This document shows, piece by piece, positions 1-64,000 of a stretch of DNA of 64,000 bases. The DNA is taken from contig NZ_CP009571.1 of NCBI RefSeq assembly GCF_000764535.1, forward strand, positions 310,001 through 374,000. Direction: 5' to 3'. The notes beneath the pieces are model-generated. The model worked only from the letters and a program-made list of their open reading frames with translations. It did no database searches and was not told where the DNA came from. Position numbers and translations under genes: made by a program. This DNA is from Sphingomonas taxi (GTDB taxonomy: Bacteria > Pseudomonadota > Alphaproteobacteria > Sphingomonadales > Sphingomonadaceae). Every line of letters starts with the position of its first letter. Position 1 is the first letter of the stretch.

Positions 1-170
1 TACCGGCCGAGCAAACGCTTGAGCGGCCACAGGGCGGCGACGATGATCGCTGCGAAGGCGATCGGCATAATCACCGCGAACGCGCTGCGCAGTGCGGCAA
101 TCAACATGATCGCGGCAATGATCGTCAGCATGCGGTTGTGGTAGCGGCCCTGAACCTGACTCTGGGTCAT
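1..170 (-). CDS. AI-2E family transporter, N-terminal part only
   Basis: The minus strand starts with ATG at 170 and reads about 56 residues to the window edge: a short polar start (MTQSQVQGRYHNR), then two hydrophobic stretches and the WPLKRLLGR segment. This matches the N-terminus of the AI-2E/PerM family of polytopic inner-membrane proteins, which have about 350 residues and 7-8 helices. The rest lies outside the window. Its ATG overlaps the stop of the next gene region by 4 bases (ATGA), so it is probably translationally coupled to the YihY/BrkB gene that precedes it on this strand. The substrate cannot be told from the sequence. Confidence 0.7.
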   Translation of the reverse strand, partial: MTQSQVQGRYHNRMLTIIAAIMLIAALRSAFAVIMPIAFAAIIVAALWPLKRLLGR

Positions 171-1060
171 TCTTGTCGCTCCTCAATCTTAATGCCCGCA
201 TCAGCCATGACCTCAGCATTGAGGCGCGCGCCGAGCAGTAGCGCCCAGGCGGACACCATCAGCCACAGCATCAGCACAACCACTGCTGCAAGCGAGCCAT
301 AGGTGTCGTCGAACCGCGCGACGTGCGCGACGTAAGTACGAAATAGGATCGTCGCGATGAGCCACATCGTCACGCCTCCGACTGTTCCCGGCAAGGCGTC
401 GCGCCACCCGATCGCCCGTTCTGAGGCGGGGGCGTAGCGGTAGATCAGGATCAGGCCGGCGCCGGCGCCGAGCGTCAGCGACCCGAACAAGGTGAGGGTG
501 GAGGCAAGTCGCGCGCCAGGCAAGCCGTCAGGAACATAGCTCTGGAGAAACGCCAGGATCGATAGCGACGCCAAGGCCGTCAATACGAGCGCGGCACAGC
601 CGAGCACCAGCGCGGTCGAGACGAATTGCCGGCGCAGCCCACGACGCTCCCGCTCGATCCGGTAGGCGAGATTGATGCCGTGAAGCAGCGATCGACCGGC
701 ACGCCGCGCGCTGAACAGCGCGATCGCAACCGATACGAGGAGCGTTGCAACGGAGGCCCGATCGGTTGCCAGCGTATTGTGCAATCCTCTGGAGACAATC
801 GGCCTCGCGTCGACCGGCATGATCGCAGTCAATGTTTCGAGGTTTCGCGTAACTGTATGGGCTGGCACGAAGAAGCCGTACGCACCGGCGATCAGGCCAA
901 TGAGCGGGATGATCGCGAGAAAGGCGGCAAAAGCAATCGAGCTTGCCGCGATGCCGAAATCGTCGCGCATACCGCTGCGGATCGTTCGCCACGACAGCAC
1001 AAACAAGCGCCGGGTCATCGTCAACCACGTCGGACTTCGCGTAATTGTAGTCTCGCCCAT
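167..1060 (-). CDS. YihY/BrkB family inner-membrane protein
   Basis: A 297-aa polytopic membrane protein. After a basic N-terminus come hydrophobic segments near residues 40-65, 100-115, 145-170, 190-205 and 225-275. The family features FGIAASSIAFAAF, an ARRAGRSLLHGINLAYR stretch after helix 2, and a C-terminal LWLMVSAWALLLGARLNAE segment are visible. The family was once called ribonuclease BN, but members are now regarded as membrane proteins of unclear function. It overlaps the downstream AI-2E-type gene by 4 bases and diverges from the DUF2254 gene across a 118-bp promoter region. Length is normal for the family. Confidence 0.88.
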   Translation of the reverse strand: MGETTITRSPTWLTMTRRLFVLSWRTIRSGMRDDFGIAASSIAFAAFLAIIPLIGLIAGAYGFFVPAHTVTRNLETLTAIMPVDARPIVSRGLHNTLATDRASVATLLVSVAIALFSARRAGRSLLHGINLAYRIERERRGLRRQFVSTALVLGCAALVLTALASLSILAFLQSYVPDGLPGARLASTLTLFGSLTLGAGAGLILIYRYAPASERAIGWRDALPGTVGGVTMWLIATILFRTYVAHVARFDDTYGSLAAVVVLMLWLMVSAWALLLGARLNAEVMADAGIKIEERQE

Positions 1061-1099
1061 CGCCCGCAGAATCGCCCCTTACCCCAATCGGCCATATTG

Positions 1100-1111
1100 C
1101 CCATGCATGGG
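1100..1111. promoter_or_regulatory. Perfect 12-bp palindrome in a divergent promoter region
   Basis: CCCATGCATGGG is a perfect palindrome near the middle of the 118-bp region between the divergent YihY/BrkB and DUF2254 genes. Position and symmetry fit an operator for a dimeric regulator acting on both genes. No regulator gene lies next to it, so the assignment is inference; a chance palindrome is possible. Confidence 0.35.
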
Positions 1112-1178
1112 GTGATGAGGTCGTAACGTTCATCTTCGACTTAGGTGACAGCGGCTGCGAAAAGGATGAAAAGCCCAA

Positions 1179-2411
1179 ATGATCTCCAAGGATCGCATCG
1201 GCTGGCTCGTCCGGCGTATCACTCGAAAAATCTGGTTTCGCGCAGCGCTTATCAGCACCGCCAGCGTGGTGCTTGCCGCCTTTGCCGGCATCGTCGCTCG
1301 GGCCGTACCGTATCATTTCACCGGCGACATCGGGCAGGACGCCGTCGGCACGGTGTTGGAGATCATCGCCTCGTCAATGCTGGCCGTCACTACCTTCTCT
1401 TTGACGGCAATGGTCAGCGCCTATTCGTCAGCCACGCAACTGGCGACGCCTCGTGCAACGCAATTGCTGATATCAGACCGGATGTCGCAGAACGCACTTT
1501 CGACGTTCTTGGGCGCGTTCATCTTTGCAATCGTCGGCATCATCGGTTTGCAGACCCGGCTGTACGGCGGGCAAGGACGCGTGCTGCTCTTGATCGCCAC
1601 AATCCTCCTCGTAGCGCTGGTTGTTATCACGCTGCTGCGCTGGATCGCGCATCTCGCAGCCTTCGGGCGTATGTCGGACGTGATCGACCGGGTGGAGGAT
1701 GCCGCGAGATCCGCCATGCAGGACTTTGCTAAAGACCCTTATGGCGGGGGGAGGGCGCCAATAGCACTACCCGCCGACGCACGACCGATCGTGTCCGACA
1801 CGATCGGCTATGTCACCCACATCGACTTCGATCGCCTATTGGCTCAAGCGCGACGCCACGGCATCGCTGTGCATGTGGCGGCCATTCCGGGAACGCTGGT
1901 GCACAAAGGCCGTCCGTTGCTCCACGTGATCGGGAGCGACGAGCCAAATGATGGCGTACTGGCTCAGGCGTTCACAATCGAGCGGCACCGAGACTTCGAT
2001 CATGATCCACGCTTAGGCCTGATCGCGCTTGGCGAGATCGCAGGGCGAGCACTCGCGCCCGCCACCAATGACCCGGGCACCGCAGTCGAGGTACTGAACG
2101 CGTTGCTTCGTACTTTGAGTGAGTTGCCGGCGCAGGACTCTCTCGCACATGCCGACCTACCGTCTGTCTATGTGCCGCGCCCCTCCACCGATGAGTTGAT
2201 CCGAGCCGGCTTTGCTCCGATCGTCCGCGAAGGGGCAGGTGAGGAAGAGGTTGCGATACGGGCCTTCAAGGTGCTGGCTGCTCTGGGGGAAGCGATGCCC
2301 CATGCTCGTGAGGTCGCACAGGCGCTGGCTGGCGAGCTTAAGGACAACGTTGAGCGGGTGATGCTCGACAAGGCTTCCGCCGCCCGAACGCTAACCATCT
2401 ATAGCAGCTGA
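1179..2411 (+). CDS. DUF2254 domain membrane protein
   Basis: A 410-aa protein with four predicted helices in the first 160 residues (about 22-42, 60-85, 108-125, 135-155), followed by a soluble C-terminal domain. The pattern TTFSLTAMVSAYSSATQLATPRATQLL, shortened here to its key TFSLTAM and ATPRA elements, is typical of DUF2254. The soluble part contains the conserved region around ALAPATNDPGTAVEVLN. Members are inner-membrane proteins of unknown function; homology to channels has been proposed but not shown. ATG at 1179 is preceded by AAGGATG. It is divergent to the YihY gene, so both may answer to the same envelope signal. Confidence 0.85.
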   Translation: MISKDRIGWLVRRITRKIWFRAALISTASVVLAAFAGIVARAVPYHFTGDIGQDAVGTVLEIIASSMLAVTTFSLTAMVSAYSSATQLATPRATQLLISDRMSQNALSTFLGAFIFAIVGIIGLQTRLYGGQGRVLLLIATILLVALVVITLLRWIAHLAAFGRMSDVIDRVEDAARSAMQDFAKDPYGGGRAPIALPADARPIVSDTIGYVTHIDFDRLLAQARRHGIAVHVAAIPGTLVHKGRPLLHVIGSDEPNDGVLAQAFTIERHRDFDHDPRLGLIALGEIAGRALAPATNDPGTAVEVLNALLRTLSELPAQDSLAHADLPSVYVPRPSTDELIRAGFAPIVREGAGEEEVAIRAFKVLAALGEAMPHAREVAQALAGELKDNVERVMLDKASAARTLTIYSS

Positions 2412-2454
2412 CGTCGACAAGGCAGGGAGCCCGGGTGGTTTGCCCGTTACGAAT

Positions 2455-2514
2455 GTGAACGAGCGGCAGAAACCGAGAAGCCCATTCTATGCCGCGAATG
2501 ACCGAATGTGGGTC
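2455..2514 (+). repeat. Dispersed intergenic repeat, copy 1
   Basis: Two related halves are seen: TGAACGAGCGGCAGAAACCG, then after about 20 bases GAATGACCGAATGTGGGTC. The same two-part pattern recurs about 17 times between genes in this window (see finding on dispersed repeats). Confidence 0.6.
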
Positions 2515-2598
2515 TGTTGAGCCAGGTTTTCCGGTGGGTTATCCATCAGCGATCGTCTACCGATCCAGTGTTGGCCGGGATCCGCGAGAAGCGTCTTC

Positions 2599-3627
2599 CT
2601 AGTCGCAAGTCGCGTCCGGCTGATCCACCTTGCGGCGCCAGCAGGCGATGATCGCGCCTCGCGCGGCGAGGTTGGGCGCTTTAACGAGTTGCCGGAGGTG
2701 CTGTAGGGCAACCTGCTTGTCGCAGCTGCCGTTAGCAGCATAGAGGATAGGGCGATCGGCGGTTCCCAGGTTGCAGGTCTCGGCCGCCTTGGGCGTTGTA
2801 AGCGCGGTTGCCGGCATGCCTCCACCAAGGTTGGTGAGATAGAGCGCGGTTAACACCATTATCCGCGGTCCTGGCGAGACGAACGTCGTCAGCCATACGA
2901 CCCCAAGAACCGTTCCCCCCAGTACCCAGCCGCGTGGCAGCAAGAAGCATAGGATCATCTGCCCTGCCGAGACCGCCAGCGCGATCGCAAATGGCGTAGC
3001 GCCGCCGAGCTGCAGGCGAAGTACCGAGTCGAGATTGATGGCGAAGACAAGAAACAGAAGGCTGGCAGTGCTAACCCACAACAGCAGCAAGCCAGCGGGT
3101 TTGGCGTAGCCCTCACTCAGGAAGGGCTCCTGACGCATGTGGAAAAACAGGAGGCCTGCAGCGACGCCCACCGGCAGGGCAATGCCGATGGCGAGCGGGA
3201 TGCTCCCGCCAAGGCCGCCGATCACGAACAGGATAACGAGCGCCATCACCGCTCCGGCGAAGAAGCCGGCGCGGGTAGCGAAAGGTGCCGGCTGGCCACT
3301 ATGAAGCGAAGCCATGATCGGGGCACCACCGGTGAACATCGCGCCCAGCGCCGCCAATGCAAGCACGAGCAGGGCGCCGAAGAGGACGAGCACGGCCCAT
3401 GTTCCGGCGAAGTCGAGCGGAACCCCGGTCTGGCCGGTCGCGCCCAGATAATCGTTAAGCAGCAGCCAGGAAAGGAAGCTCATTACCAGCCAAGCTAGCC
3501 CACCGAGCTTGAGGCCGGTGTCGAGCAAAGGCTGCCATCGCGTGTTGAACGCGAGCAACCGTGCGGCCCGATCGTGCGACCGCCGTCGAGCAATGGCGCG
3601 TTCCCGAGCCTGTTCCACGTACCGCAT
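2599..3627 (-). CDS. Multi-pass membrane protein of unknown function
   Basis: A 342-aa protein if started at ATG 3627, which has a strong GAGGAAGG ribosome site 5 bases upstream; a longer start at 3663 lacks one. The N-terminal 45 residues are basic and polar. About nine hydrophobic stretches follow, ending near residue 270. The last 70 residues are soluble and carry four cysteines (CNL, SCDK, ACWRRK, TCD) that could form disulfides in the periplasm. I recognise no family. It is convergent with the DUF2254 gene and divergent from the response regulator. Confidence 0.6.
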   Translation of the reverse strand: MRYVEQARERAIARRRSHDRAARLLAFNTRWQPLLDTGLKLGGLAWLVMSFLSWLLLNDYLGATGQTGVPLDFAGTWAVLVLFGALLVLALAALGAMFTGGAPIMASLHSGQPAPFATRAGFFAGAVMALVILFVIGGLGGSIPLAIGIALPVGVAAGLLFFHMRQEPFLSEGYAKPAGLLLLWVSTASLLFLVFAINLDSVLRLQLGGATPFAIALAVSAGQMILCFLLPRGWVLGGTVLGVVWLTTFVSPGPRIMVLTALYLTNLGGGMPATALTTPKAAETCNLGTADRPILYAANGSCDKQVALQHLRQLVKAPNLAARGAIIACWRRKVDQPDATCD

Positions 3628-3736
3628 GAGCCTTCCTCCACCCAAATTTGGACTGCTGACCAAAGCGCGGTAACGCTGTCACGCCCTGTTACATGTCGAT
3701 GCGAATAGCGTGGTGGCCAAGCCGTCGTCGAGTAAG

Positions 3737-3762
3737 TGAACGAATGGCCGAAGTTCGGGAGA
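3737..3762 (+). repeat. Dispersed intergenic repeat, half copy
   Basis: Only the first half of the dispersed element is present: TGAACGAATGGCCGAAGTTC followed by GGGAG. It lies just upstream of the response-regulator start. Confidence 0.4.
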
Positions 3763-3875
3763 TAAAAAAGGCGTCGCGCGCGACCGCAGCTGGGTTACCT
3801 CGCGGCTTGGATGATGCGATACCTTTGTTGCAGACTTGCAATGCGGTGGATACGTTCGGCGTTCACCGTCGCCAT

Positions 3876-4625
3876 ATGCCAGAGCCCGCCCACGTCTTGG
3901 ATCTCGAAACCGCCATTCTCGTCGTGGACGATGATCCGGACATTCGCGAACTGCTCGCGACCTTCCTGATCGGCCATGGCTATATCGCGGACAGGGCGGA
4001 GGATGCGGCCGCGATGCGCATGGCGCTGTCCCGCCGGTCCTATGCGCTGATCGTGCTGGATGTCATGATGCCGGGGGAGGACGGTCTGGCCGTCCTGCGC
4101 TCGCTCGACCGGGCCGGTGCGCCGGCGGTGATCATGCTGTCGACGATCGCCGGCGACGTCGATCGCATCGTCGGTCTCGAGATGGGCGCAGACGATTACA
4201 TCGCCAAACCGGCCAATCCGCGCGAGTTGCTGGCGCGGATCCGCTCGGTGCTGCGCCGCAAGGAGACGGCCATGCCGGCTCCGCGGCGGACGGCGCACAG
4301 GGCGTTCCAGCGTTTCGCGGGGTGGCGCTTCGATCCGATCGGCCGGGAATTGTACGACCCCGACGACGTCCTCATCCATCTGTCCGACGGCGAGTTCCGC
4401 CTGCTGATCACGCTGACCGAGCGCCCGCGCCGGGTGCTGTCGCGGGACATGCTGCTCGATCTGTCCCGCGGTCCCGCCGCGGAGAATTTCGATCGGGCGA
4501 TCGACGTCCAGATCAGCCGCCTGCGCCGGAAGATGAGCCGGCTGGACGGGCAGGGCGGTGACGATCTGATCCGTACCGTCCGCAACGAAGGCTATATGTT
4601 CTCGGCAGATGTCGAGGTCCGCTAA
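3876..4625 (+). CDS. OmpR-family response regulator
   Basis: A 249-aa two-domain regulator. The receiver domain spans about residues 12-125: acidic pocket VVDDDPD, phospho-acceptor Asp in LIVLDVMMPGEDG, and the conserved Lys in DDYIAKPANP. A winged-helix DNA-binding domain follows (about 145-245), ending NEGYMFSADV. An upstream ATG at 3693 in the same frame would add 61 residues with no domain character, so 3876 is preferred. It overlaps the sensor kinase gene by 17 bases, so the two are co-transcribed and form a two-component pair. The TFLIGHGYIADRAEDA region is normal for the family. Confidence 0.92.
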   Translation: MPEPAHVLDLETAILVVDDDPDIRELLATFLIGHGYIADRAEDAAAMRMALSRRSYALIVLDVMMPGEDGLAVLRSLDRAGAPAVIMLSTIAGDVDRIVGLEMGADDYIAKPANPRELLARIRSVLRRKETAMPAPRRTAHRAFQRFAGWRFDPIGRELYDPDDVLIHLSDGEFRLLITLTERPRRVLSRDMLLDLSRGPAAENFDRAIDVQISRLRRKMSRLDGQGGDDLIRTVRNEGYMFSADVEVR

Positions 4626-5880
4626 CGCCCCCTCGATCGTCTGGCCGATCTTCGCGCTGGTCATCGTCTCGGTCATCGTCGCCGCGATGGTGCTGTTCGC
4701 CGTCACCTTCAGCGGTCCGCCGCCGCGCGAGATGGCCGGAGGCGTCGCGAAGGCCGCGCAGATGCTACGGAGCGGGGTGCCGCCGGCACGGGACGGGCCG
4801 AGCCCGACGTTCCGGACGATGCCGACCGCCCCGACCGCCCCCGCAGGCTTTCACGTCGATGGCGCAGCGGCCGCGCAACTCGCCGCCGCGCTCGCCGTGC
4901 CGCGCCGCGACGTCCTGGTCCTTACGATGCGGCCGCAGGACGAGCCGGGCGGCGGCCTTGGCCGCGACTTCGTGCTCGGCTGGCGCACCGCGGCCGGATG
5001 GCGGGTGTTGGAGAGCCCGCGGCCCTTGCTCGGCGCCTGGCATGTGCGGACGCTGGCCGCGATGCTGCTCGCGATCGTCGCGCTGGCGGTGCCGGCCTGG
5101 GCGCTGGCGCGGGCGATCTCGCGGCCCCTGGCGGCGGTCGCGCGGGCGGCGGAACAGGCGCATGCCGGCGCGAGCCTCCCGCCCCTGCCGCAGGGCGGCG
5201 CGCGCGAGGTCCGGGCCCTGTCGCGCTCGGTGGCCGGCATGCATGCGCGCCTCGCCGCTCATGCCGAGGGGCGCACGACGATGCTGGCCGCGATCGCGCA
5301 CGATATGGGCACCCCGCTGTCGCGGCTCGCCTTCCGGATTGAAGCACTGCCCGAGGCCGCGCGGGAGCGGGCGCTCGGCGATATCGCCGAGATGCGCGGC
5401 ATGATCGCTGCGGCGCTGTCGTTCGCCCGCGACGAGCGCAGCGACGTCACCGGCCGGCTCGACCTCCGCAGCCTGATCGAAAGCCTCGTCGACGATCTGG
5501 CGGATGTCGGCACACCGATCGCCGCGGCGCCGGGGCCGCGCGCCGTCATCCGCGGCGATGCCGCCAGCCTGCGCCGGCTGTTCGCCAATCTCATCGAGAA
5601 TGGCGTGCGCTACGGTGGCGGTGGCGAGATCGGCTGGCAGCTCGTCGATGACGCGGTCGTCGTCCGGATCGACGATCGTGGCCCGGGCATCGCGCCGGAC
5701 ATGCTCGAACGGGTGTTCGAACCCTTCGTCCGCGGCGATCCCTCGCGCAATCGCGCAACGGGCGGGACCGGTCTCGGCCTCGCCATCGCCCGCTCGATCG
5801 CCACCCGTCACGGCGGACAGGTGCGGCTGGAAAACCGCGCGGTCGGCGCGCGCGCGACGGTGATCCTGCCGATCGCCTGA
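4609..5880 (+). CDS. Sensor histidine kinase
   Basis: A 423-aa membrane kinase. Helix 1 is at about residues 10-32, a periplasmic loop of about 110 residues rich in Pro and Arg follows, and helix 2 is at about 147-168. Then come a HAMP-like linker (to about 220), the dimerisation/phosphorylation box IAHDMGTPLSRL near residue 228, and the ATPase domain with NLIENGVRYGG (N box), DRGPGIAP (G1) and GGTGLGLAIARS (G2). Length and order match EnvZ-like kinases. It is translationally coupled to the response regulator upstream. The signal sensed is not evident; the next gene on the same strand encodes an exported intradiol-dioxygenase-like protein. Confidence 0.92.
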   Translation: MSRSANAPSIVWPIFALVIVSVIVAAMVLFAVTFSGPPPREMAGGVAKAAQMLRSGVPPARDGPSPTFRTMPTAPTAPAGFHVDGAAAAQLAAALAVPRRDVLVLTMRPQDEPGGGLGRDFVLGWRTAAGWRVLESPRPLLGAWHVRTLAAMLLAIVALAVPAWALARAISRPLAAVARAAEQAHAGASLPPLPQGGAREVRALSRSVAGMHARLAAHAEGRTTMLAAIAHDMGTPLSRLAFRIEALPEAARERALGDIAEMRGMIAAALSFARDERSDVTGRLDLRSLIESLVDDLADVGTPIAAAPGPRAVIRGDAASLRRLFANLIENGVRYGGGGEIGWQLVDDAVVVRIDDRGPGIAPDMLERVFEPFVRGDPSRNRATGGTGLGLAIARSIATRHGGQVRLENRAVGARATVILPIA

Positions 5881-5972
5881 TGTGACAGCGACCGTCATAT
5901 TGTTGCAGCCGGCTGACATACGCCGGTGACGCCGGGGCTCGATGCAAGGCCATCAATCCTTGCGGAGCCTAT

Positions 5973-6878
5973 ATGACCCAGCATCACGACGATCACGGCC
6001 ACAGCCTGGCAGAGGACATGCCGCTGATGGAGGCGATGATCGGGCGTCGTCGCGCGCTGCGCTGGTTCGCCGGCGCCGGCACCGCCGCCCTCGTCGCCGG
6101 CTGCGGCGGGAACGGCAGCGATGCCTCGTCGGCGAGCGTCGCGGTGGTGACCGGCACGACCCCGACGCCTACGCCGACGGCGACGACGGCCACACCCACG
6201 CCGAGCGCCACGACCGGTACCTGCGTCAAGGATGCCAGCGAAACGAACGGGCCCTATCCGGCCGACGGCACCAATACGTCGAGCGGCTCGACGTCCAACG
6301 CGCTGACGGCGAGCGGCATCGTACGCAGCGATATCCGGTCCAGCTTCCTCGGCACCAGCACGACGACCGCCACCGGTGTGCAGTTGAAGCTGACGCTGAC
6401 CGTCGTCGACGTGAACAGCAGCTGTGCCGCGCTGGCCGGCTATGCCGTCTACATCTGGTGCTGCGATCGCAACGGGCTCTATTCGCTCTATACCGCCGCG
6501 GCGGAAAGCTATCTGCGCGGCATTCAGGTGACCGACGCCAACGGGCAGGTGACGTTCACGCTGATCTTCCCCGGATGCTATTCGGGACGATGGCCGCACA
6601 TCCACGTCGAGGTGTTCTCCTCGCTCGCCACCGCGACCAGCGGCCGCTACGCCTCCCTGGTCGGGCAGCTGGCGATGCCCGCCGCCGCTTGCTCGACCGT
6701 CTATGCCGATACCGCGACCTATCCGTCGAGCGCCCGCAATTTCGCGCAGATCTCGCTGTCGAGCGACAACGTCTTCGGTGACAACAGCACGGCCCAAATC
6801 GCACAGCAGACGCCGACGCTCACCGGAAACATCGCGGCGGGGTACATCGGTACTGCCACGATCGGTTTGGCACGCTGA
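5973..6878 (+). CDS. Exported intradiol ring-cleavage dioxygenase-like lipoprotein
   Basis: A 301-aa protein related to the beta fold of protocatechuate/catechol intradiol dioxygenases. It opens with a twin-arginine-type signal (RRRALRWF near residue 25) followed by a lipobox-like LVAGC with Cys44. This suggests Tat export and lipid anchoring. A Thr/Pro repeat linker (about 55-72) follows. The catalytic domain keeps the family pattern: ETNGPYP, WCCDRNGLYS, LRGIQVTDANGQVTF, and PGCYSGRWPHIHVEV. Both candidate tyrosine ligands (GLYS, GCYS) and both histidines (HIH) of the Fe(III) site are present. An extracytoplasmic member probably does not serve a standard aromatic pathway; the substrate is unknown. 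It lies 92 bases after the sensor kinase on the same strand and may belong to its regulon. Confidence 0.88.
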   Translation: MTQHHDDHGHSLAEDMPLMEAMIGRRRALRWFAGAGTAALVAGCGGNGSDASSASVAVVTGTTPTPTPTATTATPTPSATTGTCVKDASETNGPYPADGTNTSSGSTSNALTASGIVRSDIRSSFLGTSTTTATGVQLKLTLTVVDVNSSCAALAGYAVYIWCCDRNGLYSLYTAAAESYLRGIQVTDANGQVTFTLIFPGCYSGRWPHIHVEVFSSLATATSGRYASLVGQLAMPAAACSTVYADTATYPSSARNFAQISLSSDNVFGDNSTAQIAQQTPTLTGNIAAGYIGTATIGLAR

Positions 6879-7181
6879 CTTGCTCGCCACGGCGTGCGCC
6901 CTATGTTTGTCACGCCTTGCTGGCGCAGAGCCGGCGCCCCCCAATGATGTATATGTTTGAGATGATCGGCAACCGTTTGGCGGCAGACATCCTGAACCAA
7001 CCTTCGTTTGCTCCAAAGCGGCCGGACCGTGCAAGACCAGATCGCGACGTTCAGTGTGGATTAGGGGGCGGCAAGCTGATCATTTGTAAGGATGAACAAG
7101 CGTCCAAAGTTGGAAAGCGGATCGATTGCTCTGAATGTCCACTTGTGGTCGTTCGCCCCACAGGGCTGTGCCACTCATTCG
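6879..7181. other. Intergenic stretch, no gene seen
   Basis: About 300 bases between the dioxygenase-like gene and the AraC regulator. No ORF with coding character was seen; it contains one clear copy of the dispersed repeat (7093-7150). Confidence 0.6.
7093..7150 (+). repeat. Dispersed intergenic repeat, copy 3
   Basis: First half TGAACAAGCGTCCAAAGTTG, second half TGAATGTCCACTTGTGGTC. It is one of the best-preserved copies and is very close to the copy at 33480-33538. Confidence 0.65.
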
Positions 7182-8099
7182 TCATTGGGCCGTGTCCGAT
7201 ACTCGCGTAAAGCGCATGGGCGGCATGCCGACGTGCCGGGTGAAGGCTGTGCTGAACGTGCTGGCCGATCCATAGCCGACTTGGGCAGCGATCTGACCGA
7301 TCGCGAGATCGCGTGTCCGTAACAGGCGCTTCGCCAACGCCATCCGCCAGGTAAGCAGATACTCGATCGGCGGTATGCCGATCGTGCTGGTGAAGCGTGC
7401 GAAAAAGGCGGAGCGGGACATGGCCGCTTCGGCCGCCAAGTCCGAGACCGTCCACGGATGCGCGGGGCGTGCATGCATGACTCGCAACGCCGCAACCAGT
7501 CGTTCGTCGGACATGCCCCGGGCGAGGCTTGGCATGGCGGCGGGACCGGAGCCGCAGCGCAACGCCTCGATCAGGAGGACCTCGAGCAGGCGTTCCAGCA
7601 CCAATTCGCGTCCAGGCCTTGCCTTACGGGTCTCGTCCCCGACCAGATCCATCAACGTGGCCAGCCGCGGCTCGCCGCGTGCCACCACCATTGCGGGCAG
7701 CAGCGACAGGAGCAGAGCGGCGTCGGGTGATGCGAAACTGCAGATGCCGACCTGCATGCGCAGATTGACGGGCTGATCCACCTGTCCGATGCGGAACCGG
7801 CCCTCACCGATGTCTGTCGGGGTCATCACGGCGCCGTCCGGCGGTGGGTCCATGCTCTCGATGCCGTCTATGGCCCGATCGCCAGTAGCCGGCAGCAGCA
7901 CGAAGTCGCCGGCCCGCACAACGATCGAGGCTTGGCCGGCGTTCACCACCCGGCATTCGCCTTCCAGCACGGCGAAATAGACGGGCTTGCCCTCGACGTC
8001 GCGGCGGATGCGCCAACGACCGGCATATTCGACCAGTTTCGAGAAGCTCGCGGAGGGCCGCAGCAGGGTCACGATCTCGGCAAGCGGATCAATGGTCAT
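7182..8099 (-). CDS. AraC-family transcriptional regulator
   Basis: A 305-aa regulator starting at ATG 8099 (MTIDPLAEIVTLL). Residues 10-180 form the cupin-like ligand domain of the AraC_binding_6 type, with VYFAVLEGECRV and GDFVLLPATG. The C-terminal 100 residues carry two helix-turn-helix motifs: WTVSDLAAEAAMSRSAFFARF, cited here by its core DLAAEAAMSRSAF, and IGQIAAQVGYGSASTFSTAF. In-frame starts upstream would only add non-conserved residues. It diverges from an SDR gene 100 bases away and probably controls it; such AraC-SDR pairs are common. Confidence 0.9.
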   Translation of the reverse strand: MTIDPLAEIVTLLRPSASFSKLVEYAGRWRIRRDVEGKPVYFAVLEGECRVVNAGQASIVVRAGDFVLLPATGDRAIDGIESMDPPPDGAVMTPTDIGEGRFRIGQVDQPVNLRMQVGICSFASPDAALLLSLLPAMVVARGEPRLATLMDLVGDETRKARPGRELVLERLLEVLLIEALRCGSGPAAMPSLARGMSDERLVAALRVMHARPAHPWTVSDLAAEAAMSRSAFFARFTSTIGIPPIEYLLTWRMALAKRLLRTRDLAIGQIAAQVGYGSASTFSTAFTRHVGMPPMRFTRVSDTAQ

Positions 8100-8199
8100 A
8101 TCAGGACGATCGCCAATGAAGTCGGGATTGTCGACCATAGCCAGTCTTGATCCTGGAAACCATCTTCGGCGCTCCCCCCACTCGTCAACGGAGCAAGAC

Positions 8200-8949
8200 A
8201 TGCCCAGCGTCCTCATTACCGGCTGTTCCTCGGGCTTTGGTCTCGAAACCGCAAATCTGTTTCTCGACCGCGGCTGGAGCGTCATCGCGACGATGCGCAC
8301 GCCTGACCCCGGCCTGCTGCCGTCGTCGGACTGGCTCACCATCCTGTCGCTCGACGTCACCGACCGCGACAGCATCGCCAGCGCGGTTGCGCAGGCGGGG
8401 CCGGTAGACGTGCTGGTCAACAATGCCGGTTTCGGCGCCGCGGTCCCGATCGAACTCATCGAGTTTGAGACGGCGCGCCAACTCTTCGAGACTAATACGC
8501 TTGGCACGCTTGCGATGATGCAGGCGGTCCTTCCGGCTTTCCGCGAGCGCCGATCGGGCGTGATCATCAACGTGACCTCGACCGCTACGCTGAAGCCGCT
8601 GCCGCTGGTCAGCACCTATCGCGCCAGCAAGGCCGCAGTGAATGCGCTCACCGAAAGCCTGGCGGTTGAGATGCAGCCGTTCGGCGTACGCGTCCATATC
8701 GTGCTGCCCGGCCGCTCCCCGACGACGCAGTTCGGCGCGAATGCGAGACCGCACCTGCGCGGTTTCGACGATCCCGATTACAAGCCGATGATCGAGGGCA
8801 TGATCAAACAGTTCCAGGAGGACACAGGGCCGGTCACCTATGCCGAAGACGTTGCAGCTGCCGTGTTCGAGGCCGCGACCAACCCGTCCGCACCGCTTAA
8901 GATACCCGCCGGCGCCGATGCGATTGCCTGGATGGCGGACGCCGCCTGA
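8200..8949 (+). CDS. SDR family oxidoreductase
   Basis: A 249-aa classical short-chain dehydrogenase/reductase. The nucleotide-binding motif is TGCSSGFGLE near residue 7, NNAGFGA near 75, and the catalytic Ser-Tyr-Lys shows as NVTSTATL, then STYRASKAA. Substrate unknown; the profile is that of an NAD(P)(H)-dependent alcohol/ketone oxidoreductase. ATG 8200 follows GGAGCAAGAC. A longer reading of the same frame from 7987 would overlap the divergent AraC gene and is not needed. Probably regulated by the adjacent AraC protein. Confidence 0.92.
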   Translation: MPSVLITGCSSGFGLETANLFLDRGWSVIATMRTPDPGLLPSSDWLTILSLDVTDRDSIASAVAQAGPVDVLVNNAGFGAAVPIELIEFETARQLFETNTLGTLAMMQAVLPAFRERRSGVIINVTSTATLKPLPLVSTYRASKAAVNALTESLAVEMQPFGVRVHIVLPGRSPTTQFGANARPHLRGFDDPDYKPMIEGMIKQFQEDTGPVTYAEDVAAAVFEAATNPSAPLKIPAGADAIAWMADAA

Positions 8950-9010
8950 CGTGTGAAACCCGGCGGCCGGCGGGTACCGACCCGCCGGACACCGGGCCAC
9001 AGCCCGAACA

Positions 9011-9877
9011 TTAGGCGGAAGCCAGCCGCACTGCCGTCTCGCGATAGCCATGCAGGGCCCGACCAAGCAGGCTAGCCATGCGCTCGCGGTCGCCGGCCTC
9101 CGGGATCATCCCGTCGCTGACGTAGCGCTCGGCCATCAGCCGCATCTCATAGGCCATCCAGCGTGGCATAAACGTCGCCATATTCTGTTCGAAGCCGCTG
9201 GGATCGTCGCCGCCATAACGAACGGGGCGGCCGAGGACTTCGGACCATATCGCTGCCACGTCCTCGCCGGTCAGCGTCTCCGGACCGACCACATTGATCG
9301 TGTCGATCGGAAGCCTGCCGGTTGCGCGATCGCGCCGGATCAGCTCGATCGCGGCGACCTCGGCGATGTCGCGCGCATCGACCATGGCCACGCCCTTGCC
9401 GCCGATCGGCATCGGATAGACGCCGTGCTGAAGGATGACGTCCTTCACCATCGCCTCGTTGTCGATGAAATAGGTCGGACGCAAAATAGTGGCGCCGAAG
9501 TTCATCGCCTCGAGCATCCGCTCGGCACCCGATTTCACCGCGAAGTGGGGTACGTTGACGGCGCAGTCAGCATCGAACACCGACAGATAGACGACGCGAT
9601 CGACACCGGCCTCTCGCGCGACGTTTAGCGTGACGATCGCTTGGGTAAATTCGTCACCGGTCACCGCGTTGAGTAGGAACAGCGTCCTTACGCCGACAAA
9701 GGCCCCGCGCAGGGAGTCGATGTCGAGCAGATCGCCCTTGGCAACATCGACGCCAGCCGGAAACGCCGCCTTGGTAGGGTCACGGGTGAGGACGCGGACA
9801 GAAGCGTCGCGAGCGACGAGCTGTTCGACGACATGGCGGCCGACGCGTCCGGTGGCGCCGATTACGAGGATGGTCAT
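9011..9877 (-). CDS. NmrA-like NAD(P)-binding protein
   Basis: A 288-aa atypical SDR of the NmrA/SDR_a5 type. It starts MTILVIGATGRVGRHVVEQL with the GxxGxxG dinucleotide site. LYLSVFDAD lacks a normal YxxxK centre, which is usual in this family. LRPTYFIDN is conserved. ATG 9877 follows AAGGAGAAGCCAC. Members bind NAD(P) and act as redox sensors or quinone/isoflavone-type reductases. It is divergent to a LysR gene, with a symmetric site between them, so the LysR protein probably controls it. Confidence 0.88.
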   Translation of the reverse strand: MTILVIGATGRVGRHVVEQLVARDASVRVLTRDPTKAAFPAGVDVAKGDLLDIDSLRGAFVGVRTLFLLNAVTGDEFTQAIVTLNVAREAGVDRVVYLSVFDADCAVNVPHFAVKSGAERMLEAMNFGATILRPTYFIDNEAMVKDVILQHGVYPMPIGGKGVAMVDARDIAEVAAIELIRRDRATGRLPIDTINVVGPETLTGEDVAAIWSEVLGRPVRYGGDDPSGFEQNMATFMPRWMAYEMRLMAERYVSDGMIPEAGDRERMASLLGRALHGYRETAVRLASA

Positions 9878-9909
9878 GTGGCTTCTCCTTGGGTCTTGCT
9901 GACCGGAGC

Positions 9910-9928
9910 AAGATGCGTGATCCATCTT
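9910..9928. promoter_or_regulatory. Candidate LysR operator
   Basis: AAGATG-CGTGATC-CATCTT is a perfect 6-bp inverted repeat with a 7-base spacer between the divergent NmrA-like and LysR genes. LysR regulators usually bind dyads in such divergent promoters. Function is inference. Confidence 0.45.
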
Positions 9929-9978
9929 CAGGCAAATAGACGCGCGATCTGGACACGCCGTCTCATGGGTGAAACGAT

Positions 9979-10872
9979 ATGGACCTGCTCGCGCTTGCCG
10001 ATTTTACGCTCGTCGCCCGCCATGGTGGCTTCGGCAAGGCCGCGCGCGCCGCGCGCAGGCCTAAGGCGACGCTGTCGCGCCGCGTGTCGGAGCTGGAGGC
10101 CGCGCTCGACCTGCGCCTGTTTGAGCGCGGCAAGCGCGACCTCAAGCTGACCGAGGAGGGGCGGGCGCTGGCCGAAAGGGCAGGCGCTCTGCTCGCCGAG
10201 CTTGAGGAGACGACGGTCGAGATCGCATCGGGCAGCACAGCGGTCTGTGGACGCCTAAGGATCAGCGCACCGCTTCTCTTCTCCCAGACCGCGATGGGGC
10301 GGCTGGCGGCCGGGTTCGCGCAGCGCCATCCCGATGTTCGGCTGGAGGTCACGACCGACGATCGCGCGGTCGACATGATCGAGGAGGGCTATGATCTCGT
10401 CATCCGGGTGAACCCGGCAGCGGAAGATGCGCTGGTGGGCCGGCCCTTCCTCCACGACCGACTGGTCGTCGTTGCTGCACCTGACCTATCGCCGCTGACA
10501 GGCGGCATCTTTCCTGCCGTAGTGCGCGACCGCGACTTCGAGAGCAGCTGGATGATCGCCACCGCGGATGGGCAACGCACAATGGCGATCGATCCGTTGC
10601 TCCGATTGTCCTCGCTGGTGATGATCCGGGATGCAGTGCGTCTTGGTGCTGGCGTGGCACGCTTGCCCCTCTCGCTGGTCAGCCGGGACATCGCAGGAGG
10701 GCGTCTGATTGCGTGGGGTGATGTCCCGGCCTCGCGCGTCGCGCTATGGGCACTCTACCCCTCGCGACGCCTGCTCAACGCCAGGGTGTCGGCATTCTTG
10801 GAGTTCCTGCGGCAATCCTTTCCGAATGGGACGGCCGAGGAACTCGCCGCCTATCTGGATGATCGCTGCTGA
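9979..10872 (+). CDS. LysR-family transcriptional regulator
   Basis: A 297-aa regulator. The winged HTH is at residues 1-60 (LVARHGGFGKAARAARRPKATLSRRVSELE). For the record its recognition helix is PKATLSRRVSELE. The effector-binding domain runs from about residue 88. It resembles the CrgA-like subgroup. It probably represses or activates the divergent NmrA-like gene through the dyad at 9910-9928 and controls its own expression. Confidence 0.92.
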   Translation: MDLLALADFTLVARHGGFGKAARAARRPKATLSRRVSELEAALDLRLFERGKRDLKLTEEGRALAERAGALLAELEETTVEIASGSTAVCGRLRISAPLLFSQTAMGRLAAGFAQRHPDVRLEVTTDDRAVDMIEEGYDLVIRVNPAAEDALVGRPFLHDRLVVVAAPDLSPLTGGIFPAVVRDRDFESSWMIATADGQRTMAIDPLLRLSSLVMIRDAVRLGAGVARLPLSLVSRDIAGGRLIAWGDVPASRVALWALYPSRRLLNARVSAFLEFLRQSFPNGTAEELAAYLDDRC

Positions 10873-10905
10873 CCTTCAGCAGCTAGCCTGTCACGAGGCG
10901 TGACT

Positions 10906-10966
10906 TGAACGAACGCGACGGCTTTCGGGCAGCGCCTGCCTGGCTACGAATGGCAGGATGTGGGTT
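10906..10966 (+). repeat. Dispersed intergenic repeat, copy 4
   Basis: First half TGAACGAACGCGACGGCTTT, second half with CGAATGGCAGGATGTGGGT. A diverged copy of the dispersed family, between convergent genes. Confidence 0.45.
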
Positions 10967-10979
10967 TCATCGCCCAACA

Positions 10980-11885
10980 TCATCTACCCGTTGCCGATCG
11001 AACTCCGGCTTGATGGGCGCCAATACCGGCAAGAACTCCAGCGGCTGACGCAAGGGTAGCATTGTGCATGGGAGCAGCAGAGTCACCGGCGGCCCATATG
11101 CCGGGCACCGAGGTCGCACCCCATGGGTCGACCCTGACGTAGGGTCCGGTCGGACCCTCTTCGTGTTCACAGCCTAAAAGCTTAGCTATCGGCGTTGCCG
11201 GTTTTGTCCGGGGGGCAGTGAACAACGCCGCTACCTTTACGATCCGCCCGTCAGCCAGACGGACACCGTCCAGCGCCGGTGCGTCACCTAGCAACTCGAC
11301 GACCGGTGTCCGCTCTACCGTTACGCCGCGCACCTCGAAAGCGAGCATGTCGGCGGGGTCAGGATCGTACTCGCCTTGTGTGAAGTACGTCGTCGGCCCC
11401 CAGTCAGGAATAAGCAGCGCCTGATGCGGTGACATCGGATGCGCTGCGAGTACCCCGAGAGGCTCGTTGCGAACCTCATAGCCATGGCAATAAGGACAGT
11501 GAAGCACGGTCGAACCCCAGCGCTCTTGGATCCCCGGAAGGGCCGGTAGTTCGTCCGCCACCCCGGTAGCCAGAACAAGCCGCCGGGCAAGACGCTCTCC
11601 GCCCGATGCAAGCCTAAGGCTGTAGCCACCAGTGACGGATCGGGCATCCACGACCTGGCCAGACTGGATTTCGGCAGTCGAGTAGCGACAAAGCTGATGG
11701 CGAGCGTCGCGCATGATTGCTGCAGGCGCGCGTCCGTCCTGCCCTAAAAAGCCGTGCGCTTCGTCCGTAAAACGATTTCGCGGCAGCCCGGCGTCAATCA
11801 CCAGCACGTTCTGCCTTGCACGTGCCAGCTGTAGGGCAGCCGACAGGCCCGCGAAGCTGCCACCAATTATGATCACATCGTACAC
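10980..11885 (-). CDS. Thioredoxin-reductase-like FAD oxidoreductase
   Basis: A 301-aa flavoprotein. It starts at GTG 11885, with AAAGG 8 bases upstream. FAD motif VIIIGGSFAGLSAALQLAR is at residues 4-22, a redox-active CPYC-type motif (HCPYCHGYE) near residue 130, and the second FAD motif GIWAAGDSA near 265. The fold and CxxC position match thioredoxin reductase, but the NADPH-site GGGxSA pattern is replaced by LGVLAAHPMS. This makes it a TrxR-like protein (compare HcbA/gliotoxin-type or ferredoxin-dependent flavin thioredoxin reductases) rather than TrxB. It is divergent from an Rrf2 regulator, which fits a redox- or nitrosative-stress function. Confidence 0.85.
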   Translation of the reverse strand: MYDVIIIGGSFAGLSAALQLARARQNVLVIDAGLPRNRFTDEAHGFLGQDGRAPAAIMRDARHQLCRYSTAEIQSGQVVDARSVTGGYSLRLASGGERLARRLVLATGVADELPALPGIQERWGSTVLHCPYCHGYEVRNEPLGVLAAHPMSPHQALLIPDWGPTTYFTQGEYDPDPADMLAFEVRGVTVERTPVVELLGDAPALDGVRLADGRIVKVAALFTAPRTKPATPIAKLLGCEHEEGPTGPYVRVDPWGATSVPGIWAAGDSAAPMHNATLASAAGVLAGIGAHQAGVRSATGR

Positions 11886-11994
11886 GCCATTACCTTTCAC
11901 GACACTACTCGTGTTACATGAATTGGCAGCGAGAATTTTGCAACAGTGAAAGTGGCGTGATAGGCTACAAAGGATGGTATGGAGGTCGATATCC

Positions 11995-12438
11995 TTGGAC
12001 GCGCGCTTATCTAGAATGCTGCACCTGCTGATCCACATGGCACGAGCCGAGGGACCGCTGACGTCAGAAGCAGCTGCGGTCATGCTGAATACCAATCCGG
12101 TGGTAGTCCGCAGGACAATGGCTGGCTTGCGTGAGGCCGGGTATGTCAGCTCAGTCAAAGGCCACGGAGGGGGGTGGTCTCTAACGCACAGGCTCGAGAG
12201 CATCACGATGCTGGATGTTCACCGGGCGCTTGGAGAAAATCGGATTTTCGCGCTCGGCCCGGCCAATCCCACGCCTGATTGCCTTGTAGAACAAGCGGTC
12301 AACGGATCGCTGGAGGACGCGCTGCAGCAAGCGGAGGCTGTGCTGCTGCGGCAATTAAGCGAAGTAACGCTAGCTGACATTGCGATGGATTTCGATCGTC
12401 GGATGGCGGGATTATGCCCCGAGGGCGTCGCGGAATAA
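11995..12438 (+). CDS. Rrf2-family transcriptional regulator
   Basis: A 147-aa regulator with an Rrf2 winged HTH: RLSRMLHLLIHMA at the start, NPVVVRRTMAGLREAGYV as recognition region, and the wing GHGGGWSL. TTG 11995 is preferred because GGAGG lies 9 bases upstream; an ATG at 11974 in the same frame has no such site. Only one cysteine (PDCLV) is present instead of the three Fe-S ligands of IscR/NsrR, so it may sense thiol oxidation, as in the YwnA/CymR-like group. It is divergent to the TrxR-like gene and probably regulates it. Confidence 0.85.
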   Translation: MDARLSRMLHLLIHMARAEGPLTSEAAAVMLNTNPVVVRRTMAGLREAGYVSSVKGHGGGWSLTHRLESITMLDVHRALGENRIFALGPANPTPDCLVEQAVNGSLEDALQQAEAVLLRQLSEVTLADIAMDFDRRMAGLCPEGVAE

Positions 12439-12501
12439 CGACGTTCTCATCCGCAAGGCCCTGAACCAATGTCCGGTGTTGGGATGCTGAGAGGGACGGC
12501 T

Positions 12502-12520
12502 AAATGACCGCATGTGGGTC
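12502..12520 (+). repeat. Dispersed intergenic repeat, second half only
   Basis: AAATGACCGCATGTGGGTC matches the second half of the dispersed family. It sits in the 250-bp gap between the Rrf2 and DnaJ-like genes. Confidence 0.4.
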
Positions 12521-12687
12521 AACGCTGGGGCGGATGGTGTCGTCGAAAGCAGGAAGTTGCGGATTGGAATGGCAGTCATCTGACTGTAAGTGCGTAAAGC
12601 CGCCCTCCGGTTCTCCGAGATGGCCGGTTATGATCATGCGCTAGGCGGACTTTTCTTTTTCCTGTTTTGGCCGCAAGTAACGGCTAG

Positions 12688-13224
12688 ATGGCTCTATCAC
12701 CCGACTATTACTCTGTTTTAGGGGTGCCCTCGACGGCAAGTCGCGACACTATCCATGCCGCGTGGAAAGCGCTGCTCCGTCAATATCACCCCGATGCCCA
12801 TCATGGTGTGGATGTTTCTGCTCGTGCGAAAGAGATCAACGAGGCGTATTCCGTTTTGGGAAAGAAGGAAGCACGCGCCGCTTATGATCGGTCGCAGATC
12901 AGGCCGTTTGCCCACCGAGCGACGGCGGACCGCCCGTTTCACCCCAGGAAAGCCGGCAGACGCCCGATGCGACCTAGCCCGTCAATGCAGCCCAGCGGTA
13001 GCTTCTCGCAGCCGCTAGAGACCAACGAATGGCTGATGGGCCTTTTCCTGCTGATCCTTACCGCCGCACCGATCGCTACAATCCTGGTTCTATGGAACGA
13101 GGAATCCGGATTGGCACCTACGGTTCGACGTAGCGTCACCGCTCATCCCGTGCCTGAGCCTCCTACAAAAGCCGTCCGCAACTCATCGGGCACAAAACTC
13201 GGACTTGGACAGCCTGCTTCCTAA
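12688..13224 (+). CDS. J-domain protein with a C-terminal membrane segment
   Basis: A 178-aa protein. The J domain is at residues 5-70, with YYSVLGVPSTAS and the HPD motif at 34-36. A Pro/Arg-rich linker (about 70-110) follows, then one hydrophobic segment (about 112-134, MGLFLLILTAAPIATILVLW) and a short tail. It lacks the Gly/Phe and zinc regions of full DnaJ. It is probably a membrane-tethered co-chaperone that stimulates DnaK ATPase locally. It is a lone gene; clients are unknown. Confidence 0.85.
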   Translation: MALSPDYYSVLGVPSTASRDTIHAAWKALLRQYHPDAHHGVDVSARAKEINEAYSVLGKKEARAAYDRSQIRPFAHRATADRPFHPRKAGRRPMRPSPSMQPSGSFSQPLETNEWLMGLFLLILTAAPIATILVLWNEESGLAPTVRRSVTAHPVPEPPTKAVRNSSGTKLGLGQPAS

Positions 13225-13290
13225 ACTATCGCCAGACCGCGACATTCGAGTTTGCAGGGTTAGGCACCAAAAGCGGTCGTGACGCGGAGA

Positions 13291-13348
13291 TGAACGAGCG
13301 ACCGAAGTTGGGAAGCTCGGAAGGGGGCGAGGACGTCTGAATATGGGT
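13291..13348 (+). repeat. Dispersed intergenic repeat, copy 6
   Basis: First half TGAACGAGCGACCGAAGTTG plus GGAAGC, second half CTGAATATGGGT. It lies directly next to the broken HNH gene. Confidence 0.55.
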
Positions 13349-13357
13349 AATGCCGCT

Positions 13358-13804
13358 TTATCGAAAGCCTAGGCTCCTACGGGTGATGCGGGGATCTTCG
13401 TAAAGGTCGCGGCAGGCACGTGGCCGGAACCTGTTCCACCATCGCTGCCATCGATGTTCCGCGGCATCGTGGAGCAGGTGGCAGCGCTGGCACAGCGCTT
13501 TAAGATTGCCGGGCGCGCTGTTGCTGGGGTCATAATCAAGGTGTGCGCAAGCCAGCACGACCTTCGTGACCCGGACGGTAGTTAGCGCGACGTAACCCTT
13601 AAGCGTCACTGGCCTGCCACGACCGGTGCGCCATTGGCCTCCCTCGACGTCCCACCAGCGCCCATCGCCGAGATGCGCCACCTTCCGCAAGTGCGGCCGC
13701 CCGCAATGCTCACAGCGGGCGCCTGCACGCCGGAAGCGGATGTTGGCCGAAAGCTGGTCCCAGTCGATCGGGTAGAGCTAGCGGTTTTCTGGGCGGATCG
13801 GCAT
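13358..13804 (-). pseudogene. HNH endonuclease-like gene with early stop (copy 1)
   Basis: Read from ATG 13804 the frame gives MPIRPENR, then TAG, and continues as LYPIDW and 130 more residues. It has CEHCGRPH, an HL-GDGRWWD segment, CAHLDYDPSNSAPGNLKALC and CQRCHLLHDA. The two CxxC pairs and the CAHLDxD...NLKALCQRCH core are typical of HNH endonucleases. The second copy at 27114-27555 has Gly where this one has the stop, so the TAG is a mutation. A shorter protein from ATG 13690 (110 aa) would keep the HNH core but lose the first CxxC pair, so residual activity is possible. A shared 18-base element lies upstream. Confidence 0.7.
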
Positions 13805-13830
13805 GACCTTTCTATGATTCAGCAGGGTCT

Positions 13831-13848
13831 AGAACAAAAGGGAAATCT
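13831..13848 (-). repeat. Element shared upstream of both HNH copies
   Basis: AGAACAAAAGGGAAATCT is identical at 13831-13848 and 27582-27599, about 27 bases upstream of the ancestral start in both copies. Being conserved while the coding parts decay suggests a common promoter or operator, or a recent duplication boundary. Confidence 0.5.
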
Positions 13849-14056
13849 AGCCTGGTAGGCGCGGCCCGAAGGCAGCGGCGAACCCGGATGAACGAATGAC
13901 CACTTCCGGACCGCGGCGAAGCGCACCCGAACGGCGTCTTGTGGGCGAAAGCGGAAGGGCCGCTTCGGGCCTGCGAAAGACGTTAGCGGATCTTGGCGTA
14001 GGCCGCTCCAGCGGCTTACTGCAGGACATGTCAAAACGTTTCGCTTCGGACTCTAT

Positions 14057-14326
14057 ATGCTCGCCGGGTTGGGCGGCATCGCTGGTGCGGCTTACGGCTT
14101 GAGCAAAGGTGTTACCCTCCTGCTAATTGCTCTCGTTGTAATCCCGATCGAGATATTCGTGCGACGTTATTTAAGATGGGCATACGACCGTTGTCGGACA
14201 ACAGCGGAGCGGGCGCTTTTGCGGATGGCTTTTCAACCTACGAATGTCGCGGCGTGGCGAATTGTGGCCCGATCCGATAATGATAGCACATTATTGATTA
14301 GCGCTTGTCTCCTTTGGCAAACTTAA
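14057..14326 (+). CDS. Possible small membrane protein
   Basis: An 89-aa frame starting MLAGLGGIAGAAYGLSKG, followed by a hydrophobic run (TLLLIALVVIPIEIFV) and a basic stretch. This resembles one or two membrane helices with a positive tail. No ribosome site is seen at ATG 14057 and no family is recognised. The tail after residue 65 looks less protein-like. It may be the remnant of a longer gene. The rest of 13850-14360 shows no gene. Confidence 0.25.
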   Translation: MLAGLGGIAGAAYGLSKGVTLLLIALVVIPIEIFVRRYLRWAYDRCRTTAERALLRMAFQPTNVAAWRIVARSDNDSTLLISACLLWQT

Positions 14327-14360
14327 TATCCAAATCTCATCACCGCCAAGGGAGCACAAC

Positions 14361-14849
14361 ATGGCTGACCAAGATGATTTCGACACGGGGCTGAGCACCG
14401 TCGAACTTGCAACGGAACTGACCGTCGCGTGGTTGAGCAATTCAAACAATCGGGTCAACGCTGATGACGCACCTTCGTTCTTGCAGCGTATGCACGATAC
14501 CGTCCTAGGCCTGTCCTCTAACAAAGCCGCAGGCCCGACGCAAGAATACACCCCAGCAATGTCGGTGCGAAAGTCACTGGCTTCACGTAATCACATTATT
14601 TCGATGATCGATGGTAAGCCTTACAAGACGCTGCGTCGCCATCTTGCCACCAACGGCATGACACCAGACGAATACCGGACACGCTACGGCCTTAAGGCTG
14701 ACTAACCTATGGTCGCGCCGGCCTACAGTGAGAGCCGCAGCGCCATGGCAAAGACGATCGGGCTGGGACGTAAGCCTGGCCAGACGATTGCAGCGAAGGG
14801 CGATGCCAAGCCTACACGCAAGGGCAAGGCAGCAGAGACGAACGACTGA
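14361..14849 (+). pseudogene. MucR/Ros-family regulator, nonsense-truncated and without zinc ligands
   Basis: The open frame gives 114 aa (14361-14705): acidic N-terminus, then TPAMSVRKSL, DGKPYKTLRRHL and MTPDEYRTRYGLKAD, the MucR/Ros DNA-binding core. TAA then stands where homologues read Tyr (KADYPMVAP). The same frame continues PMVAPAYSESRS...IGLGRKPGQT to TGA at 14849, as in intact MucR proteins. Related proteins have Cys in I-(V/T)-C-L and a His in the HL-x-(S/T)-H position; here these are Ser and Asn. The zinc finger is therefore probably lost. An intact MucR elsewhere in the genome is likely. Confidence 0.75.
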
Positions 14850-14865
14850 ATCTTCTCGGCTGGCG

Positions 14866-15165
14866 TCATACGCCATCAGCGGGACCGCCGCGCGCGCGCC
14901 TGCGATCGATCCCGACCCGCCGGAAGATCGGGCCGCTGCGGATCTCGCTCGCCTCGAGCCACGCGCCGAACCGGTGCATGGTGTCGGGCGACAGCCACGC
15001 CCAGGCGCCTTGCCCCTCCTGATCGGTCTTCGACGAGGCGATGAAGAGCAGCGCCGAGCCGTCGTCATGCGGATCGATCCGCTCCTCCTCGACCACGACC
15101 AACTCGCTGACCCGCAAGCCCGCATCATAGCCGAGCGACAGCAGCGCGGCATCGCGCAGCCCCTA
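14866..15165 (-). pseudogene. Tyrosine recombinase fragment
   Basis: The minus frame reads LRDAALLSLGYDAGLRVSEL and continues FIASSKTDQEGQGAWAWLSP...GPIFRRV. This is the start of an integrase catalytic domain and contains the first catalytic Arg (GLRVSEL). It begins abruptly at a stop near 15165 and ends at 14866, before any HxxR or Tyr motif. The core-binding domain and C-terminal catalytic half are missing. It is convergent with, and 17 bases from, the MucR pseudogene; both are signs of old mobile-element activity. Confidence 0.7.
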
Positions 15166-15468
15166 TAGATGTATCAGCTTGCAATGATGATCGCCCGGAA
15201 CTGCAATAAAGGGTGGTTTCCGGCTCGCATTGGGTAAGACGGATGGGTGCGGCAGGCGCACATTCGTTGAGACACAGCGTACAATCAGTGCGACGGACGC
15301 ACAATATTGATCCATCCGCACGCGATACCTAAAAATCGTGAGGAAACACCCAACCGCGCGCTGATTTCCGGCTTGACTTTTCTGGAGTCAACACGGCGTC
15401 CGCCGAGGTGGTTCGCGGATCACAAGACAACCGGCGTTTTCCTTGCGGCGACCGTTGGCATGGCCTAT
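15166..15468. other. Intergenic stretch before mazE, no gene seen
   Basis: About 300 bases between the integrase fragment and the MazEF promoter. Frames are short and without recognisable features. Composition is more AT-rich than the neighbours, as expected for remnant mobile DNA. Confidence 0.5.
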
Positions 15469-15480
15469 GTTACATGTAAC
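15469..15480. promoter_or_regulatory. Perfect 12-bp palindrome upstream of mazE
   Basis: GTTACATGTAAC is a perfect palindrome 22 bases before the GTG start of the antitoxin gene. Toxin-antitoxin operons are usually autorepressed through such sites. Binding by MazE/MazF is inference. Confidence 0.5.
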
Positions 15481-15502
15481 GGATTGGATTGGAGTAACCC
15501 CG

Positions 15503-15727
15503 GTGCCGGCACCAGTGACACAACGAGTCCAGAAGCGTCGCGACGCCCTGCGCGCGGCCGGTCTGCGCCCCATCCAGATATGGGTTCCCGATACCCGACG
15601 ACCGGGGTTCGCGGAGGAATGCCGGCGACAGGCGCTCGTGGTCGCGGCGGCCGACGTGGCGGACCATGATCTGGACGCCTTCATGGATGCAGCCCTGATC
15701 GATCTCGACCCCGAGGGCGAGGCGTGA
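15503..15727 (+). CDS. MazE-type antitoxin
   Basis: A 74-aa protein. The start is GTG 15503, with GGAG 8 bases upstream. VQKRRDALRAAGLRPIQIWV and VPDTRRPGFAEECRRQ are the hallmark of DUF3018-type antitoxins of MazF toxins. The acidic tail (DHDLDAFMDAALIDLDPEGEA) would cover the toxin. Its TGA overlaps the toxin GTG by 4 bases. An upstream ATG in frame (15443) would run through the palindromic operator and is unlikely. Confidence 0.85.
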   Translation: MPAPVTQRVQKRRDALRAAGLRPIQIWVPDTRRPGFAEECRRQALVVAAADVADHDLDAFMDAALIDLDPEGEA

Positions 15728-16047
15728 ACCGGGGGGACCTGGTGACGATCGCGCTGCCCGGTGATTTCGGCAAGCCGCGACCAGCCCTCATCATCCAGTC
15801 GGACCAGTTCGAACAGACCGGCACCGTCACGGTGCTGCTGGTGTCGGGTACGCTGGTGGACGCGCCCCTCATCCGCACGACGATCGACCCGACACCGGCC
15901 AACGGCTTGCGCAAGCGGTCGCAGGTCATGGTGGACAAGGCCATGTCGGTGAAGCGCGACAAGATCGGGGCGACGATCGGCCACCTCGATGCCGAAACCA
16001 TGCTGGCGGTCACGCGAGCGCTTGCCGTCTTCTTCGCCATCGCCTGA
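15724..16047 (+). CDS. MazF/PemK-family toxin
   Basis: A 107-aa endoribonuclease-type toxin. NRGDLVTIALPGDFGKPRPALIIQ carries the family start (RGD-x-V and KPRPALI). LRKRSQVMVDKAMSVKRDKIG is the conserved second half with the S-Q-V-M-V-D segment. Members cut mRNA or tRNA at short sequences. The pair with the upstream antitoxin is translationally coupled and looks intact, unlike the pseudogenes around it, consistent with selfish maintenance. Confidence 0.9.
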   Translation: MNRGDLVTIALPGDFGKPRPALIIQSDQFEQTGTVTVLLVSGTLVDAPLIRTTIDPTPANGLRKRSQVMVDKAMSVKRDKIGATIGHLDAETMLAVTRALAVFFAIA

Positions 16048-16054
16048 TCCGACG

Positions 16055-16375
16055 ATGGCAAAAAATGCGGCTGCCCCGCAGAATGGCCTCTTTCCTTCTG
16101 AGGACAGGATGGGCTTCGCGGTTCCGGTTTCACCCGCCCATTCGCTGCTGCTCCTGAACAGCTACATGCGGACGGACCTGCTGCTCGGTATCCACCGGCA
16201 CGTTCATCGAATGAGGGACCAGAACGTGGCGGGATCGCCGATCCACCATCTGGCGGACAGCTTCGCCCATGTCGTTAACGCCTATGACGGTATCAACCTG
16301 TTCGAGTGCGTTGCCCACAACACCCTGCACCAATCCCTATGTCGAGTTCTGCCCCGAACCAGAATATGCTCATGA
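16055..16375 (+). CDS. Hypothetical protein after MazEF
   Basis: A possible 106-aa protein starting ATG 16055, 8 bases after mazF. It contains the readable stretch VSPAHSLLLLNSYMRTDLLL and IHHLADSFAHVVNAYDGINL, which looks helical and protein-like. The last 20 residues look out of frame, so it may be truncated. No family is recognised. Confidence 0.3.
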   Translation: MAKNAAAPQNGLFPSEDRMGFAVPVSPAHSLLLLNSYMRTDLLLGIHRHVHRMRDQNVAGSPIHHLADSFAHVVNAYDGINLFECVAHNTLHQSLCRVLPRTRICS

Positions 16376-16529
16376 CATCAAACTCATGAAGCATCGTCTC
16401 CGTTGTCTGCGACGGACAATCAGGAATTTGGCGCGCTTCGACTGAGACGTGGCCAAACGGCCAAACCTGTCGTTTCCGGTATCGCGCGCGGACGGACTAT
16501 TATTTGGCGTCCGTCGCATCGATCGTGCG

Positions 16530-17080
16530 CCTGCCGCACCCAAGGCGATCTTGAGCGGGTGGTGGCCGAGGCCAAGCGTCTGCATGGTCGCATTGACGCG
16601 CTGATGCTGAACGCCGGATTGTCGGAACCGGCAACGATAGTCGAAGAGACCGGCGAGCATTTTGACCGGCACTTTGCCGTCAACGTGCGCGGCGCACTGT
16701 TTGGAATTCAGGCGGCGCTGCCCGTGATGAGTGACGGAGCATCGGTGGTGTTAATCGGCTCGATTGCCGACGTAATGGGCGTGACGCCGTTCAGTACCTA
16801 TGGAGCGACCAAGGCGGCACTGCGATCCTATGCGCGAAGCTAGGCGGCCGAGTTCGTGCCGCGTGGCATCCGCGTTAACGTTGTCGCGCCGGGCCCGACA
16901 GATACGGACATGATGGCTGCGGTATCCGAGGAAATGCGGCAGATGCTCATCAAGCCTATTCCGCTTGGGCGCATGGCACGCGCCGACGAGGTTGCCGCCG
17001 CTGCCGTCTTCCTCCTCAGCGGCGATGCCAGCTTTACCGGCGCCGAACTCTGCGTGGATGGAGGCATGCGACAGGTGTAG
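16530..17080 (+). pseudogene. SDR pseudogene
   Basis: The frame reads GDLERVVAEAKRLHGRIDAL, then MLNAGLSE, GSIADVMG and STYGATKAALRSYARS, then TAG (16841-16843) in place of Trp, and continues AAEFVPRGIRVNVVAPGPTD to VDGGMRQV. All C-terminal SDR motifs, including Tyr and Lys of the active site, are there. The N-terminal Rossmann motif TGxxxGxG is missing because homology starts near 16530. It is therefore broken twice: a 5' deletion and a nonsense codon. Confidence 0.8.
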
Positions 17081-17205
17081 CCAGATAAACGAGCGGCGCC
17101 TGATGCGTGGGTCGGCTAGACCGCGCGATCAGCATCGCCCGACTGCAGTGGCAGCGAAATCGGCCGATCCCCCCGAAAACGCTGAAGGAAGTACGTCTCG
17201 CGCGG

Positions 17206-17263
17206 CTGAAAGAATGATCAAAGTTGGGCGGCGAAGAACAAGCTGTGAATGTCTGAATGTGGG
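17206..17263 (+). repeat. Dispersed intergenic repeat, copy 8
   Basis: Diverged first half ending CAAAGTTGGGCGGCGAAG, second half GAATGTCTGAATGTGGGC. It sits between the SDR pseudogene and the recombinase gene. Confidence 0.45.
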
Positions 17264-17268
17264 CTAGG

Positions 17269-17901
17269 TCAGACCTCAGTGCGTTCGGCCAGTTCCAAAG
17301 CGTCCTCCACATCAACGCCCAAGTATCGGACCGTGCTGTCGATTTTGGCATGGCCGAGAAGGATCTGAACGGCGCGGAGATTGCCAGTTGCCTTGTAGAT
17401 AATCGATGCTTTCGTGCGCCGAAGCGAGTGCGTCCCGTAATCTTGAGTCGGAAGGCCGATGCCGACCACCCACTCGTGCACGAGGCGGGCATATTGGCGC
17501 GTGCTCATGTGAACCATGTAGTCGTTTCGGCTTGGAAAGACGAAGTTGTTCAGTGTCCCGCCGCGTCGCTCCAACCAAGCCCGCATCGTCTTTCTCGCGG
17601 TGTCCATCAGCTCGAACTGAACCGGTCTTTTGGTTTTCTGCTGAACCACGACGGCGCGGTCACGGACGCGCCCGCCGGAAACTACGTCGCCGATCCGCAC
17701 CCTGACCACATCACAGCCGCGCAGCTTGCTGTCGATGGCGAAGTCGAACAATGCTCGGTCGCGCAGTCGTCTATGCTGGTCGAGCCAGAAGCGAATGGCC
17801 CAGACCTGTTGCTGTTTCAGCGCCCGCTTCGCACCGATAAGCCGGCCCTCATTCCAGGGTCGAAGTTCGTCAAAGGCGGGGTCCATCGGCGAGTGCCCCA
17901 T
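17269..17901 (-). CDS. Short tyrosine-type recombinase/integrase
   Basis: A 210-aa protein holding essentially only the catalytic domain. RDRALFDFAIDSKLRGCDVV has the first Arg, HSLRRTKASIIYK the HxxR motif, and LGHAKIDSTVRYLGVDVEDA the LGH and the Tyr nucleophile. A full N-terminal core-binding domain is lacking (residues 1-40 only). Such short recombinases are widespread in sphingomonads, and their targets are unknown. It is surrounded by pseudogenes and dispersed repeats but no att repeats were found. Confidence 0.85.
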   Translation of the reverse strand: MGHSPMDPAFDELRPWNEGRLIGAKRALKQQQVWAIRFWLDQHRRLRDRALFDFAIDSKLRGCDVVRVRIGDVVSGGRVRDRAVVVQQKTKRPVQFELMDTARKTMRAWLERRGGTLNNFVFPSRNDYMVHMSTRQYARLVHEWVVGIGLPTQDYGTHSLRRTKASIIYKATGNLRAVQILLGHAKIDSTVRYLGVDVEDALELAERTEV

Positions 17902-18287
17902 CGATCATCTCCATTGGGTCGGATCGGCCAATCGAGCGTACGCAGCCGCGGTAAATCGACGGTTCGGAAATGTGGTTGATCGGCCATCGGTGATGCTGAA
18001 CGAGCGGCCGGTTTCGCGCGGCGCTTCGTAGTCTCCGAGCGGCCGAAAGTGGGGAACCGAAAGCGACCTGCCGATGACCGCATGTGGGCCAAAGAGCGGC
18101 GGTGTTGGGTCGGTGTTTGGCACTGAGACCGCTTCTTGTTCCCACGCGGCGCCGTAGCAGATGAAGGCATCACACTCCTCGGCAACGGTATTGACGAGAA
18201 CCAACACGTGAGCACGTGACAGTGCCTACATCGCTGCCTAGGCTGCCAGCCACGGCCCCAAACGCGGCCGGGTGAGGAGAGGCTGCC
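17902..18287. other. Gap before the VOC gene
   Basis: About 385 bases. It holds a long or double copy of the dispersed repeat (17997-18090). I see no supported gene; a minus-strand frame starting MLVLVNTVAEECDAFIC near 18207 looks protein-like for about 25 residues only. Confidence 0.45.
17997..18090 (+). repeat. Dispersed intergenic repeat, extended copy
   Basis: It begins TGAACGAGCGGCCGGTTTCG, repeats a first-half motif (CCGAGCGGCCGAAAGTGGGG) and ends GATGACCGCATGTGGGCC. It looks like one and a half units in tandem. Confidence 0.5.
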
Positions 18288-19208
18288 ATGGCCCGTCGTA
18301 TCACAGTTCTTGCCTGTGCAGCTGCCGCTCTGCTCGGGGCCAAGGCGCCGCCGGGTCCGCGTCCAGGCATCACCGGCATCTCGCACCTGGCTGTTTATGC
18401 TCGGGACATGGCAAAGTCCGAGCACTTTTACACGCATGTGCTGGGCGCCCGGAAGGGCACGGACCCAGAGAACCCGGCCGGCGTCCGCTACTATCTGAGC
18501 TCGCGCCAGTTCGTGGAGGTGCTACCCGCCCCCGCCGGACAGGGGCCCAGCATGCTGGCGCACGTCGCCTACGCGACAACGGACGCGGCGACGCTGCGCG
18601 CCTGGCTGGCCGCGTCAGGCGTCTCTGGCCTCGGCGCGATGCAGCGCTCTCCCGAAGGGGATCGTTGGTTCGCCCTGCGCGATCCGGAAGGCAACGGGAT
18701 CCAGTTCGTGCAATCTGCGAGCGCTGACGCCAACGCCGTTCCCGGCGCGATTAGCGGGCGCATCATCCACGTCGGCTACGCCGTCCACGACCGGGCCAAG
18801 CAGGACGGGATGTACCGCCGCCTGCTCGGCTTCCGGCCGTATTGGTATGGCGCATTCGAGCCCGACAAGGTCGACTGGGTGTCGCAGCAGACGCCCGACG
18901 GTCGGGACTGGCTGGAATACATGATGATCGGTCCGGGTTCGGACGTGCCGCTGACCAAGGTCGACGCCCGCCAGCTGGGCGTACTTAACCACCTATCCTT
19001 GGGCGTTCCCAATATGCAGGCCGCCGTCACGACGCTGCACCGGGAAGATCGCCTGAGCCCGCGTCACGACGGTCCACAAATGGGCCTGGACGGCAAGTGG
19101 CAGGCCAACCTCTACGACCCCGACGGCACGCGGATCGAGCTGATGGAGTTCCAGCCTGTAACCAAGCCGTGCTGCTCATCCTTCACGGCCGAGAGTCCGA
19201 TCGGGTAG
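18288..19208 (+). CDS. Exported VOC (glyoxalase-fold) family protein
   Basis: A 306-aa protein with an N-terminal signal-like segment (MARRITVLACAAAALLGAKA). Two vicinal-oxygen-chelate domains follow. The first (about 28-150) has ISHLAVYARDM and FALRDPEGNGIQF; the second (about 160-300) has IIHVGYAVHD, LNHLSLGVPN and LYDPDGTRIELMEF. VOC enzymes bind a divalent metal with His/Glu ligands and include dioxygenases and glyoxalases. The substrate here is unknown, and a role outside the cytoplasm is implied by the signal. Confidence 0.85.
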   Translation: MARRITVLACAAAALLGAKAPPGPRPGITGISHLAVYARDMAKSEHFYTHVLGARKGTDPENPAGVRYYLSSRQFVEVLPAPAGQGPSMLAHVAYATTDAATLRAWLAASGVSGLGAMQRSPEGDRWFALRDPEGNGIQFVQSASADANAVPGAISGRIIHVGYAVHDRAKQDGMYRRLLGFRPYWYGAFEPDKVDWVSQQTPDGRDWLEYMMIGPGSDVPLTKVDARQLGVLNHLSLGVPNMQAAVTTLHREDRLSPRHDGPQMGLDGKWQANLYDPDGTRIELMEFQPVTKPCCSSFTAESPIG

Positions 19209-19221
19209 GTGCTGGCGACGT

Positions 19222-19280
19222 TGAACGAACGGCAGAAAGGCGGAGCGAGGAAACGGGGTTCGAGTGACCGCATCGGGGCC
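19222..19280 (+). repeat. Dispersed intergenic repeat, copy 10
   Basis: TGAACGAACGGCAGAAAGGC, then an extended middle (GAGGAAACGGGGTTCGAG) and GTGACCGCATCGGGGCC. About 40 bases are nearly identical to 42749-42791, which marks a subfamily. Confidence 0.6.
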
Positions 19281-19318
19281 TCAACGCCGCGTTGAGTCTT
19301 GCTCTGGTCTGCCGGCAT

Positions 19319-20296
19319 TTAAGCGATTGCGATCTCACTTCCGGCAGCAGGCGTACGCGGTGACAGTTTCCACTTCGGCCGGACGAAGTGACACGTGTAT
19401 CCGTTAGGTTTCCGCTCGAGATAATCCTGATGTTCCGGCTCGGCCTTCCAGAAATCGCCTGCTGGGGATAGCTCGGTGACGACCTTACCCGGCCAGAGCC
19501 CCGACGCCTCGACGTCCGCGATTGTATTTTCCGCAACACCCTTCTGGACGTCGTCGGTGTAGAAGATCGCCGAGCGGTAGCTTGCGCCTCGATCGTTGCC
19601 CTGCCGGTTCACCGTCGTCGGATCGTGAATCTGAAAGAAGAATTCGAGCAGCGCACGGAAGTTTGTGCGGGCGGGGTCAAAGACAATCTCGATCGCCTCG
19701 GCGTGATTGCCGTGGTTGCGGTATGTCGCGTTTGGCAACTCGCCGCCCGCATAACCGACGCGCGTGGAGACGACGCCTGGCAGCTTGCGGATCAGGTCCT
19801 GCATGCCCCAAAAACAGCCGCCGGCCAACACTGCACGCTCTGTGGTCACAGGTGGTTCCTCAATCTGATCCAGATAGCCGCCATAACCCTGCGAGGCCAT
19901 GTCGGCACGTGCCACGAAGCGGAGCGCGGCCGAGTTGATGCAGTAGCGCAAGCCACCACGGTCTCGCGGTCCATCCTTGAAGACGTGGCCCAAATGGCTG
20001 TCGGCCCGCGCGGAGCGCACTTCCGTCCGCGGGATGAGCATCGACCAGTCGCGCTTTGCCGTTACGCTGGCGGCATTGATGGGCTTGGTAAAGCTCGGCC
20101 ATCCGCAGCCGGACTCATACTTGTCAGTGCTGGCGAACAGCGGCTCGCCTGAGACGATGTCGACATAGATGCCCGCCTGCTTGTTCTTCAGCAGCGGGCC
20201 GGTGCCAGGTCGCTCAGTTCCATTCTGCTGAGTGACACGGAACTGCTCGGGCGTAAGGGCGGCGATGGCCTTATCGGTCTTGGCATAGCTGGTCAT
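19319..20296 (-). CDS. msrBA: Bifunctional methionine sulfoxide reductase MsrB-MsrA
   Basis: A 325-aa fusion in the order MsrB then MsrA. MsrB (about 10-140): [28 protein letters not shown] and catalytic RYCINS. MsrA (about 145-305): catalytic GGCFWGMQ, then VGYAGG and [12 protein letters not shown]. MsrB repairs methionine-R-sulfoxide and MsrA methionine-S-sulfoxide, using thioredoxin. The CxxC zinc pairs of many MsrB proteins are absent: [14 protein letters not shown] stands where zinc forms have CxxC. No signal peptide is seen, so it is probably cytoplasmic. The gene is monocistronic. Confidence 0.92.
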
Positions 20297-20979
20297 GGTC
20301 TAACGGATGTGGTGTGCCGTTCCTACGGTGTCGAGGTGCCGTACGGCCGTAGCCCCGCGTCAATGCCAAGCAAGAAGCTGCGGGAACGTGCGCTCAGGCG
20401 ACGGCTCATTCCCGAAAACATGCCCGTCCTGTCGGGATGCTCGGCCGACACCGTCTTTTGAACATGAACGGTTGTCTTTTGTCCTTAGGTGGGCAGCGTG
20501 CGAAGGCGCGTCTGCGTCCGAAACTGGGTCCGCGAAGCCGCGGAGCAGCTGACCGCCGCAGGGCCCATCTTGGCCGTTCCCAGCCCCGTCGCTTTCCCGA
20601 AGTTTGCTGCTTTGGAAATTTCTCCGCCGCCAACTAGCCGTTTCCGGGAGGTGCATTCAGGAACAGATTTCGGAAAAGCGTGCGCCCCGGGCGCCTGTGG
20701 GTACGATGGGGGCGGTCTGTTTCCCACGTCACGTTCCTTTTTGGGAATGCTGCGGCGCTACGGTAAGCCGCCTCACGCGTCAGGAGATTGTTTCGGCGGA
20801 TGCAGGCAGCAGCGCGTTACAGGATGTAGGTAGCTCTGCGTCACAGACAGCCTCTTCTGCCGGACATCGACGCCGGCGCGACGGCTTTCAACAGCAATCG
20901 CCGGCGATGCCTCGTCCAGTTGGCTGCGTCACCCCAGCGTCCGATGAATGCGCGGTATCGACGATACCGCGGCAAACCG
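20297..20979. other. Long intergenic region, no gene seen
   Basis: About 680 bases between msrBA and the SDR operon. Several frames stay open on both strands because of composition, but none has recognisable motifs or a ribosome site. It is a candidate for unannotated RNA or for a fully decayed gene; I saw no strong hairpin followed by a T run. Confidence 0.4.
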
Positions 20980-21783
20980 TTATCCGGCGATGGTGAAGAC
21001 CGAACCGGAATCGACTCTGATGCCGGCGCCATTGATGAAACTCGCCCGCTCGGAGCACAGGAAAGCGACCGCTGCGGCAACCTCTTCGGCCCGCCCGCGC
21101 CGCTTGAGCACCATGCCCGGCCGCTCCTCTTCGAGAAAGCTCGCGATCGCCTCATCGAAGCTCTCGCCGCGTTCCTCCGCCCGTTTGCGCATCATCGTGT
21201 CCGTCATTGGTGTCGCGATGAACGCGGGCGAAACGGTGTTAACCAGTACGTTGTCGCCGCCATAGGCCTTGGACAGCCCCTTCGCGAGGGCGAGAATACC
21301 TGCCTTGGATGCGCAATAGGCCAATTCGTCGATGTAGGGCTGTACCGCATCTTCGGAGGCGAACAAGACGATCCGGCCCCAGCCATTCTCGCGCATTGCC
21401 GGAATGGCTTCCCGGCACATCCGAACCGCGCCCATCAAATTGATGTCGAGCGTATCCTGCCAGCCGGCATCGTCGACCTCAAGGAAGTCGCCCGTCGCTC
21501 CCGTCACGCCTGCGGCGTTGACGTAGATGTCAGGGTTGCCGAGCCTGTCGCGCACCTGCGCCCAGATCGATCGCACGTCATCGGGATTGGTCACGTCGCC
21601 CGCGACGGCGATGACCTCGCCGAGTGAGTCGAGGTCCGCGATCGCCTCGTCCAGCGTACCATCGGGCCGATCGGTGATCGCAACGCGGACCCCCGCCTCG
21701 AGCAGCAGGCGTGCCGTCTCCCGGCCCATGCCTGAATCCGCGCCACTGATAAGCGCGATACGGTTCTTGATACCCAAATCCAT
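20980..21783 (-). CDS. SDR family oxidoreductase
   Basis: A 267-aa classical SDR. ISGADSGMGRETARLLL is the nucleotide site, followed by NAAGVTG, LFASEDAVQ and YCASKAGILALAKGL with Tyr/Lys. The tail GAGIRVDSGSVFTIAG is usual for the 3-oxoacyl reductase-like group. It is the last gene of a three-gene operon, 10 bases after the GMC gene, with its GGAG site overlapping the GMC stop. It may act on the product of the GMC enzyme. Confidence 0.9.
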   Translation of the reverse strand: MDLGIKNRIALISGADSGMGRETARLLLEAGVRVAITDRPDGTLDEAIADLDSLGEVIAVAGDVTNPDDVRSIWAQVRDRLGNPDIYVNAAGVTGATGDFLEVDDAGWQDTLDINLMGAVRMCREAIPAMRENGWGRIVLFASEDAVQPYIDELAYCASKAGILALAKGLSKAYGGDNVLVNTVSPAFIATPMTDTMMRKRAEERGESFDEAIASFLEEERPGMVLKRRGRAEEVAAAVAFLCSERASFINGAGIRVDSGSVFTIAG

Positions 21784-21793
21784 GATGAACTCC

Positions 21794-23332
21794 TCAATGC
21801 CTGGATGCGAGAAAACGGTCGGCGGTACGCAGCGACAACGCCATGATGGTCAGCGCGGGATTGGCCGCCAGCGCGCTGGGAAAGACGGAATTGTCGCAGA
21901 TCAGCAGATTTGGCAGATCGAAGCTGCGACCGTCGGGGTCGACCACAGCGGCGTCGCCATCCGTCCCCATGCGACACGTGCCGATCGTATGGGCGGAGCG
22001 GTCGACCGCGACGATGTCCCTCGCACCGGCCGCCTCCCAGATCCGAGTGAGCGTGCGCCGGGCATGACGGTCGATCGCTTGCTCGTTGGCGTGATAGCTG
22101 AAGTCGATCCGCGCCTTGCGGTGGCCGTAGGCGTCGACCTCGTCGGCGAGCATCAGACGGTTGTCGGCATGGGGCAGGCATTCGCCGTTGATCCCGATCC
22201 CCGCCATCCGATTGTACCCGCGAAGAAGGGCCTGGAGCCGCTCACCCCACATGCCGGCCCCACGCGCAAGGCCGGTGGCGAGGTTGACGGGCAGCACGCC
22301 GAGGCTCTGGATGAGATAGCCGCCCGCGCAGTCCGCATCGCCGGGCCGCATCATGTCCTCGCTGATCAGCGAGGAAGGATAGCCGCGGTTCATCCGCATG
22401 TCGGCGTCGAACCGGCCCCAGATCTGTGTCGCGACATGCGCCATGAAGTTGCGGCCGACCTGACCGCTTGAGTTGGCGATGCCGAGATTGAGCAACAGCC
22501 GCGGTGTCTCGACCCCGCCGGCGCACAGGAAGACCGTCGAACAACGCTGGCGATGCTCCTCGCCGTCCTGTTGATACACGACTGCGCCGATCCGTCCGCT
22601 GCAGTCGAACTCGAACGACACCACGCGCGCCCCGGCACGAATCTCGGTCCCATGCGCGAGGGCAAGCGGCAGGTAGGTCGTATCCATGCTGGTCTTCGCC
22701 GCGGTCCGACAGCCCTGGTGGCAGGTGCCGCAATTGACGCAGGCCTGACGCTGCCCCCAGTGCGGCTGGTCCCGATCGCGCGAAACCAGGGCGGCAGGCG
22801 CATCGGTGGCGGTCATTCCGACCGCCGCACAGCCGCGGGCCATTGCGTCAGCCGCGGCGTTGCGCGCGACCGGCGGATAGGCATAGCGACGGGTGGCGTC
22901 CCATGGGTAGTCGTCCGGTCCGGATACGCCGGTAAACTGCTCCACCTCCGCAATGTAGCGGATCAATTCGGCGTGATTGATGGGCCAGTCGGCACCCTGG
23001 CCGGTCATCGTCTTCAGTTGCAGGTCGCGGGGATCGGGGCGGGGGCAAAAGGCGCCCCAGTGCAGGGTCGACCCGCCGACCCCCATCCCCGAATTGTTCG
23101 AACCGAACGCCGTCGGGGTCGCCCCGCCGCTCAGCCGCTCCTCCATCCAGTAGATGTCGGCGGCGACCTCGTCGGCGACGTGGTCGTCGGGGCGGAACGG
23201 TCGGCCCGCCTCCAGCGCCACCACCGACAGGCCTGCCTGCGCCAGCCGCGCGGTAAGCGGTGCGCCACCTGCGCCCGTGCCGATCACCACGGCATCGACG
23301 ACCTCATGCGCGCCGTAACGTTTCGACGTCAC
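21794..23332 (-). CDS. GMC-family FAD oxidoreductase
   Basis: A 512-aa flavoprotein with the N-terminal FAD site VVIGTGAGGAPLTARLAQAG. A central cysteine motif ACVNCGTCHQGC (Cx2Cx2Cx3C) is like the Fe-S hinge cluster seen in FAD-dependent glucose/gluconate dehydrogenase subunits. The catalytic region is HTIGTCRMG, and the C-terminal NPALTIMALSLRTADR completes FAD binding. No signal peptide is seen. It overlaps the upstream hydrolase/subunit-3 fusion gene by 4 bases, which suggests a complex between the two proteins. No cytochrome c subunit is encoded nearby. Confidence 0.92.
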   Translation of the reverse strand: MTSKRYGAHEVVDAVVIGTGAGGAPLTARLAQAGLSVVALEAGRPFRPDDHVADEVAADIYWMEERLSGGATPTAFGSNNSGMGVGGSTLHWGAFCPRPDPRDLQLKTMTGQGADWPINHAELIRYIAEVEQFTGVSGPDDYPWDATRRYAYPPVARNAAADAMARGCAAVGMTATDAPAALVSRDRDQPHWGQRQACVNCGTCHQGCRTAAKTSMDTTYLPLALAHGTEIRAGARVVSFEFDCSGRIGAVVYQQDGEEHRQRCSTVFLCAGGVETPRLLLNLGIANSSGQVGRNFMAHVATQIWGRFDADMRMNRGYPSSLISEDMMRPGDADCAGGYLIQSLGVLPVNLATGLARGAGMWGERLQALLRGYNRMAGIGINGECLPHADNRLMLADEVDAYGHRKARIDFSYHANEQAIDRHARRTLTRIWEAAGARDIVAVDRSAHTIGTCRMGTDGDAAVVDPDGRSFDLPNLLICDNSVFPSALAANPALTIMALSLRTADRFLASRH

Positions 23333-24675
23333 GAGGCGCGCTCCACCGACGGTTGCCAGGCTTCCAGGTCGTCGGCGCCGGTGCGCGTGTATCCCTGCTT
23401 GCGGCGACCATCGCCACCGACCGCGAAGCCGTCATAGCCGATGGCTGCCATCGTCGTAGGCAGCGACATCCAGATGCGCACCGTTTCGGCGCACACGTCC
23501 TCGAACCACAACGCCATCTGTTCGGGAGAGAGCTGTGTTTCATTCTCACGGTTGCCGACCTCGCCGTCGGCCACACGTTCGAGCAAGCGGGTCTGCGCGC
23601 CGAGGTCGAGGGAGGTGAAACCATAGGCCGCCATCGTCGCAAACCCGCGCTGCCATGCCTCACGGTCGGGCGGCAGTATTGCGAAGCGCCAGCCATCCCC
23701 GGTCCCGTCCGCGATGCCGCTCAGGATACGATCCGCCAGAATAGCCGCGCCGTCAGCATCGGGCAGGATCTGCGCGACCAGAGCCGTTGCCGTGGTACGG
23801 TTTTCCGCCGTCCAGATCGCAGCGGGGGCAGGAGGACGCAGGCGGTCCAACAGGGCAGCGCGGGTCCTGCGGCTGACGCGATCGGAACCGAGCAGCGTCG
23901 CGAAATCGGTGGGCAATTCGGCTTGCGTGACGTTCGCGACATGGCCTTCGATCAATGCGGCGAGCACCTGCGGCTGTTCGTAGGGGATAAGATGTGCCGC
24001 CCCCTGCACGACCTGAACATCGGCCGTCACGTAATGCGGCAGGTTGAGCCGACGCTGGGCATCCTCACCCAGATCGCCATCGTCCGCGCCGGCGAGGATC
24101 AGGGCAGGTATCGCGATAATACCCGCCTCGGCGCTCCAATCCTCCCGACTCCCGCGCTCCAGCCATCCGAGCCACGCCTCGCGGCTCGAACGCCGTACGT
24201 CGTCGATCGCCGTGTCGCGCAAGGGGGGCGGCAATCGTGCCGTGGTGTTGGCGTCGACGAACGTTGCGGCTTCGGCGTATGACGCCTGCTTTTCCGCGAA
24301 CCAGCCGATCATCTCGGCGCGACGATCCTCGTCCATCGGTTCGGGCGAGGGGGGCGATGCGGCAACCAGCACGACGCCTAGGATTGCGGACAATCCGATC
24401 TCCCCCCGCGCGGCTCGTGCAGCGACAAGCGTTGCGATCTTGCCTCCCATGCTGTGGCCGACGAGCACGCACGAAGACAAAGCGCGAGACCGTATCTCGT
24501 CCGCCAGCCAATCCGCCATCGCAGCAACGTCCAGATAGCCATATGGTGCGGCCGCCCCGAAGCCTGGCAGGTCGAGCGCGACGCAATCACGCCCTGGTAG
24601 ATAATGGAGAACAGGCTTCCACTCTTTCGCGCTTGCACCAAGTGCGTGAAGAAACACCAACGTCGGTCCGGTCAT
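23329..24675 (-). CDS. Alpha/beta hydrolase fused to a gluconate 2-dehydrogenase subunit 3-like domain
   Basis: A 448-aa protein from ATG 24675 (456 aa from ATG 24699). Residues 1-265 are an alpha/beta hydrolase: FLHALGAS, nucleophile elbow VGHSMGGK, a late Asp in LILAGADDGD and catalytic His in GAAHLIPYEQP. Residues about 285-445 match the small subunit 3 of gluconate/GMC dehydrogenases: ALVAQILPDADGA, MALWFEDVCAETVRIWMSLP, AIGYDGFAVGGDG and WQPS. Normally that subunit is separate and carries a Tat signal that exports the dehydrogenase. Here the signal position is occupied by a hydrolase, so the complex is probably cytoplasmic. It is first in the operon with the GMC and SDR genes. Confidence 0.8.
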   Translation of the reverse strand: MTGPTLVFLHALGASAKEWKPVLHYLPGRDCVALDLPGFGAAAPYGYLDVAAMADWLADEIRSRALSSCVLVGHSMGGKIATLVAARAARGEIGLSAILGVVLVAASPPSPEPMDEDRRAEMIGWFAEKQASYAEAATFVDANTTARLPPPLRDTAIDDVRRSSREAWLGWLERGSREDWSAEAGIIAIPALILAGADDGDLGEDAQRRLNLPHYVTADVQVVQGAAHLIPYEQPQVLAALIEGHVANVTQAELPTDFATLLGSDRVSRRTRAALLDRLRPPAPAAIWTAENRTTATALVAQILPDADGAAILADRILSGIADGTGDGWRFAILPPDREAWQRGFATMAAYGFTSLDLGAQTRLLERVADGEVGNRENETQLSPEQMALWFEDVCAETVRIWMSLPTTMAAIGYDGFAVGGDGRRKQGYTRTGADDLEAWQPSVERAS

Positions 24676-24752
24676 CAGGCCTCGCAAAGTCAACTGCATG
24701 CCCGACGTTGCAAAGGATGGTCAGTTCCGAAGGCATGCACCCGTTGCCAAAA

Positions 24753-24770
24753 GAACGGTGGTAACCGTTC
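24753..24770. promoter_or_regulatory. Inverted repeat upstream of dps
   Basis: GAACGGT-GGTA-ACCGTTC has perfect 7-bp arms with a 4-base centre. It lies about 130 bases before the Dps gene and 55-80 bases before the divergent hydrolase operon, so it could control either. The regulator is unknown. Confidence 0.4.
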
Positions 24771-24900
24771 CAATGCGCCTGCCGAGCCCGCCCTCCAGCG
24801 ACTGGCTTTCAAAGGACCGCAGCCCCCTGATAAGGACCCTTCGGGCCGGTCCCTTGTTGTGGGGACGCACGATCCTCATGCAATATCGGAGCTGAACCCC

Positions 24901-25500
24901 ATGGCCAAAAAGCCGCCCAAAGCGAGCAACGCGTCCACGGACGAAGCGCAGCCGCGCTACGCCGTCAATTATCGCGAAATCCAGCCGTACGGTACGTTGA
25001 AAGACCTGCCGATCGCGCTCGAAGACAATGCGCGTGCCCAGAGCGTGGAAATCCTGAACCAGATTCTGGTCGATACCATCACTCTGCGCGACATGTACAA
25101 GAAGCACCATTGGCAAATGTCTGGCGCGACCTTCTACCAACTGCATCTACTGCTCGATAAGCATTTCGAGGAGCAGTCCGACCTGGTCGACATGATTGCG
25201 GAGCGGATCATGGCTTTGGGCGGCATCAGCATCGCCATGGCGCCCGACGTGGCCGAGATGACCCGCATCCCTCGCCCTCCCAAGGGACGCGAAGATGTTC
25301 CCTCACAGCTCGCGCGTCTACTCGAAGCGCACGAGATCATCCTGCGTCAGGCCCATGAAGGCGCGGAAGCCGCGGACGAGTCCGGCGATGACGGCACGAA
25401 CGATTTGCTGGTCAGCAACATCATTCGCACCGGCGAGCCGCAAGTCTGGTTCTTAGCCGAACATCTTGCGGCAACCGAACTAGTGCGTCCCAACGCATAA
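24901..25500 (+). CDS. dps: Dps/ferritin-like DNA-protection protein
   Basis: A 199-aa protein. A Lys-rich N-terminus (MAKKPPKASNAS) precedes the four-helix Dps core: ILNQILVDTITLRDMYKKHHW, shortened here to its LRDMYKKHHWQMSG site, and LDKHFEEQSDLVDMIAERI, which carry the ferroxidase His, Asp and Glu ligands. The family forms dodecamers that oxidise and store iron and bind DNA. At about 200 residues it is longer than E. coli Dps (167). ATG 24901 starts at the first Met before the Lys-rich tail; the longer frame to 24604 overlaps the divergent operon and is not plausible. Confidence 0.9.
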   Translation: MAKKPPKASNASTDEAQPRYAVNYREIQPYGTLKDLPIALEDNARAQSVEILNQILVDTITLRDMYKKHHWQMSGATFYQLHLLLDKHFEEQSDLVDMIAERIMALGGISIAMAPDVAEMTRIPRPPKGREDVPSQLARLLEAHEIILRQAHEGAEAADESGDDGTNDLLVSNIIRTGEPQVWFLAEHLAATELVRPNA

Positions 25501-25564
25501 GCCTCAGCGGGTGGCGCACACGTAACCTCCGTGTGCGCCACGTCCCATACGAGGCGAATTAGAG

Positions 25565-25622
25565 ATGAACAGATGTCCAAAGTTGGGAGCGACGAAGGAG
25601 CGCAAAAATGGCCGAAAGTGGA
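25565..25622 (+). repeat. Dispersed intergenic repeat, copy 11
   Basis: TGAACAGATGTCCAAAGTTG plus GGAGC in the first half; second half AAAATGGCCGAAAGTGG. Confidence 0.5.
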
Positions 25623-25694
25623 TCGTGACGACACAGGGCATTGAAACTGCGCCGCAAGCGCCGGGTGCTTTGCTTAGGGAACAAATATCCGCCT

Positions 25695-26834
25695 TCAGGA
25701 GCGTGCTCCCGACACAGTCGCGATAAAGGCGCTTAGGTCGGCCCGCATCAATTCCGGCTCTTCTAACGCGGCGAAATGCCCGCCCCGCGGCATGTCGGTC
25801 CAATGTACGATGTTAAAGGTCTTCTCTGCGAACGAGCGCGGCGGCGGGAAGAACACCGGGTCGGGAAAGGCCGCAAAGCCGGTGGGCACCTGGATGAAGG
25901 TGCCGGCCGGAAGCATTCGCGACTGCTCAAGCCGGCTGCCGTAGTAGATCCAGGTTGCCGTCACGAACGATGCCGGCGCGATATAGAGCATGATGTTGGT
26001 AAGGAGTTCCTCCTCGGAGAATTTGCTCCAGATGTCGGGGTCGCCATCGGCGGTTGTCGGAAGATCGGCCCACTTGCCGAACTTCTCGAGTATCCAGCCC
26101 GCCGCTCCGACCGGGCTGTCGGCCATCGCCATCCCGAGCGTCTGCGGACGAGTTTCCTGCTCGTGAAAGTAGGCGCTCTCCTGATCGGCAATCGCGGCCC
26201 GCTTGGCGGCGAAGGACTTTTCCTCGTCGGTCGTCGGATTGGCGTCCTCCGCGCGTATGGTCATCATATTGATATGGATGCCGAGTAGAGCGTTCGGTCG
26301 ATCGTGCGCGGCCCAGGCCGCAACACTGTGGCCCCAATCCCCTCCTTGAATGAAATACTGCGCATCGCCGAACAGTTGGGTCATCAGCCCATGCACAAGC
26401 GCAGCCGTCCGCCGTGGGCCGATCGGGCGCGTGATCGGGTTGGAGAACGCGAACCCAGGAAGCGAGGGGACGACGACATCGTGCCCGTCCGCTGCGAGCG
26501 GCTCCAACAGCCGTTCGAACTCGAGATACGAGCCCGGCCAGCCGTGAAGAAGCAGGAGGGGCGGCTTGGAGCCGTCGCCTTTCACGTGAACGAAATGGAG
26601 GTGCTCGCCTTCTACATCGGCCGTGAAGTTGGGGAGCGCGTTGAGGCGCCGTTCGACCGCACGCCAGTCGTAGCTGTCCAGCCAATACGCGGCGAGCCGC
26701 TTGAGGTCGTCAACCCCGACCCCCGCTGACCAGCCCCCCGCATCCGGCAGTTGGCTCCAGTCATAAGCCTCGACCTTGGCTCTGATCGTGGCGAGCTGTT
26801 CGTCGGGGATGTTGATCGTGTAGGGTGAAATCAT
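25695..26834 (-). CDS. Epoxide hydrolase (microsomal-type)
   Basis: A 379-aa protein with the epoxide hydrolase N-terminal domain (about 1-105, starting YTINIPDEQLATIRAK) and an alpha/beta hydrolase core. HGWPGSYLEF is the oxyanion loop, GGDWGHSVAAW has the Asp nucleophile and GGHFAALEEPE the catalytic His. These enzymes open epoxides to diols through a covalent ester. Length is usual. It is monocistronic, flanked by dispersed repeats on both sides (25565 and 27021). The physiological epoxide is unknown. Confidence 0.92.
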   Translation of the reverse strand: MISPYTINIPDEQLATIRAKVEAYDWSQLPDAGGWSAGVGVDDLKRLAAYWLDSYDWRAVERRLNALPNFTADVEGEHLHFVHVKGDGSKPPLLLLHGWPGSYLEFERLLEPLAADGHDVVVPSLPGFAFSNPITRPIGPRRTAALVHGLMTQLFGDAQYFIQGGDWGHSVAAWAAHDRPNALLGIHINMMTIRAEDANPTTDEEKSFAAKRAAIADQESAYFHEQETRPQTLGMAMADSPVGAAGWILEKFGKWADLPTTADGDPDIWSKFSEEELLTNIMLYIAPASFVTATWIYYGSRLEQSRMLPAGTFIQVPTGFAAFPDPVFFPPPRSFAEKTFNIVHWTDMPRGGHFAALEEPELMRADLSAFIATVSGARS

Positions 26835-27020
26835 GGTGGTTCTCCGCCTAAGCTGGGATGCGGTTCGATTGAGAGGGCGTCCAGCAATTTGCTACTCATA
26901 TTATCGGTGGATGTTCTGAGATCCGACGGCCGCTCGGCATACTGCTTTGTACGTACGTCCCCCCATTCGGTGCCATCCATTCGTCCCGACAATACCGCGG
27001 TTTGCGTGTCGCGTCCGAGA

Positions 27021-27080
27021 TGAACGGGTGGCAGAAGTTGGGAGGCGAACGTCGGGCGTCTAGCGACTGCTTCTGGGTCG
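27021..27080 (+). repeat. Dispersed intergenic repeat, copy 12
   Basis: TGAACGGGTGGCAGAAGTTG plus GGAGGC; second half GCGACTGCTTCTGGGTCG. It lies 34 bases from the end of the second HNH pseudogene. Confidence 0.55.
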
Positions 27081-27113
27081 TCGGCGAGATTTTGATTCAA
27101 GGGGATGGAGTTT

Positions 27114-27555
27114 TTATCGGCTTAGCTGCTGCCGGGTGAGGCGAGGGTTCTCGTAGAGGTCGCGGCAGGCACGCAGCCGGAAGCGATCCACCAGCGCTGC
27201 CAGCGATGTTCGGCGGCATCGTGGAGGATATGGCATCGCTGGGATAGCGCCTTGAGATTACCCGGCGCGCTACTGCCCGGATCATGGTCGAGATGCGCGC
27301 AGGCGAGTACCACCTTGGTGATCCGCACCGCGCCGAGCGCGACCCCGGTCCTGACGCGATGCGCCGGCCGCGGTCGCTCCGCCAGCAGCGTGCCTCGCCA
27401 TCCCACCAGCGCCCATCGCCAAAATGGGCGACGTGTCGCAAATGCGGCCGCCGGCATTGTTCGCAGCGTGCACCGGCGCGGCGGAAGCGCACGGTCGCCG
27501 ACAGCTGCTGCCAGTCTATCGGATAGAGCCCGCGGTTCTCGGGGCGGATCGGCAT
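27114..27555 (-). pseudogene. HNH endonuclease-like gene, frameshifted (copy 2)
   Basis: It starts MPIRPENRGLYPIDWQQLSA in frame, with CEQCRRPHLRHVAHFGDGRW. The frame shifts near 27355 to reach VRITKVVLACAHLDHDPGSS and NLKALSQRCHILHDAAEHRW, and shifts again near 27190 to RLRACRDLYENPRLTRQQLS and the stop at 27114. It is clearly homologous to the copy at 13358-13804 (same length within 5 bases, shared upstream element). The second shift fits a one-base deletion after TGGTGG. Non-functional as read. Confidence 0.75.
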
Positions 27556-27663
27556 GCTGATTCTTTAAGTCAGCCGCAGGCAGAACAAAAGGGAAATCTG
27601 CCGGCAAGGTGATCCTTCGGTGGTTGAGCTACTCAGATGAGATGGGTCGGTGTAGCCTCTATC

Positions 27664-28497
27664 TTACGCTTGGATGGGACGCAGGCCCTTAAGAATGTTG
27701 CCCTCGGTCGACAGGTAATTGTCGAAATAGTCAAAGCGAGGCGTATTGGCGAACAACAGATAGTAGTATTTCATCTGCTCGGACCACCAGTAACCGGGGC
27801 AGTGATCGGCCTGACGCTTGGGCGTTGCTGTCACGTCGGCAAGGTCCGTGTAGCCAAAGGGAGCCTTGTTCCACCGCTTCATCGCCTCAAAGTGAAGGCG
27901 ACCAATCTCGCGCCAGCGTGGGCTTCGATCGATCAGCCAGAGTGTGAAGGCCGCGTCGGCGAGTTCGGGGCGCAGCGCGTTGGTGACCTGCGTCGGCCGC
28001 GATGTCGCATAGTCATAGCCTTCTGGCAGGACACCATAGCTCGCCTGCACCTTGGCCCAGCTCTCGGTGTAGGCGGCACCCTGTTTGAGTGCGCCACCTT
28101 GGCCGAGCAGGCCGCCATAGAAGGAGGCGAGCTCGTCCTGCTCGGTCGAAATCACGGCGCCGGTCTCGAAGTCAACGTCGGCGAACCACAGCTGATGATC
28201 CTTCCAGACCTGCTGATGCTTGAGGATAGCGACAGTGCACACATCGTACATGCGCTTACAGTCGGCATCGCTGAACAGCTGCCAGCTATCCCACAGATAC
28301 TCGAAGAAGCTGTCGCAATAGGAGCCGATCGTCGCGGTGCGGGAGCGCCAGGCGCCGCTCAGCACGTCGATCTTGGTCGCCACCAGATCGAGAGGCGAGC
28401 GCCGCTCGAAAACCGCGATCATCGCCTTGCGTGCGGCTTTTGCATAACGAGGATCACCGGTCAGCTGGCTGAGCGTGCCCCATTCGGGCAGATACGC
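27664..28497 (-). pseudogene. GH47 alpha-mannosidase, C-terminal fragment
   Basis: About 277 residues match the C-terminal half of class I (GH47) alpha-1,2-mannosidases. Recognisable parts are EWGTLSQLTGDPRYAKAARK, STEQDELASFYGGLLGQGG, LRPELADAAFTLWL and WWSEQMKYYYLLF, and the final STEGNILKGL, equivalent to the Thr-Glu calcium-binding end. The 5' half (signal peptide and first barrel half) is missing: homology stops at a TAA at 28498-28500. GH47 enzymes are uncommon in bacteria but known in Caulobacter relatives. The fragment abuts an FAD-monooxygenase fragment head to head. Confidence 0.75.
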
Positions 28498-28499
28498 TT

Positions 28500-29009
28500 A
28501 TGGCGGTGGCGCCTGGTCAGGGCATCCTGGCGCACCGCAACGCCGACGGGAGCATCCATACCTATGTCGCGGTAAACCGGCCGGAGGCTTGGCTGACGAA
28601 CGACGTGGGTTCCGCGACCAAGCGGGTAGCGGCCTTATTTGATGGATGGGCACCGCCGCTCCGAGCGCTGATCGCCGGCAGCGACGCGCTGCCGGTCGTG
28701 CGTCCCATTCACGCGCTGCCTCCTTTGCTCACTTGGCCGCGAGCGCCGGGCGTCACGCTGTTGGGTGACGCGGCGCATCTGATGTCACCTTTTGCAGGTG
28801 AAGGTGCAAACCTTGCTATGCTTGACGGCGCGGAGCTGGGGCATGCACTGGTCCACAGCTCAGGTGACCGCGAAGGTGCGTTGGCTGCTTTTGAAAGTGA
28901 CATGTTCGCGCGCAGCGGTCCGGTCGCACAGCGCAGCGCCGCCAACCTCTCGCGCTTCTTCGGACCGGACGCGCCTACGGATGTCGTTGAGCTCTTCGCC
29001 AGCCGATGA
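28500..29009 (+). pseudogene. FAD-dependent monooxygenase, C-terminal fragment
   Basis: A 169-residue frame equals the C-terminal half of PHBH/TetX-type flavin monooxygenases. It has GQGILAHRNADGSIHTYVAV, then the FAD-pyrophosphate motif LLGDAAHLMSPFAGEGANLA and the terminal helices. The N-terminal GxGxxG domain (about 190 residues) is missing. Homology begins at 28500, exactly where the opposite-strand GH47 homology ends. A dispersed repeat overlaps the stop codon. Confidence 0.75.
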
Positions 29010-29066
29010 ACAAACGTCCGTTTTGAGGAAGCGCGGATTGTGCCGTGGATGACCACATCTGGGTCA
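29007..29066 (+). repeat. Dispersed intergenic repeat, copy 13
   Basis: TGAACAAACGTCCGTTTTGA and second half GGATGACCACATCTGGGTCA. The TGA of the monooxygenase fragment is the first codon of the repeat. Confidence 0.6.
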
Positions 29067-29166
29067 ACTGGACAGGCTCGCCGCCAGCGACGAACAAACC
29101 TCGGTCGCGCGAATTTGTCATTAACCTTCATAGCTTATGCCCGGCGGGCAAAAGCCGGGGGCAGCG

Positions 29167-30171
29167 ATGATACGGGTGGGCGGGGAAGGGGAAACCGGCC
29201 GGCGGAACCAGGCAATCGACAGTCTGCGTGGGTTGCTCGTCCTGGCCGTCATCGTCGGCCATTATTACGAGCTGAGCGACCGGCATGGTTTCCTAGCATG
29301 GCTCGGCGCCGGCGTCCGGATGCCGCTGTTCATCGGTCTTGCCGGCTATCTGTTCAATCTCGAGAGTGCCCGCACCCGGCCGCTGACGAGCACGTTGCGC
29401 AAATACGGGCAGCGGCTGATCATCCCCTGGGCAGTCGCGTGCGCGGTGTATCTGACGAGCGCAACGCAGCTCACGCCGCTGTCGCTGCTGACCGTGCCGT
29501 TGCGGCCGCCCTTCCACTTCTGGTTCGTGCCGGTGATGATGACCTTCATCCTCATCGCCGCGCTGAGCCGGCGCTCGCCGCTCGCCATGCTCGGCGTCGC
29601 GATCCCGATCAGTATCGCCGCCATGTACATGCTCGGTGTCCAGCACGTCATCCAGCAGGGCTATGCAGCCTGGCTGCCCGATCGCCGATTCTTCATCTAT
29701 CCCATCTATTTCTTCTACGGCCTGTGGGTCGCCCAGCGTCGGCAGGATCGCACGAAGCTGTATGCGGCGCTGGCGTTGGCGCCGATCGGCCTGCTGTGGT
29801 GGTGCACGCTGTACGTCCACCCCTCGATCCCCGGCGAAGTGGCGGCAAGCCTCATAACCTCTTTGTCGCTGATCTGCCTGCTGCCCGGCATCCGCAGTGC
29901 GTCGCTGGTCCTTCCCCTGATCGGCGGCATCGGGCGGCAGAGCCTGTTCTTCTACCTATGGCATCCCATGGTCTTTGCGCTCTGGTCGAGTTCGGGCGTG
30001 ATCGGCATGTCGATGCTGCTGCTCTCGATCGCCACCTTGTTCGCGGGCTGCGCCTTGCTCGCGCGCAGCGACGCCGCATCCCGCGTCTTCGGCATTACTC
30101 GCCGCAGGCACCGGCCTCCGGTCGAGGCCATGGCTTTTGAGCCGATTCCGTTGCGGGAGCGCAACGCATGA
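29167..30171 (+). CDS. Acyltransferase family membrane protein
   Basis: A 334-aa protein from ATG 29167 (344 from 29137, which has no ribosome site). It has about ten hydrophobic segments and the acyltransferase-3 start AIDSLRGLLVLAVIVGHYYE, with the catalytic-type His in VGHYY. RMPLFIGLAGYLF and the C-terminal LFFYLWHPMVFALW are family features. Such enzymes move acyl groups onto extracytoplasmic sugars or glucans. It overlaps the following esterase gene by 4 bases, so a joint role in adding and removing acyl groups is plausible. Confidence 0.85.
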   Translation: MIRVGGEGETGRRNQAIDSLRGLLVLAVIVGHYYELSDRHGFLAWLGAGVRMPLFIGLAGYLFNLESARTRPLTSTLRKYGQRLIIPWAVACAVYLTSATQLTPLSLLTVPLRPPFHFWFVPVMMTFILIAALSRRSPLAMLGVAIPISIAAMYMLGVQHVIQQGYAAWLPDRRFFIYPIYFFYGLWVAQRRQDRTKLYAALALAPIGLLWWCTLYVHPSIPGEVAASLITSLSLICLLPGIRSASLVLPLIGGIGRQSLFFYLWHPMVFALWSSSGVIGMSMLLLSIATLFAGCALLARSDAASRVFGITRRRHRPPVEAMAFEPIPLRERNA

Positions 30172-31388
30172 CATCGGCAAAGCTACTAGCACGCACCGGA
30201 ATGTTGACCTTGGCCTGGCTCGCGGTGCTGCCGATCCTCGCCATGCTGCTCGGCGCGATGGTGCCGATCGTGCCGTGGCTACGCATCTTCGCGAGCGATC
30301 TCGTGCCCAATTGGGTGTCCTGGTTTCTGTTGGGGGCGCTGATCATCGGCGCGCTGGGCGTGCTGGCGCATCGGGCGCGAGCGACGCGGGTCACACTCGC
30401 GCTGATCGCAGCCGCGGCCGGAACGGCTCTGGCGGCCGCGATCGTCATGCTCCATTTGCTGCAAGTGGCCTGGGCGAATGGCGCGAGGGTAGACCTGCTC
30501 AGCACCCTGTCGGTGCGTCAATTCAGCGAGGCCGCCAGCCCGGATCGTAGCCTCGTCTATGCGCGACGGCCGCGCGAGGCGCTGTGGCTCGACGTCTATC
30601 AGCCGGCCGACGTGCAGGCCGGCCCGCGTCGCCCCGTCCTGGTCGTCGTTCATGGCGGTGGTTTCATCGAGGGCAGCCGCCGGGTCGGCGCCGCCAACAT
30701 GCGCCGCTACGCCGATAGCGGCTGGATCGTGGTGAGCATCGACTATCGACTGGCAAGGCCGGACCGACCGACCTGGAACCTCGCCACGCGCGACGTCCGG
30801 TGCGCCCTGCGTTGGGTCGCGGCGCATGCGCGCGGGCTCCATGCCGATGCGGACCGGGTTACGCTGTTCGGCGTCTCGGCCGGCGGCAATCTGGCGATGG
30901 CGGCCGCTTATACCAACGACGATGGTGCGGACGACGCGCGCTGCGGGTCGCGCACGCCATCGATCGCCGCGGTCATCGTCAAGGCGCCGCTGATCTCGCC
31001 GCTCGCCTCCTGGCAACGCGAGGGCGAATTGCAGGGGCAGCAGCGCTTGTACATGAGCCGCTACATCGGTGGTCCACCCGAGCGCTATCCCGAACGTTAC
31101 GCCGCGCTGGACCTGCGGCGGCTGAGCACACGCGGCAATCCGCCGACGTTGATCCTGGCGGGGAAGAACGATCCGCTGCTGCCGGCAGCCAGCGTTGAGG
31201 ATTTTGCACGCCGGTCGATGGCGGCAGGCAATGCCGTGGATCTGCTCATGCTCCCTTATTCGGGGCACAATTTCAACACGACCTTCAACAGCATTACCAA
31301 CCAACTGTCGATCGCGACGATCACGCGATTCATGAACCGCTATTCAAGAGAACTTCCGGATCCTCAATCGAAGGTCAAGACGCAATGA
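30168..31388 (+). CDS. Membrane-anchored alpha/beta hydrolase (HSL-type esterase)
   Basis: A 406-aa protein. Three hydrophobic segments lie at about residues 8-38, 48-68 and 74-97, so the catalytic domain (about 120-395) is probably held at the membrane. The motif VVVHGGGFIEGS is the HSL-type oxyanion hole, LFGVSAGGNLAM has the nucleophile Ser, AGKNDPLLPA the Asp and YSGHNFNTT the His. It acts on acyl esters or carbohydrate esters. It is translationally coupled to the acyltransferase upstream. Confidence 0.88.
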   Translation: MTSAKLLARTGMLTLAWLAVLPILAMLLGAMVPIVPWLRIFASDLVPNWVSWFLLGALIIGALGVLAHRARATRVTLALIAAAAGTALAAAIVMLHLLQVAWANGARVDLLSTLSVRQFSEAASPDRSLVYARRPREALWLDVYQPADVQAGPRRPVLVVVHGGGFIEGSRRVGAANMRRYADSGWIVVSIDYRLARPDRPTWNLATRDVRCALRWVAAHARGLHADADRVTLFGVSAGGNLAMAAAYTNDDGADDARCGSRTPSIAAVIVKAPLISPLASWQREGELQGQQRLYMSRYIGGPPERYPERYAALDLRRLSTRGNPPTLILAGKNDPLLPAASVEDFARRSMAAGNAVDLLMLPYSGHNFNTTFNSITNQLSIATITRFMNRYSRELPDPQSKVKTQ

Positions 31389-32208
31389 TCATAAAGCGCG
31401 AATGACGCTGGCAGCGGGGGCGACGGCGGAGTAGTAGATTGTAAGGAATCCGTTGAAGCAGGGAGCAACCCGTGCCAGTGCCTTAGGTTCGCAGGCATGA
31501 TCTTGAGTCGGCCTCGACGCAGATAGCGCGACATGGCCGGAACACGATCTGCAGTTTGTTATTTAGGCTAATTCTCATTAAAAGCCAGGACGTTCTAAGG
31601 AAGTTTGTATCATGGGCCGCGGTAACCGAACAAGCCCTGCTACTTAGCAAATTGTTGTAAATGGCTACTGGCGCTTATAAATCCGCTGACATGCGCTACG
31701 ATTATTAACGAATGGCAATAGTTGGGAAGGGGGGAAGTGGGTCCGAATGGCTGCGCTTGGCTCGTGGAAGCCACGGCGCGTTTCGGAGATGTGATACTCG
31801 AAAGCACGAACTTTGTTCAGCTTGTCGTCTGTTTTTGCCCATAATCGGATGTTCAGCGTAGGCCTTGCGGCTATCGGCTTTTGCCATTTGCTTATGGCAT
31901 TAAACGCCGAACTCGTTGAGCTGATCAAATCGCATAAATTCGTAAATTAGCTATTGTTTTTGACTTGAACCAATGGACTTCGCGACCAGCGGGCGAGGGT
32001 ATTAAGTAGGAGGCGACGGGCGGGCCGTGGGTGTGGACGCGTGGATGGCCCATTCTCAATCTGAACATCGGCGCATTCTAAAGTCTCGCCCAAATTGTTG
32101 ATCTACATTCGATTATTTGGCAGTCTCTTGGTGGGGGACTGTCATGGCTCAATCGACAACGGCGGACGCGGCGCAATTGGGAGATGCGGGGCTCGATCGG
32201 GTCTCAGA
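31389..32208. other. Long poorly coding stretch, no gene seen
   Basis: About 700-800 bases, visibly more AT-rich than the surroundings. No ORF with recognisable features. It contains one degenerate dispersed repeat (31706-31745: TAACGAATGGCAATAGTTGG). The composition suggests a foreign or decayed segment. Confidence 0.45.
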
Positions 32209-32790
32209 GTGGCAGGACGCTACAACGCCGTTAACAAGAAGACGACCTTCCGTGAAGATTGGCAGGCGCTTCTCGGCGCGGTCAATCCACGCTTGGCGCC
32301 ATATGGCCACGCCGCTGCGATAATCTGGCCTCTAGGCGTGCTGGCGCTTGGGGTCGGGCTGATCACAGCATTTTCGTCAGGCATCAACTGGCACACGCTG
32401 CCCATGAAATCGGCAGCGCTCGCACTCACGATTGCATTCGCCTCCCTTTACTGGCCGCACCGCATAGTGAGATACTTCAATCTCGACGGACAATATCCCC
32501 GGCCTTTCAGAACGATGACCGTCAAGGAGCGGAGACTCCGCCTCCTCTACAAAGTCTGGATCGGACTGCTGGTCGTCGCATGGCTTTTAATAGCCTTTGT
32601 CTTCGCTACCGCGCCTGTGACGCCCGATGCGCCGGCGGAGGGGCGAGGGACCACGGTCCTGGTGATGCTAGTTTTCCTTGCGGCATTGGGCTTCTTGCCG
32701 TGGTTAATACACCTCAAAAACAAGACTGAAGCCGCGAAGGAGGCAAAGAGACTAAGGGCGGCAGAGTCTGCTCCCAAAGCCATATCCTAG
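32209..32790 (+). CDS. Small polytopic membrane protein, start uncertain
   Basis: The coding-looking frame runs from about NKKTTFREDWQALL to the stop at 32790. It has hydrophobic segments near residues 35-58, 65-85, 120-140 and 150-165 and a Lys/Ala-rich tail. GTG 32209 gives 193 aa; the open frame extends back to 32095, but its first 38 residues look unnatural. The neighbouring frame from ATG 32143 reads MAQSTTADAAQLGDAGLDRV, which looks like a real N-terminus, so an indel near 32220 may have split the gene. No family recognised. Confidence 0.45.
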   Translation: MAGRYNAVNKKTTFREDWQALLGAVNPRLAPYGHAAAIIWPLGVLALGVGLITAFSSGINWHTLPMKSAALALTIAFASLYWPHRIVRYFNLDGQYPRPFRTMTVKERRLRLLYKVWIGLLVVAWLLIAFVFATAPVTPDAPAEGRGTTVLVMLVFLAALGFLPWLIHLKNKTEAAKEAKRLRAAESAPKAIS

Positions 32791-32844
32791 GCTGAAGCGA
32801 GACTCGATTCAGAAGCTGTCGAGGGTGACATCTATCCTTGGTTA

Positions 32845-33123
32845 GTGCGCTTTGTTTGTTTTCGATACCGGGTCTATGGGCTTTTTGTTCCCAAAGAAGA
32901 ATCTTCGAAACGCTATCTTATCAGAGCTTGGGGTAAGGGAAATGGACATCGGCGGTTTATCGGGCCTTTTGCACGAGCTTATGACTGGGTGATGGAGTGG
33001 GTCTTGCTCGGTATCGGCTGGCTGATCTTTAGGTCGCTTGGTTGGGCGGTGATGAAGGGCTGGAATAAGATCAAGTCTTCCGTCAAACGCCACGTTTGGC
33101 ATTGGATTACATCGCACCTGTAG
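32845..33123 (+). CDS. Possible small membrane peptide(s)
   Basis: An open frame of 92 codons starts at GTG 32845. Its C-terminal 43 residues contain one hydrophobic helix (WVLLGIGWLIFRSLGWAVM) and an amphipathic basic tail. Another reading starts at ATG 32877 in a different frame (MGFLFPKKNLRNAILSELGV..., 38 aa) and ends TGATG, coupling to an ATG at 32992 that begins the same hydrophobic helix. Either one 92-aa protein or two coupled small proteins may be made. No family recognised. Confidence 0.35.
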   Translation: MRFVCFRYRVYGLFVPKEESSKRYLIRAWGKGNGHRRFIGPFARAYDWVMEWVLLGIGWLIFRSLGWAVMKGWNKIKSSVKRHVWHWITSHL

Positions 33124-33795
33124 ATACCGATTTGGTCCGACCAAGGGTGCATTACGTTCGGCTAGGTCTCTCGCGAACTGGCGAGACGTTTCCAAACGTC
33201 CGATCGATCAGTCCGTCTCCAGCCTGAATTGAGTAATGACGTTCCGCAATTCGACCCAAGGATCACGGAAGAACAACGGCCGCGATAGCCGTCCAGCCTT
33301 TTCGCTGGCAGAGGAGGTTAGCTCCACGGCACGTTGTGGAACCGTGTCCAACGTGGCGTAGCTGGCTTAGGCGTGTCCGCTGGTGTGTGCCCCGCGTCGG
33401 AAGCGGTCAGACTGCGAACCTCCGGATCACGACATCCGTCGGTGAATGGCCGGGGTAGCAAGCTGGTCGTTCGCGACGACGAACAATCGTCCGAAGTTGT
33501 GGGAGCGGGAAGGGTGGGCTGAATGTCCACTTGTGGGCATAGGTGACATGGCTCAAACCATGGGCGGCCGAAAGCCACGTGTAGACCGTGTGGTTGATCT
33601 TCCTGTCGAACAGCCGGCGCAATCGTGCACAGGCGCTATCATCCGATGCAGGCGGTCCCGCTCGGATCGACGCCCACCCGAACACATATGCAACCGTCGT
33701 TAACTCGTTATTTAATGAACATTGACAATCTAAGCTTCGCGATGCCATCCTGCTCATGACGCGTCACAGAACGCGACATGCAGAGAGGATGATTG
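33124..33795. other. Gap upstream of the TonB-receptor gene
   Basis: About 670 bases without a supported gene. It carries the best copy of the dispersed repeat (33480-33538) and, near its end, a TTGACA at about 33722 that may belong to the receptor promoter; no convincing -10 box was found. Confidence 0.45.
33480..33538 (+). repeat. Dispersed intergenic repeat, best-preserved copy
   Basis: First half CGAACAATCGTCCGAAGTTG, second half TGAATGTCCACTTGTGGGC. The relation between the halves is clear: both read TGAAyr-TCCGAAGT/TCCACTTGTGGG, so the element may be an ancient tandem duplicate. Confidence 0.65.
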
Positions 33796-36063
33796 ATGCG
33801 CACGTTCCTGTTGTCGGCGTCTGTGATCGCCGTGATGAGCTCGACCATTGCGAACGCCCAGGTTGGTCCGGCCGAGGCCCCTGCCGCCACGATTCAGAAA
33901 ACGCCGCAGTCATCGCAGAACCCAGTTGATGCGACGGACCCGAACGCCATGCCGGGTGATACCGGCGACGACATCGTCATCACCGCCGAGCGCCGCTCGA
34001 CCAGCCTGCAGCGCACCGGCGTCGCGGCGTCAGTGCTGACCGGCGAGGACCTCGTCCGCAAGAGCGTCAACACCGTCGAACAGCTGCAATTCTCGACCCC
34101 GTCGCTGACCGTCAACACCTCCGGTCAGGCGAACAGCTTCAATATCCGCGGTATCGGCAAGTCGGAAATCTCCAGCTCGGTCGGCGTCGGGGTCGTCACC
34201 TATCGCGACGGAGTGCCGACCTTCCCCGGCTATTTCCAAAGCGAGCCTTATTACGACATCCAGTCGGTCGAGGTGCTGCGCGGACCGCAGGGGACGTTCG
34301 CGGGTGGCAATGCGACAGGCGGCGCGGTGTTCATCACCGAGACCAACCCGACGCTCGACAGGGTCAAGGGCTTCGCCACCGCGCAATACGGCAATTACGA
34401 TCAGGTGAGAGCACAGGGCGCGATCAACCTGCCGCTGAGCGACACGCTCGCGATCCGCCTTGCCGCCAATCTCGAGAAGCGCGACAGCTTCTTCACCGTG
34501 ACGGGGCCATGGACGGGCAATCCCGGCGATCTCAACGCGATCAGCGGTCGCGCCAGCCTGTTGTGGCAACCCGACAGTCATCTGCGCCTGCTGGTCAAGG
34601 GCGACTACAACCGGATCAACACCGGCGGCTTTCCCAACAGCCCGGCCTATTTCGGCAGCGCCGCCGCGCCGGTCCTCAATACCAGCGACCCCTTTACGGT
34701 CTCCAGCAATAGCTATCTGTCGGGTCAGGACGAGTTCGGCCGCATCTCCGCCAATCTCAGCTACACGTACGACAGCGGTCTGATGATCCGGTCGATCAGC
34801 GGCTTCCAGAAGGGCACGCTGCAGGAGACGATCGATGCCGACGGCACCGCCGCGCAGAACAACACGTTCCAGGATTTCGTCAACGAACACGTCTGGTCGC
34901 AGGAGCTGAACATCGTCTCCCCTGATACCGGGCGCTTCACCTGGCTGATCGGCGGCTTCTACCAATTCGACAAATACGAATTTCCGGTCGACAACGGCTA
35001 TGTCGCGCTCGCCCCGGCTGGTGTCGTGCGCTCACTGCGGATCGAGGGGACCAACCCGCACACCGCCATCGCCGCATTCGGCCAGGTCGGCTACCAGCTG
35101 ACCGACGGCCTTCAGGTCACGCTGGGCGGCCGCTGGTCGCGGACGACGTCGCGCAACGACGTCAATTATCCGATCGAGCTGTTTCTCGGCGCCTTGCCAA
35201 CGTTCAAGACGGTGCTGGTGCAGCACGATTTCAACGCCAACAAGAATGTCGACGGCAAGCTGGCACTCAACTGGACGGTCGATGCCAACAATTTCCTCTA
35301 CGCGTTCGTCGCGACGGGGACGAAGGCGGGCGGCCTCAACGGCGCCAACCTGTTCGGTACGACGCCGCGCGGCTTCGTGCCGGAGAAGGTCACCGATTAT
35401 GAACTCGGCTGGAAGGGGACGCTGCTCAACGGGCATCTGCGCACGCAGATCGGGGGCTATTATAACAGCTACCGCAAGTTCCAGGTGCTGATCGTCGATC
35501 CGGCCACCCCCAATTTCACGTCGATCTTCAACGTGCCGAACGCCACCAAATTGTACGGCTTCGAGGCGTCGGCGCAGGGATCGTTCGGTAACCTTCTGTT
35601 CGACGCTTCGACGTCGATCTCCAAATCGGAACTCGGCGAGTTCTTCGCGCGCGACCCGCGCAAGGGAACGACGGGAACCTGCGATCCCGTGACGGGGCCA
35701 GCCTCGGCGTCGGGCTGCATCAATCTCGGCGGGCGGCGGCAGCCCTATGCGCCGACGTTCACGCTCAGCGCCGGTGCGCAATATGCGATCACGGTGGCCG
35801 ACGGCGTCTCGCTGACGCCGCGGGTCGATTACGCGCATATCGGCGCGGTATGGGGAACGCTGTTCCAGACGGCGCAACTGGGGGACTATCTGAAGGCGCG
35901 CAATATCGTGAACGCTCAGCTGACGCTCGACAACGGCACGTGGTCGATCGCCGGGTTCAGCACCAACCTCACCGACCAGCATTACATCGGTTCGCTCAAC
36001 GGTATCCGCCGACTGGCGGCGGCGCCGCGCCAATATGGCGTGCGCGTCAGCACCAAATTCTGA
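33796..36063 (+). CDS. TonB-dependent outer-membrane receptor
   Basis: A 755-aa receptor with a signal peptide (ending TIANAQ). A TonB-box-like DDIVITAERR lies near residue 57, then the plug (about 60-175: LRGPQGTFAGGNATGGAVFI) and a beta barrel ending in Phe (RVSTKF). ATG 33796 follows GAGAGGATGATTG. It is of the sphingomonad type used for uptake of varied organic compounds, not a siderophore receptor by any specific motif. It is the first gene of a locus with a CoA ligase and TetR regulator, so it probably imports the substrate they handle. Confidence 0.92.
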   Translation: MRTFLLSASVIAVMSSTIANAQVGPAEAPAATIQKTPQSSQNPVDATDPNAMPGDTGDDIVITAERRSTSLQRTGVAASVLTGEDLVRKSVNTVEQLQFSTPSLTVNTSGQANSFNIRGIGKSEISSSVGVGVVTYRDGVPTFPGYFQSEPYYDIQSVEVLRGPQGTFAGGNATGGAVFITETNPTLDRVKGFATAQYGNYDQVRAQGAINLPLSDTLAIRLAANLEKRDSFFTVTGPWTGNPGDLNAISGRASLLWQPDSHLRLLVKGDYNRINTGGFPNSPAYFGSAAAPVLNTSDPFTVSSNSYLSGQDEFGRISANLSYTYDSGLMIRSISGFQKGTLQETIDADGTAAQNNTFQDFVNEHVWSQELNIVSPDTGRFTWLIGGFYQFDKYEFPVDNGYVALAPAGVVRSLRIEGTNPHTAIAAFGQVGYQLTDGLQVTLGGRWSRTTSRNDVNYPIELFLGALPTFKTVLVQHDFNANKNVDGKLALNWTVDANNFLYAFVATGTKAGGLNGANLFGTTPRGFVPEKVTDYELGWKGTLLNGHLRTQIGGYYNSYRKFQVLIVDPATPNFTSIFNVPNATKLYGFEASAQGSFGNLLFDASTSISKSELGEFFARDPRKGTTGTCDPVTGPASASGCINLGGRRQPYAPTFTLSAGAQYAITVADGVSLTPRVDYAHIGAVWGTLFQTAQLGDYLKARNIVNAQLTLDNGTWSIAGFSTNLTDQHYIGSLNGIRRLAAAPRQYGVRVSTKF

Positions 36064-36133
36064 TTTCCCGCGATGCGCTTGTGCAAGAATCCTGGCGTCC
36101 GGCGACGATCGGATTTTCCGACGCCGCGGCGCG

Positions 36134-36167
36134 CCAGCCGCTCCTCTTTGCCAGCCGCTCCTCTTTG
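36134..36167 (+). repeat. Perfect 17-bp tandem repeat before the CoA-ligase gene
   Basis: CCAGCCGCTCCTCTTTG occurs twice with no gap, ending 11 bases before the ligase ATG (36179) and adjoining its GAAGG ribosome site. Such a repeat may change copy number by slippage and alter leader length. Confidence 0.7.
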
Positions 36168-36178
36168 AAGGCCTCGTC

Positions 36179-37765
36179 ATGACCCCCGGATCGATGCAGC
36201 CTTATGCGCTGACGCTCGACAAATTTCTCGACCATGCGGCCAAATGGCATGCGTCGACCGAGGTGGTGACCGGCGGCGACGGCGGCAGCGAGCGCATCGG
36301 CTATGCCGCGCTGCGCACGCGTGCCAGCCTGCTGTCGGGCGCGTTCGCCGCCTTGGGCCTGAAGGCCGGCGACAATCTGGCAACGCTGGCGTGGAACAGC
36401 CAGGCGCATGTCGAATGCTGGTACGCGGCGATGGGGACGGGGATCGTCTGCCACACGCTCAACCCCCGCCTCGCGCCCGCACATCTTGCCGCGATGATCG
36501 ATCAGGCGTCGGACCGCGTCCTGGCGGTGAGTCCGGGGCTCGCGCCGTTGGTCGAGGACCTGCTGCAACGCTGTCCGGGGATCGCCCATGTCATCCTGTT
36601 CGACGAGCCCGGTTCGACCATGGCCGCACCGGCCTCGGACCGTGCGCGCATCTGGCGGATGGATGAGCTGCTCGCCGAACATGGCGCGGCCATGCCGTGG
36701 GGCGGCTTCGACGAGCATGCGCCGGCCGGCCTTTGCTTCACCTCCGGTACCACGGGTGCGCCCAAGGGCGTCACCTATACCCACCGATCGAATTATCTTC
36801 ATACCATGCATCTGCTCGCCGCCGACGTCGTCGGCATCACCGCGCGCGATGCCGTGCTGGTCGCGGTGCCGATGTTCCATGCCAACGGATGGGGTTTCGC
36901 CTTCGCCGGACCCGCCGCGGGCGCGAAACTGGTGCTGCCCGGCCGCAACCAGGACGGCGCGAGCCTCGCCCGGCTGATCAACGACGAGCGGGTGACCGTC
37001 GCCGCGGGGGTCGCCACGGTTTGGCTCGGACTGGTCGATCATCTCGAGAAGACCGGCGGCGAGGTGCCGTCGCTCCGGCGTATCCTGCTCGGCGGCTCCT
37101 CGGTGCCGCAGGCGCTGATGGATCGACTCGAAGCGCGGCTGGACGTCACCATCCAGACCAGTTGGGGGATGACCGAACTGTCACCGGTCGGGACTGTGAC
37201 GCCATCCAACGCCACCATCCGCGCATCGGCCAAGTCAGGCCGTCCGCCGATGGGCGTCGACCTGCGTCTCACGGACGAGGCCGGCGTGCCGCTGCCCGAC
37301 CAGCGCGACGGGGAAGGGCGCCTGTGGGTCAGGGGGGCGAGCGTCGTGGAACGCTATTTCGGCAGGGAGGAGGCTGCGACCGACGCCGATGGCTGGTTCG
37401 ATACCGGCGATCTCGCGCAAATCGATGCGGCCGGCAACCTCAGCATCACCGGACGCGCCAAGGACCTGATCAAATCGGGGGGCGAATGGATCAACCCCGG
37501 CGAAATCGAAGCGATCGTCGGTGCCTTGCCCGGTGTCGCGCTGGTCGCCGTCGTCGGTCGCGCGCATCCGCGCTGGGGTGAGCGCCCTGTGCTGGTCGTC
37601 GAGGAGCGGAAGGGCGCGATGCTGAGTGACGATGCCCTGCTCGACGCGCTGCGCGGGCGGATCGCGAGCTGGTGGCTGCCCGATGCGATCGTACGCGTCG
37701 CCGCCATGCCACTGGCATTGACCGGCAAGATCGACAAGATGCGCTTGCGGGAAGAGCATGGCTGA
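36179..37765 (+). CDS. AMP-forming acyl-CoA ligase
   Basis: A 528-aa enzyme of the ANL family. It has the P-loop-like FTSGTTGAPKGVTYTH near residue 185, TSWGMTELSP near 325, GWFDTGDLAQID near 405, and RAKDLIKSGGEWI. The C-terminal catalytic Lys is in LTGKIDKMRLRE. It activates a carboxylic acid to its CoA thioester through an acyl-AMP; length and motifs fit medium/long-chain fatty-acid ligases. ATG 36179 has GAAGG 7 bases upstream. It overlaps the TetR gene by 8 bases. With the carboxylesterase and SDR nearby it fits degradation of an ester-derived acid. Confidence 0.92.
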   Translation: MTPGSMQPYALTLDKFLDHAAKWHASTEVVTGGDGGSERIGYAALRTRASLLSGAFAALGLKAGDNLATLAWNSQAHVECWYAAMGTGIVCHTLNPRLAPAHLAAMIDQASDRVLAVSPGLAPLVEDLLQRCPGIAHVILFDEPGSTMAAPASDRARIWRMDELLAEHGAAMPWGGFDEHAPAGLCFTSGTTGAPKGVTYTHRSNYLHTMHLLAADVVGITARDAVLVAVPMFHANGWGFAFAGPAAGAKLVLPGRNQDGASLARLINDERVTVAAGVATVWLGLVDHLEKTGGEVPSLRRILLGGSSVPQALMDRLEARLDVTIQTSWGMTELSPVGTVTPSNATIRASAKSGRPPMGVDLRLTDEAGVPLPDQRDGEGRLWVRGASVVERYFGREEAATDADGWFDTGDLAQIDAAGNLSITGRAKDLIKSGGEWINPGEIEAIVGALPGVALVAVVGRAHPRWGERPVLVVEERKGAMLSDDALLDALRGRIASWWLPDAIVRVAAMPLALTGKIDKMRLREEHG

Positions 37766-38474
37766 GGCCATGGGTGTGGGCATCATGACCGATCCAGCCA
37801 CTGGCCCCAAACGCCGCCCGACGAAAAAGGCCGACCAGCGCGCGGCGACGATGGAGCAGATCTTCGATGCCGCCGAGGCCCTATTCGCCCAGCGTGGCCT
37901 GTACGGCGTCACGCTGAAGGAGGTGGCGCTACAAGTCGGCGTCCACCAGTCGCTGTTGCATTATTATTTCAAGGACAAGAAGGACCTTTTCGATGCGGTC
38001 ATCGCCCGGCGTGCGGCGGTGACGATCGAGCGCCGGCTGGCGACGCTGGACGCCTATGAACGCGACGCCGCGGGCAAGCCGACCGTCGAGGGCGCGCTCC
38101 ACGCCTATCTCGATGCCGACCTCGACCTCTACGGCAATGGCGACATCGGGTGGCGAAATTTTGGCATGCTCGGGGCGCAGATGAGCAACACCGCCGAATG
38201 GGGCGCGGACCTTATGGACACACATTTCGACGCGGTCGTGCTGCGCCTGATCGAGATCCTCAAACAGGCCCTGCCCGGCTGTGCCGAGGAGGATCTGTTC
38301 TGGGGCTATCATTTCGTCACCGGGGCGCTGATGCTGTCGCTGGGCCGGACCGGGCGGATCGACAAACTGTCGGGCGGCCTATGCCGGTCGGAGGATTTCG
38401 CGGCGATCAAGGCGCGGATGGCACGGTTCATGGCGGCGGGCTTCCTCGCGACGTGCGAGGCGCGGGGGCGTTAG
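37758..38474 (+). CDS. TetR-family transcriptional regulator
   Basis: A 238-aa regulator. After a variable Lys/Arg-rich start it has the TetR HTH at about residues 30-80 (AALFAQRGLYGVTLKEVALQ-type; core LKEVALQVGVHQSLLHYYF). The ligand domain follows, with a family C-terminal region (WGYHFVTGALMLSLG). It overlaps the ligase gene, so it is in the same operon as receptor and ligase. It probably represses the locus, including the MFS-SDR divergent promoter where two related dyads are seen. The inducer may be an acyl-CoA. Confidence 0.9.
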   Translation: MAEAMGVGIMTDPATGPKRRPTKKADQRAATMEQIFDAAEALFAQRGLYGVTLKEVALQVGVHQSLLHYYFKDKKDLFDAVIARRAAVTIERRLATLDAYERDAAGKPTVEGALHAYLDADLDLYGNGDIGWRNFGMLGAQMSNTAEWGADLMDTHFDAVVLRLIEILKQALPGCAEEDLFWGYHFVTGALMLSLGRTGRIDKLSGGLCRSEDFAAIKARMARFMAAGFLATCEARGR

Positions 38475-38564
38475 GACCGATCGCCATCGGTCGGGTCGCC
38501 GTTCGGGTTGTCGCGTGTCCGGGCGACGATGCGCCGACGCCGTCGCCCGGTGCCTTACCAACTC

Positions 38565-38670
38565 GTCACCCCGGACTCGGCCCGGAGTTCACCGGGCGGC
38601 AAGGGAAGGGTGTCGGCTCAAGCCTTTCTCCTCGCCGCAGGCTTAGACCCCGGAACGAGTCCGGGGTGAC
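38565..38670. repeat. Long inverted repeat between convergent genes
   Basis: GTCACCCCGGACTCG (38565-38579) and its exact complement CGAGTCCGGGGTGAC (38656-38670) are 76 bases apart. The two genes around it converge here (TetR plus, carboxylesterase minus). It is probably a REP-like element or bidirectional terminator. The GTCACCCCGGA core is like elements that recur in sphingomonad intergenic DNA. Confidence 0.65.
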
Positions 38671-38735
38671 GGGGTGGAACGGAACACGGCGGACGCATAC
38701 GAATCCTCAGCGGGCGTGGTCTACTTGCCGTGCGA

Positions 38736-40358
38736 TCATTCGCACGCCGCCACCGCCGGCGGCATCACCGGTGCGGCGAGCCCGACGTTCCAGTTCCAGC
38801 CGATCGTCCCGGTCGCCCGGCGTCGGCACATCACCTGCTCGTTGAGTGCGAACATGCCCGGCAACAGATCGCGGCCCGCTTCGGGCACCGCGGCGAAATG
38901 CATGTAGCTCCGCTTCGTTTCATAGGCCGGCCAGGCTGCGGAACCGGTCGCGACCGGCCGGCCGTCGCGGACGAAGCTCGTCCAATAGTCCAGCATCGCA
39001 GCGGATAGCGTACGCTCCGCCGCCGTATCGGGGATCTTCGGCCAGCGCGGCGGCGTCGCCGCCAACGTACCGAATACGTAAGGCAGTTCGCTGGCATGGA
39101 AGGCGTGCAAATCGGCCTCATCCATCGCCGGATAGCCATGATCGAACATATAGAGATAGGCGGGCTTGCCCAGTTCGACCTGCTTGCGGACAAGCCGCTC
39201 GGCCGTCCAGCCGTAGAGCGCGTCGCGCGTCGTGGCGAGGATGCTCTCCCGATAGGTCGCGGCCGGATATTGCTGCAGGAACGGATCGGCGAGATCGCGG
39301 TACCGGGCGCGGATCTCCGTCGCATAGGTCGCGGCATCCGCCGGCGGCTTGGGCGAGAGCATGCGCAACGACCGGATCTCGCCCTGGTTGAAGCCGGCGA
39401 GCACCGGCACCGGCGCCTGCCGCCGCTGATCGAACGCATCGACCATCTGCTGCGGCAGCACTGCGCCATCGACCACGCCAAACGGCGCAAAGCCCAATTT
39501 CGCCGCGGTGTCGGTCAGCGTCTGCGCGTCCATCGCGCGCAGGCCGGCGAGGTCCGGCGTCTTCAGCGCCGTGGTCAGCAAGGCGCCGCCGCTCTCCCAC
39601 GCCGGCATGCCGAACGCGGCCTTCCGCAACTCGGGCATCGAGATCATATAGGCGCTCTGGGCGATGACCCGGGCGAACAGGCCATGCGCCGCGGGCGTGG
39701 TCATCAGGTACAGCGTGCTCAGCCCGCCCGCCGACTCGCCGGCGATCGTGACGTTGCCGGCATTTCCCCCGAATGCCGCGATATTGTCGCGCACCCACCG
39801 AAGGGCGGCGATCTGATCGAGCAGCCCGTAATTGCCCGACACGCGCCGCGGCGTCTCGCCGCTGAGCCACGGATGGGCGAGCCAGCCCAGCACGCCCAGC
39901 CGATAGTTGATCGACACGACGACGATGCCGCGCGCGGCAAGCTTGCGTCCGTCGTACATCGGCTCGCGGCTCGATCCGGTGACCAGCGCGCCACCGTGTA
40001 TCCACACCATGACCGGCGCGTTCTTCGCCTTGGCCGGAGTCCAGATGTTGAGCGTCAGACAATCCTCGCTGACCGGCATCGGCACGCCCGAATAGACCGT
40101 CGCATTGGGCGCCTGCGGCTGGACGCAGGCCGGGCCGAAGTCCGTCGCCCTATGCGTGCCGGTCCAGCGCGGCTGCGCCACCGGTGCCGTCCAGCGCTTC
40201 GCGCCGACCGGCGGCATGGCATAGGGAATGCCCTTAAAGACCCGCAGCCCGGCGTCGCTTGTGCCACTGACCTTGCCGGCGGGCGCATCGACGATCGGGT
40301 CTGCGGCGAGTGCCGGGACGGCCGAGGCGAACGCCAGAGCGGCGATGACGATCTTCAT
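38736..40358 (-). CDS. Exported carboxylesterase (type B)
   Basis: A 540-aa enzyme with a signal peptide (MKIVIAALAFASAVPALA). Motifs of type-B carboxylesterases are EDCLTLNIWTP, the oxyanion WIHGGALVTGS, nucleophile GESAGGLS near residue 215, and the late His in AFHASELPYVF. It hydrolyses carboxylic esters, here probably in the periplasm. ATG 40358 overlaps the MFS stop by 4 bases, so it is second in an operon after the transporter. The open frame upstream of this ATG runs through the MFS gene in another frame and is an artefact. Confidence 0.9.
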   Translation of the reverse strand: MKIVIAALAFASAVPALAADPIVDAPAGKVSGTSDAGLRVFKGIPYAMPPVGAKRWTAPVAQPRWTGTHRATDFGPACVQPQAPNATVYSGVPMPVSEDCLTLNIWTPAKAKNAPVMVWIHGGALVTGSSREPMYDGRKLAARGIVVVSINYRLGVLGWLAHPWLSGETPRRVSGNYGLLDQIAALRWVRDNIAAFGGNAGNVTIAGESAGGLSTLYLMTTPAAHGLFARVIAQSAYMISMPELRKAAFGMPAWESGGALLTTALKTPDLAGLRAMDAQTLTDTAAKLGFAPFGVVDGAVLPQQMVDAFDQRRQAPVPVLAGFNQGEIRSLRMLSPKPPADAATYATEIRARYRDLADPFLQQYPAATYRESILATTRDALYGWTAERLVRKQVELGKPAYLYMFDHGYPAMDEADLHAFHASELPYVFGTLAATPPRWPKIPDTAAERTLSAAMLDYWTSFVRDGRPVATGSAAWPAYETKRSYMHFAAVPEAGRDLLPGMFALNEQVMCRRRATGTIGWNWNVGLAAPVMPPAVAACE

Positions 40359-41668
40359 ATCCTGGACTCCTGACGATCGAGCGTGCGCGCGAGCCGGAGG
40401 AACAGGCCGATCGCGACGACGTAGAAGGGGGCAAGCGTGTAGAGCGCCAGTTGCAGCGGATTGGTCGCGCCGCGCGCGGCGAAATGATCGCTGGCGGCGC
40501 CGACCCAGGTCGGGCCGAGGCCGAGGCCGATGAAGTTCATCACCAGCAGCAGAAGCGCGCCGGCCAGCACGCGCTGGTTGGGAGCCGCTTCTTCCTGCAC
40601 CAGCGTCACCGAGCAGGACAGATAAAAGTAGTTGAAAAACATCACGACGGTCAGCAGCGCCAAGGCAAGCGGCCAGGTCGGCGCCCAGACGAAGCCGAGG
40701 TAGAAGGGCAAAGCGACGGCCAGCGACACCGCCGGCGCGATGGCGAAGACCCGCCGCGAGCCCCGGCTGAAGCGATCGATGATCCGGCCCGACGCGACCA
40801 TCCCGCCGCCCATGCCGAAGACGATCGCCAGCGCGTAGAACAGCGCGATCTCCGGCAGCATCATGCCCTTCTCGCGGATCAGGAACAGCACCGCGAAATT
40901 GCCGAGGCCATAAGTGACGAATTGTGTCGCGCCGCTGCCGAATGCCGCCAGCGTCATCACCGGATTGGCGAAGAAGGCGCGCAGCGTCGCCCAGAACGGC
41001 GCCTTGTCGAGGATGCCGGTCGCGCCGGGATCGGCGGCACCGCGCGCGGGTTCCGGCACGACGAACGGCAGCGCGGCGGCGGCTACGAGGCCTACCAGAC
41101 CGATCGCCACGAACGCATCGCGCCAGTCGAACAGCGTCGCGATCGTCGCCCCCAGTGCGATCCCCAGCGCCGCACCTATCGGCGGCCCGAGATTGTAAAT
41201 GCCGAAGGCCACGCCGCGCCGCCCCGGTGCGAACGTGTCGGTGATCAGGGCATAGGACGGCGGCACGCCGCCGGCTTCGCCGAAGCCGACCACCATCCGC
41301 GCCGCGACGAGTTGCGGATAGGTCCGCGCCATGCCGCAGGCGATGGTCGCGGCACTCCACACCGCGCAGGCGAGCGTCAGCACGCCGACCCGGCTGGTCC
41401 GGTCGGCCAGCCAGCTGACCGGGATCGCGATGAAGCAATAGAACATCGCGAAATACAGGCCGCCGATCAGCCCAAGCTGGCCGTCGGTGATGTGCAGCGT
41501 GTCCTGGATCGGCTTGGCGAGGATGCCGAGCAATTGGCGGTCGAGGAAGTTGAGGACGTAGACGAAGGTCAGCATCGCCAACACGATTCCGGGGTGCCGT
41601 GCGGCGCGCCCTCGATGACGGCCGTCGATAAGCGGATCGGGCGCGAGCGCGCTGATCGGAACAGTCAT
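40355..41668 (-). CDS. MFS transporter
   Basis: A 437-aa permease with about 12 hydrophobic segments. VYVLNFLDRQLLGILAKPIQ opens helix 1, and the loop 2-3 signature appears as SWLADRTSRVGVL. A start at ATG 41668 is chosen because GGGAGAGG lies just upstream; a longer frame to 41737 has none. It resembles the sphingomonad group often next to TonB receptors and catabolic enzymes. It probably moves the acid or ester across the inner membrane. Its promoter region is shared with the divergent SDR gene. Confidence 0.9.
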   Translation of the reverse strand: MTVPISALAPDPLIDGRHRGRAARHPGIVLAMLTFVYVLNFLDRQLLGILAKPIQDTLHITDGQLGLIGGLYFAMFYCFIAIPVSWLADRTSRVGVLTLACAVWSAATIACGMARTYPQLVAARMVVGFGEAGGVPPSYALITDTFAPGRRGVAFGIYNLGPPIGAALGIALGATIATLFDWRDAFVAIGLVGLVAAAALPFVVPEPARGAADPGATGILDKAPFWATLRAFFANPVMTLAAFGSGATQFVTYGLGNFAVLFLIREKGMMLPEIALFYALAIVFGMGGGMVASGRIIDRFSRGSRRVFAIAPAVSLAVALPFYLGFVWAPTWPLALALLTVVMFFNYFYLSCSVTLVQEEAAPNQRVLAGALLLLVMNFIGLGLGPTWVGAASDHFAARGATNPLQLALYTLAPFYVVAIGLFLRLARTLDRQESRI

Positions 41669-41738
41669 CACCTCTCCCACTGTATCGTGGCTTGTGCCCA
41701 GACGATGCGGCACCCGGCGCAGTGTGTCAATGGACACT

Positions 41739-41756
41739 CACGTATGAATGAACGTA
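41739..41756. promoter_or_regulatory. Candidate regulator site, upstream copy
   Basis: CACGTATGAATGAACGTA contains the same elements as the site at 41798-41821 (TTCATTCA and TACGTG) in opposite orientation. Two related sites in one divergent promoter suggest one regulator, perhaps the nearby TetR protein. Confidence 0.35.
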
Positions 41757-41797
41757 GGTATTTTGCGGAAAAGAGGGGGCGCCATTGCGCCCTACAT

Positions 41798-41821
41798 TTC
41801 ATTCACTATTACGTGAACGAA
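41798..41821. promoter_or_regulatory. Candidate operator between MFS and SDR genes
   Basis: TTCATTCAC-TATTAC-GTGAACGAA is an inverted repeat with 8 of 9 pairs matching and a 6-base centre. It ends 16 bases before the SDR start, overlapping the place of the promoter or leader. The TetR protein of the same locus is the obvious candidate ligand. Confidence 0.5.
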
Positions 41822-41837
41822 CTAAAGGAGAGATGGA

Positions 41838-42725
41838 ATGGCTTTGGCAGGCAGGACAGCGATCATCACCGGCGCCGGCGGCGGGCTCGGACGTGCGCAT
41901 GCGCTTCATCTGGCGGGCAGGGGCGTCAAGGTCGTGGTCAACGATGTCTCGGTCGATGCCGCCGAACGGGTCGCGCACGAGATCCGCACGGCGGGCGGCA
42001 CCGCCATGCCGATCGCGGCGTCTGTGACCGACGAGACCGCGGTCGCCGCGATGGTCGATGCAGCGTGCTCCGCATGGGGCCGGATCGACATCCTCGTCAA
42101 CAATGCGGGCATCCTCCGCGACAAGAGCTTCGCGAAGATGACGATCGCCGATTTCCGCACGGTCGTCGACGTTCACCTGATCGGCGCGGCGATCTGCAGC
42201 AAGGCGGTTTGGGAGCCGATGCGCGCCCAGACATTCGGCCGGATCGTCATGACGACCTCGTCGTCCGGATTGTACGGCAATTTCGGGCAGGCGAATTACG
42301 GCGCAGCCAAGATGGCGCTGGTCGGGCTGATGCAGACGCTCGCGATCGAAGGAGAGAAATACGGCATCCGCGTCAACTGCCTCGCCCCGACCGCCGCGAC
42401 CCAGATGACCGAGGGCGTCCTCGATGCGGAGAGCCTGACGATGCTGGCACCTGACCGCGTATCGCCCGCGCTGCTCCCGCTGGTCGGGGATGACGCACCG
42501 ACGAGGACGATCGTCTGCGCAGGTGCGGGCCATGTCGCTACGGCGAACGTGACGTTGACGCAGGGGCATTACGTCGGTCATGCCGAGGACGCGGGCGAGC
42601 AAATCCTGGCGCATTGGCCGGAGATCACCGATCGTGCCGGAGAGGTCGTTCCTGCCTATGGCTTCACCCAAGCCGAGCGCGAGGTCGCGGCAGCACGATC
42701 CGCAAGTCTGATGACCGCGGAATAG
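41838..42725 (+). CDS. SDR family oxidoreductase (hydroxyacyl-CoA-dehydrogenase-like)
   Basis: A 295-aa SDR with TGAGGGLGRAHALHLAGRG, NDVSVDAAE, NNAGILRDKSF, and active-site TSSSGLYGNFGQANYGAAKM. The RDKSF and NYGAAK features and length match the dehydrogenase part of peroxisomal-type multifunctional enzyme 2, which oxidises 3-hydroxyacyl-CoA. ATG 41838 follows AAAGGAGAGATGGA. It would carry out the oxidation step after the CoA ligase of the same locus. The tail beyond residue 240 is unusual for short SDRs. Confidence 0.9.
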   Translation: MALAGRTAIITGAGGGLGRAHALHLAGRGVKVVVNDVSVDAAERVAHEIRTAGGTAMPIAASVTDETAVAAMVDAACSAWGRIDILVNNAGILRDKSFAKMTIADFRTVVDVHLIGAAICSKAVWEPMRAQTFGRIVMTTSSSGLYGNFGQANYGAAKMALVGLMQTLAIEGEKYGIRVNCLAPTAATQMTEGVLDAESLTMLAPDRVSPALLPLVGDDAPTRTIVCAGAGHVATANVTLTQGHYVGHAEDAGEQILAHWPEITDRAGEVVPAYGFTQAEREVAAARSASLMTAE

Positions 42726-42748
42726 TGCAGGGGGTGAGGGTGGTAAGA

Positions 42749-42791
42749 CGGAGCAAGGAAACGAGGAAACGAGGTTCGAGTGACCGCATCT
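42749..42791 (+). repeat. Dispersed intergenic repeat, subfamily copy
   Basis: CGGAGCAAGGAAACGAGGAA and GTTCGAGTGACCGCATCTG. It differs from the copy at 19222-19280 mainly by one inserted AAACGAGG unit. Confidence 0.6.
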
Positions 42792-42794
42792 GAT

Positions 42795-44831
42795 TCAGAG
42801 CGTTATCTCGACTCCAACTCGCACTTGCCGGGGTTCCGCGGCTCGGCTGTGAATGCCCTCGACACCGTCTAGCGGTTCGCCAGGAAGTCGCGAGGCGTAA
42901 AAGTAGTCGGCGTCGGCGCGTTGCGTATCGAACAAGTTGAGAAAATCGGCCGCGATCTCGACGTGGCCGATCGTCTTGGCGAGCCTCAGGTTGACGATCG
43001 TCGTCGCAGGCCCGCGTACGCTGTCATCCTCGATCAGCGGACGAACGCCGATGTAGCGGAGGCGCAACGCGCCGAGCCAGCCGTGCGCATCAGCGGTTAC
43101 GCCCAGCGATCCCGCGGCCTCCAACGAGTTCGGAATGCGGTCGGCGTCCGTTACCCCGATGAACCGGGCGTGGTTGGTCGCGTAGACCGCGTCGAGCGAC
43201 AGCCATCGGAACGGCCGCACGAACAGCGTCGTCTCCCAGCCGCGGCGGCGGCTCGCACCTGACGGCTCTACCGTGCCGTCGTCGCCCGAGTAGACCAGTT
43301 CGCCCGCCGAGCGGGTCCACCAGCGATCGACGGTGAGCACCACCGGCCCGCGCTCGATACGGGTGCCGATCTCATACCCCGTGCCGCGCACCAGACCCGG
43401 CACCGGATCGGTCGCGGCGAGCACCCCGCGCGCGTCGTTCGAGTGAAAGCCTTGTCCGTAATTGGCATAGATTGCGACGCCTTGTGCCAGCGTCAGCGCC
43501 GCGCTGGTCTTGGGCGTGACGACCGTTTCACTCCGTGCGCCGGTGGTCGCCGCTCCGGCAAGCGCACGCGAGCGGAAGCGGTAGCGATCGATCCGACCCC
43601 CGCCGGACAGCGTCAGCCGCTCGATCGGCCGCCACCGCAAATCTGCATAGCCGGCGAACGCAGTTTCGCTGACGTCGGCAAGGCTGGTGGTGCCGATCCG
43701 GTGGCCACGTTCGGTATGGTAGAGACCCAGGTCATCGATCCGGTCGGCGCGAGCATCGGCGCCGACGGTGATCTGCCACGCCGTACCGAGCAATATGCGG
43801 TGCTGCACCCGACCACCAAAGGTCCAGCGGCGCTCCGCCTGCTCGAGTTCGTCGCCGCGAACTGGGTCGGCAAGGAAGAAGGTGAAGTTAGAGACGAGGT
43901 CGAAGAGGTAGCGCTGCGCGTAGAGCGTCACATCGGTCCGCTCGCTCGTGAGGCCGATCGTCGCGATCTGCCGCTGCGTCTCGCCGCGCAGGTATGGATC
44001 GAGCGTGCCGAACCGGTCGGGCACCAGCGTGCCGATCGCGCGCACCGGGATCTGCTCGGTCGGCTGCCAGGTCGCGTTGTAGTCGGATAGGCTTGCGCGG
44101 ACGGTGCCGAGCGCGGTGTCGATCGTGTATTTGGCGAAGGCTGACGTGTGGCGCAGCCGCTCGGGCAAGGCCCACACGCCATTGTTGATCGTCAGCTCGC
44201 CCGCGAGCAGCAGGTCGCCGCCCCCCAACTGCTCTGAGCCGACCGCAACCAAGCGACCATAACCGTAGCTGCCGCCCTGTATCGCCACCATCGGCCGTTC
44301 GACGCGATCGAGAGTGCGCATCGACGCCGCCGCGACGAGCGAGAAGTCGCCATCCTGCGCGTAATAGGGTCCCTTGCGGTATTCGACCCTGTCGATCGTC
44401 TCGGGGATAAGACCGTTGAGATCGAGGTAGCCCTGGCCGTGCGCGTGGCTCGGCAGGTTCATCGGCACGCCGTCGAGTGAGATGCTGAAATCGGTGCCGT
44501 GGTCGAGATTGTAGCCGCGGATGTAATATTGCGCCGCCTTGCCCCCGCCTGAGTGCTGGACGGCGAGCAGTCCCGGCACCGCCTCGGCCAGTTCGTTGGC
44601 GCGCAGCAGCGGACGGGTGCGGATGTCCTCACCCGATATTGCGCCGGCGCTGGCGGCGCGGTCGCTCCCGACCCGCCGCTCGCCGCGACCGATCACCACG
44701 ATGTCTTTTGACGGATCGTCGGTAGACTGCGTTGCTGCCCTAAGCATGGCGGGATCGGATGAGCGGCCATCATCGATCGGCGGCGTGTTCGCCCCGAGGA
44801 GGAGCAACGAACAGACGACTGCGCATGACAT
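42795..44831 (-). CDS. TonB-dependent receptor, probably for manganese
   Basis: A 678-aa receptor from ATG 44831. GGGGGTG lies upstream, and an N-terminal signal (MSCAVVCSLLLLGAN) follows. A TonB-box-like KDIVVIGRGE lies near residue 45, then the plug with YYIRGYNLDHGTDFSISLDG and RKGPYYAQDGDFSLVAA, and a barrel of about 500 residues ending VGVEITL. It has many His/Asp residues in the plug loop (NLPSHAHGQGY). It is divergent from mntR with a perfect palindrome between, so it is most likely a manganese-responsive receptor of the MnoT kind. The substrate assignment is inference from that context. Confidence 0.88.
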   Translation of the reverse strand: MSCAVVCSLLLLGANTPPIDDGRSSDPAMLRAATQSTDDPSKDIVVIGRGERRVGSDRAASAGAISGEDIRTRPLLRANELAEAVPGLLAVQHSGGGKAAQYYIRGYNLDHGTDFSISLDGVPMNLPSHAHGQGYLDLNGLIPETIDRVEYRKGPYYAQDGDFSLVAAASMRTLDRVERPMVAIQGGSYGYGRLVAVGSEQLGGGDLLLAGELTINNGVWALPERLRHTSAFAKYTIDTALGTVRASLSDYNATWQPTEQIPVRAIGTLVPDRFGTLDPYLRGETQRQIATIGLTSERTDVTLYAQRYLFDLVSNFTFFLADPVRGDELEQAERRWTFGGRVQHRILLGTAWQITVGADARADRIDDLGLYHTERGHRIGTTSLADVSETAFAGYADLRWRPIERLTLSGGGRIDRYRFRSRALAGAATTGARSETVVTPKTSAALTLAQGVAIYANYGQGFHSNDARGVLAATDPVPGLVRGTGYEIGTRIERGPVVLTVDRWWTRSAGELVYSGDDGTVEPSGASRRRGWETTLFVRPFRWLSLDAVYATNHARFIGVTDADRIPNSLEAAGSLGVTADAHGWLGALRLRYIGVRPLIEDDSVRGPATTIVNLRLAKTIGHVEIAADFLNLFDTQRADADYFYASRLPGEPLDGVEGIHSRAAEPRQVRVGVEITL

Positions 44832-44865
44832 GATGTCACCCCCTAAACAGCTATGCCTATCTGTC

Positions 44866-44879
44866 TTAGCCAAGGCTAA
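44866..44879. promoter_or_regulatory. Candidate MntR box
   Basis: TTAGCC-AA-GGCTAA is a perfect palindrome 35 bases upstream of the receptor start and 69 bases upstream of mntR. DtxR/MntR-family sites have this kind of short GC-centred symmetric pattern. It would let Mn-loaded MntR repress the receptor and itself. Confidence 0.7.
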
Positions 44880-44948
44880 TATGTCAAGCCGGCTGGTCAA
44901 CGAGCGTTTCGGCTGGCAGAAGCGCAAACAGGAGCAGGAGGTGCGCCA

Positions 44949-45386
44949 ATGGCCGATGATACCGCCGTCCGTCGTGCCGCGGCATTTCGCGCGACCCGCG
45001 AGGCCCATGCCAGCGAGATGGCGGAGGATTATGTCGAGCTGATCGGCGATCTGATCGAGGAGCGCGGCGAAGCTCGCGTGATCGATCTAGCGCAGCACAT
45101 GGGGGTGACCCAGCCGACGGTCGCGAAGATCATCCAGCGGCTGAAGAGCCTCGGGCTGGTGCAGAACCGCCGCTACCGCGCGTTGTTTCTCACGGACGCC
45201 GGCAAGGCCCTCGCCACCCGCTCGCGGGAGCGGCATCAGGTGGTGGTCGACTTCCTAGTCGCGCTGGGGATCGATCCGGAAATCGCCGCGATCGACTCTG
45301 AGGGAATGGAGCATCACGTCAGCGACGCTACGCTGCAAGCGATGCGGGGCGTCGTCATGGGCTCTTCAGCGCAGGACAAGGCGTAG
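44949..45386 (+). CDS. mntR: Manganese-responsive regulator MntR (DtxR family)
   Basis: A 145-aa regulator. TREAHASEMAEDYVELIGDL is the family start, the winged HTH is at about residues 45-75 (MGVTQPTVAKIIQRLKSLGL), and the metal-binding half includes RERHQVVVDFLVALGIDPEI and DSEGMEHHVSDAT with Glu, His and His ligands. ATG 44949 follows AGGAGG. The length matches proteobacterial MntR without an SH3 domain. It is divergent from a TonB receptor that it probably represses when manganese is sufficient. Confidence 0.92.
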   Translation: MADDTAVRRAAAFRATREAHASEMAEDYVELIGDLIEERGEARVIDLAQHMGVTQPTVAKIIQRLKSLGLVQNRRYRALFLTDAGKALATRSRERHQVVVDFLVALGIDPEIAAIDSEGMEHHVSDATLQAMRGVVMGSSAQDKA

Positions 45387-46011
45387 CGACCGGGGCTGCA
45401 CGCCTTCGCATTGATGAGCGTCCGCTTCTGGAGCAAGGTCAGCAGGCTTCAATTACCAACATTGGGCCCTCACGTCGGCGGCTGCCCAGAGGCTTAGCCA
45501 AGTCGCAAGCATTTGTTAGTTGTGCGCTGCTTACCGGAGCAGGTTGCCGTTCGATATTGTAACGTTTGCTAGCACTCGTTGCGTTCACGTGCTGCAAACG
45601 AGCGATCTCAGTAGGGTGTCGCAAATTGTCACTTCTATTCAGAAAGCGTCCGTGTGGCGACCACAGTGGTATTGGTTAGCGCCGGCTTGCGCTATCGACC
45701 CCGGCGATCCCGCAATGTCATGGGTGTTAAGCCATCTTGGAGATGTCGCTCGAAATACGGCGTCTATTTGTCTGTATCTCGATGAAGCTCGAGAAACAGG
45801 TCATCAAACGAACGATCTGCACCCCAGGCCTCGGTCCCCGTGAATGCCATCATCCTCACCTGATCGCTATTCGTCGGCGGTGGCGACCGTGGGCAGCCAG
45901 ACCCCCTTCGTCCGGACTGTAGGCCACCACGCCCGGCCCGAGGGTGCCGAGTTTGCATTGGGGCAATACGTCGGCGGACAGGTAGTGCGTCACGGCGAGA
46001 TCCTTCGAGAC
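45387..46011. other. Gap between mntR and the HTH antitoxin
   Basis: About 620 bases. Only two tiny minus-strand frames near its right end look worth noting (45856-45993 and 45764-45853). The rest, AT-richer in 45480-45650, has no recognisable gene. Confidence 0.45.
45856..45993 (-). CDS. Possible 45-aa ORF after the antitoxin gene
   Basis: It starts GTG 45993, with AAGGAT 9 bases upstream, 18 bases after the antitoxin stop. It reads THYLSADVLPQCKLGTLGPG then VVAYSPDEGG, which looks protein-like. Its stop overlaps a GAGG-preceded ATG at 45853 opening a 29-aa frame (MMAFTGTEAWGADRSFDDLF...). Together they look like one gene broken by a frameshift. No family recognised. Confidence 0.25.
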   Translation of the reverse strand: MTHYLSADVLPQCKLGTLGPGVVAYSPDEGGLAAHGRHRRRIAIR

Positions 46012-46305
46012 TTAGCCCTCGATCTTGGCGACCAGCCGCTCAACCGTTTCCGGTTCAGCGGCGATCATGGCGAGTAGAACGCGCGCGGGGGCATCCGGTG
46101 TGCGCCTCTTTTGCTCCCAATCCCGAACCGTGCCGAGGGGGAGATGATAGGTCTTGGCGAACTCCGCCTGGGATTTCTTGGTGCAAGCGCGGACAGCCTT
46201 TGCGTCGACGGGCGCGATGACCCGTGCTCGCGTCGTGTCGCATTTCGCGTGGGCGATGGCATCGCCGATGCCTTCCATCATCATGTTAAACGCCGTGCGG
46301 GCCAT
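46012..46305 (-). CDS. HTH antitoxin (HigA/NadS type)
   Basis: A 97-aa DNA-binding protein. It opens MARTAFNMMMEGIGDAIAHA. The Xre-type HTH is SQAEFAKTYHLPLGTVRDWE with EQKRRTPDAPARVLLAMI after it, the classic form of antitoxins encoded after RelE/HigB toxins. GGAGG lies 8 bases upstream of ATG 46305. It follows the toxin frame by 2 bases. As the toxin frame is broken, it may persist as a free repressor of its own operator. Confidence 0.85.
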   Translation of the reverse strand: MARTAFNMMMEGIGDAIAHAKCDTTRARVIAPVDAKAVRACTKKSQAEFAKTYHLPLGTVRDWEQKRRTPDAPARVLLAMIAAEPETVERLVAKIEG

Positions 46306-46307
46306 TA

Positions 46308-46644
46308 TCATCCTCCAAGTCCATCGCTCAGCTGTTTGCAGGCGGCGGCGAACGCATTCTGTTCCGCCTTGGTCAGGTTGGTCTTCACGTTCTTTGGGAA
46401 GACGGTGAGCAGGAACACCGGGAACGCCTCGCCAGCGTAGTAGGTGACGACCCGGTATCCGCCCGACTTGCCGCCACCGGGGCGGGCAACGCGCAGCTTC
46501 CGCGCACCGCCACATCCAGGCATGATTTCGCCCGCTTCCGGGGTTGGCCGCGATCAGCGCGACGATCGCGGCTTGTTCGTCGGCATCGATCCCGGCCAGC
46601 TTCACGGCGCGGAGGTAGGCATTGGTTTCAATGACCGCCTGCAT
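46308..46644 (-). pseudogene. RelE/HigB-type toxin, frameshifted
   Basis: From ATG 46644 the frame reads MQAVIETNAYLRAVKLAGID, then ANPGSG. The rest (IMPGCGGARKLRVARPGGGK, YRVVTYYAGEAFPVFLLTVF, KNLKT-like NVKTNLTKAEQNAF) is in the next frame. Removing one C from GGGCGAA at about 46530-46533 restores a normal toxin of about 110 residues, with the typical AGEIMPGCGGARKLR region. The toxin is therefore inactivated by a one-base insertion, or a sequencing error is present there. The antitoxin frame is intact. Confidence 0.75.
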
Positions 46645-46654
46645 TTCGCATCTA

Positions 46655-46669
46655 TACGGCAATGCCGTA
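46655..46669. promoter_or_regulatory. Operator-like dyad before the toxin-antitoxin pair
   Basis: TACGGC-AAT-GCCGTA has perfect 6-bp arms and ends 11 bases upstream of the toxin start. HTH antitoxins usually autorepress from such a site. Confidence 0.55.
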
Positions 46670-46691
46670 CCTGCCGGTTGCTGTCCGTTCG

Positions 46692-47033
46692 TCAGTTTCC
46701 GCCCGGCCGGATGAAAACGCCGACCGTCGTTACGACACGCTCGACCTGCGTCATGATCCGGCCCCACCAATAGCCGACGATAATGCGACCCGCCTGGAAA
46801 CGGAAGATGCGCGAGGCCCGGTGCGCGCCGTGCTTCGCCACCCACACCGGATAGTAATGCTTGAGATTGGCGGCGGCGTCTTTTGCCTCGTCCGGCTTTA
46901 AGAATAGATCGAGCAGGAACGTCGACGGCGGCTTGTCACGCTGGGCACTTGCAATCGCCATGCGCATCGAAGGAAATCGAGGACATACGGCAGTCCGGTG
47001 CGAGACGTAAGCGGGAGCGTCCGCTATTGCCAC
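46692..47033 (-). CDS. Hypothetical protein
   Basis: A possible 113-aa protein, or shorter from Met at about 46961 (MAIASAQRDKPPSTFLLDLF). It contains AANLKHYYPVWVAKHGAHRA and RFQAGRIIVGYWWGRIM, aromatic and basic stretches that look like a compact fold. It is in the same direction as the toxin-antitoxin pair. No family recognised; it could be a fragment. Confidence 0.35.
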   Translation of the reverse strand: MAIADAPAYVSHRTAVCPRFPSMRMAIASAQRDKPPSTFLLDLFLKPDEAKDAAANLKHYYPVWVAKHGAHRASRIFRFQAGRIIVGYWWGRIMTQVERVVTTVGVFIRPGGN

Positions 47034-47085
47034 AGGAGGGGAAAATCCGCTTTCGCCTAGTTCATGACCGTCACCGGTACATAGA

Positions 47086-49533
47086 TCACTTTTCCGTGGC
47101 TATTGCCGCCACCGTCGATCCGGTCTGCTTCGGCTTGACGTAGCGGTCCAGCCAGTCGGTCATCTGCCACAGCGTTTCCTCGGTCGATTCCAGCGCTCGA
47201 TAGCCGTGTGGCTCGTTCGGCAAGACGACATAGCGTACCGTCGCCCCGTTGCCCTTTAGCGCCGCGTACATGCGCTCGGATTGGATCGGGAAGGTGCCGC
47301 TATTGTCGTCCGCGCCGCCATGGATCAGCAGGATCGGCGCCTTGATGCGGTCTGCGTAGGTGAACGGGCTCATCTCGGTATAGGTCGGTGTCGCCTGCCA
47401 GTAGGTGCGCTGTTCGGCCTGAAAGCCGAACGGGGTCAGCGTGCGGTTATAGGCGCCCGACCGCGCGATGCCGGCGCGGAACAGATCAGTATGCGCAAGC
47501 AGGTTGGCGGTCATGAACGCGCCGTAGCTGTGCCCGCCGACGGCCATGCGGGTACGGTCGCCGACGCCAGATTTGACCACCGCATCGACCGCGGCCTGCG
47601 CGTCCTGCTGCAGCTGCTTGACGTAGGTGTCGTTGGCCTCGGCGCCGCCTTCGCCGATGATCGGCATCGATGGATTGTCGAGGATTGCATAGCCCTGCGT
47701 CAGCAGGAACAGGTGGCTGATGCCGCGCGGGCGGACGAACCGGTTGCCCTGATCGACCGTCTGGCCTGCGACCTTCGCGTCGGTGAACTCCGCCGGATAC
47801 GCCCAGAGCAACGTCGGCAGCGGCCCGTCGCGTTTTGAGTCGTAACCGGCGGGCAGATACAGCGATCCTGACAGCTGGAGTCCGTCGGCACGCGGATAGG
47901 TGATCGTGCGGTGTGTGACACCGGCAAAGACCGGGGCGGGATCGGCGAACGCGGTAATGGCCTTCGCGCTGCCGCCCTTCACGCCGCGGATCATGTAGTT
48001 GGGCGCAAGCTTCGCGCTCTCGCGCCGCGTCAGGATGCGCTGGCCACGCTCGTCGAGCAGTGCGACCACCGTTTCGTAATAGGGCGCTTTGGCGGTCCAC
48101 AGCCGCGTCTGTTCACCCCCGGTCAGCGGCATCGTGGCGAGGAAGGGGAACGCCCCCGCTTTCGTTGCGCCGTCGCCGGTGACGTACACGCCGTCATGCG
48201 AAGTCGTGAAGTGCATTACCGGCTTCCCGGCGGCATTCTCCTCCACCATCGGCTCGCCGGGATCACCATATTGATCTTGATAGTTGAGCGTCGCTATCGT
48301 CCGCGTCAGGCCCGGTCGCGATGGTGAAACGGCTTGGCGATGCTCGGTCCGCGTACGCCATTCGCGGTCGATGACCATCGCGAAGCCATCGTCCCCCCAT
48401 ATCGTGGTGGCATAGCGGGCTTGGGTCTGTGCCAGTTCCACCGGTCCCGCAGCGAACGGTGCAGCCTGCATCATCACCTTGTCGTGGAACGCGATCTTGG
48501 CGCGCGGATTGCCGCCGTCCAGCGCTTCGGCCCAGACCAGCGTCGCAGGCGCATCAGACCGCCAGACAGCCTCACGCGGGCCCTTCACGGTGGCGTCGAA
48601 ATCGACCGGGAGATCGTCGGCGAGCGGTCGATCGACCAATGTCTTCACTGGTTGGCCATCAATCGTCGAGACGGCGATCTCGGTCGGGAAGTATCTGGCG
48701 GGCAGCAGATAAGAATATGGCCGCTTGAGCCGCTCGGTCAGCAGGTAGCGACCGTCCGGGGAGACGTTGAACTCGGTGATCAGGCTCGGCGTTCCGATCG
48801 GCTGCGCGGTGCCAGCAAGGTCGATCCGGACCAATTGACCGGTGAAATAATGGTCGAAGAGCGCCTCGTCATGTGCATCGCCGAGCAGATCCTCATAGGT
48901 CCGCGCTGCCGAGGTGCGACCGGCGCTTTCCTGGACCACCGGGCCGGTGGGCGTGCTGCTCGAAACGGGTGCTGCGCCCCGACCGGCGGGCACGGTAAGG
49001 GCGACGAGCGCCTTGCTGTCCGGCATCCAGGCGAAGGGCGTGCCGAACGTGCCGTTCAGCCCCCGGGCGACAATGCGAGCGCTGCCATTGCGCTCGGCGA
49101 TCCATAGCGACAGTCGGTCAGCCTCTTGCGCATAGAAGGCGAGGCGGGTGCCGTCGGGCGACCAATCGGGGGCGGCGAAGCGCAAGCCCGCGGGCAGTTT
49201 GACCGGGACGGTCCGCCCCGAGCCGATGTCCTTGAAGCTCAGCGCGTTCAGCCATTGCACGCGGACCTCGGCCTGGCCGTTAGTGGCGGGGTCGATGCGG
49301 TAGCCGCCCAGCCGCAAAATCGGTTTCGACAGATTGGCGATCGACGGCAAATTCTCCCGCCCAAAAATCGCCAGCGTGCGGTGATCGGGGCTGACGGCGA
49401 CGCCGGGGGTAGGCGGCGTCTCCAATACCTTCGCGATCGCATCGGGTGCGCGGTGATAGGTACTGCCGCTGAGCGTCTGAGCGTAGGCCGTGGTGGTCAG
49501 AAGCAGGGTAATCAGGCAGGCACCGGCGCGCAT
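47086..49533 (-). CDS. S9-family (prolyl oligopeptidase-like) exported peptidase
   Basis: An 815-aa protein with a signal peptide (MRAGACLITLLLTTTAYA). Residues about 25-550 should form the beta-propeller (PDWSPDGTRLAFYAQE is one blade). The C-terminal alpha/beta hydrolase carries the triad: Ser in VGGHSYGAFMTANLL, Asp in IHGGADDNSGTFP and His in PNEPHGYRAL. It is related to glutamyl/acylaminoacyl peptidases of the S9 group and probably trims oligopeptides in the periplasm. Monocistronic. Confidence 0.92.
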   Translation of the reverse strand: MRAGACLITLLLTTTAYAQTLSGSTYHRAPDAIAKVLETPPTPGVAVSPDHRTLAIFGRENLPSIANLSKPILRLGGYRIDPATNGQAEVRVQWLNALSFKDIGSGRTVPVKLPAGLRFAAPDWSPDGTRLAFYAQEADRLSLWIAERNGSARIVARGLNGTFGTPFAWMPDSKALVALTVPAGRGAAPVSSSTPTGPVVQESAGRTSAARTYEDLLGDAHDEALFDHYFTGQLVRIDLAGTAQPIGTPSLITEFNVSPDGRYLLTERLKRPYSYLLPARYFPTEIAVSTIDGQPVKTLVDRPLADDLPVDFDATVKGPREAVWRSDAPATLVWAEALDGGNPRAKIAFHDKVMMQAAPFAAGPVELAQTQARYATTIWGDDGFAMVIDREWRTRTEHRQAVSPSRPGLTRTIATLNYQDQYGDPGEPMVEENAAGKPVMHFTTSHDGVYVTGDGATKAGAFPFLATMPLTGGEQTRLWTAKAPYYETVVALLDERGQRILTRRESAKLAPNYMIRGVKGGSAKAITAFADPAPVFAGVTHRTITYPRADGLQLSGSLYLPAGYDSKRDGPLPTLLWAYPAEFTDAKVAGQTVDQGNRFVRPRGISHLFLLTQGYAILDNPSMPIIGEGGAEANDTYVKQLQQDAQAAVDAVVKSGVGDRTRMAVGGHSYGAFMTANLLAHTDLFRAGIARSGAYNRTLTPFGFQAEQRTYWQATPTYTEMSPFTYADRIKAPILLIHGGADDNSGTFPIQSERMYAALKGNGATVRYVVLPNEPHGYRALESTEETLWQMTDWLDRYVKPKQTGSTVAAIATEK

Positions 49534-49704
49534 TCGATTTCCTTTGTCTCTATCGTCAAGCCGTTCGGCATACGGCCTATGAGCGGCAACGGTAACGCGA
49601 GAGGCCGGAGCTTACGTCAGTTTGGTCGTAGAGCAAGATACTGAACACGGTCGGAAATGGGTCTTACCTTTGTCCAACAATCGACCCTGAACTCCAGCCA
49701 AGGT

Positions 49705-50598
49705 TCAGTTCGGTTGCCAACGAAGCGCATCGACCAGCGCTCGCATCGCCGGACTGACCCGACGATCCGGGTAGTAGAGCCTGCAGCCGGGATAGGCCGG
49801 ACACCATGGGCCGAGGACCTGGATCAGACGCCCGTCCCGGATCTCGTCCGCCACGTCCTCCTCCATCATATAGCCCAATCCCGCTCCCGCCCGCACCGCT
49901 GCCGCAGAAAGCGCCTCGTCGTTGACGATCAATTGCCCGGCAACGCGGACCTTGATGTCGCGTCCGTCCTCCTCGAACTCCCACGGGAGAAGCCCGCCGC
50001 CGCCGAGCTGCCTGTAGTTGACGCAGATGTGGCGCTCGAGAGCGGCGGGGGTCGCGGGCGGATCGTGCCGCGCGAAATAGCCTGGCGTGCCGACCACGAC
50101 CGTGCGCAGGTCGGGGCCGACGGGCACGGCGATCATGTCGCCCTCCACGGCCTGCGCGAGGCGGATCCCGGCGTCGAAGCCGCCCGCGACGAGGTCGATC
50201 AGGCGATCCTCGACGATCACCTCGACAGAGATATCGGGATGGTCGAGCAGGAAGGCGGGCAGGCGCGGCGCCAGGATCGTGCGCGCGGCCCATCCGAACG
50301 TCGCCAGCCGGACCGCGCCCGCCGGCGTGTCGCGCCAGTCGGCCAGCCGTGAAAGCCCGCGGGCAACCTCGGTCAGCGCGGGATCAAGCGAGCGGAGCAG
50401 TTGCTCGCCGGCTGACGTCGGCGCGACCGAGCGTGTCGTCCGCGCCAGCAGGCGCACGCCGAGCCGCAACTCCAATGCCTTCATCGCATGGCTCAGCGCT
50501 GACGGCGAGAGCCCGAGCTCGGCGCCGGCGCGCGTGAAGCTGCGCGTGCGCGCGACGGTCGCGAACGCTGCCAGATCATCGAGGTCGCCGCGTCGCAT
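49705..50598 (-). CDS. LysR-family transcriptional regulator
   Basis: A 297-aa regulator from ATG 50598 (MRRGDLDDLAAFATVARTRS). The HTH is FTRAGAELGLSPSALSHAMK with the usual LELRLGVRLLARTTRSVAPT after it, cited here in two parts. The effector domain begins about residue 90. It is divergent from an aldo/keto reductase gene across 94 bases with a dyad between them, so it probably controls that gene. Confidence 0.92.
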   Translation of the reverse strand: MRRGDLDDLAAFATVARTRSFTRAGAELGLSPSALSHAMKALELRLGVRLLARTTRSVAPTSAGEQLLRSLDPALTEVARGLSRLADWRDTPAGAVRLATFGWAARTILAPRLPAFLLDHPDISVEVIVEDRLIDLVAGGFDAGIRLAQAVEGDMIAVPVGPDLRTVVVGTPGYFARHDPPATPAALERHICVNYRQLGGGGLLPWEFEEDGRDIKVRVAGQLIVNDEALSAAAVRAGAGLGYMMEEDVADEIRDGRLIQVLGPWCPAYPGCRLYYPDRRVSPAMRALVDALRWQPN

Positions 50599-50647
50599 TG
50601 CTGCATCATGCTCACAAGCCCTTGCCGGCGGCAACGCCTAATCCGGG

Positions 50648-50663
50648 TGGCATCGAGGTGCCA
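50648..50663. promoter_or_regulatory. Candidate LysR site before the aldo/keto reductase
   Basis: TGGCA-TCGAGG-TGCCA is a perfect 5-bp dyad 30 bases before the reductase start, between the divergent genes. Confidence 0.4.
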
Positions 50664-50692
50664 TTTGCGGTGCTCAAGCAAGGAGCATCATC

Positions 50693-51769
50693 ATGAGCCT
50701 GACCCATTATCGTACGCTTGGCCGCTCCGGTCTCGTCGTCAGTCCGCTGGCCCTCGGCACGATGACCTTCGGCCCTGGCGCGTGGAACGCGGACGACGCC
50801 ACCGCGCGTGCCGTCTTCGACGCCTATCGCGACGCCGGCGGCAATTTTATCGACACCGCCGATATCTACTCGGGCGGGGGGAGCGAAGCGCTGGTCGGCC
50901 GCTTCATTAAGGAGACCGGCGCACGCGACGAACTGGTGTTGGCGACGAAGTTCGGCTTCAACGGCGCGGCCAGCCCTTTGACGGCGACGCAGGCCGGCGG
51001 CGGCAATCCCAATGCGGGCGGCGCGGGTGCCAAGAACATCCACCGTGCGCTCGACGCGTCGCTGCGGCGGCTCGGTACCGACTATATCGATCTTTACTGG
51101 ATGCACATCTGGGACGGCGTGACGCCGGCCGAGGAACTGGTCGAGACGCTCGGCGCGCTCGTGCGTGCCGGCAAGATCCGCTACTACGCCTTTTCGGACA
51201 TGCCGGCCTGGCTGGCGATGAAGGCGGCGACGATCGCCGCGGCGCGCGGCATCCCCGGTCCGATCGCGATGCAGGTCGAATATTCGCTGGTCGCACGCGA
51301 TGTCGAGGCCGAGCACGTTCCGGCAGCGCGGGATGCAGGCATGGGCGTGCAGCCGTGGAGCCCGCTCGCCGGCGGTTTCCTGTCGGGCAAGTACCGCCGC
51401 GGCGACACCGCCGGCACGGGCAGGCTCAGCGGTGCCAATCCGTTCGGCGACAGCAAGTTCGCCGATCGCAACTGGGACGTGCTCGACGTGGTGAAGACGA
51501 TCGCGGCGGAGGTCGGCTGCACCCCCGCGCAGGTGGCGCTTGCCTGGACAATGGCGAAGCCGGGCGTCACCGCGCCACTGATCGGCGCGCGGAACGTCGA
51601 GCAGCTGACCGGCAACTTGGCCGCTGCCTCGCTGACGCTCGACCACGAACAGATGGCCCGCTTGGATGAGGTAAGCGCTCCTCCGCCCGGCTTCAGCGCC
51701 GGGCTGGCGTCGCTCACCATCCGGCGCATGGTATTTGGAAATCGCGATGTTCGCGGCTGGGGCGAGTAG
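50693..51769 (+). CDS. Aldo/keto reductase
   Basis: A 358-aa NADPH-dependent reductase of the AKR barrel fold. The tetrad appears as Asp and Tyr in FIDTADIYSGG, Lys in LATKFGFN and His in LYWMHIWDG. The C-terminal cofactor region is APLIGARNVEQLTGNL. ATG 50693 follows AAGGAGCATC. It reduces aldehydes or ketones; the physiological substrate is unknown. Probably regulated by the divergent LysR protein. Confidence 0.92.
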   Translation: MSLTHYRTLGRSGLVVSPLALGTMTFGPGAWNADDATARAVFDAYRDAGGNFIDTADIYSGGGSEALVGRFIKETGARDELVLATKFGFNGAASPLTATQAGGGNPNAGGAGAKNIHRALDASLRRLGTDYIDLYWMHIWDGVTPAEELVETLGALVRAGKIRYYAFSDMPAWLAMKAATIAAARGIPGPIAMQVEYSLVARDVEAEHVPAARDAGMGVQPWSPLAGGFLSGKYRRGDTAGTGRLSGANPFGDSKFADRNWDVLDVVKTIAAEVGCTPAQVALAWTMAKPGVTAPLIGARNVEQLTGNLAAASLTLDHEQMARLDEVSAPPPGFSAGLASLTIRRMVFGNRDVRGWGE

Positions 51770-51775
51770 GGGGCG

Positions 51776-51796
51776 TGAATGTCTGGTTGTGGGTCA
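51776..51796 (+). repeat. Dispersed intergenic repeat, second half only
   Basis: TGAATGTCTGGTTGTGGGTC immediately after the aldo/keto reductase stop. Confidence 0.45.
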
Positions 51797-52057
51797 ATTC
51801 GTGTGAGTTGCGCCTTCGATCTGCCGCACGATGCCGTTGAGCGCCGCCGTACACCCTTGTGCTCTGCCGATATCGTGATCCGTTCCAGCGGAGTTCCAGA
51901 ACATATCTAGTGGCCAGCGTTCGGGGCAATGCGTGACGAGGCAGCGCAGCGCGAGCCGGACCTCGATCGTGTCGACTTTCCCCTTGTCCGACCGCGCGGC
52001 AGCGGCGCGAAGGATATGGAGCGACAGGTCGATGATGATCCGCTGATGGCGCGACAC
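51794..52057 (-). CDS. Conserved-looking small protein downstream of dnaE2
   Basis: An 87-aa frame starts GTG 52057, 3 bases after the dnaE2 stop. It reads SRHQRIIIDLSLHILRAAAA, VRLALRCLVTHCPERWPLDM and GRAQGCTAALNGIVRQIEGA, a helical and protein-like sequence with three cysteines. Distance and direction make it the fourth gene of the mutasome operon, hence probably SOS-induced. I recognise no family; function unknown. Confidence 0.55.
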   Translation of the reverse strand: MSRHQRIIIDLSLHILRAAAARSDKGKVDTIEVRLALRCLVTHCPERWPLDMFWNSAGTDHDIGRAQGCTAALNGIVRQIEGATHTN

Positions 52058-52060
52058 CGA

Positions 52061-55320
<3,260 letters not shown>

Positions 55321-55321
<1 letters not shown>

Positions 55322-57111
55322 CAGCCGAACAGTCCATGCAGATACCAGCTCAGGTCGCCGGTCGCGCCATCGACACCGTCGCCGCGGCGGAACAGCCAGA
55401 AGCGTGCGCCGGTATCGTCCTCGACGCGGAAATAGTCGCGCACCGCCCATAGCTCGCCGTCGCGCCGCCACCATTCGCCGTGGATGCGCTCGGGGCCGTC
55501 GCCGGCGACGACGGCATGGACTTGGCCACGCCAGGTGAAGCGGCGGGGCGGCGCGTCCGGCAGCAAGGCCAGCACGCCGACCAGCGGCTCCGGCCGACAG
55601 AGCAGGCGCACCGGGCGGCGCCACGCCGGCCAACCAGTCGGGGCAGCGAGCGGCGCGCTGCGACGGACTGCACGCTCAGGCACGTCGCTCTCGACCGGTG
55701 CGGCCGTGAAGAGCGCCTCGTCGCCGACCCGTCCGGCGATCTGATCGACGAGTGTCGCGACGTCCGGGGCGGCATCGTCGCCGGCGAGACTGCCAGCGAG
55801 CGGCGTTGCGCCGAGCGGATCGGTACGGGTGGCGGCGAGCCGCATCGTCTCGATCCCGTCGCCCGGATCGATCGTCTCGATCCTGAGGTGGAAGAGACGG
55901 GCGAGATGGCTCGCGTCGCGCGTCGGTCGCGACGTGCCGATGGCGAGCCGCTGCTCGCTGCCGTCGATCCGCTCGATGACGAGCAGCAACGTGCGGGCGC
56001 CGGCGCCGCGCTCCTGGAGCAGCCCGATCATATCGGCGAGAAGATCGCGGATGACGTGTCCGATCGCCTCGGCGGTGCCGATCGGCTCGAGCAGGCGGCG
56101 GCGGGCCAGCGGCGTCTCCTCCGGGACGACCGGCACGATCGGTTCCGCCACCCGGCCGAGCGCCTCGTCGAGACGGCGCACGCTGGCGAGCCCCAGCCGG
56201 CGCGCGAGGGGGCCGCGCGGCAGCGGCAGCAGATCGGCGATCCGGTCGAGTCCGAAACGCGCCGCGGCGGTCATCGCCTCGGGCGTCAGCCGCAGCGCGG
56301 CGGGCGGCAGGCCGGCGAGCGCCTGCGCCTCGCCGCCGTTCGGAATGGCGCTGATCGCGTCACGCCCGAACCGTGCGAGCGCGTGCGCGGCGCCCGGCGT
56401 TCCCGCCACCGCAACGCGTGCAGTATAGCCGAAGCGCCGGCAGAAGCGGACCAGCCGCCGGCAGAAGCGCGCCTCGCCGCCATGAAGGTGCGCCGTACCG
56501 GTCAGTTCGATCCACAGCCCGTCCGCGCCACTTGCCGCGGCAGTGGGCGTCCAATGCCGCACCGCATGCAGCGAGAGGCTGTCGAGCACCGCGCGATCGG
56601 CGGCGGGATCGGCGGCACGCACGTCGAGCTCTGCCACCAGCGCGCGCGCCTGCGTCACCGCCATGCCGGGTATCAGGCCGAGCGAAAGCGCGGCTGGGCA
56701 CGCGGCGGTGATGACGTGACGTTGACCGGCCTGCTCGGCGAGGACCAGCGGCACCGCATGCGCGACCGGCACGGCCACTGGCGGGGCCGTGGGCGTGCCG
56801 CCTGATGTTACCGGTCGCTTGAACGGATGATCCGCCGCCTCGGAACGCCGGCCGAGCTCGCGCATCGTCGGCTGCTGGTGGCGCGGCAGCGCCGCGGCCT
56901 GCTCTTCGATCGCTGCACGTGCGCCATCGTCGCGCGCCCAGCGTGCGCCCGGGCGCCAGCCGCCGCCCCGCGGCACCGAACAGGCACCGGGGTCGTCGTC
57001 GATCGGCAGCGATGGCGCAGGCTGCGGTTCAGGCAGCGCGCGCGGTCGCTCGAGCCGGCGCAGTCGCTCGATGGCGAGGTGCGGCAGGTAGAGCGAGGCG
57101 ACCCGTGTCAT
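55321..57111 (-). CDS. imuB: ImuB, inactive Y-family polymerase homologue
   Basis: A 596-aa protein related to Y-family polymerases. [20 protein letters not shown] is the equivalent of the palm AxxxGI region, [14 protein letters not shown] the equivalent of the SIDE region, and [20 protein letters not shown] is in the thumb. Catalytic acidic residues are not conserved, as is usual for ImuB, which acts as a beta-clamp adaptor. The N-terminal 130 residues have a Pro/Arg-rich insert. It overlaps imuA by 83 bases and dnaE2 by 1. Confidence 0.92.
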
Positions 57112-57790
57112 CGCATGCCTCCAGTTGCAGGGTGAAGGGAGGACCGCCGCGCTGGCGCGCGAGGTCGACGGTCCAGCGTGCCCGGCCGACGCCGGGGGCC
57201 GGCAGCCGCTCGGACGGCGCGCAGGCGATCCGCCAGCGCGTCATCGCCGCCGAGAGGTCGGACAGGGGCTCGACGCCCGCCTTCCGCCAGCGGCGCGCGA
57301 GCAGCGCCGGGGCATGGCCGCTCATCGCAGCAAGCTGCAGCCGCCGTGTCGCGACCATGTCGGCCCGCTTGACCTCGCCGACGACTGCGGCGAGCCCGCC
57401 GTGGCGCAGGCCGTCTTCCATGACGGCGAGCACGTGTTTGTCGTCGCGTGCCTCGACGAACAGCAGCGTCGCCGGGTCGAGCCCGGCCTGCTCCAGACCG
57501 GGGGCATAGAGGTCGAAGCGGGTCAGCGCCCAGAGCACGCGTTTGCCGGATCGCGCCGCAGCGCGTGCGGCGATGCCGACCGAAAACAGCGTCGCTGCGG
57601 CATCGTCCGTGAGCGTCGGCGTCGCCGGCGACACCTCGTGCAGGCCGCCCAGCACGAGTCCGCCCTCGGCGAGTCGCCTGTCGATCGCATCGATGCCGAA
57701 GGGCAGAACCGCCAGCTTCGGCCCGCGCACGGCACCCAGCTCCTCGCGTAAGCGGGCCAGGGCCTCATCGGGTTGGGGGTTAGCGGACAT
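57029..57790 (-). CDS. imuA: ImuA, RecA-like mutasome protein
   Basis: A 253-aa protein with weak similarity to RecA: LAVLPFGIDAIDRRLAEGGL, GLHEVSPATPT in place of the Walker-type loop, RVLWALTRFDLYAPGLEQAG and GGLAAVVGEV. The C-terminal tail is Ala/Arg-rich. ImuA works with ImuB and DnaE2 in SOS mutagenesis; it lacks an intact P-loop. It is the first gene of the operon; the LexA box lies 19 bases upstream of ATG 57790. Confidence 0.9.
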   Translation of the reverse strand: MSANPQPDEALARLREELGAVRGPKLAVLPFGIDAIDRRLAEGGLVLGGLHEVSPATPTLTDDAAATLFSVGIAARAAARSGKRVLWALTRFDLYAPGLEQAGLDPATLLFVEARDDKHVLAVMEDGLRHGGLAAVVGEVKRADMVATRRLQLAAMSGHAPALLARRWRKAGVEPLSDLSAAMTRWRIACAPSERLPAPGVGRARWTVDLARQRGGPPFTLQLEACDDTGRLALPAAPRHRATAPARATARAA

Positions 57791-57808
57791 GGCTGTTGCG
57801 ACTCATCT

Positions 57809-57823
57809 GTTCGCTATATGTTC
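57809..57823. promoter_or_regulatory. LexA (SOS) box, GTTC-N7-GTTC
   Basis: GTTC-GCTATAT-GTTC matches the alphaproteobacterial LexA consensus exactly. It lies 19 bases before imuA (minus strand) and 44 bases before the GTG of the Cys-rich protein gene (plus strand), so it can control both directions. No other copy of the pattern was noticed in the window. Confidence 0.88.
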
Positions 57824-57866
57824 CCGAATTGTTGACGAAGGGTCAAGGCGTTACGGGAGAGATCCG

Positions 57867-58244
57867 GTGGACCGAAACGGGATCGACGCTGCCGGGTCCG
57901 CAGATAGGACGGCGGCAGCGCGGGCGGACTACGACCATGTCGGGCGTCGCCTGCGCACGCTCGAGCAATGCGCGCTGTACAAGCGAACGTTGCGCCTGAC
58001 CTGCCCGCGCTGCGGTCATGTCCGGGTGCTGGATGCGGTATGCCTGTGGTGGATGTTCAACCGCCGTGGCTGGGACGATGGCCTGCCCGCCGTGGCAGCC
58101 CGCCTGTGCTGCGCCGGCTGCCGTGAGCAGAAAGCAACGGCGCGACCGTGCGTCACGGTCGGTCGCGAACCTCCGACCGGCGCGGCTCTGCCATATCCCG
58201 ATGAGGCGACGTGGAAGAAGCTTGTCTCGCGCCATCGCTCGTGA
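57867..58244 (+). CDS. Small zinc-ribbon-like protein, probably SOS-controlled
   Basis: A 125-aa protein. The start is GTG 57867, preceded by GGGAGAGATCC. It contains two Cys pairs: LTCPRCGHVRVLDAV (CxxC) and RLCCAGCREQ (CCxxC), about 40 residues apart, as in a zinc ribbon, with the conserved-looking LWWMFNRRGWDDGLP between. It looks like a nucleic-acid-binding or adaptor protein. No named family recognised. It is transcribed divergently from imuA and followed 12 bases later by the SRAP gene, so it shares the LexA-controlled promoter region. Confidence 0.65.
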   Translation: MDRNGIDAAGSADRTAAARADYDHVGRRLRTLEQCALYKRTLRLTCPRCGHVRVLDAVCLWWMFNRRGWDDGLPAVAARLCCAGCREQKATARPCVTVGREPPTGAALPYPDEATWKKLVSRHRS

Positions 58245-58256
58245 TCGAAGACGAAG

Positions 58257-58883
58257 ATGTGCAATCTCTATAACTTGAAGGTCGATCCGCGCGGCTATTT
58301 CGATGCGCTCGCCGCGGTCGACGACGCGGCCAACGTGCTGGGGATAGAGAAGGATTATGCCGCCCCCGGCAAGCCCGGCTACGTCGTGCGCTACGAAGAT
58401 GGCCGGCGCGTGCTGAGCACGATGCGCTGGGGCTTCCCGACCCGAAAACCGCGCAAGCGCCTGGCGCGCGAGGGAGAACTGCCGTTCCTCTACGACTGGT
58501 GGACCAACGCCCGCAATCTGCACAGTAACCTTTGGAAGCCCTGGCTGCTACGCACCGAGCATCGCTGCCTCGTACCCTTCACCCGCTTCGCCGAACCCAA
58601 GGCTGTGTCCGACCGGCAGGGGCCGGGCGACACCAACTGGTGGTTCACCGTCGAGGACCAGCCGGTGCCGTGCTTCGCCGGCCTGTGGAAGGTCGATGCC
58701 GACCACGACCGCGTCTATGCCTTCTGCACCACCGAGCCCAATCCGCTTGTCGCGCCGAAACACCCCAAGGCGATGCCGGTGATCCTGCTCGCCGAGGACC
58801 AGGAACGCTGGCTGACCGCGCCGGTCGAAGAGGCCGTGACGCTGCTCACCGCCTATCCTTCGCAATTGATGCAAGTCGCCTGA
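58257..58883 (+). CDS. SRAP (HMCES/YedK-like) abasic-site protein
   Basis: A 208-aa protein beginning MCNLYNL. After Met removal, Cys2 forms the stable thiazolidine link to abasic sites in single-stranded DNA. Active-site partners are visible: the Asn of WWTNARNLHSN, the Glu of FTRFAEPK, and the His of APKHPKAMPVIL. The family shields abasic sites from cleavage and mutagenic bypass. Its position 12 bases after the Cys-rich protein and opposite the LexA box fits SOS control. Confidence 0.92.
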   Translation: MCNLYNLKVDPRGYFDALAAVDDAANVLGIEKDYAAPGKPGYVVRYEDGRRVLSTMRWGFPTRKPRKRLAREGELPFLYDWWTNARNLHSNLWKPWLLRTEHRCLVPFTRFAEPKAVSDRQGPGDTNWWFTVEDQPVPCFAGLWKVDADHDRVYAFCTTEPNPLVAPKHPKAMPVILLAEDQERWLTAPVEEAVTLLTAYPSQLMQVA

Positions 58884-58886
58884 CCG

Positions 58887-59867
58887 ATGGCCCGCAATCG
58901 CTATTACGACGGCCCGCCGAGCGATCATTTCGATGGCATCCGCTTCTTCAATCCCGGTCAGGGAAGCACCGATCGCGGCCTCTCCGATATGCTGCGCTGG
59001 AAGCTCGGCGGCCGTGCGGCAAAATGGCCAGCCTCGGTGCCGATTGTCCCGGCCAAACCCGAGGCACGCGTCGCCGGGCTCCGGATCACGATGGTCGGCC
59101 ATGCCTCGCTGTTGATCCAGGCGGCAGGCCGCAACATCCTCGCCGATCCGGTCTGGTCGGAGCGGGCGAGTCCGTTCCGCCGGGTCGGACCGAAGCGGGT
59201 GACGGCGCCGGGCATTGCGTTCGATGACCTGCCACCGATCGACGTCGTGCTGCTCAGCCACGGTCATTACGATCATCTCGATATCGCGACCTTGCAGCGG
59301 CTGCACGTGGTCCACGACCCGCTGATGGTGATGCCGCTCGGCAACGATGCGATCGTGCGGACGGCTGTGCCGGCAGCCCGTTGCATCACCGGCGACTGGT
59401 GGGACCGGCTGGCGCTCGGCGAAGGCATCGCGACGACAATTACTCCCGCCTATCACTGGTCGAACCGCTGGCCGAGCGACACGCGGATGATGCTGTGGGG
59501 CGGCCATTACCTCGAGACACCCGCCGGCGCGATCTGGTTCGTCGGCGACACGGGCTATGGCGATGGTCGCATCTTCGGCGAGGTTCAAATACGCCTCGGG
59601 GCACCCGATGTCGCGCTGATCCCGATCGGTGCCTATGCGCCGCGCTGGTTCATGGCGGCCCAGCACGTCAATCCGGCCGAGGCGGTGCGGATCTTCTCGG
59701 ATGTCGGCGCAGATCGCGCGCTCGGTATCCATTGGGGGACGTTCCACCTTACCGACGAGGCGCGTGAGGCGCCAGTGGAGGAATTGGCCGCGGCGTTAAA
59801 CGACGCAGGCGTCGCGCCCGAACGGTTTGTCGCGGCCGAAGCAGGCGGGGTCTTCCACTTTCGCTGA
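58887..59867 (+). CDS. MBL-fold metallo-hydrolase (NAPE-PLD/UlaG-like)
   Basis: A 326-aa protein, 3 bases after the SRAP gene. It has the metal motif LLSHGHYDHLD near residue 118 (HxHxDH), GDWWDRLALG, ITPAYHWSNRWPSD, FVGDTGYGDG and the late His of LGIHWGTFHL. These features match the family of lipid or lactonase-type MBL hydrolases, including NAPE-PLD homologues. Nuclease activity is possible for the fold but not indicated by a beta-CASP domain. Its tight spacing suggests co-expression with SRAP under SOS control. Confidence 0.9.
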   Translation: MARNRYYDGPPSDHFDGIRFFNPGQGSTDRGLSDMLRWKLGGRAAKWPASVPIVPAKPEARVAGLRITMVGHASLLIQAAGRNILADPVWSERASPFRRVGPKRVTAPGIAFDDLPPIDVVLLSHGHYDHLDIATLQRLHVVHDPLMVMPLGNDAIVRTAVPAARCITGDWWDRLALGEGIATTITPAYHWSNRWPSDTRMMLWGGHYLETPAGAIWFVGDTGYGDGRIFGEVQIRLGAPDVALIPIGAYAPRWFMAAQHVNPAEAVRIFSDVGADRALGIHWGTFHLTDEAREAPVEELAAALNDAGVAPERFVAAEAGGVFHFR

Positions 59868-59885
59868 ACCACGTAACCGACTGTC

Positions 59886-59986
59886 AGGGGGCAGGAGCGC
59901 CTATCTCCTTATCCCGGCTCATCCATTGCTCACTTACTCGGGATAAGAGCTCCGACCGGCAGACGCCAAGCATCCGGCTGCCCCCT
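59886..59986 (+). other. Nested inverted repeats, about 100 bases
   Basis: Outer arms AGGGGGCAG (59886-59894) and CTGCCCCCT (59978-59986); inner arms CTTATCCCG (59908-59916) and CGGGATAAG (59939-59947). All arms are perfect 9-bp pairs. It follows the MBL gene and lies before vapB. No T run follows, so it is not a simple terminator. It may be a structured RNA, mobile-element remnant or recombination site. Confidence 0.5.
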
Positions 59987-60027
59987 CAGGGAAATGATCA
60001 CAGCGTTTGGAAACGCCTTCATTCGTG

Positions 60028-60046
60028 GTATATACATGGCATATAC
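60028..60046. promoter_or_regulatory. Candidate VapB operator
   Basis: GTATAT-ACATGGC-ATATAC has perfect 6-bp arms and ends 15 bases before the vapB start. VapB proteins of the AbrB fold bind such AT-rich dyads. A further perfect hairpin, GCGTTT-GG-AAACGC, lies at 60003-60016. Confidence 0.55.
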
Positions 60047-60061
60047 TTCGGAGCTTTTGAG

Positions 60062-60328
60062 ATGGCTGAGCCCGCCCGGCATCGCGACATTCGCGTAGCG
60101 CAGCTATTTCGCAACAACCGGAGCCAAGCTGTCCGCATTCCGGCGGAGTTCGAGTTTTCCGGCAGTCGCGTCCTGATCCACAAGGAAGGTGATCGCCTCA
60201 TCATTGAGCCGGAACCTCAACCCAATCTGCTCGACAAGCTTCGATCGTTATCCTCCCTCGATCCTGCCGATGGCCTTCCTGACGATCTCGACAACGCGCT
60301 GCTGCCGCTTAAGGATACCGATCTGTGA
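60062..60328 (+). CDS. vapB: VapB-type antitoxin (AbrB fold), orphan
   Basis: An 88-aa protein. RVAQLFRNNRSQAVRIPAEF is the AbrB/SpoVT-type swapped-hairpin domain of VapB antitoxins, followed by LIHKEGDRLIIEPE and the toxin-binding acidic tail (DDLDNALLPLKDTDL). Its TGA overlaps the GTG of a vapC start by 4 bases, but that toxin gene is cut short. The antitoxin is therefore an orphan. Confidence 0.85.
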   Translation: MAEPARHRDIRVAQLFRNNRSQAVRIPAEFEFSGSRVLIHKEGDRLIIEPEPQPNLLDKLRSLSSLDPADGLPDDLDNALLPLKDTDL

Positions 60329-60393
60329 GCCGTACCCGCTTCATGCTCGACACTGATCGCGAACTGCCCGTTGGCGGAACCTCGACCAGCTGA
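60325..60393 (+). pseudogene. vapC remnant
   Basis: GTG 60325 opens SRTRFMLDTD, the start of a PIN-domain VapC toxin (usually MxxxRFMLDTNI with the first catalytic Asp). The frame then turns to unrelated residues and stops at 60393 after 22 codons. About 110 residues of the toxin are gone, replaced by the sequence before the LuxR-type gene. Confidence 0.7.
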
Positions 60394-60510
60394 ACTGAAC
60401 GGCGCTGAGCGGCAACCCATAGGGCGGCAGCGGCGATATGCTTTGAATAGGGAAAGCATTTCAGGTCCGCTGGCGGCTCCCAGAATGATCATAGGCGACG
60501 TCTGAAATGA

Positions 60511-60768
60511 TTACGCCCAATTATCCAAGTAAGTATTCGTTAGCTCTTCGATCGTTACCTTGATTGCGCCGCTAACAAGCAAGATGGTAGCCAAGTGGAC
60601 GCTGTTTCTGGCGCGAAGTTTTGTGCGGGAGTTTTGGATATGCGCTTCTACCGTCCTTGGCGCGACGGACGCAAACCTGGCTATTTCCTTCGCTGTGTAG
60701 CCAAGTATCTTCAGTCGGCAGATGGAAAGTTCTGATTGCGTCAGAATATCTGCTGGATCTTTGGTCAC
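60511..60768 (-). CDS. Small LuxR-type HTH protein
   Basis: An 85-aa protein from GTG 60768 (AAGGA 7 bases upstream); a TTG at 60798 is possible. It is little more than the LuxR/FixJ-type HTH: LTQSELSICRLKILGYTAKE then IARFASVAPRTVEAHIQNSR and TKLRARNSVHL. It has no receiver or autoinducer domain. The gene is visibly AT-richer than its neighbours, which suggests transfer. It is divergent from a three-gene operon of unknown function, with a perfect hairpin between them. Confidence 0.8.
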   Translation of the reverse strand: MTKDPADILTQSELSICRLKILGYTAKEIARFASVAPRTVEAHIQNSRTKLRARNSVHLATILLVSGAIKVTIEELTNTYLDNWA

Positions 60769-60815
60769 TTCATTTCCTTGATCTAATTTTAGACTCAAGG
60801 GTTTTCAAATCATTT

Positions 60816-60837
60816 TGCGCTGCCGACTGGCAGCGCA
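60816..60837. promoter_or_regulatory. Perfect hairpin in the LuxR-operon divergent region
   Basis: TGCGCTGCC-GACT-GGCAGCGCA has perfect 9-bp arms and a 4-base loop. On the plus strand it is followed by TAGGTATTTTT, so it could be a terminator read in that direction. Its place between divergent genes also suits an operator for the LuxR-type protein. Confidence 0.55.
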
Positions 60838-60920
60838 TAGGTATTTTTACTTAGTAAGGAGCGCGAATTTTCAGACGCGCTGCGGGCGCTATGATCGCAA
60901 CGCAATAAAGCGGAGCTTCC

Positions 60921-61331
60921 ATGACCCACGCCGAACCCGATCGTCCCGTCGTCAGCCCCGAGATGCTGGAGCGTCTCCGTGATACCGCTGCGGGCTATAC
61001 TGACTGTTTTGACATTATACTTGATACGCAGGGCATTGGCGGCCGATACGGCGGCGTCGATGGACGCGAGATGCTCATCAACATGCTGAGCAGCCTGATC
61101 GTCTTGACCGGATCGGAAGAGGACGCGGTCAGCTGGCTCTTTTATTCGCGCGGCTACAAGGCCGTGGTAGGCGACGACATCTGCTCGAACGTCGTTGAAG
61201 GCAACTTTTGGACGTTGGCGGCGATTCAGGAATGGCTTCAGGTGACCGAGGCCCATCGCGACAAATGCCCCGAATTAATCGACACGCTATTCCGAAGCCG
61301 GGATTGCGAGGCAGGGCATTGGCGATCATGA
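60921..61331 (+). CDS. Hypothetical protein, first gene of a small operon
   Basis: A 136-aa protein. ATG 60921 has GGAG 7 bases upstream. It contains SPEMLERLRDTAAGYTDCFD, GGVDGREMLINMLSSLIVLT and WLFYSRGYKAVVGDDICSNV, a mainly helical soluble sequence. No known family. It overlaps the next small gene by 4 bases (ATGA) and faces the LuxR-type gene. Confidence 0.6.
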   Translation: MTHAEPDRPVVSPEMLERLRDTAAGYTDCFDIILDTQGIGGRYGGVDGREMLINMLSSLIVLTGSEEDAVSWLFYSRGYKAVVGDDICSNVVEGNFWTLAAIQEWLQVTEAHRDKCPELIDTLFRSRDCEAGHWRS

Positions 61332-61480
61332 TGGCCGATGCCGCCGTCGCGCTGCTCTTTTCTGGTGCGGGCACGCTCACCCTCGGCGAGGTTTGCAAGG
61401 TTCGAAATGCGCGAACGGTCGGTATGATGATGCTCCTCGTAGGGTGCGCTATGACAATGGCGGAATTGGCGCTGTCATGA
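61328..61480 (+). CDS. 50-aa membrane peptide
   Basis: ATG 61328 overlaps the stop of the previous gene (ATGA). The peptide reads MMADAAVALLFSGAGTLTLG and ends TVGMMMLLVGCAMTMAELAL. Two short hydrophobic stretches flank EVCKVRNART, which fits a small membrane hairpin. Translational coupling supports its reality. No family known. Confidence 0.5.
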   Translation: MMADAAVALLFSGAGTLTLGEVCKVRNARTVGMMMLLVGCAMTMAELALS

Positions 61481-61507
61481 GCCGACCGATCGACAAGGGG
61501 TAAGACT

Positions 61508-61888
61508 TTGCCAAGCCAAGCCGACACCGCGTCCTTTGGGACCCTGCCAACGGCGCATGACATCACGGAAGTCGAGCGCCTGCTTCGCTCACGACGATAT
61601 GGCGACATTCTTCGTTCGCAGCCTGAATTGGTTCACGCGGCAAGCCAACATCTCGCGCCCGTGATCGCGTCGGGTGAGGCCAACCTTGGCCAGCGTGTGT
61701 GGCATGCCCTGCTCAGCGAGCCGGTCGATATGATCATCCGCTGCATGACGGCGGACGATGCCGATGGACGCCTGCTGCGATCGAACAACCCTTTCTCGAT
61801 CATCATCGGGCAGAGCATGATCGACAAACGACGCGAGCTATGGCGGGAAGCGAAGGCTGTGCTCGGCCAATCAAACGCGTCTGATTGA
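61508..61888 (+). CDS. Hypothetical protein, third gene of the small operon
   Basis: A 126-aa frame with a TTG start at 61508 (AAGGGG upstream). It contains ITEVERLLRSRRYGDILRSQ, HLAPVIASGEANLGQRVWHA, DMIIRCMTADDADGRLL and IDKRRELWREAKAVL. It looks soluble and helical. No family is recognised. It is 27 bases after the 50-aa gene on the same strand. Confidence 0.55.
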   Translation: MPSQADTASFGTLPTAHDITEVERLLRSRRYGDILRSQPELVHAASQHLAPVIASGEANLGQRVWHALLSEPVDMIIRCMTADDADGRLLRSNNPFSIIIGQSMIDKRRELWREAKAVLGQSNASD

Positions 61889-62423
<535 letters not shown>

Positions 62424-62738
62424 ACGCGTGGCTCCCTTAGGCGCGGGGCGAGGCGGGACGCAAGCGGCAATCCGATCTTCCGACGACGATCCCGTATCGC
62501 AGCGACATCCCTGTTCGCCGATGGCTCTCCACCGAGCCGCAGTCGAGCGCGCCATCGAAGCATATGCAACCATTTTGGTTGATTGAGTAGAAGTTAATGG
62601 CGCGTTTTACAGACGATGATCCGTCTGCAAATGGTACGCCTATAGTTCGCATACCGATGACGGCCGACTTGACGGCGTGCTGCAGCCATCCTCTAATTTG
62701 TTGATCGACTGGGGAAAGTCGAATCGAGGGGAGTGATC

Positions 62739-63365
62739 ATGAAGATGTCGATGTGCGCGCTGTCGGGCGCGCTCCTTGTTTGCGCGCCTGCGACGGCGCA
62801 GACGGCGATGCCGATCATCGCCGGCGCACCGGACGCGGCGGTTCTGCGCGCGGGAACCAGCGTGCCGCTGAAGATGGCGGAAGCGTTGACCACCAACGGC
62901 AAGAAGCTCAAGGTAGGGCAGCGCTTTCAATTGCAGACCGCCGAGCCGATCGCGGTCAACGGCATGACCGTCATCCCGGCGGGCAGCCCGGTGACCGGCG
63001 AGGTCACCGAGGTGCGCAACAAGGGCATGTGGGGCAAGTCCGGCCGGATCAACGCCCGCGTGCTGTTCGTGCGGGCGAACGGTCGCCAGATCCGCATGTC
63101 GGGCCAGTTGGACGACAAGGGCACGACCGGGACGGTGGGCGTGGTCGGCGCGATCGCCGTCATTCCGGTCGCAGGCTTTTTCGTCACCGGTACGAGCGCC
63201 AACATTCCGCTCGGCGCGCCGGTGACCGGGTTCATCGATGAGGACGTGCCGGTCGCCTTTGCCGGTGGCGCGCCAGCGGCGATGGTCGTAGCGCCAGCGG
63301 CTCCGGCCGCGGTGGTGGCGCCGATCAAGGTCTCGCCGGCGGCACCGGCGCCCGCGGGGAAATAG
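62739..63365 (+). CDS. Exported protein of unknown function with an Ala/Pro tail
   Basis: A 208-aa protein. ATG 62739 is preceded by GAGGGGAG. A signal peptide (MKMSMCALSGALLVCAPATA) is followed by a beta-rich domain: LRAGTSVPLKMAEALTTNGK, GMTVIPAGSPVTGEVTEVRN and VLFVRANGRQIRMSGQLDDK. A hydrophobic stretch VGVVGAIAVIPVAGFFVTGT and an Ala/Pro/Val-rich tail (about 180-208) complete it. The TGxVTxV pattern resembles TrbI/VirB10-like or outer-membrane assembly domains, but I cannot name a family. Confidence 0.7.
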   Translation: MKMSMCALSGALLVCAPATAQTAMPIIAGAPDAAVLRAGTSVPLKMAEALTTNGKKLKVGQRFQLQTAEPIAVNGMTVIPAGSPVTGEVTEVRNKGMWGKSGRINARVLFVRANGRQIRMSGQLDDKGTTGTVGVVGAIAVIPVAGFFVTGTSANIPLGAPVTGFIDEDVPVAFAGGAPAAMVVAPAAPAAVVAPIKVSPAAPAPAGK

Positions 63366-63461
63366 CGTCGGGATGGCGATCCCGCGCCTCGGGATCGCCG
63401 CATCGGCGCGCGACGCGACGTACCGGGTCGCATCGGACGGCAGATCCTGCGGGGATGACGA

Positions 63462-63537
63462 TGGTGCCGGTTGCAGGAATCGAACCCGCGACCTTCGGTT
63501 TACAAAACCGCTGCTCTACCAGCTGAGCTAAACCGGC
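63462..63537 (-). tRNA. tRNA-Thr (anticodon UGU)
   Basis: The minus strand gives acceptor GCCGGTT/AACCGGC, D arm AGCTCAGCTGGTAGAGC, anticodon stem GCGGT/ACCGA (one mismatch at the base) with loop TTTGTAA (anticodon TGT), and T arm CGCGGGTTCGATTCCTGC. CCA is encoded at 63462-63464. Length is 76 bases. Confidence 0.95.
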
Positions 63538-63569
63538 AATCGGCGCACTCCATGGATCAAGCGATGCGG

Positions 63570-64000
63570 CTAGTCCAGAGGGGTTTGCCGCTTGCGGCGC
63601 AGCGCGTCCCAATGCGCCAGCCGTTCCTGCAGCCGCGCCTCGAAGCCGCGGCCGCTCGGTTCGTAATAGGTCTGCGGCGGCAGCTCGTCGGGCCAATAAT
63701 TGGCGCCCGAAAAGGCGTCGTCGGTGTCGTGGTCATAGGCGTAATCGGCGCCATAGCCGATCTGCTTCATCAACTTGGTCGGCGCGTTGAGGATGTTGGC
63801 GGGCGGCATCAGCGAGCCCGTCTCCTTGGCGCTGCGCCACGCCTTCTTCTGCGCCATATAGGCGGCGTTCGATTTGGGCGCGCTGGCGAGATAGAGGCAG
63901 GCCTGCGCGATCGCCAATTCGCCCTCGGGCGAGCCGAGGAAGTCGTAGGTGTCCTTGGCGGCGATACACTGAACCAAAGCCTGCGGATCGGCGAGGCCGA
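63570..64000 (-). CDS. rarA: Replication-associated recombination protein RarA (MgsA), C-terminal part
   Basis: The frame enters from the window edge and ends at 63570. The visible 143 residues are QALVQCIAAKDTYDFLGSPE, GELAIAQACLYLASAPKSNA, AYMAQKKAWRSAKETGSLMP, and the C-terminal YAYDHDTDDAFSGANYWPDE. These are typical of the RarA tetramerisation domain. RarA is a AAA+ ATPase that acts at stalled replication forks. The ATPase domain lies outside the window. Confidence 0.92.
   Translation of the reverse strand, partial: GLADPQALVQCIAAKDTYDFLGSPEGELAIAQACLYLASAPKSNAAYMAQKKAWRSAKETGSLMPPANILNAPTKLMKQIGYGADYAYDHDTDDAFSGANYWPDELPPQTYYEPSGRGFEARLQERLAHWDALRRKRQTPLD

Follow-up and report, generated by a model that had tools for sequence, protein, structure and literature searches.

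Can a single LexA-type operator place mutagenic lesion bypass and the shielding of abasic sites under one switch? The question is raised by a 64,000-nucleotide stretch of the 4.06-Mb genome of Sphingomonas taxi (G000:C1:310001-374000, hereafter the window), in which genes of the ImuA-ImuB-DnaE2 mutasome stand back to back with a gene for an SRAP protein. LexA cleavage derepresses promoters of this kind, the mutasome performs error-prone bypass, and SRAP caps abasic sites in single-stranded DNA (ssDNA). The features concerned are listed below, with coordinates counted within the window.

57809-57823, + strand: LexA operator GTTCGCTATATGTTC, with the pattern GTTC-N7-GTTC, common to both divergent units
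57029-57790, - strand: imuA, named from NF033429 (1.2e-16, 61 bits, below the 150-bit cut-off) and gene order
55321-57111, - strand: imuB, Y-family-like (IMS, PF00817, 5e-10)
52061-55321, - strand, ATG at 55321: dnaE2, error-prone polymerase (PRK05672, 1331 bits, cut-off 939)
51794-52057, - strand: p87, small protein of the mutasome operon, conserved in the genus, predicted four-helix bundle
57867-58244, + strand, GTG start: Zn, 125 aa with four cysteines (C46, C49, C82, C85), zinc-ribbon-like
58257-58883, + strand: SRAP (PF02586, 1.5e-17, 64.3 bits against a cut-off of 27.1), with C2, N84, E113 and H169 intact
58887-59867, + strand: MBL, an MBL-fold hydrolase, NAPE-PLD-like (Lactamase_B_2, PF12706, 1.7e-37; match to 4qn9)
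57842-57846, - strand: probable imuA -35 element, TTGAC in the imuA sense, after the conserved TTGAC near the box in imuA promoters
57800-57804: GANTC site of the CcrM type, separated from the LexA box by 4 nt, on the same side as GANTC in other imuA promoters

Two compact units, each presumably co-transcribed, diverge from the 76-bp gap between imuA and Zn, in which the box lies 18 nt from imuA and 43 nt from Zn. On the left, imuB and imuA overlap by 83 bases, the dnaE2 ATG overlaps the imuB stop by 1 base and dnaE2 is separated from p87 by 3 bases; on the right, the gaps are 12 bases (Zn-SRAP) and 3 bases (SRAP-MBL). The original prediction for this DNA had placed the box between two operons, which the coordinates confirm, and its genes, overlaps and gaps hold as well, with the exception of the dnaE2 start, which is 55321 (the dnaE2 family scans used 55327, i.e. 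two extra residues). An in-frame ATG at 57789 would extend Zn, and several close relatives begin at the equivalent of the GTG at 57867. Neither p87 nor Zn matches a family in Pfam or NCBIfam, and ImuA relatives occur in 100 of 101 same-genus genomes (E 1e-8). A clamp-binding motif in ImuB is known from mycobacteria; a narrow pattern covering its canonical form only was found neither in the window ImuB nor in 33 of the 34 ImuB rows scanned, the window's included.

Whether the box is a LexA operator can be approached through its company elsewhere in the genome. Within the 64 kb of the window there is no enrichment of the bare pattern (2 copies versus 1.67 expected), and the second copy sits in the p87 coding sequence. 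Genome-wide, 72 exact copies compare with 25 for the reversed pattern, and at the density of this control the chance of an exact copy in the 76-bp gap is about 4e-4. By codon-score gene calls, 38 of the 72 copies fall in coding sequence and 34 outside; the boxes at an HU-type gene and at pdeM, which make up at least 2 of these 34, were rejected as operators, as they lie in or across first codons. Exact boxes precede recA (TIGR02012, L006), lexA (TIGR00498, L159, with two boxes) and uvrA, and likewise a uvrD/pcrA-like helicase gene, dut, parE and the gene of a PA0069-type radical SAM protein, while rmuC, mmcB, genes for an S24 peptidase and a ribonucleotide reductase, and a gene whose domain content suggests that it is radA-like also stand directly behind boxes. 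A second imuA-like gene and an imuB-like gene, named by eye from their order and N-termini, have their own box at C1:3151158; the pair gave no family match in the family scans. Given this company, which includes recA, lexA, uvrA, dut and mmcB, the box is, as far as sequence can tell, a LexA operator of S. taxi, in keeping with its original description as LexA-type. It is furthermore present between imuA and Zn in all 13 divergent loci, the window and L199 included.

The surroundings of the box are informative as to how it may act on imuA. When 12 divergent promoters were aligned, the TTGAC -35 element of imuA and a GACTC site were invariant and the other flanks drifted; as these promoters were cut out by the box pattern, only the flanks are independently informative. 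Of 31 distinct imuA promoters, 30 have TTGAC no more than 60 nt upstream of the box, usually at a distance of 19 or 23 nt, and this conserved spacing would therefore place the box over the presumed -10 region of imuA. The box was missing within 150 bases of the open-frame start in 2 of 34 ImuA rows; in L107 it lies slightly beyond 150 bases, and L144 has no box adjacent to imuA. A simple sigma-70 promoter scan of the intergenic region recognised no promoter in either direction.

A more general line of evidence comes from the Zn family, which was defined from protein sequence alone, and as such the box found upstream of its members is an independent observation. GTTC-N7-GTTC occurs within 1.5 kb upstream of Zn in 57 of 64 rows, as opposed to 0-6 of 64 for eleven control tetramers of the same composition, although these rows include duplicates (a single contig underlies L036 and L109, both of which are divided in two by a broken reading frame; L093 and L121 represent the same locus; within each of the pairs L201/L202 and L204/L205 the sequences are near-identical). 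The search for the box covered 30 of 35 same-family and 33 of 45 same-genus Zn rows. Grouped by upstream sequence, 38 of 42 clusters have the box, one broken-gene artefact group having been dropped. Two of the four box-less clusters have the arrangement imuA-imuB-dnaE2-p87-Zn-SRAP and are explained because the box there precedes imuA; L122 is cut by a contig end, and L115 is without explanation. Among Zn rows with no ImuA match in the locus DNA examined, 39 of 41 have the box upstream, and in a later set of 15 weaker Zn loci it is found in 14, versus 0-2 of 15 for control tetramers (the L049 box of this set has a GC-rich spacer and may be due to chance). At E 1e-3, 36 of the 101 same-genus genomes have a Zn match, as do 28 of 199 from the same family, and a broader profile of limited sensitivity (E 1e-5) detects it in 2 of 385 same-class genomes; close relatives are present in four named loci, three of Sphingomonas and one of Microvirga sp. 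SRT01. The cysteines C46, C49, C82 and C85 form two CxxC pairs in all 28 aligned members, and 58 of 64 rows keep all four; the six exceptions comprise four rows that derive from the halves of a single broken gene, and L034 and L206, which lack one cysteine each, such that the four are not invariant in the wider set. It is reasonable to suppose that Zn binds zinc, and structural comparison returned fold matches that are generic and weak. On this evidence, Zn constitutes a LexA-linked family with no Pfam entry, and apparently a new one.

The Zn-SRAP loci comprise two ARRANGEMENTS and free cassettes. The divergent arrangement is represented by 13 loci, among them an annotated replicon of Sphingomonas parapaucimobilis (L199) with the same seven genes, its p87 recognised by profile. 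In the other, Zn-SRAP follows dnaE2-p87 in the same operon (5 complete loci and 1 cut by a contig end), and the remaining Zn loci are stand-alone or lie beside different imuA-like genes on plasmids. The unit of S. taxi also occurs in Sphingomonas melonis (L033). Linkage of the right-hand genes to imuA, which the original prediction put forward for comparison of gene order, is conserved for Zn-SRAP: 15 Zn copies in the 101 same-genus genomes score above 120 bits, and 13 of them have an ImuA match, among the matches listed, no more than 6 kb away (one of these ImuA matches is a fragment), the remaining two being G249, which ends at a contig break, and G281, which is unlinked. None of the 22 weaker copies tabulated lies within 8.5 kb of ImuA, again among the matches listed. 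The distance table covers 37 of 45 same-genus Zn rows; of the untabulated rows, G220:C10:140712 (E 7e-4) is beside a p87 match and 5.3 kb from an ImuA match, and G297:C5:67259 corresponds to the second part of a gene that is broken. The unit is modular, as L106, L034 and G214 each keep different parts: L106 has its mutasome reduced to a piece of imuA beside a complete box-Zn-SRAP-MBL, L034 has box-Zn-SRAP-MBL and a piece of imuA only, with key residues of both Zn and SRAP changed, and G214 has kept the mutasome without p87, Zn or SRAP.

SRAP is the most constant companion of Zn, with 53 of 64 Zn rows having it no more than 3 kb away. Pairwise distances among Zn proteins and among Cys2-bearing SRAPs correlate (r 0.78, n=44 loci), as they do in stand-alone loci (r 0.45, n=24), and in neither case did any of 2000 permutations reach the observed value, with shared ancestry kept in for both. 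The mutasome-linked SRAPs that were read keep Cys2, Asn, Glu and His, the exception being L034 (Asp for Asn). Stand-alone SRAPs are more variable, with Gln at the Asn and His positions in L129, Arg at Asn in L133 and L135, and Asp at Asn in L134; furthermore, seven stand-alone loci have a second SRAP in which Asn replaces both Glu and His, its position 2 being Ala or Ser in the two readable loci and its start unaligned in the other five. The window SRAP resembles YedK and HMCES in its Cys2, Asn, Glu and His positions, the same residues having been studied in YedK, where Asn mattered little (PMC9436759). The window SRAP, for its part, sits in a LexA-type unit together with Zn.

Alongside this anatomy, operator, conservation, linkage and set of intact SRAP residues, all of which can be read directly in the DNA, we consider it probable that the two divergent units together form an SOS module for lesion tolerance and are repressed from a single LexA operator. 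LexA would bind between the units, and upon DNA damage its cleavage would derepress both. The left unit would then provide the ImuA-ImuB-DnaE2 mutasome, together with the helical p87, for mutagenic bypass, and the right would provide SRAP for the covalent capping of abasic sites in ssDNA through Cys2; Zn, with its four cysteines and zinc-ribbon-like character, would most probably serve as an SRAP accessory in recruitment to ssDNA or forks, or in the handling of cross-links. On this view, we propose, mutagenic bypass would increase in step with the protection of abasic sites, which would be shielded while other lesions are bypassed, with MBL accompanying the same unit in one clade and outside the core. 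The original prediction that one site coordinates bypass with abasic-site protection stands with respect to the LexA-type box and the link of Zn-SRAP to the mutasome, but "one site" is too narrow, as Zn is nearly always preceded by a box of its own where it stands alone.

Among the alternatives, the one that survives best, though we regard it as unlikely, is that Zn is an independent SOS effector, such as a damage-induced regulator or an inhibitor of division or replication, which merely shares promoters with SRAP. L125, L127 and L131 carry Zn with its own LexA box and have no SRAP within 3 kb despite much more flanking DNA, 7 of the 8 later-set loci showing no SRAP have the box, and a generic, weakly matched fold fits such an effector. 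However, the later-set loci are about 3 kb long and SRAP may lie just outside them, and both the frequency with which SRAP accompanies Zn and the correlation of their distances, stand-alone loci included, argue against independence.

It is less likely still that Zn-SRAP is chiefly a mobile-element cassette, for plasmid maintenance or the protection of ssDNA during transfer, which was captured beside the mutasome. Eleven sphingomonad plasmids carry Zn, six of them typed conjugative, with the box in 11 of 11 plasmid loci; in three near-identical Sphingobium plasmid loci Zn diverges from an imuA-like gene annotated "damage-inducible protein". Stand-alone cassettes carry variable extra genes, and the capping of abasic sites in ssDNA would presumably suit conjugative transfer. 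Against a chiefly mobile origin, the link to the mutasome is retained, in two arrangements, by many genomes of the genus; no relative of the window Zn was found in 50,697 phage records, and none of the mutasome-linked type was confirmed in IMG/VR. Last, that the box serves imuA alone, with Zn-SRAP-MBL an unrelated neighbour under a constitutive promoter, is very improbable: the TTGAC spacing, the shorter distance of the box to imuA and the unrecognised Zn promoter are in its favor, but it is difficult to reconcile with the box upstream of Zn in loci without an ImuA match and in the later set, or with L106, where the mutasome has decayed and the box and right-hand genes remain.

Joint repression of two divergent units thus being the reading we prefer, the membership of the two outermost genes can be considered. 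p87 is regarded as a genuine member of the mutasome operon: it matches in 51 of 101 same-genus genomes, and 38 of the 50 copies scoring at least 98 bits lie within 8.5 kb of ImuA among the matches listed, all 38 on the ImuA strand. Its model is a confident four-helix bundle (pLDDT 94.4), for which a structural search gave no informative match. The closest solved relative of MBL is NAPE-PLD (4qn9, 5.4e-55 over residues 55-318), and the protein has an HGHYDH motif. It is intact in 9 of the 13 divergent loci, broken in 1 and unmatched in 3, and no match was found in any of the 6 loci of the dnaE2-p87-Zn-SRAP arrangement. MBL had been proposed as a partner, a role to which this distribution and its likeness to NAPE-PLD lend no support, and we regard it as a clade-specific passenger outside the core.

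A second motif crowds around these boxes. Within 60 bases of imuA promoter boxes GANTC occurs at 20.1 per kb (29 of 29 boxes), and at boxes of stand-alone Zn cassettes at 13.4 per kb (29 of 32), with control palindromes at 0.8-5.8 per kb and a window background for GANTC of 1.1 per kb. At 13 boxes of other confirmed SOS genes of S. taxi it reaches 2.6 per kb (4 of 13, namely the S24 peptidase, both lexA boxes and the reductase), a comparison that is uneven in that these boxes come from one genome and the imuA and cassette boxes from many. In each of the 31 distinct imuA promoters GANTC follows within 20 bases 3' of the box and in none does it overlap the box, and among cassettes one GANTC lies inside a box (L117); the middle base is variable, even in cassettes and biased to GAGTC at imuA. 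Among the proteins encoded in the genome are GcrA and one that bears RAMA, a domain of CcrM. Orthologues of imuA in Caulobacteraceae and Hyphomonadaceae likewise have a conserved GANTC upstream, which has been ascribed to overlap with the LexA motif (PMC7987155); unlike in that account, the sphingomonad sites at imuA lie outside the box, and the overlap explanation does not fit them. Depletion of CcrM in Agrobacterium raised recA, three imuA orthologues and other SOS-related genes (PMC11514494); DNA damage alone could also explain this rise. Induction of lexA in Brucella is independent of GcrA (PMC6813329), which counts against a regulatory role of GANTC. It is a tentative suggestion, and one we hold with more doubt than belief, that sphingomonads have a separate SOS sub-regulon, made up of the mutasome and the Zn-SRAP cassettes and read by both LexA cleavage and CcrM methylation of GANTC around the LexA box, the promoter and cassette travelling together on conjugative plasmids along with small proteins ending in sliding-clamp-binding motifs.

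Portions of this picture are established. SRAP genes next to ImuA-ImuB-DnaE2 were published in 2013 (Aravind et al., PMC3765255), where SRAP proteins were called SOS-associated largely from their gene neighbourhoods. As in the window, SRAP is there found beside the mutasome, and zinc-ribbon-like partners are described for SRAP-Ku neighbourhoods; these are tied to Ku. The divergent LexA-box layout, p87 and the plasmid cassettes are absent from the part of that account drawn on here. In Sphingopyxis granuli TFA, RNA-seq under anoxia (2019) recorded a 6-fold rise of lexA and recA and an 11-12-fold rise of imuABdnaE2, with SRAP-alkB at nearby locus tags and a six-tag group with SRAP proteins each rising 8-10-fold (PMC6472365). 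Two imuA-imuB-dnaE2 operons are present in that strain, and these and its SRAP gene groups respond along with lexA and recA; the stress was anoxia, and the account, as far as it is drawn on here, describes neither LexA sites nor the Zn protein. This co-induction fits the joint rise that we propose, by analogy from another strain and short of proof of LexA control. As such, SRAP-mutasome linkage and the co-induction of SRAP with imuABdnaE2 in a sphingomonad were already known; what appears to be new is Zn as a LexA-linked family, the mobile cassettes that carry it, and the crowding of GANTC at mutasome and cassette promoters.

The locus would represent a natural system in which one switch governs both mutagenic bypass and the shielding of abasic sites. 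Human HMCES inhibits mutagenic translesion synthesis (PMC9436759). Zn, a family found by its own sequence, predicts a LexA box almost wherever its loci were inspected, and as SRAP usually accompanies it, Zn may be taken as a testable SRAP partner. The promoter signature of LexA box and GANTC could furthermore connect SOS mutagenesis to the cell cycle; if the two-signal sub-regulon is real, it would tie mutagenic bypass and abasic-site capping in sphingomonads to the passage of the replication fork.

The Zn-SRAP units that stand away from the mutasome, in which a 125-aa Cys4 zinc-ribbon-like protein (Zn) is paired with SRAP, are led by genes of the 'MQHD' family (p70, 65-71 aa) and of DUF6771, as at L110, L112, L113, L120, L128, L196, L197, L206 and similar loci, and the C-termini of these leading proteins bear sliding-clamp-like motifs. 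The pattern Q[LP]xL[FLW] was present in 9 of 14 distinct p70 tails (shuffled control: mean 0.1, maximum 2) and in 1/11 DUF6771-like tails; a looser form was found in nine of the latter 11, the shuffled control covering only Q[LP]xL[FLW].

Among mutasome proteins, the canonical clamp-binding pattern was absent from 33 of the 34 sphingomonad ImuB rows scanned. QMDFPH (once QMNFPH) occurs 57 residues before the frame end in 14/32 DnaE2 rows, those closest to the DnaE2 of the window, and is missing from the DnaE2 of L107, a locus that also carries p87, the small protein gene of the mutasome operon, together with Zn-SRAP.

Tandem SRAP genes were observed at L112, L118, L119, L120, L124, L126 and L128. 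One copy of each pair retains the catalytic residues, while the other has Asn for both Glu and His, with Ala or Ser at position 2 in the two readable copies.

In the promoters of imuA and of Zn-SRAP, GANTC (window 57800-57804 and related promoters) is strongly enriched next to the LexA box; it is not enriched alongside most other SOS boxes of the S. taxi genome. Just past the MBL gene, one further feature was matched with scores that fall short of the curated cut-offs:

60062-60328, VapB-like antitoxin gene

Elsewhere in the source genome lies a second, divergent imuA-imuB-like pair (L182, G000:C1:3151158); it carries a LexA box of its own, with GAGTC to the left and right of that box. A second SRAP copy (L195, G000:C1:1650186-1652284), with a stop inside the matched stretch, lies near degraded p87-like pieces, and together these are perhaps leftovers of another mutasome locus.
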